The notes beneath the pieces are model-generated. The model did not search any database and was not told where the DNA came from. It worked only from the letters and a program-made list of their open reading frames with translations. A stretch of DNA of 21,223 bases from a virus, in IMG/VR virus record IMGVR_UViG_3300043803_001244, positions 1 through 21,223 of that record; one strand, written 5' to 3'. The position numbers were made by a program, and so were the translations under genes. Below, one piece after another: positions 1 through 21,223 of this stretch. Each line of letters opens with the position of its first letter. Position 1 is the stretch's first letter.

Positions 1-912
1 AGAAACAGGAACAACACTAAAAGTTCTGGTTCTTACCCAATCAGATACAGTTGCTTGAGTTATAACAGAAGTTCCAGCATTATCATCAGTTGTTACTGTA
101 GTTACAACTGGAGTTCCATTTGTTGTGGTAGTAGAATTATCGGACCAAGTTGTAACTGTTACTGGAGTTGTTGTGGTAGTAACTGTGGTTGTTGGAATCG
201 TAATAACTTCTGTATCGGTATAATGAGTTTCAGTTTGATTTCCATTCGCATCAGTTCCCATTATATGACGATGGGGATTATTTGTTACAGTTCTGGTTCC
301 AGCAGTTGTGCTAGTCGTAACAATATTAGAACCAGCAGCAGTTGATACTACTGTTGGTGCTGGTGGAGGTGTTCCACCAGTTTCGTAAATATCAAGAATA
401 CCATTCAGGTTAGCGTCACCAGAAAGAAGACCAGCAGAAAGACTTACTGTACCAGTACGAATAACTTGCGATGATGGATCCCAGTCCATCGTTGGTTGTG
501 CGATTGGGTTATAAGTAAACTGATAATCTCCCGCAGCAAGTCCCGTGAATGTAACACCCTGCCAAGTGTAACTATCCATTCCATATAATCTGGCAGGATC
601 TCCATAAGGAATAAGATTAGTTCCATCAGACTGGAAATAGTTTGTACCAGAAATTAGTCCGTCTGGTGTTGTATTTTGAAGAAGTGTCCAGTTGACAGTT
701 GTTGGCGCAAAAGTAGTTCCGTTGACGCCCTGTAAAGTCATAGAACCTTCTGTAAAGGTAGTTCCAGCGTGCCAAGAACCATACCAAAATGTAACTGTTC
801 CGCCGCTGGCACCAACATATCCTATAGAGTTGGTGTGAGCTAATGCTGCTGTTGGCACTCCAAGAAGAAGCACAGACGCTGCAGCCAGCGCCTTTTGCGT
901 GTAGGTGGACAT
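1..912 (-). CDS. Secreted Thr-rich protein with EF-hand-like loop (3' end missing)
   Basis: The frame is open from the ATG at 912 to the window edge, giving 304 residues without a stop, so the C-terminus is missing. Residues 1-25 form a clear signal peptide: a hydrophobic core (ASVLLLGV) followed by an AALA cleavage motif before HTN. Residues 26-150 look like a beta-rich domain with many G, T, W and Y. Residues 166-177 (DANLNGILDIYE) match the 12-residue EF-hand/dockerin calcium loop, with D1, N3, N5, G6, D9 and E12. From about residue 188 the chain is strongly Thr-rich (runs such as TTTVTTTTTP), like a stalk or linker. No good Shine-Dalgarno is visible; a hairpin ends 6 nt before the start codon. 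A late-promoter-like box lies about 100 nt upstream. A secreted phage protein could act in the periplasm or on the cell surface, or be a virion fibre; the function is unknown. Confidence 0.85.
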   Translation of the reverse strand, partial: MSTYTQKALAAASVLLLGVPTAALAHTNSIGYVGASGGTVTFWYGSWHAGTTFTEGSMTLQGVNGTTFAPTTVNWTLLQNTTPDGLISGTNYFQSDGTNLIPYGDPARLYGMDSYTWQGVTFTGLAAGDYQFTYNPIAQPTMDWDPSSQVIRTGTVSLSAGLLSGDANLNGILDIYETGGTPPPAPTVVSTAAGSNIVTTSTTAGTRTVTNNPHRHIMGTDANGNQTETHYTDTEVITIPTTTVTTTTTPVTVTTWSDNSTTTTNGTPVVTTVTTDDNAGTSVITQATVSDWVRTRTFSVVPVS

Positions 913-918
913 AAAAAT

Positions 919-972
919 AAGGTGAGTTGGTGTGGTAGAAATTCCTAAGAACTACCAAACACAACTCACCTT
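919..972 (-). terminator. Long hairpin with T-rich tail just before the start codon at 912
   Basis: Two 11-nt arms (AAGGTGAGTTG at 919-929 and its exact complement at 962-972) pair. Five more pairs form further in (934-938 with 952-956) around a 12-13 nt loop. Read on the minus strand the second arm is followed by ATTTTT and then ATG. It could be the terminator of the lysozyme operon, or a 5'-leader structure controlling the secreted-protein gene, because a late-promoter-like box lies upstream of it. Confidence 0.6.
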
Positions 973-990
973 GGTGTGGGTTCGAGTTGC

Positions 991-1014
991 AGTTTCAACT
1001 CACTGGTTGAAACT
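991..1014. other. Small perfect hairpin in the 913-1020 intergenic region
   Basis: AGTTTCAAC (991-999) and GTTGAAACT (1006-1014) form a perfect 9-bp stem with a 6-nt loop. It has no T-tract on the minus strand, so it is not an obvious intrinsic terminator. It directly follows the late-promoter-like box and would sit at the 5' end of the transcript for the secreted-protein gene. Confidence 0.45.
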
Positions 1015-1020
1015 ATTTAG
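1013..1020 (-). promoter_or_regulatory. Late-promoter-like box CTAAATAG
   Basis: CTAAATAG on the minus strand directly follows the lysozyme stop codon. It resembles the T4-type late box (TATAAATA) used by gp55-dependent transcription, with C and G substitutions. It would drive the secreted-protein gene through a leader of about 95 nt that contains both hairpins. The match is inexact. Confidence 0.4.
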
Positions 1021-1689
1021 TTATCCTTTCTTCCAAGCTTCACCTTCTGCTTTTCTTCTACGAGCAAGTCCTGCTTCTACATTTGAACCAGGATTGCGAT
1101 AGAGGAATAAAGCATCAGGAACTAAGTCCCATTCTTTATTCTTCAGGCGTTTAGTAATAGTATTAAAGTTATCGCCACCGTAAAAACCGGCACCAAGATT
1201 ATAAGCAAAGCTGAGCAAAGCGCCTCTTTTTCCATCTGACATTTCATTCCAATGTGGGATTTTGCGTAGTGCAGGAAGAAACTCCTTCTTACATTGTTCA
1301 ATCAGAAGCGCATCTGCTTCTACCTGTGTAAGGGTATCACCAAGTTTGAATGCTGAACCATCCTTCTTACGGGTAGAACCCCAACCGATTGTGATTGGAA
1401 GTCCACCAGTCAGAGGATCAGGATATGCCTTTAGATGACATCCTTCAAACTCTTTGATCAACTTGATGCCCATTTGTGGGACATCATCACCACCTGTTAC
1501 AGGAGCTGCAGCAGCGGCAGGGGCTGGTGCAGCACTAGTCTTTTTTCCGCGATAAATTTCTGCCCAATCAACATTATCCTCTAGATACTTGACTGGTAGG
1601 TTATCTTCTAACCACTGAACTGCCTTGACGTGATTAGGATTCTTCTCGTCATAAAACTTGAAGAAGTTGTGTAGGTCAATTCTTGCCAT
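1021..1689 (-). CDS. GH24 (T4-type) lysozyme with N-terminal anchor module
   Basis: This is a 222-aa muramidase-type endolysin that should cut the glycan strands of peptidoglycan. Residues 1-49 are a module shared with the peptidase encoded at 1788-2459 (LHNFFKFYD, then NHVxAVQWLEDNLP). Residues 51-66 are an Ala/Pro-rich linker. The GH24 domain starts near 74: the catalytic triad fits E82 (in EFEG), D91 (in YPD) and T100 (in PITIGWGST), with the same E-to-D spacing of nine residues as T4 lysozyme. The start at 1689 has GGAG six nt upstream. The shared N-terminal module suggests targeting or virion attachment, so this could be a tail-associated lysozyme rather than, or as well as, the lysis endolysin. 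It overlaps the upstream small gene by 14 nt. Confidence 0.93.
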   Translation of the reverse strand: MARIDLHNFFKFYDEKNPNHVKAVQWLEDNLPVKYLEDNVDWAEIYRGKKTSAAPAPAAAAAPVTGGDDVPQMGIKLIKEFEGCHLKAYPDPLTGGLPITIGWGSTRKKDGSAFKLGDTLTQVEADALLIEQCKKEFLPALRKIPHWNEMSDGKRGALLSFAYNLGAGFYGGDNFNTITKRLKNKEWDLVPDALFLYRNPGSNVEAGLARRRKAEGEAWKKG

Positions 1690-1813
1690 TGTAGTCTCCG
1701 AAATACTTTTGATACAATTGATTTGCTTCTACATGCTTACCGTGATTTGTAAGGTCCTTAATGACCTTAAGCATCTTTCTCTTAAAATTAGTCGAAGATT
1801 CTTCCCCAGCCAT
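1676..1813 (-). CDS. Small basic helical protein, 45 aa
   Basis: This small gene bridges the peptidase and lysozyme genes, overlapping the first by 26 nt and the second by 14 nt. The ATG at 1813 has a perfect AGGAGG five nt upstream; an ATG at 1816 is an alternative but lies only 2 nt from the AGGAGG. The product begins MAGEESSTNFKRKMLKV and is charged and probably helical, with no signal peptide or membrane segment. I do not recognise a family. The strong ribosome site inside the end of another gene is the main evidence that it is real. Its position suggests co-expression with the two cell-wall enzymes. Confidence 0.7.
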   Translation of the reverse strand: MAGEESSTNFKRKMLKVIKDLTNHGKHVEANQLYQKYFGDYNGKN

Positions 1814-2459
1814 CATTCCCTCCTGGACACCAACGGTGCTTAAGGACTGCTTTGGTGTAAATGGTCTTCTTACCATTTGTTACAGGACCAGTATAGTTAT
1901 CGTTGAGAGAACCATAAGGATCATTGACAAAATATCCTTTGCCATCTGGAGTCTTACCAATGACTACACACATGTGCCCACCAGTAGGAGCAGATAAAGA
2001 ACCGCGATGCAGGATACCAATAACAACAGGTTTCCCAGCATCAAGGCTTTTATCAATGTCAGCAAAAGAAAGATTGTAGCTAAAGTGTGACTTAACTCCA
2101 TAACCTGCAAGTACCTTTGTTTGTACCGCATGGTCAGTCGTGTCGCCAATCGCAAATACTTTCTTGACGTATTCATCGTCGCCTTTGATGCTTCCTGGCT
2201 TGAGGAAAGCAAGGCACATAGCGCACGATGAACTGTTACAAGTTCTATGTGCATCTCTATAGTTGTCTACTTGATTGAAGTATGGAACAGCAAGAACTTC
2301 TGGAGTTGGTGGTTTTGTTCTAAACATACCAATCCACTCAGTTTCTGCATCATCCAGGAATTCAGCAGGAAGGTTATCCTCTAACCATTGTACTGCTGCT
2401 ACGTGATTTGAATTGCTGTCGTCGTAAAACTTAAAAAAGTTATGAAGATCTAGTGTCAT
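1788..2459 (-). CDS. C39-like cysteine peptidase with N-terminal anchor module
   Basis: The protein has 223 aa. Residues 1-48 repeat the N-terminal module of the GH24 lysozyme encoded at 1021-1689 (LHNFFKFYDDSNSNHVAAVQ and following WLEDNLP). From about 56 it resembles the C39-like peptidase family (Peptidase_C39_2 type): PYFNQVDN, then a catalytic Cys in TCNSSSCAM (C74), a His in GGHMCVV (H162) and an Asp in VNDPYG (D180), the expected Cys-His-Asp order. Such proteins act on peptidoglycan peptides or on proteins; the substrate cannot be read from sequence. The start has AGGAG eight nt upstream. It is co-transcribed with the lysozyme and overlaps both neighbouring small genes, so a cell-wall role during entry or lysis is likely but inferred. 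Confidence 0.85.
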   Translation of the reverse strand: MTLDLHNFFKFYDDSNSNHVAAVQWLEDNLPAEFLDDAETEWIGMFRTKPPTPEVLAVPYFNQVDNYRDAHRTCNSSSCAMCLAFLKPGSIKGDDEYVKKVFAIGDTTDHAVQTKVLAGYGVKSHFSYNLSFADIDKSLDAGKPVVIGILHRGSLSAPTGGHMCVVIGKTPDGKGYFVNDPYGSLNDNYTGPVTNGKKTIYTKAVLKHRWCPGGNDGWGRIFD

Positions 2460-2640
2460 CTTCCTCTCCTATGAACTCTAATGAGAAAATATCATGCTCT
2501 GGAATTTCTGGATCCAACCACTCACAAAATTCAGACTGGATCGCATGGGCATTCTCAATACAGTTTTTATCACAGAGAGTATGAATTCTGTCAATTGCCC
2601 AATCATGAGTTTCCTGAAGAGTCTCTTCCAAAGTTACCAT
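2440..2640 (-). CDS. Small acidic protein, 66 aa
   Basis: The protein is acidic, with D and E clusters near the C-terminus (FIGEEDD), three Cys residues and Trp residues in predicted amphipathic helices. It overlaps the end of the GIY-YIG-like gene by 38 nt and the start of the C39-like peptidase gene by 20 nt, the compact arrangement seen throughout this operon. The Shine-Dalgarno is weak (AAAGAT). No family is recognised. It fills the only gap between two confident genes on the same strand and its composition is protein-like, which supports it. Confidence 0.65.
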   Translation of the reverse strand: MVTLEETLQETHDWAIDRIHTLCDKNCIENAHAIQSEFCEWLDPEIPEHDIFSLEFIGEEDDTRSS

Positions 2641-3052
2641 AATCTTTTCGCATGTAGCGTCCTAGGATATTACTATTGTAATACGCTGGACTCCCATCGT
2701 CAAGAGACTCGATCAACACATTATTTAGGAAGAGCTGTTTTGTTTCTTCGTAGTTACATTGTCCTTTGGTTTTATGGAGGCTAAGTATTCTTCTGTCGCA
2801 GGATGCTTTTCCCCAAATGTCAATATCGGCTTTGAGTTCAGGACAGGAGCCGTAATATGTTTTCCAATCGGACTCTGACTTAACTTTTCTAGATTTTCCT
2901 CTTGGTGTGCGGAAAGACCAGAAATACTTTCTACCAATATAACTACGACCAGTTTTATTGCAATGAATATGGTATACAAAACCAAAATTATCTTGAATAT
3001 CAGAAGACTCAAAAATTTCCCCATTGAATCTCCAGGGATTTTCATAACTCAT
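2603..3052 (-). CDS. GIY-YIG-like (Seg-type) endonuclease family protein
   Basis: The protein has 149 aa. Near residues 24-44 the pattern GFVYHIHCNKTGRSYIGRKY matches the two signature elements of GIY-YIG nucleases, with GFVY in place of GIY and SYIG in place of YIG, about a dozen residues apart. A conserved-looking segment follows (DWKTYYGSCPEL), whose Glu could be the metal-binding residue, then basic stretches and a C-terminal RYMRK. In T4 such proteins include the Seg homing endonucleases; many phage relatives have unknown roles. It is first in the lysis operon, 23 nt downstream of a late-promoter box. The family call is by motif only; activity and homing behaviour are unproven. Confidence 0.65.
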   Translation of the reverse strand: MSYENPWRFNGEIFESSDIQDNFGFVYHIHCNKTGRSYIGRKYFWSFRTPRGKSRKVKSESDWKTYYGSCPELKADIDIWGKASCDRRILSLHKTKGQCNYEETKQLFLNNVLIESLDDGSPAYYNSNILGRYMRKDYGNFGRDSSGNS

Positions 3053-3074
3053 ACTAAGAATCTTTATGAGCTAT

Positions 3075-3082
3075 TATTTATC
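3075..3082 (-). promoter_or_regulatory. Late promoter box GATAAATA for the 3052-1021 operon
   Basis: GATAAATA on the minus strand lies 22 nt before the start at 3052. It differs from TATAAATA in one base. It is paired back to back with a plus-strand copy at 3136-3143, giving divergent late transcription of the lysis cassette and the plus-strand block. Confidence 0.65.
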
Positions 3083-3135
3083 TTCAACCTGGACAAAGCG
3101 AGTCTACTTGTGTTTTGAGTGTTTGTCAAGGGGTT

Positions 3136-3143
3136 GATAAATA
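3136..3143 (+). promoter_or_regulatory. Late promoter box GATAAATA for the plus-strand block
   Basis: GATAAATA lies 19 nt before the ATG at 3163. Together with the minus-strand box at 3075-3082 it forms a divergent late promoter pair about 55 bp apart. Confidence 0.7.
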
Positions 3144-3162
3144 CTCAATAAAGAGTTATAAT

Positions 3163-3510
3163 ATGGCGGTATACGTCAATAATATTACTATTAATACTGG
3201 GGAGTATTTTTCAAGGGACTTCTATTTGGATAATGTTGATGGAACTCCCTTGAATCTTGTTGGATATGCAGCATCTTCTTATATCCGCAAGCACCCAGAA
3301 AGTTTAAACACAACCGCGAAGTTTGATGTTAGTTTTGCTGATCGAGCAAATGGAAAAATTACATTATCTTTGGGATCATCAATAACCGAAGATATAAAAC
3401 CTGGAAGGTATGTTTATGATGTTTTGTTTACGGACAATACATCTAAAAAATCAATCGTTATTGAAGGAAATGTTTTGGCAACCGATGACATTTCTACAGA
3501 TTGCCTCTGA
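3163..3510 (+). CDS. BppU-like beta-sandwich structural protein, paralog 1
   Basis: The protein has 115 aa. The start at 3163 gives MAVYVNNITINTG, aligning with the starts of the paralogs at 3528 and 4762; an upstream in-frame ATG at 3115 lies before the promoter box and is rejected. The layout is typical of phage tail and baseplate N-terminal Ig-like domains: strands ending in LNLVGYAASSYIRK, then FDVSFADRANGKITLSLG, then IKPGRYVYDVLFTD, then an IVIEG strand. It probably forms part of the tail, fibre or baseplate periphery. It is the first gene of a four-gene plus-strand unit, 17 nt before the next. Confidence 0.75.
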   Translation: MAVYVNNITINTGEYFSRDFYLDNVDGTPLNLVGYAASSYIRKHPESLNTTAKFDVSFADRANGKITLSLGSSITEDIKPGRYVYDVLFTDNTSKKSIVIEGNVLATDDISTDCL

Positions 3511-3516
3511 TAAATA
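3509..3516 (+). promoter_or_regulatory. Late promoter box GATAAATA overlapping a stop codon
   Basis: GATAAATA begins inside the TGA stop (3508-3510) of the preceding gene and ends 11 nt before the ATG at 3528. If used, the transcript would have a leader of only a few nucleotides. Confidence 0.5.
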
Positions 3517-3527
3517 TTTAAAAAACA

Positions 3528-4118
3528 ATGTCCGTATATGTAAATAATCTCACCATCAATATCGGAACAGATTTTATGCAGACGTATGATCTGTATCAAA
3601 GTGGTGGAAAGGTTATTGATCTTACAGGATATAGTGCAACATCAAGTCTCAGAAAACATAGAGACAGTGGAACTGCTGTAAGTTTTACTGTTGGGTTTCC
3701 TGATCGTAAAAATGGGAAAATAAAAATATCAATTCCAAGTTGGACAACAGCACGTCTTAAACCTGGACGATATGTTTATGATATTTTGATGACCAAATCA
3801 AATGGCGATAAAGCAATTATTGTTGAAGGAACAATCAACGCACGTGCTGGTATTTCAACTGGTTGTTCATTTTCACTTCCAACAAGTGCTCAAAGATTTT
3901 GTATTGCAGTGATTGATGAAAATAGCAATACTTCTGCTTCTGGAATGGAAACTTTATGGGGGCAGTTTAGATCTTCATATCCCAATAGAACTTTTTATCT
4001 TTTGCAACCAACAACAGTTGGGTTTGGTGTAAGTGTAAATAATACTAACTATAATGAACTTGCTTGTCCTGATAATTTCTTGAATGAAACAACTGTAAAT
4101 GTTTCACCATTAATATAA
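3528..4118 (+). CDS. BppU-like beta-sandwich protein with C-terminal half-vWA-like module, paralog 2
   Basis: The protein has 196 aa. Residues 1-110 are a paralog of the proteins at 3163 and 4762 (MSVYVNNLTINIGTDF, IDLTGYSATSSLRK, LKPGRYVYDILMTK, IIVEG). Residues about 122-196 add a second module: a hydrophobic strand RFCIAVID, then ENSNTSASGMETLW leading into a helix, then FYLLQP. This resembles the first strand-helix-strand of a vWA domain, with D130, N132 and N134 where a DxSxS metal site would be. The next gene has a clearer version. The presumed role is a tail or adhesin structural protein. The following gene starts 1 nt after its stop. Confidence 0.75.
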   Translation: MSVYVNNLTINIGTDFMQTYDLYQSGGKVIDLTGYSATSSLRKHRDSGTAVSFTVGFPDRKNGKIKISIPSWTTARLKPGRYVYDILMTKSNGDKAIIVEGTINARAGISTGCSFSLPTSAQRFCIAVIDENSNTSASGMETLWGQFRSSYPNRTFYLLQPTTVGFGVSVNNTNYNELACPDNFLNETTVNVSPLI

Positions 4119-4119
4119 A

Positions 4120-4746
4120 ATGTCTTCAACTTATTCAGTTACACCTTCAACAACAGCAGTCAACGAAGGTTCATCAGTTACTTTCACAGTTACAACAACT
4201 GATGTTGCAAATGGAACTGTTCTTTACTGGACAACACTTGAAACATCAGGAACTATTACAGAATCAGACTTTAGCGATGCCGCTTTAACCGGTTCATTTA
4301 CTGTCAACAGTAATTCTGGAACAATTACTAGAACTATTGTATCTGATAGAAGCACGGAAGGACTAGATGCTTTTAAGATTGAAATCAGAGTATCCTCAAC
4401 TTCAGGAACTATTGTTGCAACTTCAAGTGCGGTTATCATTAATGACACGTCCCTTAATATCGGACAAAATGCAAATGGTCTAACATTTGGTCCAGTTCAA
4501 GTTAGCAGGGATGGTGGAAATACTGCAAATGCCTCTGATTGGTATACCATATGTGGACTTGATACTCTCCCAGAAGGATCTTCAATTGCCCTGTTTATTG
4601 ATACATCAGGGAGTATGACACTAGCAACTGTTCAAGCATCTTATAATCTTTTAGTGTCAAAACTTGCTGCAAAAAATATAACAATTACAGCGGTTACTAA
4701 TGGTAATGAAGATTGGATTACTCCATTCCTAGTTGACTTACCATAA
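4120..4746 (+). CDS. Calx-beta-like protein with C-terminal truncated vWA-like module
   Basis: The protein has 208 aa. Residues 5-110 look like a Calx-beta domain (VNEGSSVTFTVTT, GTVLYWTT, acidic DFSDA, GTITRTI, TEGLDAFKIEIR, AVIINDTS), a calcium-binding beta-sandwich common in surface and phage fibre proteins. Residues 111-150 are a linker with an FGPVQVSRDGG strand. Residues 154-208 contain strand IALFI followed by DTSGSM (D161, S163, S165), the classical vWA metal-ion-dependent adhesion motif, then a helix and one more strand. A full vWA domain is about 180 residues, so only the first third is present. The likely role is adhesion or tail structure. It shares its C-terminal layout with the preceding gene. 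Confidence 0.75.
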   Translation: MSSTYSVTPSTTAVNEGSSVTFTVTTTDVANGTVLYWTTLETSGTITESDFSDAALTGSFTVNSNSGTITRTIVSDRSTEGLDAFKIEIRVSSTSGTIVATSSAVIINDTSLNIGQNANGLTFGPVQVSRDGGNTANASDWYTICGLDTLPEGSSIALFIDTSGSMTLATVQASYNLLVSKLAAKNITITAVTNGNEDWITPFLVDLP

Positions 4747-4749
4747 ATA
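4742..4749 (+). promoter_or_regulatory. Late promoter box CATAAATA overlapping a stop codon
   Basis: CATAAATA contains the TAA stop (4744-4746) of the Calx-beta gene and ends 12 nt before the ATG at 4762. As at 3509-3516, a late box merged with a stop codon would give an almost leaderless message. Confidence 0.45.
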
Positions 4750-4761
4750 TTTCAAAAACCG

Positions 4762-5106
4762 ATGGCAGTCACATATACCGCAAACTTAGTCATTTACACT
4801 GGAACTGACTTTGATCAAACATTTCTTCTAGAAGATGATCAAACAAATAGTTCTTTAAACTTGACCGGATATAATGGTTGTGCTCAACTTAAGAGATATG
4901 AGTCTTCATCTAAGACCGCAGACTTCACGGTGACTTTTGCAAATGATAGAACGACTGGAAGAGTTACACTATCTTTAGGTTCAACCACAAGTGCTGCTAT
5001 TAAACCAGGAAAATATTTTTACGACCTACTATTAAACAGTCCCACTGGAACTACAACAAGAGTTATAGAGGGGACTGCTTTAGTTAAGAAATCAGTAACT
5101 CGTTAA
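4762..5106 (+). CDS. BppU-like beta-sandwich structural protein, paralog 3
   Basis: The protein has 114 aa and is the third copy of the family at 3163 and 3528: MAVTYTANLVIYTGTDFDQT, LNLTGYNGCAQLKRYE, FTVTFANDRTTGRVTLSLG, IKPGKYFYDLLLNS, RVIEG. It lacks any C-terminal extension and ends soon after the last predicted strand. No Shine-Dalgarno is visible. Its last 15 nt overlap the end of the opposite-strand gene at 5092-6009, with no hairpin terminator between them. Presumably a tail, fibre or baseplate component, from family resemblance. Confidence 0.75.
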   Translation: MAVTYTANLVIYTGTDFDQTFLLEDDQTNSSLNLTGYNGCAQLKRYESSSKTADFTVTFANDRTTGRVTLSLGSTTSAAIKPGKYFYDLLLNSPTGTTTRVIEGTALVKKSVTR

Positions 5107-6009
5107 TAAGTAATCAACTTCAACAATATCTTGAATGTGCTCAGCAGACATTTGCATCATCACGTAATGTGCTTCTTCTACGGTATCTGCATGACCCTCT
5201 GAAAGAAGGTATTCAAGAACCAGATCGTATGCTTCCTTTCTTGTTCCTAAAATGTTTTTAGTTCTTTGTGACATGTTTGCGGTTGCAGCAGGGGAATAAT
5301 CACCACCAGGAAGACTTGATTTTGCTTGAACTTGTGGTGTCGGGGTAGATGGCTTTCTAAGATTACGAAGTTCATCAGCTTGTTTTGCCATTACACTCTG
5401 ACCAGTGCCAAGTTGTTGACCAGTTGGTCCTACTCTTTTGGCAAGAGTATCCTTATACTTATTTTTCCAAATATCCAAACCAGTCTGCTTAACCTTTTCC
5501 ATTTCAGCAGCACGCTGAACTGGATCCTGAATCTTTCTAGCAGCAGATGCAGCAGCCATATACTTTGCTACCGGAGATGCCTGAGGTGCCTGAGGTGCTG
5601 GTGCTGGTCTTCTAGTTGGTGTTTGTGTTCCTCTATTAGCACCACTCAATCCACCAGAAGGTGGTAGAGGTGTAGGTGCTGGTGCAGCAGGTGTTGAACC
5701 AACTTCATTTCCTTTTGGTCCTTTACCTGCTATGGGAGAATCTAAACGACTATCTTTTGGTTTTGGTTTTGGTTTTGGTTGTGAAGTTTGTTGTGCTGGA
5801 TTTTGTCTTGATGTCACAGTCGCTGCAGTTTGCCACCCGTACTTATCACCAGTATATTTAATTTCACCAACACCTGGTAATTTAACGGTTTCCCCAGTTT
5901 TTCCAGGAATCTTTTGCTGGGCTTGCATTACCTGATTAAGTGTTTTCCACTCAGAACCAGTCCAATATCTACCCTGTTTATCTCTTTGCCCTACTTTTGG
6001 ATTTGCCAT
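5092..6009 (-). CDS. Low-complexity protein with conserved-looking helical C-terminus, 305 aa
   Basis: Residues 1-25 (MANPKVGQRDKQGRYWTGSE) form a small ordered start. Residues about 66-240 are disordered and rich in P, A, Q, T and S, including a KPKPKPK run encoded by a TTTTGG repeat. Residues about 255-300 are helical and ordered (YDLVLEYLLSEGHADTVEEA, then HYVMMQMSAEHIQDIVE), which looks like a docking or assembly peptide. It begins 2 nt after the stop of the gene at 6012-6491 and shares that gene's late promoter. The long disordered middle between two ordered ends suits a virion, scaffold or head-associated protein. No enzymatic motif is seen; the role is unknown. Confidence 0.75.
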   Translation of the reverse strand: MANPKVGQRDKQGRYWTGSEWKTLNQVMQAQQKIPGKTGETVKLPGVGEIKYTGDKYGWQTAATVTSRQNPAQQTSQPKPKPKPKDSRLDSPIAGKGPKGNEVGSTPAAPAPTPLPPSGGLSGANRGTQTPTRRPAPAPQAPQASPVAKYMAAASAARKIQDPVQRAAEMEKVKQTGLDIWKNKYKDTLAKRVGPTGQQLGTGQSVMAKQADELRNLRKPSTPTPQVQAKSSLPGGDYSPAATANMSQRTKNILGTRKEAYDLVLEYLLSEGHADTVEEAHYVMMQMSAEHIQDIVEVDYLLTSY

Positions 6010-6011
6010 TA

Positions 6012-6491
6012 TCAGAAACCTCTCATAGTTTCGTCTTTTTTAAGACCACCCTTTTTAACACCTTCTACTCCACCCTGTACCGCACCTGTTGCAGCACCAG
6101 CAATTCCAGATCCAGTTCTAAGAGCAATATCTGCAGCCTTTTCTGGATTTGTTATTGTAGCTCCACCAACAATACCAGTTGTTAATCTTCTTTTTTGTCC
6201 TACATCTTTACCTAATCCAAAACCAGTAATTTTACTTCCAGCTTTCTTAAGTAATTCTACTGCTTTAGGACCATATTTTGCAACACCTTGCCCCAACTTA
6301 TCCCAGACACCTTCATCTAGTGATTCACGACTATTAATTGCATCACCAGTTATCATCCCCTCTTCAACCATAATATTATGCCATTCCACCATAAGAAGTT
6401 CATTTTGCTGCTCTTCAGTTAAAACTTCAGTGTAGATACTTTCATATAATGAATTAATATCTTGCACTTGTTTTGATGATAAGTAAGACAT
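6012..6491 (-). CDS. Putative virion protein with helical N-terminus and Gly-rich C-terminus, 159 aa
   Basis: The N-terminal half is acidic and helical (MSYLSSKQVQDINSLYESIY and onward), a start I associate with T4-like cyanophage structural proteins, from memory only. Residues about 100-150 are glycine- and alanine-rich with small-residue repeats (GIVGGA, GSGIAGAATGAVQGGVEG), resembling the glycine-zipper segments of the proteins at 6732 and 7082. The C-terminus is basic. It is the first gene after a late promoter with a TATAAATA box. It may be a head-internal or membrane-interacting protein; this is inference. Confidence 0.72.
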   Translation of the reverse strand: MSYLSSKQVQDINSLYESIYTEVLTEEQQNELLMVEWHNIMVEEGMITGDAINSRESLDEGVWDKLGQGVAKYGPKAVELLKKAGSKITGFGLGKDVGQKRRLTTGIVGGATITNPEKAADIALRTGSGIAGAATGAVQGGVEGVKKGGLKKDETMRGF

Positions 6492-6518
6492 TTTTGTAAA
6501 TTAACTTTTATTTAAAAA

Positions 6519-6526
6519 TATTTATA
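6519..6526 (-). promoter_or_regulatory. Late promoter TATAAATA, fused to terminator
   Basis: This is an exact TATAAATA on the minus strand, 27 nt before the start at 6491. Its first T is the last base of the seven-T tract of the terminator at 6526-6553. The same TTTTTTTATAAATA occurs at 8512-8525 and 14623-14636. Confidence 0.8.
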
Positions 6527-6553
6527 AAAAAAGATGAGTTGTTGACTCATCTT
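6526..6553 (-). terminator. Rho-independent terminator after the 40-aa membrane gene
   Basis: AAGATGAGT (6531-6539) pairs perfectly with ACTCATCTT (6545-6553) around a 5-nt loop. On the minus strand the stem is followed by seven Ts that run directly into the late promoter. It begins 2 nt after the stop of the gene at 6556-6678. Confidence 0.75.
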
Positions 6554-6555
6554 CA

Positions 6556-6678
6556 TCACACCAAACTAAAAAATATTTTAATAACTACAACAATGAAAGC
6601 AATGAGTAAAATTTCTTGCAATCTAGAAAGTTTTGAAAAAGGTTGCCACTTTACAAACTTTCTCCAAAAAGTTTTCAT
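6556..6678 (-). CDS. Small single-pass membrane protein, 40 aa
   Basis: Translating the minus strand from the ATG at 6678 gives 40 aa: MKTFWRKFVKWQPFSKL, a short polar stretch, then a hydrophobic segment (ILLIAFIVVVIKIFFSLV) to the stop. This is a basic N-terminus followed by one membrane helix. The ribosome site is weak. Support comes from the context: an extended -10 element at 6707-6715 upstream and a perfect terminator hairpin 2 nt after the stop. No family is recognised. It could act at the host membrane, for example in lysis or superinfection control, but nothing in the sequence decides this. Confidence 0.55.
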   Translation of the reverse strand: MKTFWRKFVKWQPFSKLSRLQEILLIAFIVVVIKIFFSLV

Positions 6679-6706
6679 AATAAAAAGCACAATAGAAGAC
6701 TCCCCT

Positions 6707-6715
6707 ATTCTAGCA
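6707..6715 (-). promoter_or_regulatory. Possible extended -10 (sigma70-type) promoter TGCTAGAAT
   Basis: TGCTAGAAT on the minus strand fits TGnTATAAT with one mismatch. No good -35 is seen at the usual distance. It lies about 30 nt before the 40-aa membrane gene and could give it early expression from host RNA polymerase. Confidence 0.35.
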
Positions 6716-6731
6716 CAGACTTACAAAAATT

Positions 6732-7085
6732 TCACCTATTCAATGGTCTGATTTGAGCGGGTTTTCCAGAAACATCGGTTCTTCCAGATGGAACTAACTG
6801 ATTTAATCTTGCTTGCTGTGCTTGCCTTCTTTGCTGAGCCAGTTTGATAGCCGCAGGTGCTAGAACTTCAGATCCTACAGCAGCACCAACAGCAGGGAGA
6901 GTAAACCGACCCATCCCAATTCCAGCAGTTCCAACATTTACTAACTTATCCACCATTGGATTTTTAGCAACTTTTTTTATTGCTTCTCCACCTAAAACAG
7001 CACCAGCAACTCTTGATACCTTTCCAACATTAATAAACTCATCCAACTGATATGCTTCTACGCAAAACTGTTTAAAAGTTTTCAT
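6732..7085 (-). CDS. Putative head-internal protein with capsid-targeting-like start and glycine-rich segments, 117 aa
   Basis: The start at 7085 overlaps the stop of the gene at 7082-8488 by 4 nt (ATGA) and has AAGGAAG upstream. The N-terminus MKTFKQFCVEA resembles the capsid-targeting sequence of T4 internal proteins (MKTYQEFIAEA), where the gp21 protease cuts after Glu; a second possible site is LDE at residues 14-16. Residues about 20-85 contain small-residue helices (AGAVLGGEAI, VGTAGIGMGR, AVGAAVGSEVLAPAAI) that may insert in membranes. The C-terminus is Gln/Arg-rich. Packaging into the head with ejection on infection is an attractive inference, not shown. Confidence 0.72.
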   Translation of the reverse strand: MKTFKQFCVEAYQLDEFINVGKVSRVAGAVLGGEAIKKVAKNPMVDKLVNVGTAGIGMGRFTLPAVGAAVGSEVLAPAAIKLAQQRRQAQQARLNQLVPSGRTDVSGKPAQIRPLNR

Positions 7086-8488
7086 TTGTTTCTTCCTTGC
7101 TGTTGAGACCTTGACCAATTACCATAAGACTTACCTGCCTGAGTAACAAAGTCTCCAAATGCCTTTCTTGCTCCCGCAGGAACTTGTTTTCTTACTTCAT
7201 AAGGAACTGCTTTTCTAATATTAGTAAGAACACCCTTAGTTGTTAATTTCTTTAAAGGATCTCCAGTAACTGCCTTATATGCTGCTGATCCAACATTTGC
7301 ACCAAGACTGTATCCAGCGGCGCCGCCAGCAATTGCTCCAGGAAGTCCAAGTGCAGATCCAACGGTGGCACCAACTCCACCACCAATAAAACTTCCAAGT
7401 CCTCTTGCTGCTCCAGCACCTAATGATCTTTTCTGACTTGCACCTTCTCTTCTTGCAGTCTCATAACCACCTTTTGCCTCAAGTCCAGATCCAACAACGC
7501 TGAGAGCAGTTCCAGCACCTTTAACCGCTTTTGCAAACTTAAGTGCTCCTTTTGCTTTTTCTGCTGCCTTTCTTGCTTCTCTATTTTGCAATACTTGGTC
7601 AACTGCTTTACCAACACTACTTGGAGTCATTGCTACAGTAGATTTTGGCGTCGATACTGATAACGGAGTTACTTTTGGTGCTTTTGGTGTTTTTGGTAAT
7701 GAAGTATCCCCAAGATTGATATTTTGCGTTTTTAACTTTGGTGCTGCAGGTTTTGAAGATGGTTCTGGTGGAAGTTTATCTATCGCTTTCAATACTCTTT
7801 GGTGGTAACCACGCTGCTTTTCATAGTTTGCAATATCTTTTGCAGCATCAGAAGCTGCTTGCGCTCTTCTTCCGGCACCTGTTCCCAATTGACCAGAAAG
7901 TGCTGCAGCAGACTGTGCAGAAGTTGATGGTCTTGCCATTCTTTGCAATCTTGAGATATCACTTCGTGATGGAGAAGGCTGACTAACACTACGAGAGAAT
8001 CCTCTAAAAGAAGTACCAGACTGAACTGGATAGTTTTTTACTATGCTTTTTACACCCTTCTTAATCTCACTTCTTGCTGCTCTTCTTTCTGGTTTTGAAG
8101 AAGAAATAGCTCTTTGGAATAGAGTTCTCTTTTCGGCAGAAACATTTGCAGGATTAATACCATATTTTGAAGGATCCTTTCCTGGATCACCGTACCCAAG
8201 AGCAGATGCTCTAATTCTATTTGTTACAACACCTTTTTCCTGAACTCTACCTTCTGGACTTACATAACCTTTTTTTATTCCTTCTAATCTTTTCTTTTCT
8301 TCCGCACTAGATTTAATATCGGCAGATACTTGTGCTTGCTTTATGACTTTTGTTTTTTTAGATTTTGGTTTAGAAGTTTCTCCCTCTGGTTGCATGGGGA
8401 GAATTTCTGGTCCAGAAATTCTAATCTTAGGTTTATCTGGAACCTCTGCCTCTACAATAGTATTCGCAAAATTCTGAAACGACTTCAT
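7082..8488 (-). CDS. Putative head-internal or ejected protein with glycine-zipper domain, 468 aa
   Basis: The N-terminus MKSFQNFANTIVEAEVP has the [MK][ST][FY]xxF pattern of T4 capsid-targeting sequences, with IVE before A fitting the gp21 cleavage consensus (I/L)xE. Residues about 20-300 are basic, Lys/Ser/Pro/Ala-rich and probably disordered. Residues about 310-410 hold a long glycine zipper (AGTALSVVGSGLEAKGG, LGSFIGGGVGATVGSALGLP, GAIAGGAAGYSLGANVGSAA), a pattern found in pore-forming and membrane-spanning proteins. The C-terminal 50 residues are basic. It is the first gene after a TATAAATA late promoter at 8512 and is coupled to the gene at 6732-7085. It may be packaged and help DNA cross the membrane. 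Confidence 0.78.
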   Translation of the reverse strand: MKSFQNFANTIVEAEVPDKPKIRISGPEILPMQPEGETSKPKSKKTKVIKQAQVSADIKSSAEEKKRLEGIKKGYVSPEGRVQEKGVVTNRIRASALGYGDPGKDPSKYGINPANVSAEKRTLFQRAISSSKPERRAARSEIKKGVKSIVKNYPVQSGTSFRGFSRSVSQPSPSRSDISRLQRMARPSTSAQSAAALSGQLGTGAGRRAQAASDAAKDIANYEKQRGYHQRVLKAIDKLPPEPSSKPAAPKLKTQNINLGDTSLPKTPKAPKVTPLSVSTPKSTVAMTPSSVGKAVDQVLQNREARKAAEKAKGALKFAKAVKGAGTALSVVGSGLEAKGGYETARREGASQKRSLGAGAARGLGSFIGGGVGATVGSALGLPGAIAGGAAGYSLGANVGSAAYKAVTGDPLKKLTTKGVLTNIRKAVPYEVRKQVPAGARKAFGDFVTQAGKSYGNWSRSQQQGRNK

Positions 8489-8511
8489 CGTCTATTAACT
8501 AACTTTTTAGG

Positions 8512-8519
8512 TATTTATA
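8512..8519 (-). promoter_or_regulatory. Late promoter TATAAATA, fused to terminator
   Basis: This is an exact TATAAATA 23 nt before the start at 8488. It directly continues the seven-T tract of the terminator at 8519-8544. Confidence 0.82.
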
Positions 8520-8544
8520 AAAAAAGAGGGTCCCGAAGACCCTC
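8519..8544 (-). terminator. Rho-independent terminator at the end of the nrdA-nrdB operon
   Basis: GAGGGTC (8526-8532) pairs with GACCCTC (8538-8544). Read on the minus strand the loop is TTCGG, close to a stable UUCG loop, and the stem is followed by seven Ts. The TGA stop of the 53-aa gene (8543-8545) lies in the stem. This is the strongest terminator in the window. Confidence 0.88.
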
Positions 8545-8704
8545 ATTTCACATCGTCATTGCACTTACCCAACCACTCTTTGGAATAATCATAGTCTCCA
8601 AAAAGAAACTCATCACACTCTGCAGCTTCTTGATATGCGTTCAGGATTTCCTGTTCACACCATTCATCATAGTTGGAATCCTGAGAAAGTATCTTTGGTA
8701 ACAT
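8543..8704 (-). CDS. Small acidic protein following nrdB, 53 aa
   Basis: The ATG at 8704 is preceded by GGAGG (11 nt away) and the gene overlaps the end of nrdB by 38 nt. The product (MLPKILSQDSNYDEWCEQEI and onward) is acidic and helical with W, C and Y residues and ends KCNDDVK. A longer reading from 8845 would lie inside nrdB and has out-of-frame-like composition, so the short start is preferred. In many T4-like phages a glutaredoxin follows nrdB; this product has no CxxC motif and is not one. It is last in the operon, with its stop inside the terminator stem. The function is unknown. Confidence 0.6.
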   Translation of the reverse strand: MLPKILSQDSNYDEWCEQEILNAYQEAAECDEFLFGDYDYSKEWLGKCNDDVK

Positions 8705-9809
8705 CCTGTTTGATTCCTCCAACAATGTAAGACTCGACCTCTGTTTCCTGTGGTGCAACTTGAAGACCCTTAGAGGAAATCCAATGCTCAGTCCAAGGAA
8801 GTGGATTATTCTTTGCAGAAATATCATAAAGTGGTTTGAGTCCAATTGCTTTCATTCTACGGTTTGCTATCCATTCGACATACTGCTGTAACAGTTTGTC
8901 ATTCAGACCAATCATTGACCCATCTTTGAACAGGTACTCTGCCCAGAGTTTTTCCTGATTGACAGCGTTCTCAAAGGTCTTGTAGAACCATTGTTCTTCC
9001 TCTTTGGAGATACGTGCCATATCAGGATCATCACCCTCTTTCCATTTGTTCAGAATGTTCTGAGTGATAACCAGGTGCTGGTTCTCATCACGTGCAATCA
9101 GTGAGATGATTTTTGCACTTCCTTCCATAAGTTTGAGTTCGCCAAACGCAAAACTACAAGCGAAGCTGACATAAAAGCGAATACCTTCAAGAATATTAAC
9201 GTTTGCAACTGCTCTGAATAGTTTTCTCTTGAGTTCATACCTTGCCTCTTGTGCGTATGGTACTTGTTCTAATGCGTGAAGCCATTCATTAGTTGAACCA
9301 TAATGCTGAGCACTATTGATGAAATCGTTGTATGCCTGAGTTACACTCACGGCACGTTCCATAATACGATCCTCTTTCAGAATCGTATCAAAAACTTCAG
9401 ATGGGTCTGAATAAACATTCTTGATGATATAAGTGTAAGAACGGGAGTGGATCATCTCCATAAACTCCCAAACCTTCATACACGCTTCCAGTTCAGGAAG
9501 GGAGCAGTACGGAGCAAATGCCATACCAGGACCCCTACCCTGAACTGAGTCCAGCATCACCTGATACTTCAGGTTGCTGGTAAAGATGTGCTTTTGCTCT
9601 GGGCGTAGCATATGATAGTCGCTACGATCTTTTTGAAGAGAAACCTCTTCAGGTCTCCAGAAGTAACCCAGTTGCTGTGTTGTTAGTTTGTCGAAGATTG
9701 GATATTTGTAAGAATCATATCTTTGGATTCCTAGTGGTTGTCCAAAAAACATAGGTTGTTTTTTGGTGTCTACTTCCTGAGGGTTAAAGACGGTCATTGA
9801 TTCGACCAC
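8667..9809 (-). CDS. nrdB: Class Ia ribonucleotide reductase small (R2, beta) subunit
   Basis: R2 holds the diiron centre and tyrosyl radical and works with NrdA to make deoxyribonucleotides. Numbering from a longer GTG start at 9851 (394 aa), the ligands match E. coli NrdB: D101, E132, H135, E222, E256 and H259, with radical Tyr139 in EMIHSRSYT. The C-terminus (DTFSGFQL) matches the R2 tail that binds R1. Three starts are possible: GTG 9851 (overlaps nrdA by 20 nt), GTG 9809 and ATG 9797 (MTVFNPQEVD, like T4 NrdB). I chose 9809 because GGAGG sits 8 nt upstream in the nrdA-nrdB gap, while ATG 9797 is 20 nt from it. The chain is then 380 aa, close to the usual length. Confidence 0.95.
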   Translation of the reverse strand: MVESMTVFNPQEVDTKKQPMFFGQPLGIQRYDSYKYPIFDKLTTQQLGYFWRPEEVSLQKDRSDYHMLRPEQKHIFTSNLKYQVMLDSVQGRGPGMAFAPYCSLPELEACMKVWEFMEMIHSRSYTYIIKNVYSDPSEVFDTILKEDRIMERAVSVTQAYNDFINSAQHYGSTNEWLHALEQVPYAQEARYELKRKLFRAVANVNILEGIRFYVSFACSFAFGELKLMEGSAKIISLIARDENQHLVITQNILNKWKEGDDPDMARISKEEEQWFYKTFENAVNQEKLWAEYLFKDGSMIGLNDKLLQQYVEWIANRRMKAIGLKPLYDISAKNNPLPWTEHWISSKGLQVAPQETEVESYIVGGIKQDVTKDTFSGFQL

Positions 9810-9831
9810 TGCTTTTTCCTCCAAACCTGTT

Positions 9832-12129
9832 TTAAATCTTACAAGACTCACAATCTTCCTCCTCTGCTTGTTCTAGTTGAGAAATTAAATCTTCAAGAGA
9901 CTGTTTGGTTTCTTCAACCTCATCAGTCTTATGGTCATAAGTATTTTGATAGTAACTGGTTTTCCAGCCGTACTTATATGTAGTTAAAAGGTCCTGTGCC
10001 ATTACTGAAGTAGGAACTTCATTATCTGGGTAATTTTCTGGATTATAGGACCAGTTTCCAGAAATCGCTTGATCGAAGAATTTTTGCATAACAGCAACAA
10101 TATGAATATACCCGCGATTGCTAGGCATATCCCAGAGCAACGTATAGTTGTTCTTAAGACTTTGATACTGGGGAACAATCTGCTTGAGTGGACCCTTCTT
10201 CGACTTCTTAATGGACAAGTATCCGCGAGGTGGTTCGATTCCGTTGGTTGCGTTTGACACAACGGAACTGCTCTCCGATGGCATCTGTGCGGACAATGTT
10301 GAGTTCCGTACCCCGTATTGTAATACCTGCTCTCTAAGATGCTCCCAATCATACCTAAGCTCATTCGGAACTATTTCATCAACGTCCTTCTTGTATGTAT
10401 CAATGGGCAGAATTCCATTACCGTATTTGGTTCGGTTACTATATTCACAAGCACCTTTTTCTTTAGCAAGGTTAACCGTTGCCTGAATAAGATAATACTG
10501 GAATGCCTCAGTGAGATCGTGTACCAGTTTCCAGGCACCAGGATCATCGTAATGCTCCCCGTGCTTGGCGAGATAGTGTGCCAGACCAATAAAACCTACG
10601 CCAAGAGAACGACGTGCTCTGGTGGCGATTTCTGCTGCTTTGACGGGGTATCCCTGAAAGTCAATCAGTTCATCAAGAGAACGAACTGAAAGATCACACA
10701 GAGTTTCCAGTTCTTCAACTGACTTCAGTTTACCAACGTTAACGGCAGAAAGAATGCAAAGAGCAATTTCACCATCGGGATCATCAATATGCTGAATAGG
10801 TTTGGTAGGTAGAGTGATCTCCTGGCACAAGTTACTCATCTCAACCTTGTCCATAAAGGACGAGTGAGAGTTGCAGTGGTCAATGTTCATAATATAAACA
10901 CGACCAGTTTCAGCACGTTCTTTCAGGAGGTCCAGAAAGAGTTCTTGAGCTCCGATAGTCTTTCTTGGAATAGACTCATCTCGTTCATAACGTACATACA
11001 ACTCGTCAAAAGCATCAGTTCCAAAAGCATCATACAGACCAGGAACTGCGTGTGGGGAGAAGAGTGAAACTTCTTCGTTCTTGATGAAACGTTCATAGAA
11101 CAGTTTGGAGATTTGGATACTGTAGTCTAACTTACGAACACGGTTATCTTCGGTTCCTTTGTTATTCTTTAATACTAGAATGTCTTCGATCTCTTGGTGC
11201 CAGATTGGGAAGTGGACAGTTGCTGATCCACCTCTGATGCCATTCTGAGTGCAGCATCGGACAGTTGCTTCAAACTTTTTGAGGAAAGGAACAACACCTG
11301 TGTGCTGAACTTCTCCGCCTCTGATTTTAGCGTTGATGCCACGGATGCGACCCGCGTTGATGCCGATACCCGCCCTTTGTGCAACATATCTGCCGATAGC
11401 CATATCAGAACTAAAGATGCTATCGAGGGTGTCATCAACATCAACAAGAACACAGCTAGCATATTGTCGAAGTGGAGTTCTAACCCCTGCCATGATAGGT
11501 GTGGGAATGTTGATTTTGTGCTTTGAGATTGCATCGTAGTACTTCCTCACGTAATCTAAACGTGTTTCTTTAGGATACTTGGAAAAAATAGTTGCCGCAA
11601 TCAAAAGGTACATAAACTGTGGCGTTTCATAAAGTTCGTTAGAACTTCTGTCCTGCACGAGGTACTTATCAACGACTTGACGTAGACCTGCGTAAGTAAA
11701 CAGATAGTCACGACTATGATCAATGAACGACTCAAGTTTATCAAACTCTTCATCGGCATACAGGTCAAGAATTTCTGGGTCATAGACACCTCTACCAACG
11801 GCACGAAGGACGTGCTGCTTAACTGTAGGGCATTCGTGCATACGACCAAACAACTGCTTGCGGAGGGCAAACAGAAGCAGTCGAGCAGCAACGAACTGAT
11901 AGTTGGGGTGTTCCAGATCAATCAGGTCAGAAGCAGAACGAATCAGAATCTCCTGAATCTCTGCAGTGGTGATGCCATCATAGAATTGAATGCCTGATTG
12001 CATCTCTACCTGAGATGCTGATACACCTGCTAGGTCTTTGCAGGCTTCTTCCACCATAACGTGGAGTTTATTTAGATCAAGGGGTTCAGTTTTACCATTT
12101 CTCTTAACGACTTTCGTTCCGTTGCTCAT
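9832..12129 (-). CDS. nrdA: Class Ia ribonucleotide reductase large (R1, alpha) subunit
   Basis: The protein has 765 aa, a normal R1 length. Residues about 5-95 are an ATP-cone (KVVKRNGKTEPLDLNKLHVM), the usual allosteric activity site. The active site follows E. coli NrdA: C226 (YASCVLVD) and C458 (LCILSAVN) as the redox pair, and N433, C435 and E437 in NLCQE as the catalytic trio. Y726-Y727 fit the radical-transfer tyrosines. The C-terminal CESCKI (C760, C763) is the swinging-arm pair reduced by thioredoxin or glutaredoxin. The start overlaps the primase stop by 4 nt (ATGA) and has GGAAG upstream. It supplies dNTPs for phage DNA synthesis with NrdB. All key residues are present. Confidence 0.98.
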   Translation of the reverse strand: MSNGTKVVKRNGKTEPLDLNKLHVMVEEACKDLAGVSASQVEMQSGIQFYDGITTAEIQEILIRSASDLIDLEHPNYQFVAARLLLFALRKQLFGRMHECPTVKQHVLRAVGRGVYDPEILDLYADEEFDKLESFIDHSRDYLFTYAGLRQVVDKYLVQDRSSNELYETPQFMYLLIAATIFSKYPKETRLDYVRKYYDAISKHKINIPTPIMAGVRTPLRQYASCVLVDVDDTLDSIFSSDMAIGRYVAQRAGIGINAGRIRGINAKIRGGEVQHTGVVPFLKKFEATVRCCTQNGIRGGSATVHFPIWHQEIEDILVLKNNKGTEDNRVRKLDYSIQISKLFYERFIKNEEVSLFSPHAVPGLYDAFGTDAFDELYVRYERDESIPRKTIGAQELFLDLLKERAETGRVYIMNIDHCNSHSSFMDKVEMSNLCQEITLPTKPIQHIDDPDGEIALCILSAVNVGKLKSVEELETLCDLSVRSLDELIDFQGYPVKAAEIATRARRSLGVGFIGLAHYLAKHGEHYDDPGAWKLVHDLTEAFQYYLIQATVNLAKEKGACEYSNRTKYGNGILPIDTYKKDVDEIVPNELRYDWEHLREQVLQYGVRNSTLSAQMPSESSSVVSNATNGIEPPRGYLSIKKSKKGPLKQIVPQYQSLKNNYTLLWDMPSNRGYIHIVAVMQKFFDQAISGNWSYNPENYPDNEVPTSVMAQDLLTTYKYGWKTSYYQNTYDHKTDEVEETKQSLEDLISQLEQAEEEDCESCKI

Positions 12130-13097
12130 ATTTTCTTCCAGTTGTTAAACTTAATTTTTGCTTCTAAACCTGAGTAGGTATTTGATTTTAACACATCCAT
12201 AACGTTAAGTCCAGCTAAAACCATATCATTAATATCCTTTTGCTGGATTGATGTTGGCCAAATAATTACCTTTTCACCTCTGTCGATGGTTTTTGATATT
12301 CGGTTGACGATTTCTCGGTTACGTGGTTCGTTATCAAAAACGTAAATATAATCGCTCCAATTAAACGTCCCAATATCAACGTCGGACCCACACATAGCAA
12401 CAGCATTTTTGACAAACGTGGAGTCGAAGGGTCCTTCAACGATGTAAATGGGTTCCGAAGAATCCACTTGGTCCAGTCCATAAAGTTTGGGCGCTTCATC
12501 AGAGAGCATCACAGTAATGTATTTAACAGGGTTGGGTCCTAGTGCTCTTCCCTGAAAACCTATTAAGTTGGAGTCTGTATCATACATTGGTATAATAATG
12601 CGACTCTCATCCCTACCGATAGTGTCAAACGTAACCTTTTGAGTGTTAGTCCACTGCTTAAATTTGTCAGCAAAATAAAACTTTTCTGGATTAAGTTTTC
12701 GTTTTTCCAGATACTCTCTTGCGACAGAAACCTCTGATGCTTTGGGCAAATCCAGTTTCTTTTTAAAGACTGGTTTCACAAACTCAAACTTAGGTTCCTC
12801 AACCACAAAGTTTCTACCAGTATGTCCTTCCTTAAACTTTTCCAGAGTATATTGCTTGTGAAGCGTAGGATCTAATTCTTTAAGAAAGTTATTAAAGGAT
12901 AAACTTGCTCCGCAGTTATGACACTTAAAGTTTGTGTTGTTCTTTACGGGATATAAGTATCCTCGTGCCTTTGTTTTGTTACGTTGAGAGTCACCACATA
13001 TGGGGCAGCGGAAGTTGTAGAGATCTGCCTTGACTCTCTTAAACTTTTGTAAGCGTGACGAAACGAGTCCAATGTACTTGGAGTCAATCAAATCCAT
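12126..13097 (-). CDS. DNA primase, T4 gp61 type
   Basis: The protein has 323 aa; T4 gp61 is 342. The N-terminal zinc-binding domain has C31-x2-C34 (CPIC) and C59-x2-C62 (CHNC). The TOPRIM catalytic core shows IYIVEGPFD (E221, D225) and IYVFDNEP (D255), the acidic residues that bind metal for RNA primer synthesis. It should work with the replicative helicase encoded at 20434 at the replication fork. It overlaps nrdA by 4 nt, linking primer and dNTP supply in one operon. The ribosome site is weak (the upstream gene stops 12 nt away), suggesting reinitiation. No residues are missing. Confidence 0.93.
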   Translation of the reverse strand: MDLIDSKYIGLVSSRLQKFKRVKADLYNFRCPICGDSQRNKTKARGYLYPVKNNTNFKCHNCGASLSFNNFLKELDPTLHKQYTLEKFKEGHTGRNFVVEEPKFEFVKPVFKKKLDLPKASEVSVAREYLEKRKLNPEKFYFADKFKQWTNTQKVTFDTIGRDESRIIIPMYDTDSNLIGFQGRALGPNPVKYITVMLSDEAPKLYGLDQVDSSEPIYIVEGPFDSTFVKNAVAMCGSDVDIGTFNWSDYIYVFDNEPRNREIVNRISKTIDRGEKVIIWPTSIQQKDINDMVLAGLNVMDVLKSNTYSGLEAKIKFNNWKKI

Positions 13098-13109
13098 TAT
13101 GAAGGGGTA

Positions 13110-13466
13110 TTACTTCGCTCTTTCTATTGTAGCAGGGGTAGAAGCAGGAGTCAATAACTTAGGAACAAACGCATTGACTATTCCAATAAGAGCAACAATT
13201 ACGGCAAGAACTCCACCTGCTTGCCAACGGAACTTATATAATCCATCAAGTTTGCTTTCTATATCTTCTACTTTCTTACAAATTTCACTATCATCTTTAC
13301 CACACTGATCCAATCTTTCATCGTGAACAGCGAGCATTTTGCAGATGTTCTGATTCGTTTCACTTAATGTTTGAATAGCGGTATCAACTTTATCAATAAT
13401 CTGTTCGTGTGCTTTAAAACGTTCTTGCAGCACCGCTAACTGAATCTGAGAGTTGTTACCAAACAT
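13110..13466 (-). CDS. Coiled-coil plus C-terminal membrane-helix protein (XhlA-like layout), 118 aa
   Basis: Residues 1-75 form a long amphipathic, probably coiled-coil, helix (QLAVLQERFKAHEQIIDKVD, SKLDGLYKF). Residues about 83-105 are one membrane helix (AGGVLAVIVALIGIVNAFVP), followed by a short Thr/Pro/Ala-rich tail. This layout matches phage XhlA-type (holin-associated) proteins and other small tail-anchored proteins; the family call is by architecture only. It sits 12 nt before the primase and 1 nt after the stop of the 60-aa gene. A lysis-accessory or membrane-tether role is possible. Confidence 0.72.
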   Translation of the reverse strand: MFGNNSQIQLAVLQERFKAHEQIIDKVDTAIQTLSETNQNICKMLAVHDERLDQCGKDDSEICKKVEDIESKLDGLYKFRWQAGGVLAVIVALIGIVNAFVPKLLTPASTPATIERAK

Positions 13467-13467
13467 T

Positions 13468-13650
13468 TTAGGTCATCCATTTCTTACGAGAACCTCTTCC
13501 ACCGTAAATATATTTCCTTTTCTTCTTGAAAACAGGTGGATCATCACCTGCTTCAACTGTACCTGCAATTTGACCAGCACCCAAACTTACTGTTGGACCA
13601 TTCTCTTCTTTTAGAGTACGTATAATATCAATAATTTTATTAATATCCAT
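13468..13650 (-). CDS. Small protein with basic GGRGSRKKW tail, 60 aa
   Basis: The start at 13650 overlaps the stop of the upstream gene by one base (TAATG), giving MDINKIIDIIRTLKEE. A longer reading from 13677 lies inside that gene and is rejected. After an N-terminal helix there is a flexible Gly/Pro stretch (GAGQIAGTVEAGDDPP) and a strongly basic, aromatic end (KKKRKYIYGGRGSRKKWM) that could bind nucleic acid or another phage protein. I recall similar small proteins in T4-like cyanophages but know no function. Translation is probably coupled to the 123-aa gene. Confidence 0.72.
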   Translation of the reverse strand: MDINKIIDIIRTLKEENGPTVSLGAGQIAGTVEAGDDPPVFKKKRKYIYGGRGSRKKWMT

Positions 13651-14021
13651 TAGATCGTTTGCAATTGTTTTAAGCACTTATCATCTATTTCTATTTCACT
13701 AATTTTAGTTCTTGGATATTCTGGAAGACGATTCAAAAATACCAAAAAACTTTTAATTGCTGGCCAAAGTTCTTCTTCTAAATGATAGAACAATAAAGGA
13801 ACTGTTGCATCATCAAATACATTAAACAAAATGATGAGGTGGTTCAATATTAAATGAACTTTCAACTCACCAGTATTTTTGTATCTCTTCAATAACCTTT
13901 TAATATAGCGAATACGCTTCAGATCTGCCTCAAAATCATCTCTAGTGACTGCTTGAGGATTATTGTAGAATTTTATAGCAAAGAGCAAATAGTTGCTCTC
14001 ATTCAACTCATCAAATCTCAT
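13650..14021 (-). CDS. Conserved-type helical phage protein, 123 aa
   Basis: The chain is almost entirely helical: MRFDELNESNYLLFAIKFYN, then a basic patch (KRIRYIKRLLKRYKNTGELK), a hydrophobic helix (VHLILNHLIILFNVFDD) and an aromatic C-terminal half (LFYHLEEELWPAIKSFLVFL). The hydrophobic stretch is amphipathic with His and Asn, so it is more likely a core helix than a membrane segment. I associate this sequence type with an uncharacterised family in T4-like phages, from memory. It lies 9 nt after the structural gene at 14031 and is coupled by TAATG to the next gene. Confidence 0.75.
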   Translation of the reverse strand: MRFDELNESNYLLFAIKFYNNPQAVTRDDFEADLKRIRYIKRLLKRYKNTGELKVHLILNHLIILFNVFDDATVPLLFYHLEEELWPAIKSFLVFLNRLPEYPRTKISEIEIDDKCLKQLQTI

Positions 14022-14030
14022 ACCATATTA

Positions 14031-14591
14031 TCAGCTATCTGGGAATCTTGCGTCGTCAGCAGCGTCGCCAGTGATCATGCTTCCTGCAACAAGGGTTTCA
14101 GACTTAACTCTGAAGTTACCGTGCATATCAGTATATGTAGTAACTCCAACCCAACCAGCATGTGATACGCCATAAGCACCCGCTTTTCCACCAACAGTTG
14201 TTGTGCGAGCAACTCCTGCCTCCGTGGTATCAACACCAAAGACTGAAGAATATCTTCCCGTTTTCGCATCTGGTGCTTTATAGACAGAATCTTCGATTGA
14301 AGAAATAGGTCTTTGTGTGATGAAGTATGATGCTCCAGTAATGAGCCCTGTTGATGGGTGTGGGATCAGATACTGAGTGGTAGCAACTGATGCTACAGTG
14401 TTGCTAGTAACTGTTCTAATTACCGCGTGACCATAGGTTGCTCCAGCACCAACGACAATAACATCACCCTCAGATACTTCAAATCCAGTCGTGCTGAATG
14501 TTGTTCCAGTACCAGTGATGACTTCTGTAGAGAGGTCGATTGCGACTGTTCCAGTCTGTCCAACTAAATCTTTATTGCCCCAAAGAGACAT
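14031..14591 (-). CDS. Putative virion structural protein, 186 aa
   Basis: The product is beta-rich and full of G, T, V and S, with few charged residues (MSLWGNKDLVGQTGTVAIDL, VITGTGTTFSTTGF, EVSEGDVIVVGAGATYGHAV). No signal peptide or membrane segment is seen. A protein starting MSLWGNKD is familiar from T4-like cyanophage virions; I am going by recall, not a search. It is the first gene after an exact TATAAATA late promoter (14623-14630), separated from the preceding genes by a terminator, which supports a late structural role. The genes downstream of it on the same transcript include primase and nrdAB. Confidence 0.78.
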   Translation of the reverse strand: MSLWGNKDLVGQTGTVAIDLSTEVITGTGTTFSTTGFEVSEGDVIVVGAGATYGHAVIRTVTSNTVASVATTQYLIPHPSTGLITGASYFITQRPISSIEDSVYKAPDAKTGRYSSVFGVDTTEAGVARTTTVGGKAGAYGVSHAGWVGVTTYTDMHGNFRVKSETLVAGSMITGDAADDARFPDS

Positions 14592-14622
14592 GTTTCCTTA
14601 CCTATGAATTCTTTTATAATGA

Positions 14623-14630
14623 TATTTATA
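14623..14630 (-). promoter_or_regulatory. Late promoter TATAAATA, fused to terminator
   Basis: This is an exact TATAAATA 31 nt before the start at 14591. It continues the seven-T tract of the terminator at 14630-14662. It is the third copy of the 14-nt TTTTTTTATAAATA. Confidence 0.82.
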
Positions 14631-14662
14631 AAAAAAGGAGACTTTTATTTTTTGTCCCCTTT
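14630..14662 (-). terminator. Rho-independent terminator after the 54-aa gene
   Basis: AAAGGAGAC (14634-14642) pairs with GTCCCCTTT (14654-14662), nine pairs including one G-U, around an A/T-rich 11-nt loop, followed on the minus strand by seven Ts. The TAA stop of the 54-aa gene lies in the loop. It is weaker than the terminator at 8519-8544. Confidence 0.7.
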
Positions 14663-14809
14663 ACGTAAAACTATTCTTAGAAAATTTGTAGTTAAATCAA
14701 GTAGACCATTCTCCTCAAATCTTTTTGTTTTTGCTAACCACTCAGAGGCAGTTAACAATAGACCGAGAACAATGGTTACTCCCCAGTTAGTTACAAAACA
14801 AGTAATCAT
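14645..14809 (-). CDS. Small membrane protein, 54 aa
   Basis: Translating the minus strand from the ATG at 14809 gives 54 aa: MITCFVTNWGVTIVLGLLLT and on through ASEWLAKTKRFEENGLLDLT to a basic C-terminus (VLRKGDKK). Residues about 8-22 form one membrane helix. The start overlaps the stop of the 57-aa gene by 4 nt (ATGA), which explains the lack of a ribosome site and supports the gene. The stop lies in the loop of the terminator. No family is recognised. As a coupled pair with the 57-aa protein it may form a small membrane complex. Confidence 0.62.
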   Translation of the reverse strand: MITCFVTNWGVTIVLGLLLTASEWLAKTKRFEENGLLDLTTNFLRIVLRKGDKK

Positions 14810-14979
14810 GCTTGTGGCGTAAAGAGCTTATCTTTCACCATTTCATAGACTACATTGTCAATACTATTATCTGTGCTATCAACATACTTCTTGAGCAGGT
14901 CAAGAACAAGTTGCTTAACTGCTGGGTGTGTCGCAATCTGAACCAGAAGTGGTTTTACCACTGCTACTACTGCGCCCAT
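14806..14979 (-). CDS. Small helical protein, 57 aa
   Basis: The ATG at 14979 has GGAGG exactly five nt upstream, a strong site for this genome. The product (MGAVVAVVKPLLVQIATHPA, VKQLVLDLLKKYVDST, then an acidic helix ending LFTPQA) is two amphipathic helices; the first stretch is hydrophobic enough to touch a membrane. I recall similar short proteins in T4-like cyanophages but no function. A late-promoter-like box (CTAAATAA at 15009) lies 30 nt upstream and the 54-aa membrane gene is coupled downstream. Confidence 0.72.
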   Translation of the reverse strand: MGAVVAVVKPLLVQIATHPAVKQLVLDLLKKYVDSTDNSIDNVVYEMVKDKLFTPQA

Positions 14980-15008
14980 GATGACCTCCGTGTGAAGAGT
15001 ATCCTGGC

Positions 15009-15016
15009 TTATTTAG
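15009..15016 (-). promoter_or_regulatory. Late-promoter-like box CTAAATAA
   Basis: CTAAATAA on the minus strand lies 30 nt before the start at 14979, just after the stop of the 630-aa gene. It is one of several C-substituted late-type boxes in the window. Confidence 0.5.
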
Positions 15017-15018
15017 TA

Positions 15019-16911
15019 TCAGTCAAACCTTGAACTTTGCATATCTTGTGATCTTTGAGCAGCAGCACGACGCATTGCTACTTTTTGAGCAGGAGATCTT
15101 GGTCCACCATATTCACCAGCGGCAGGTGGTTTCTTACCAGGAACCTTTTTCTGCTGTCCTTTTGGAGTTCCCTCCATTTTACGAATACTCTTTTTCACCA
15201 TACGATATGCTGGATCAGAAGAACCACCACTTTCTTTTCCTTGCTCTCTTTCAAGACGATTTAATTCATCAAGTTGATCACCATCTGGTTCATAAGATTG
15301 ATTTATAACTTGCTGAGTTCTAGCAGCAACTTGTCTTTGGAGAGGAGTTTGTGGTTGACGCTTTTGCATCATTTTATCATTTGTACCTGTACCCAATGTA
15401 TTGGCAGCACTCTTAATGGCACCCTTAATAGCAAAACCAACAGGATCTGTCAAATTTCTTTGCAGATTTCTAGCACCTTGCTCATAAGGTGTTCTTGGAT
15501 TGGAAAGAATTGCTGCTCCAAGTCGAGATGCACCAACACTTAAACCCATTCCCTCTTCAACCGTTTCTTCAGAAGCAACCATTACAATAGGGTTTTTGGC
15601 ACCCATTGCTCTTAACTTATTTTTAATTAAGTTAGTTTTTGCATAATCGCCACGAGTATCTCTTTCCTTTTCTTTATCACTACCCTTATCATCACACCCA
15701 CAGTCTGCTGCTTCTGCTACTTTTTCAGGAAGACCTTTGTGCTTAGTCTTTGCAAACTTCTTAGCTTCTTTCTTAGTCATACCTTCGGCAGCCTTTGCAA
15801 CCTCAGGTGACGCTGGTTTTTCACCCTTCTTAGCAGCATAAACCATTCCCATAAAACGCTGCTGTGCCTTACTCATTGCTTTTTCAGCAATCAGTTCGCC
15901 TTCAAGTTCTGTTCCTGCTTGAATGATGCGCTTACTCGCTTCTGGATTAGAGGAATCATCAGGAAAAACTTTTACAACATTTTTTCCCTTCATCACATCA
16001 ATTTTATTAACGTTAGAATTTGGGTTTGCACTATCACCAGCAGCATCTGCAATAAACTCTTCGTTGCGAGTTGCAATTGCTTTACCAATTGCCTTACGAC
16101 GCTTATGAAGATACTTATCGGTCTTATCATTATCACCATCATTATCAATATCAGCATCCTCTTGTCCAACTGGATCAAGTCCTTCTTTTCTCATTGCAAT
16201 TGCACTACCAATTGCCTTACGACGCTTTAGAAGATATCTATCAGACTTGTCATGATCACCGTCATTATCAACATCTTTGTCTTCTTTACCTACTGGATCC
16301 AACTTTTTCTTACCACCGCCACCTAAAGCACGTGCGGTGCTTTCACCACGTCTTTTTTCACCTTCATAAGGTTCACCATGCTCGGTCATTTCAACTTTAA
16401 GACCTCTTCCTCTCAGTTGAGTGATCTTTTCACGAGTTGCATATCTCACATAAGAACGATTGTTCTTTACATCGGTAACTCTTACCTTATACTTTCTTTC
16501 TTGCTCTTCTGCTAGTTGTTGCTCATAAGGAAGTTCAATAACCTCTTCCTTTTGAACTCCCTCAACAAAAACCTTGAACATTGCGTTTGCAACAGTATCA
16601 ACTGCCCAGTCAACACTTTCAAATGCGTATTGCTCAGAAACTCCACCACCCTTTCCAAAAAGTTTTGCTTTTACAGCAGTTCTTTCTGCAGGATTCAATG
16701 AACTGTGAGACATATACTGAGAGAATGCCTGTCTCAGATCCATCTCCTCTCTTCTTGCACGATAGCGAATATCGTAAACTGCCTGACGAATTCTTTTCTC
16801 AGAAGACTCTTCTGTAGCACCCTTGCCCTTTTCATCTTTTTTTGCAGCGGCAGCTGCAGCAGCAGGAGCGTGCTTTCTCGCTGGAAGTTCCTCAACAATG
16901 TGCTTACTCAT
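15019..16911 (-). CDS. Large low-complexity virion-type protein with duplicated EF-hand-like loops, 630 aa
   Basis: After an Ala/Lys-rich start (residues 11-30), residues about 37-130 form an ordered helical domain (RQAVYDIRYRARREEMDLRQ). Residues 204-285 are two 41-residue repeats (LDPVGxED, then a 12-residue loop, then a basic RRKAIGxAIA helix). The loops at 213-224 (DVDNDGDHDKSD) and 254-265 (DIDNDGDNDKTD) have Asp at every EF-hand ligand position. The rest is charged and disordered with a CGC motif near residue 400. No enzyme motif is visible. A late box (CATAAATA) lies 36 nt upstream. The features suggest a virion, scaffold or head-internal protein that binds calcium; this is inference. 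Confidence 0.78.
   Translation of the reverse strand: MSKHIVEELPARKHAPAAAAAAAKKDEKGKGATEESSEKRIRQAVYDIRYRARREEMDLRQAFSQYMSHSSLNPAERTAVKAKLFGKGGGVSEQYAFESVDWAVDTVANAMFKVFVEGVQKEEVIELPYEQQLAEEQERKYKVRVTDVKNNRSYVRYATREKITQLRGRGLKVEMTEHGEPYEGEKRRGESTARALGGGGKKKLDPVGKEDKDVDNDGDHDKSDRYLLKRRKAIGSAIAMRKEGLDPVGQEDADIDNDGDNDKTDKYLHKRRKAIGKAIATRNEEFIADAAGDSANPNSNVNKIDVMKGKNVVKVFPDDSSNPEASKRIIQAGTELEGELIAEKAMSKAQQRFMGMVYAAKKGEKPASPEVAKAAEGMTKKEAKKFAKTKHKGLPEKVAEAADCGCDDKGSDKEKERDTRGDYAKTNLIKNKLRAMGAKNPIVMVASEETVEEGMGLSVGASRLGAAILSNPRTPYEQGARNLQRNLTDPVGFAIKGAIKSAANTLGTGTNDKMMQKRQPQTPLQRQVAARTQQVINQSYEPDGDQLDELNRLEREQGKESGGSSDPAYRMVKKSIRKMEGTPKGQQKKVPGKKPPAAGEYGGPRSPAQKVAMRRAAAQRSQDMQSSRFD
16057..16302. 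repeat. Tandem 123-bp repeat encoding EF-hand-like modules
   Basis: Two adjacent 123-bp units (16180-16302 and 16057-16179) encode residues 204-244 and 245-285 of the 630-aa protein. They match over nearly the whole 41-residue period and are still clearly alike at DNA level (for example ACCAATTGCCTTACGACGCT in both), pointing to a duplication within the gene. Confidence 0.85.
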
Positions 16912-16926
16912 TTGGGGATTTTTTAA

Positions 16927-18219
16927 TTACTTACTTTTCCTATACTTATTTATGAAATTCAATCCGAAGTTCTTTTGACCAAATGCAACATTCTCAGTTC
17001 CTAACTGAGAACCAGGTGTTTGCTGAGCAGCATACTTCAAATATCCTGTTGTTCCAACTAAAGTATTTGGTTTTCCAGGAAGTCTCATCTTTCTATCCAT
17101 TCTCTTTTCTTGATAGACTTCCATCACATCTTTAATCCAAGACTTAAACATAATATTATCTTCGGTTACACAAATCAAATAGTTTGTGCCTCTACGAATA
17201 ATGCGACCAACAAGACCAGTATTTAAGTTTTCTACAAGTTGACCAATTCTAAAAATAACTTCTCCAAGATAGTTCTCACGAAGAGTTTGTGAATCAAACT
17301 TTGGAGCAATCTCCCAGACTTCTGCAACCTGATCCTGAATACCCATTGCAGTGCGAACAGTATCAAAAACTGCTCTTGCATCTTTGGGTTTCATCTCTGG
17401 AGGCATTCCTAAACGAAATGTCTTAAAGTCTCCCTCTGCTGCAGCAAGTCTCATTCTTGAAGCAGAGAGACCTTCTACACCTTCAGAGTCTGGATCACGA
17501 TCACCAGCAGAAATTACCTCAATATTATCAAAGGCATAAAGGTTTCCATTATAATTATTGGCAAGTTTATCAAACTCTTTAACTCTATCTCCACCACCAA
17601 CTATTCTTACATTTGTATATCCATCATTATGTGCTTTCTTTAGAACATCAAAAATAGTTCTAGTATTTCCATCATTGACAATTCTCTCACTATGTTGAGG
17701 GAACATCGAACGCATTAATGTTACTTTAGTATCAGGATCAAGTGGATTCTTTTTCGGATCCTGACTGCGCGAAGGAACGATCATATAGTCACTTCCTTCT
17801 TGCTCCGCAGAAGCAGCAGCAGTATCCATCAACTGAAGATGCCCTAAATGTGGCGGGTTGAAACGACCAAAAGCAATCGTAAGTGTACCTTTAGTTTTTT
17901 CTACTGGTAAGAAATTAACTGGGGGTGCTTCTTGAGCAACTGGTTGTGGCGCTGCTTGTGGAGCAGGTTCCTGTTGCTGCTGCAATGCAGGATCCACAAA
18001 GTTTGGATTTGAAATATTTTTTTCTTTCTCTGTTTGTGCTGGATCTTTTCCACCAACTTTTTGACGCTTATTATAAAACTTGAGAGTTCCCCTTACTGTT
18101 TTAGCAACAAACTCTCCAGTTGCACGATCATACCACCCACCGTGTCCATCACCAACAAGACCCATTCTTGCTGCTTGTTGGGAAGCACTTTCAGATAAAA
18201 ATTGGAAAAAACTTTTCAT
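16927..18219 (-). CDS. Cytidylyltransferase-like nucleotidyltransferase with capsid-targeting-like N-terminus, 430 aa
   Basis: Residues 1-11 (MKSFFQFLSES) resemble the T4 internal-protein capsid-targeting sequence (MKTYQEFIAEA); LSE before S fits gp21 cleavage. Residues about 80-100 are a Gln/Pro/Ala linker. Residues 110-275 form a nucleotidyltransferase domain of the HxGH superfamily: TIAFGRFNPPHLGHLQLMD with HLGH at 124-127, VRIVGGGDRV, and SASRMR at 252-257 in place of the usual ISSTxIR. Relatives include NMN, pantetheine-phosphate and glycerol-3-phosphate nucleotidyltransferases; the substrate is not clear. Residues 310-370 form a further domain (GLVGRIIRRGTNYLICVTED, FKSWIKDVMEV). The start overlaps the previous stop by 1 nt. 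An enzyme packaged in the head and delivered with the DNA is possible. Confidence 0.82.
   Translation of the reverse strand: MKSFFQFLSESASQQAARMGLVGDGHGGWYDRATGEFVAKTVRGTLKFYNKRQKVGGKDPAQTEKEKNISNPNFVDPALQQQQEPAPQAAPQPVAQEAPPVNFLPVEKTKGTLTIAFGRFNPPHLGHLQLMDTAAASAEQEGSDYMIVPSRSQDPKKNPLDPDTKVTLMRSMFPQHSERIVNDGNTRTIFDVLKKAHNDGYTNVRIVGGGDRVKEFDKLANNYNGNLYAFDNIEVISAGDRDPDSEGVEGLSASRMRLAAAEGDFKTFRLGMPPEMKPKDARAVFDTVRTAMGIQDQVAEVWEIAPKFDSQTLRENYLGEVIFRIGQLVENLNTGLVGRIIRRGTNYLICVTEDNIMFKSWIKDVMEVYQEKRMDRKMRLPGKPNTLVGTTGYLKYAAQQTPGSQLGTENVAFGQKNFGLNFINKYRKSK
16947..16954 (-). promoter_or_regulatory. Late promoter box CATAAATA
   Basis: CATAAATA lies inside the last codons of the nucleotidyltransferase gene, 35 nt before the start at 16911. 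It would let the 630-aa gene be transcribed separately at late times. Confidence 0.55.
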
Positions 18220-18437
18220 TACTTATTTTTATTTTTACGAAGTTCGGAAGTTATTGCTCGTTCGTTAGAGACAATATACCCTAAGATACTTTTTCTTATC
18301 TTTATATATTTATCCTTATCCACTTTCTTCCGTTGAGCATCAGATTCTTTTTGAAGAGTAGTATAAACATATCCAGCAAAATCTTTAAAGTCTTTGCCCT
18401 TAAAATCTTGAATGAGTTTTTGTAAATATTCTTTCAT
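18219..18437 (-). CDS. Small basic helical protein, 72 aa
   Basis: The product (MKEYLQKLIQDFKGKDFKDF and on to SELRKNKNK) is helical and lysine-rich. It overlaps the stop of the PD-(D/E)XK-like gene by 4 nt (ATGA) and its own stop overlaps the nucleotidyltransferase start by 1 nt (TAATG), so three genes are translationally coupled. No family is recognised. The coupling suggests it is made together with, and may act with, the nuclease-like protein or the nucleotidyltransferase. Confidence 0.72.
   Translation of the reverse strand: MKEYLQKLIQDFKGKDFKDFAGYVYTTLQKESDAQRKKVDKDKYIKIRKSILGYIVSNERAITSELRKNKNK
18307..18314 (-). promoter_or_regulatory. Possible late promoter box GATAAATA inside the 72-aa gene
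   Basis: GATAAATA occurs 88 nt before the nucleotidyltransferase start. The region is A/T- and Lys-rich, so chance is a real possibility. Confidence 0.25.
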
Positions 18438-19114
18438 TGTCCCATAAGAAATCCAACACCCTTATCAATATCATATTTTGATCTTGGTGGTTTTGAAGTA
18501 ATTTGAAGAGCAGTTGTAAAACGATAGTTATATATTGGAGAACTACCACCCCTCTTTAAACGAATACGAATTCTCAAACCAGGACTAAACTGGGGGATAG
18601 GTAACCCAGCAGGATTTGCTGCCATATAATACATCCCATACCCACCAATTTGAATATAATAGGTTGACTTTGCACCATAGTAAGACCAGAGAGCACTTGA
18701 TGGTATCGTTAAAAACCTATCGGTAAATCTTCTATAATCAGAAGAAACCATTTCCTGAGTGAAATCTTTATTATCAATGGTTCCTTTATTTGGTGGTCCT
18801 TTAGGTCCCCATTCTTTATTTGCAAATGCTTCAATACCAACTGCTCTCATAAGTTGGCGAAGTTCATCTGCCGCTGCAGTTTTTGCTCCACCTAAAACCC
18901 ATTTTCCATTTACATATTCGAAACTACCTTGTCCGTAGTCCGCTTTAAGATCAAGTTTAACTTCCAACTTATATGGTTTTCCATTATAAATGAACATTGC
19001 GTCAGGAGCATTTGGATCTGACCCAGCAGGAGTAAAACCTTTTGGAACTAGTCCTTTTGATTTTAAACTATTATGGACTCTTCCTTCGTAAAGAAACCCC
19101 TGTTCGCCAGCCAT
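18434..19114 (-). CDS. PD-(D/E)XK-like nuclease-fold protein, 226 aa
   Basis: Residues 10-53 fit the PD-(D/E)XK core: E10 in the first helix (LYEGRVHNSLK), P37-D38 in APDAMF, and E51-x-K53 in KLEVKLD. The spacing between D38 and E51 (13 residues across a beta-turn) is normal for the fold. The C-terminal half is aromatic and glycine-rich (YYIQIGGYGMYYMAANPAGL) and ends MGQ. The likely activity is DNA cleavage or DNA-end or branch processing; the target is unknown. A late-type box joins the tRNA-Leu 3' end to this gene's leader. The downstream gene is coupled by ATGA. I recall relatives in T4-like cyanophages without a known role. Confidence 0.75.
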   Translation of the reverse strand: MAGEQGFLYEGRVHNSLKSKGLVPKGFTPAGSDPNAPDAMFIYNGKPYKLEVKLDLKADYGQGSFEYVNGKWVLGGAKTAAADELRQLMRAVGIEAFANKEWGPKGPPNKGTIDNKDFTQEMVSSDYRRFTDRFLTIPSSALWSYYGAKSTYYIQIGGYGMYYMAANPAGLPIPQFSPGLRIRIRLKRGGSSPIYNYRFTTALQITSKPPRSKYDIDKGVGFLMGQ

Positions 19115-19126
19115 TAGCTTTTATTG

Positions 19127-19134
19127 ATATTTAG
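19127..19134 (-). promoter_or_regulatory. Late-promoter-like box CTAAATAT abutting tRNA-Leu
   Basis: CTAAATAT begins at the base after the tRNA-Leu discriminator base, 12 nt before the ATG at 19114. A tRNA end and a late-type box share a junction with no spacer. Confidence 0.45.
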
Positions 19135-19216
19135 TGCCCAAAAGAGGACTTGAACCTCCACAGAATACTCTACTGGAACCTAAACCCAGCGCGTCTACCA
19201 ATTCCGCCATTTGGGC
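19135..19216 (-). tRNA. tRNA-Leu (anticodon TAG)
   Basis: The 82-nt cloverleaf on the minus strand has acceptor GCCCAAA/TTTGGGC, a D-arm with AATTGGTAGACGC, anticodon stem CTGGG/TCCAG with loop TTTAGGT (anticodon TAG), a type II variable arm (AGA/TCT stem) and T-loop TTCAAGT. The discriminator base is A. CCA is not encoded, so it must be added by the host. It reads CUN leucine codons. Confidence 0.95.
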
Positions 19217-19219
19217 ATT

Positions 19220-19243
19220 ATTTGCTATTTGCAAATAGCAAAT
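19220..19243. repeat. Perfect 24-nt palindrome between the two tRNA genes
   Basis: ATTTGCTATTTG is followed directly by its exact reverse complement. As RNA it would fold into a 10-bp stem with a TGCA loop. It fills all but three bases of the gap between tRNA-Ala and tRNA-Leu and includes the tRNA-Ala discriminator base. It may guide processing of the two-tRNA transcript. Confidence 0.85.
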
Positions 19244-19315
19244 GGAGAATAGGGGACTCGAACCCCTCACCCCCGCCGTGCAAAGGCGGTGCTCTACCAA
19301 ATGAGCTAATTCCCC
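19243..19315 (-). tRNA. tRNA-Ala (anticodon TGC)
   Basis: The 73-nt cloverleaf on the minus strand has acceptor GGGGAAT/ATTCTCC (one G-U pair), D-arm GCTCATTTGGTAGAGC, anticodon stem CCGCC/GGCGG with loop TTTGCAC (anticodon TGC) and T-arm AGGGG-TTCGAGT-CCCCT. The discriminator base is A and CCA is not encoded. It reads GCN alanine codons. Confidence 0.95.
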
Positions 19316-19320
19316 AGAAA

Positions 19321-19332
19321 ACCCTTTCGGGT
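19321..19332 (-). terminator. Short GAAA-loop hairpin between the 60-aa gene and tRNA-Ala
   Basis: On the minus strand ACCC-GAAA-GGGT is followed by TTTTC. The stem is only 4 bp with a stable GNRA loop and touches the stop codon of the gene at 19332. It could be a weak terminator or a processing or protection element for the tRNA transcript. Confidence 0.35.
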
Positions 19333-19514
19333 CAATCAAATTCTACCACAGAACCAATACCATTGTCAATGTCTTGGATGACTGTGCGAATATCAGTGAT
19401 ACGCTCAGGCACGTGTTCGTAACTGTAACCTCGCTGTGCCTCAAACAGAACTTGACGAACTGCGGCAGCACAACGAACATCCATTTTGATTGTTACTTTC
19501 TTTTCTTTAGTCAT
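19332..19514 (-). CDS. Small conserved-type protein, 60 aa
   Basis: The product is MTKEKKVTIKMDVRCAAAVR, a helix (QVLFEAQRGYSYEHVPERIT) and an acidic C-terminus (IGSVVEFD). It has one Cys, no membrane segment and no recognised motif; a short strand-helix-helix fold is likely. It begins 6 nt after the stop of the 166-aa gene and lacks a clear ribosome site, implying coupled translation. I recall short proteins of this kind in cyanophage genomes but know no function. Confidence 0.7.
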   Translation of the reverse strand: MTKEKKVTIKMDVRCAAAVRQVLFEAQRGYSYEHVPERITDIRTVIQDIDNGIGSVVEFD

Positions 19515-19520
19515 TAGTCG

Positions 19521-20021
19521 TCAGGCAAGAGATTTTGATAATTCAGAATTAATAGTGAGAGCTACATCTGCTGGGACATTGGTATATTCACTTCTAAAAT
19601 TATTATGCTGAATAATAATAACAGCGCATCCAGTTTCCTTATTTGTTTGGTCAATATTGCCAACTTTTAATTCACCATTATCTTCAGTGAAATAAAGTCT
19701 TCCGATTTTTTGTTCCTTAAAAATATTTGGAAGTTTTTCTCTCCATTCATCCCATTGTTCTGACATTTTACCATTTTTGAATCTTTGAGAAATCATATCA
19801 ACAACTTTATCCCAGTCGTCATTATCAAGATAAAACGTAAAGTGATTTTTAGCAATCTCTTTAACACCTCTTAACGCTTTACTTTCTGGATTTCTTTTTG
19901 CTTGTTCAGAAAGAGCTTTTCTAACAATTAACCTCCAAGTCTTATTAAATTCTGCAGAGAAATTTGGATATTTGAGATTTAGTTCCTCTACGGTTATTCT
20001 TTTTTTAGTTGCAGTAATCAT
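19521..20021 (-). CDS. Unknown protein, 166 aa
   Basis: The start overlaps the mazG stop by 4 nt (ATGA). The N-terminal half is basic and helical (MITATKKRITVEELNLKYPN; KTWRLIVRKALSEQAKR), followed by acidic and aromatic stretches (FTFYLDNDDWDKVVD, EQWDEWREKLPNIF) and a beta-rich end (GCAVIIIQHNNFRSEYTNVP). No catalytic motif or membrane segment is seen. Coupling to mazG suggests a role in the same early, nucleotide-related programme, but this is only context. Confidence 0.72.
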   Translation of the reverse strand: MITATKKRITVEELNLKYPNFSAEFNKTWRLIVRKALSEQAKRNPESKALRGVKEIAKNHFTFYLDNDDWDKVVDMISQRFKNGKMSEQWDEWREKLPNIFKEQKIGRLYFTEDNGELKVGNIDQTNKETGCAVIIIQHNNFRSEYTNVPADVALTINSELSKSLA

Positions 20022-20434
20022 CGATCATCAGCAGCACGGTTTTCAGAGAAATAAACGTCAAAAGCACCTTCAGGATAACGCTTAAGAAGTTTTTGAACAT
20101 TGCGAGCAACAACATCATCAAGTGTAGTATCCAGTGCCATGCAAGCCTGGGCAACATACCACATAATATCACCCAGTTCAATGATCAAGTGCTCACGGTT
20201 GTCCTCAGTATAAGGTTTGCCCTGAAACACCATCTTCTTCACGATTTCCATAAACTCTCCACCTTCGGCATTGATACCAACGGCAGCAGTCAGAAGACGC
20301 TCAATATTAGCACCCTTCTCATCCAGTTCAACCAGACGATCAGAGAGGGCAAGAAAGTCCTTAGATGCGTCAGAAGTCACGGCATCTACAAACTCAGCAT
20401 ACTTATCAAAATTAACGTGTTTAGCGGTTTCCAT
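20018..20434 (-). CDS. mazG: MazG-like nucleotide pyrophosphohydrolase
   Basis: The protein has 138 aa, the size of a single-domain phage MazG. The metal-binding helices fit the family: EGGEFMEIV (E57, E60, E63), then ELGDIMWYV (E86, D89), followed by a helix with RNVQKLLKRYPEGAFD typical of phage members. These enzymes split NTPs or dNTPs to NMP and pyrophosphate. In cyanophages MazG has been linked to recycling host-derived nucleotides for phage DNA; the substrate here is not decided by sequence. It overlaps the helicase stop by 1 nt (TAATG) and the 166-aa gene by 4 nt, so the three are co-expressed. Confidence 0.9.
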   Translation of the reverse strand: METAKHVNFDKYAEFVDAVTSDASKDFLALSDRLVELDEKGANIERLLTAAVGINAEGGEFMEIVKKMVFQGKPYTEDNREHLIIELGDIMWYVAQACMALDTTLDDVVARNVQKLLKRYPEGAFDVYFSENRAADDR

Positions 20435-21223
20435 TAAAATTTAAATCCTTCAAATGACTTTTTAGGTTTCTTGTCTTCGTAATCATTATACTCGTCTTCG
20501 TTTCCAGAGTCAAGTATATCCTTTTGTGCTGACTGTTCACAATCGTACAGTCTCATTTTAGCACGATCAATACCCACAATAAAACGCTTGTAGATAGTGG
20601 GGTCATTGTATCGGTTCTTCAATTGCTTCACCATAATCTGTCCCAACTGCTCAAGCTCTTCAGTGCTAATAAGGGCAAACATAAGATCAGCAGTAGCAGG
20701 CAAACCAAAGGACTCGCTAGTATCAGTAAGTTCAACATCAGAAGAACCAAAACCTGAACGAGTGGTCTGAGTAGCGGAGACAATTGGGACATTAAACTCC
20801 ACTGCGAGCCCCCTAAGTTCCTCAGCAATTGCTTTGATATATGAATATGAATTGACAGAAAGGTTTGACTTATACCTGCTGGAAGCACATATATTAAGGT
20901 AATCAATGAAAATAATATCAGGTCTAAATGACTTCTTGAGAGCAAGTTCATTGAGAAGTGCCTTAAAGTGACCAGAGTGTGCGGAAGCAGTTGGGTATTC
21001 TTTGATTACCAGAGAACCTTGTGTCTTCTTAGCAATGCTATTTACTTTATTCTCAAACGTTGAGCGTGGGAGATCAACCAGTTGCTGAATCGGTACATTG
21101 AGAAGGTTCGCATCAATCCTTTCCGCAATTCGCTCCTCTGCCATTTCAAGAGTGATATAGAGAACGGACCTGCCTTGCAGTAAGACGGAAGAAGCCAAAT
21201 GACACATGAATAGCGATTTCCCA
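20434..21223 (-). CDS. Replicative DNA helicase, T4 gp41/DnaB type (5' end missing)
   Basis: The frame is open to the right edge. The last visible residues on that side are GKSLFMCHLAS, the end of the Walker A motif, so the N-terminal domain and P-loop start lie outside. Next come the RecA-fold elements: YITLEMAEERIAERIDANLL, Walker B-like IIFIDYLNIC, and SATQTTRSGF, a glutamine-containing motif H4 typical of DnaB-family helicases. The C-terminus is acidic, then ends KKSFEGFKF. It unwinds DNA 5' to 3' at the fork and partners the primase encoded at 12126. About 263 residues are visible, roughly half of a typical family member. Confidence 0.92.
   Translation of the reverse strand, partial: GKSLFMCHLASSVLLQGRSVLYITLEMAEERIAERIDANLLNVPIQQLVDLPRSTFENKVNSIAKKTQGSLVIKEYPTASAHSGHFKALLNELALKKSFRPDIIFIDYLNICASSRYKSNLSVNSYSYIKAIAEELRGLAVEFNVPIVSATQTTRSGFGSSDVELTDTSESFGLPATADLMFALISTEELEQLGQIMVKQLKNRYNDPTIYKRFIVGIDRAKMRLYDCEQSAQKDILDSGNEDEYNDYEDKKPKKSFEGFKF

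Follow-up and report, generated by a model that had tools for sequence, protein, structure and literature searches.

The question raised by this locus is whether a T4-like cyanophage carries an enzyme inside its head and delivers it along with the DNA when it infects a host cell. The window analyzed here is a virus sequence of 21,223 nucleotides (IMG/VR record IMGVR_UViG_3300043803_001244), and the gene concerned lies on its minus strand. The original prediction held that this gene encodes a nucleotidyltransferase that may be packaged into the phage head, and our sequence analysis supports that interpretation. Metabolic and regulatory enzymes have been found in several cyanophage virion proteomes, and two of the papers leave open whether they are cargo or contamination. 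The presence of the enzyme in virions and the T4 tag were already known separately. Among open-licence papers we found none that joins the tag to cyanophage enzymes, and a search of the literature for 'capsid targeting' together with cyanophages gave one review, with no mention of tagged enzymes.

Results

Layout of the tagged nucleotidyltransferase

The ORF that runs from an ATG at 18219 to 16927 on the minus strand is a real gene, and its product is 430 amino acids long. The protein matches phrog_395 ('cytidyltransferase') with an E value of 4e-101, and residues 115 to 216 match Pfam PF01467 at 2e-8 (34.9 bits against a curated cut-off of 21), which bears out the claim of an HxGH nucleotidyltransferase domain. 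The only Pfam matches are CTP_transf_like and FAD_syn, the latter below cut-off. The translated ORF indeed starts with MKSFFQFLSES. Residues 1 to 10, MKSFFQFLSE (18190 to 18219, minus strand, as are all parts of this gene), form the predicted capsid-targeting sequence, based on their conservation in 44 homologs and their match to T4 IPII and IPIII, including the positions mapped genetically in IPIII (PMC9026906). A gp21 cut is predicted at the E10/S11 boundary, after nucleotide 18190 on the coding strand. A small DGHG module follows at residues 12 to 50 (18070 to 18186), which contains MGLVGDGHGGWYDRATGEFVAKTVRGTLKFY and is shared with the kinase and the Cas9-annotated protein of S-CREM2 virions. 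Next come a Gln/Pro/Ala-rich linker at residues 51 to 109 (17893 to 18069), the HxGH nucleotidyltransferase domain at residues 110 to 295 (17335 to 17892), supported by structural matches and invariant motifs, and an additional C-terminal domain. The enzyme domain contains GRFNPPHLGH, of which the catalytic HLGH motif occupies residues 124 to 127 (17839 to 17850).

An AlphaFold2 model built on the 44-sequence alignment gave pLDDT values of about 90 over most of the enzyme domain, 72 to 75 over most of the DGHG module, 71 to 78 for the C-terminal domain and below 45 for most of the linker. The disordered linker that had been proposed between tag and enzyme thus holds for residues 51 to 109 but not for residues 12 to 50, which form the small conserved module. 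The linker is also the least conserved part, with the protein's lowest mean conservation, 0.19, over residues 61 to 109. The extra C-terminal domain was correctly foreseen: it is conserved over residues ~310 to 370, with strands predicted at 328 to 361 and a small beta-rich core at residues 326 to 362 (17134 to 17244). It matches phrog_4808 and phrog_22379 and is a separate gene in phage MED4-213.

Conservation of the tag

In T4, IPII and IPIII start with MKTYQEFIAEA and IPI starts with MKTFKEFTSTTTPVSTITEA, i.e., MKTFKEF...ITEA (read from NC_000866). According to a review of IPIII genetics, residues 4 and 7 are the main determinants of targeting, residues 8 and 10 those of processing, and gp21 cleaves after L/I-x-E (PMC9026906). 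In an alignment of 44 diverse homologs of the window protein, F4 and F7 never vary, M1 and E10 are each kept in at least 90% (E10 in 42 of 44), and position 8 is L or I in 41, so the gp21-type site [LI]-x-E is present at tag positions 8 to 10. Residue 11 is S in the window protein, and A is usual elsewhere. The likeness to the T4 sequence on which the original prediction was built covers the four positions that are critical in IPIII.

Across four lineages, the F, F and E of an F-x-x-F-[LIVF]-x-E core do not differ among the 100 distinct N termini, with the other positions variable. These N termini are those that matched a scan pattern demanding E, plus an aromatic residue or leucine at both F positions; since the pattern already fixes E and allows other aromatics or leucine, the informative part is that both positions are always F. 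The tag is common to lineages whose linkers have diverged or were lost: the DGHG module follows it in the window and S-SM1 lineages, and the S-CREM2 and S-SZBM1 proteins run from it almost directly into the enzyme. A distant member in the Methylophilales phage Melnitz-1 starts with MKKFSEIIEA. In ten complete cyanophage genomes (1.83 Mb), a degenerate DNA pattern for MKxFxxF[LF]xEA gave six matches, all at the start codon of the tagged enzyme gene; the reversed control gave no match. These data support the prediction that residues 1 to 10 are a T4-type capsid-targeting sequence.

Relatives occur in 531 phage records, mostly of Synechococcus and Prochlorococcus phages, the closest named one being that of Synechococcus phage S-SRM01 (67% identity; MKNFHQFITEA). 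The enzyme also exists without the tag, as a stand-alone protein of 180 to 190 amino acids in the split-gene cyanophages S-CAM3 and MED4-213 and in the jumbo phages Muenster, XaC1 and PA5oct. In MED4-213, the gene after the enzyme carries the C-terminal domain and starts with MKSLADFTKKSKVAEA, a possible IPI-style tag. Homologs that keep the enzyme and lack the motif, named beforehand as evidence against packaging, were thus found only outside the clade, which fits packaging as a trait of this clade and not one tied to the enzyme itself.

Tagged homologs in virions

Homologs have been detected by mass spectrometry in the virions of four other phages: T4-GC190 of S-SM1 (PMC3037559), ORF91 of S-SCSM1 (PMC9602691), S-SZBM1_140 of S-SZBM1 (two peptides; PMC9146016) and ORF154 of S-CREM2 (three peptides; PMC10665884). 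All four carry the tag (MKKFSAFLNEA, MKSFLQFLKEA, MRFRQFIIEA and MKNFSSFLTEA, respectively). An NMNAT of S-CBWM1 is cited in this literature too. For S-CREM1, only 14 virion proteins were reported, with no such enzyme named among them in the text of the paper. A targeting sequence is not mentioned in the available parts of the virion-proteome papers on the tagged homologs.

The authors of the S-SCSM1 (PMC9602691) and S-CREM2 (PMC10665884) papers allow for co-purification or contamination. Together with the existence of tag-less homologs, this would suit an abundant metabolic enzyme of the cytoplasm that carries over into virion preparations and whose N-terminal helix serves another role, such as oligomerization or partner binding. 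We consider this improbable, as conservation falls on the residues of the T4 capsid-targeting sequence, detection was repeated across independent phages and laboratories, and unrelated S-CREM2 virion proteins carry the same tag. This last point comes from a scan of the start codons in all of the S-CREM2 genome beyond its first 3 kb. The motif was found at the start of five annotated genes: those for the SAM hydrolase (SAM lyase) gp6 (MKDFDSFLEE), the kinase gp14 (VKRFDAFLTEE), gp13 (MKDLHSFLTEQ), gp136 (MQTFSMFFSED) and the nucleotidyltransferase gp154. Each of these proteins belongs to the 52 of 219 that were detected by mass spectrometry, an enrichment (P = 6.5e-4, or 0.003 without gp154) that comes from a small sample and a motif defined from the tagged-enzyme family and T4. 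Three more matches lie away from annotated starts.

The APH-like kinase gp14 also has the DGHG module of the window enzyme, and so does the 'Cas9' virion protein gp12 of S-CREM2, where the module follows LRFASFMAEA starting at residue 17. RFASFMAEA in gp12 is preceded by a CTG codon, so a merely misannotated start does not readily explain its position. The Cas9 label itself is unsupported by Pfam, with no match at an E value of 0.01. Two annotated S-SCSM1 genes begin with the motif; the product of one, the enzyme, was detected, and that of the other, a 106-amino-acid protein, is not marked as detected. Downstream of the enzyme gene in the window, a 630-amino-acid protein (15019 to 16911) has repeated EF-hand-like DxDNDGDxD segments and a DUF3008 module, both of which recur in neighboring S-SCSM1 virion proteins.

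Processing machinery, gene order and promoters

The prohead protease family of gp21 (PF03420) is encoded in all eight relatives examined as well as in T4; the 21-kb window record holds no head genes. Major capsid proteins of the relatives have a comparable [LI]xE/[AT] site at about residue 50 to 60 (SFLSE/A in S-SRM01, SFLAE/A in S-SCSM1, LLTE/A in S-CREM2 and ILTE/T in S-SM1), where we assume cleavage by analogy with T4 gp23.

In several relatives the enzyme gene lies between gp41/mazG and gp61-nrdA-nrdB, and the window, with its genes recognized by eye, appears to have the same order. A 226-amino-acid gene (18434 to 19114) heads a run of genes (19114 > 18437 > 18219) that includes the enzyme gene. 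A CTAAATA on the minus strand at 19128 to 19134, 20 nucleotides upstream of this gene, is a candidate late-type promoter that is weak on its own. The site abuts the end of a tRNA-Leu gene, and genes for tRNA-Leu and tRNA-Ala directly precede the transcription unit, at 19134 to 19316. The 226-amino-acid protein has no Pfam match and belongs to phrog_26930, whose function is unassigned; by eye, an E-V-K stretch resembles PD-(D/E)xK nucleases. Closer to the enzyme, a late-promoter-like ATAAATA on the minus strand (18307 to 18313) lies ~94 nucleotides upstream of its start, inside a 72-amino-acid ORF. It is placed similarly in many relatives, and coding constraint may account for this position. 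Upstream of tagged ORFs in other contigs, ATAAATA did not outperform some of the permuted AT heptamers, and we rejected it as evidence for late promoters.

A DUF6267 gene (L087:22296-23270; T4-GC71 in S-SM1) adjoins the enzyme gene and holds this position in many contigs. By blastp at the locus level, the two adjoin in 67 of 80 contigs of the S-SM1 lineage, 69 of 80 of the S-SZBM1 lineage and 17 of 80 of the window lineage. The protein has invariant KxDG, EGxV and KxVxR motifs, and its leading structural matches are RNA and DNA ligases, with a weak best Z score of 7.0; Foldseek gave no significant match for it. These motifs and model comparisons suggest that DUF6267 may be a divergent ligase-type covalent nucleotidyltransferase. 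A DUF6267-enzyme fusion, as suggested by phrog_455, was not found as a single ORF in the loci examined.

Fold and possible substrate of the enzyme

The motifs GRF.NPP(H/T)xGH, KNPL, GxDR and SxSxxR show no or almost no variation in homologs down to 36% identity to the window protein, and (H/T)xGH and SxSxxR are present in all 44. Conservation of these catalytic residues bears on a second alternative, namely that it is packaged as an internal protein with a structural or DNA-condensing role and makes no use of its enzyme domain after infection. Head packaging alone would account for both the proteomics and the tag, but the catalytic residues are kept, and the tag-less relatives retain the enzyme domain alone; we regard this alternative as unlikely.

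Structure prediction of the enzyme domain, which had been proposed as a check, returned a PPAT- and NadD/NadM-like fold. The closest match is PPAT (Z score 13.9, rmsd 2.8 over 155 residues), followed by NadD and NadM at about 12 to 12.5, and the structural alignments to the PPAT, NadD and NadM entries listed have 11 to 19% identity. Weak sequence matches are mostly to NMNAT, NadD and NadR, including one phmmer match to a NadM at an E value of 0.41, and the profile search gave no relative in the PDB. The protein stays below the equivalog cut-offs for NMN/NaMN adenylyltransferases (TIGR00482, 20.9 bits against 112.45; TIGR01526, 16.8 against 341) and, despite the close fold, for PPAT/CoaD (TIGR01510, 16.2 against 103.3). 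As no equivalog cut-off is reached, we do not file it as an NMNAT, a PPAT or a cytidylyltransferase. The domain is of the HxGH adenylyltransferase type (NMNAT/PPAT fold), judged from its intact motifs and the model, with a predicted activity. The GRFxPxHxGH and NPxxxxxK patterns resemble those of NadM by eye, and for this reason we favor NMN or NaMN as the substrate, an assignment to which we give slightly less than an even chance.

A third alternative accepts packaging and makes the enzyme a true cytidylyltransferase, for example of the glycerol-3-phosphate type. Databases annotate it as a cytidyltransferase, and for the homologs the S-SZBM1 authors refer to glycerol-3-phosphate cytidylyltransferase (PMC9146016). 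The best structural and weak sequence matches described above point instead to PPAT and to the NMNAT, NadD and NadR group, the latter all under the family cut-offs. Glycerol-3-phosphate and choline-phosphate cytidylyltransferases are not among the best structural matches listed, an absence that amounts to no exclusion. We hold that a cytidylyltransferase has a small but real chance of being the correct reading.

Further candidate tagged proteins

Two more tag candidates lie in the window, judged by their N-terminal sequences. An ORF of 468 amino acids (7082 to 8488, minus strand) starts with MKSFQNFANTIVEA, which is IPI-like, and has TATAAATA 30 nucleotides upstream; an ORF of 117 amino acids (6732 to 7085, minus strand) starts with MKTFKQFCVEA. 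The two ORFs are consecutive and overlapping, both with CTS-like starts, and their bodies have glycine-rich stretches.

The stricter pattern MK[ST]FK[QE]F..EA, scanned among the IMG/VR loci examined, starts 84 ORFs, 80 of at least 40 amino acids, which fall into 41 clusters without detectable mutual similarity; these ORFs are not phylogenetically independent, and their contigs may not be T4-like. For comparison, a frame of at least 40 codons begins at just 28% of the ATGAAR sites that these contigs contain. The domains behind the tag include DPBB lytic transglycosylase, glucosaminidase, methyltransferase, LysM and one copy of the nucleotidyltransferase (locus L330). CTAAATA, which resembles the T4 late promoter, lies within 60 nucleotides upstream of 25 of 83 tagged ORFs; heptamers of the same letters average 1.6 of 83, and CTAAATA is found upstream of 7.4% of all long ORFs. 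An earlier count of 38 of 83 pools ATAAATA and CTAAATA, of which only CTAAATA passed the permutation control. Elsewhere in the window, the genes at 1021 to 1689 and 1788 to 2459 have like N termini ([IL]DLHNFFKFYD..N.NHV.AVQWLEDNLP) and different bodies, by eye lysozyme-like in the former and C39-type peptidase-like in the latter.

Discussion

The tag, together with the presence of tagged relatives in virions, indicates that the enzyme probably reaches the host along with the viral DNA. Based on the conservation of the tag, the published mass spectrometry of homologs and the motifs, we are fairly confident that a head-packaged, tag-directed and ejected enzyme of a T4-like cyanophage is the best explanation for this gene. 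Packaging in the window phage itself is what we infer from the tagged homologs detected in four other phages. F4 and F7 would steer the enzyme to the prohead core, and a gp21-type protease would then cut after E10 (L-S-E/S). The enzyme would remain in the head and be ejected with the DNA, and its HxGH adenylyltransferase domain would act in the host before phage gene expression. The most likely reaction would be the transfer of AMP from ATP onto a putative nucleotide-like acceptor, resulting in an NAD- or CoA-type product.

The protein shares with T4 IPI, IPII and IPIII a ten-residue N-terminal tag with aromatics at positions 4 and 7 and [LI]xE at positions 8 to 10, in the same setting of a T4-like phage. 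Whereas the T4 internal proteins are small and non-enzymatic, the cyanophage cargo is an enzyme of 400 amino acids with an extra module and a linker, and its cleavage and ejection are presumed. T4 Alt, a packaged ADP-ribosyltransferase with a propeptide of seven residues (PMC9026906), had been put forward as a parallel. The proposed logic of a head-carried enzyme for the start of infection is the same, but the likeness goes no further than that of a packaged enzyme, as a Pfam search of the window protein found no ADP-ribosyltransferase domain. The four virion proteins known as 'NMNAT/cytidylyltransferase' (S-SCSM1 ORF91, S-SM1 T4-GC190, S-SZBM1_140 and S-CREM2 ORF154) belong to the same family and have the same tag; they were published as virion associated or as possible contaminants, with the packaging mechanism unmentioned. 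With NadM, NadD and PPAT (CoaD), the window protein has in common (H/T)xGH, SxSxxR and the fold, but it differs from them in its low identity and in falling below every equivalog cut-off.

That capsid-targeting sequences let T4-like phages package various proteins was already suggested in a review (PMC9026906). Our broader proposal, which is tentative and about as likely to be wrong as right, if not slightly more so, is that one interchangeable T4-type tag, sometimes with the DGHG module, loads varied effectors into marine T4-like heads for delivery at time zero (the nucleotidyltransferase, SAM lyase, kinase, Cas9-annotated protein, methyltransferase and cell-wall hydrolases). The window enzyme would then build or restore NAD-type dinucleotides of the host before phage genes are read, possibly against NAD-depleting defenses or to supply the neighboring ligase-like DUF6267 enzyme.

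The advance lies in a mechanism for an ambiguous virion observation and in a sequence rule for finding more cargo. A conserved, genetically defined tag on virion enzymes makes the question of cargo directly testable, and with it candidate packaged effectors of abundant marine phages can be recognized by their sequences alone. The tag also suggests that some so-called auxiliary metabolic genes may act at injection and not after expression.
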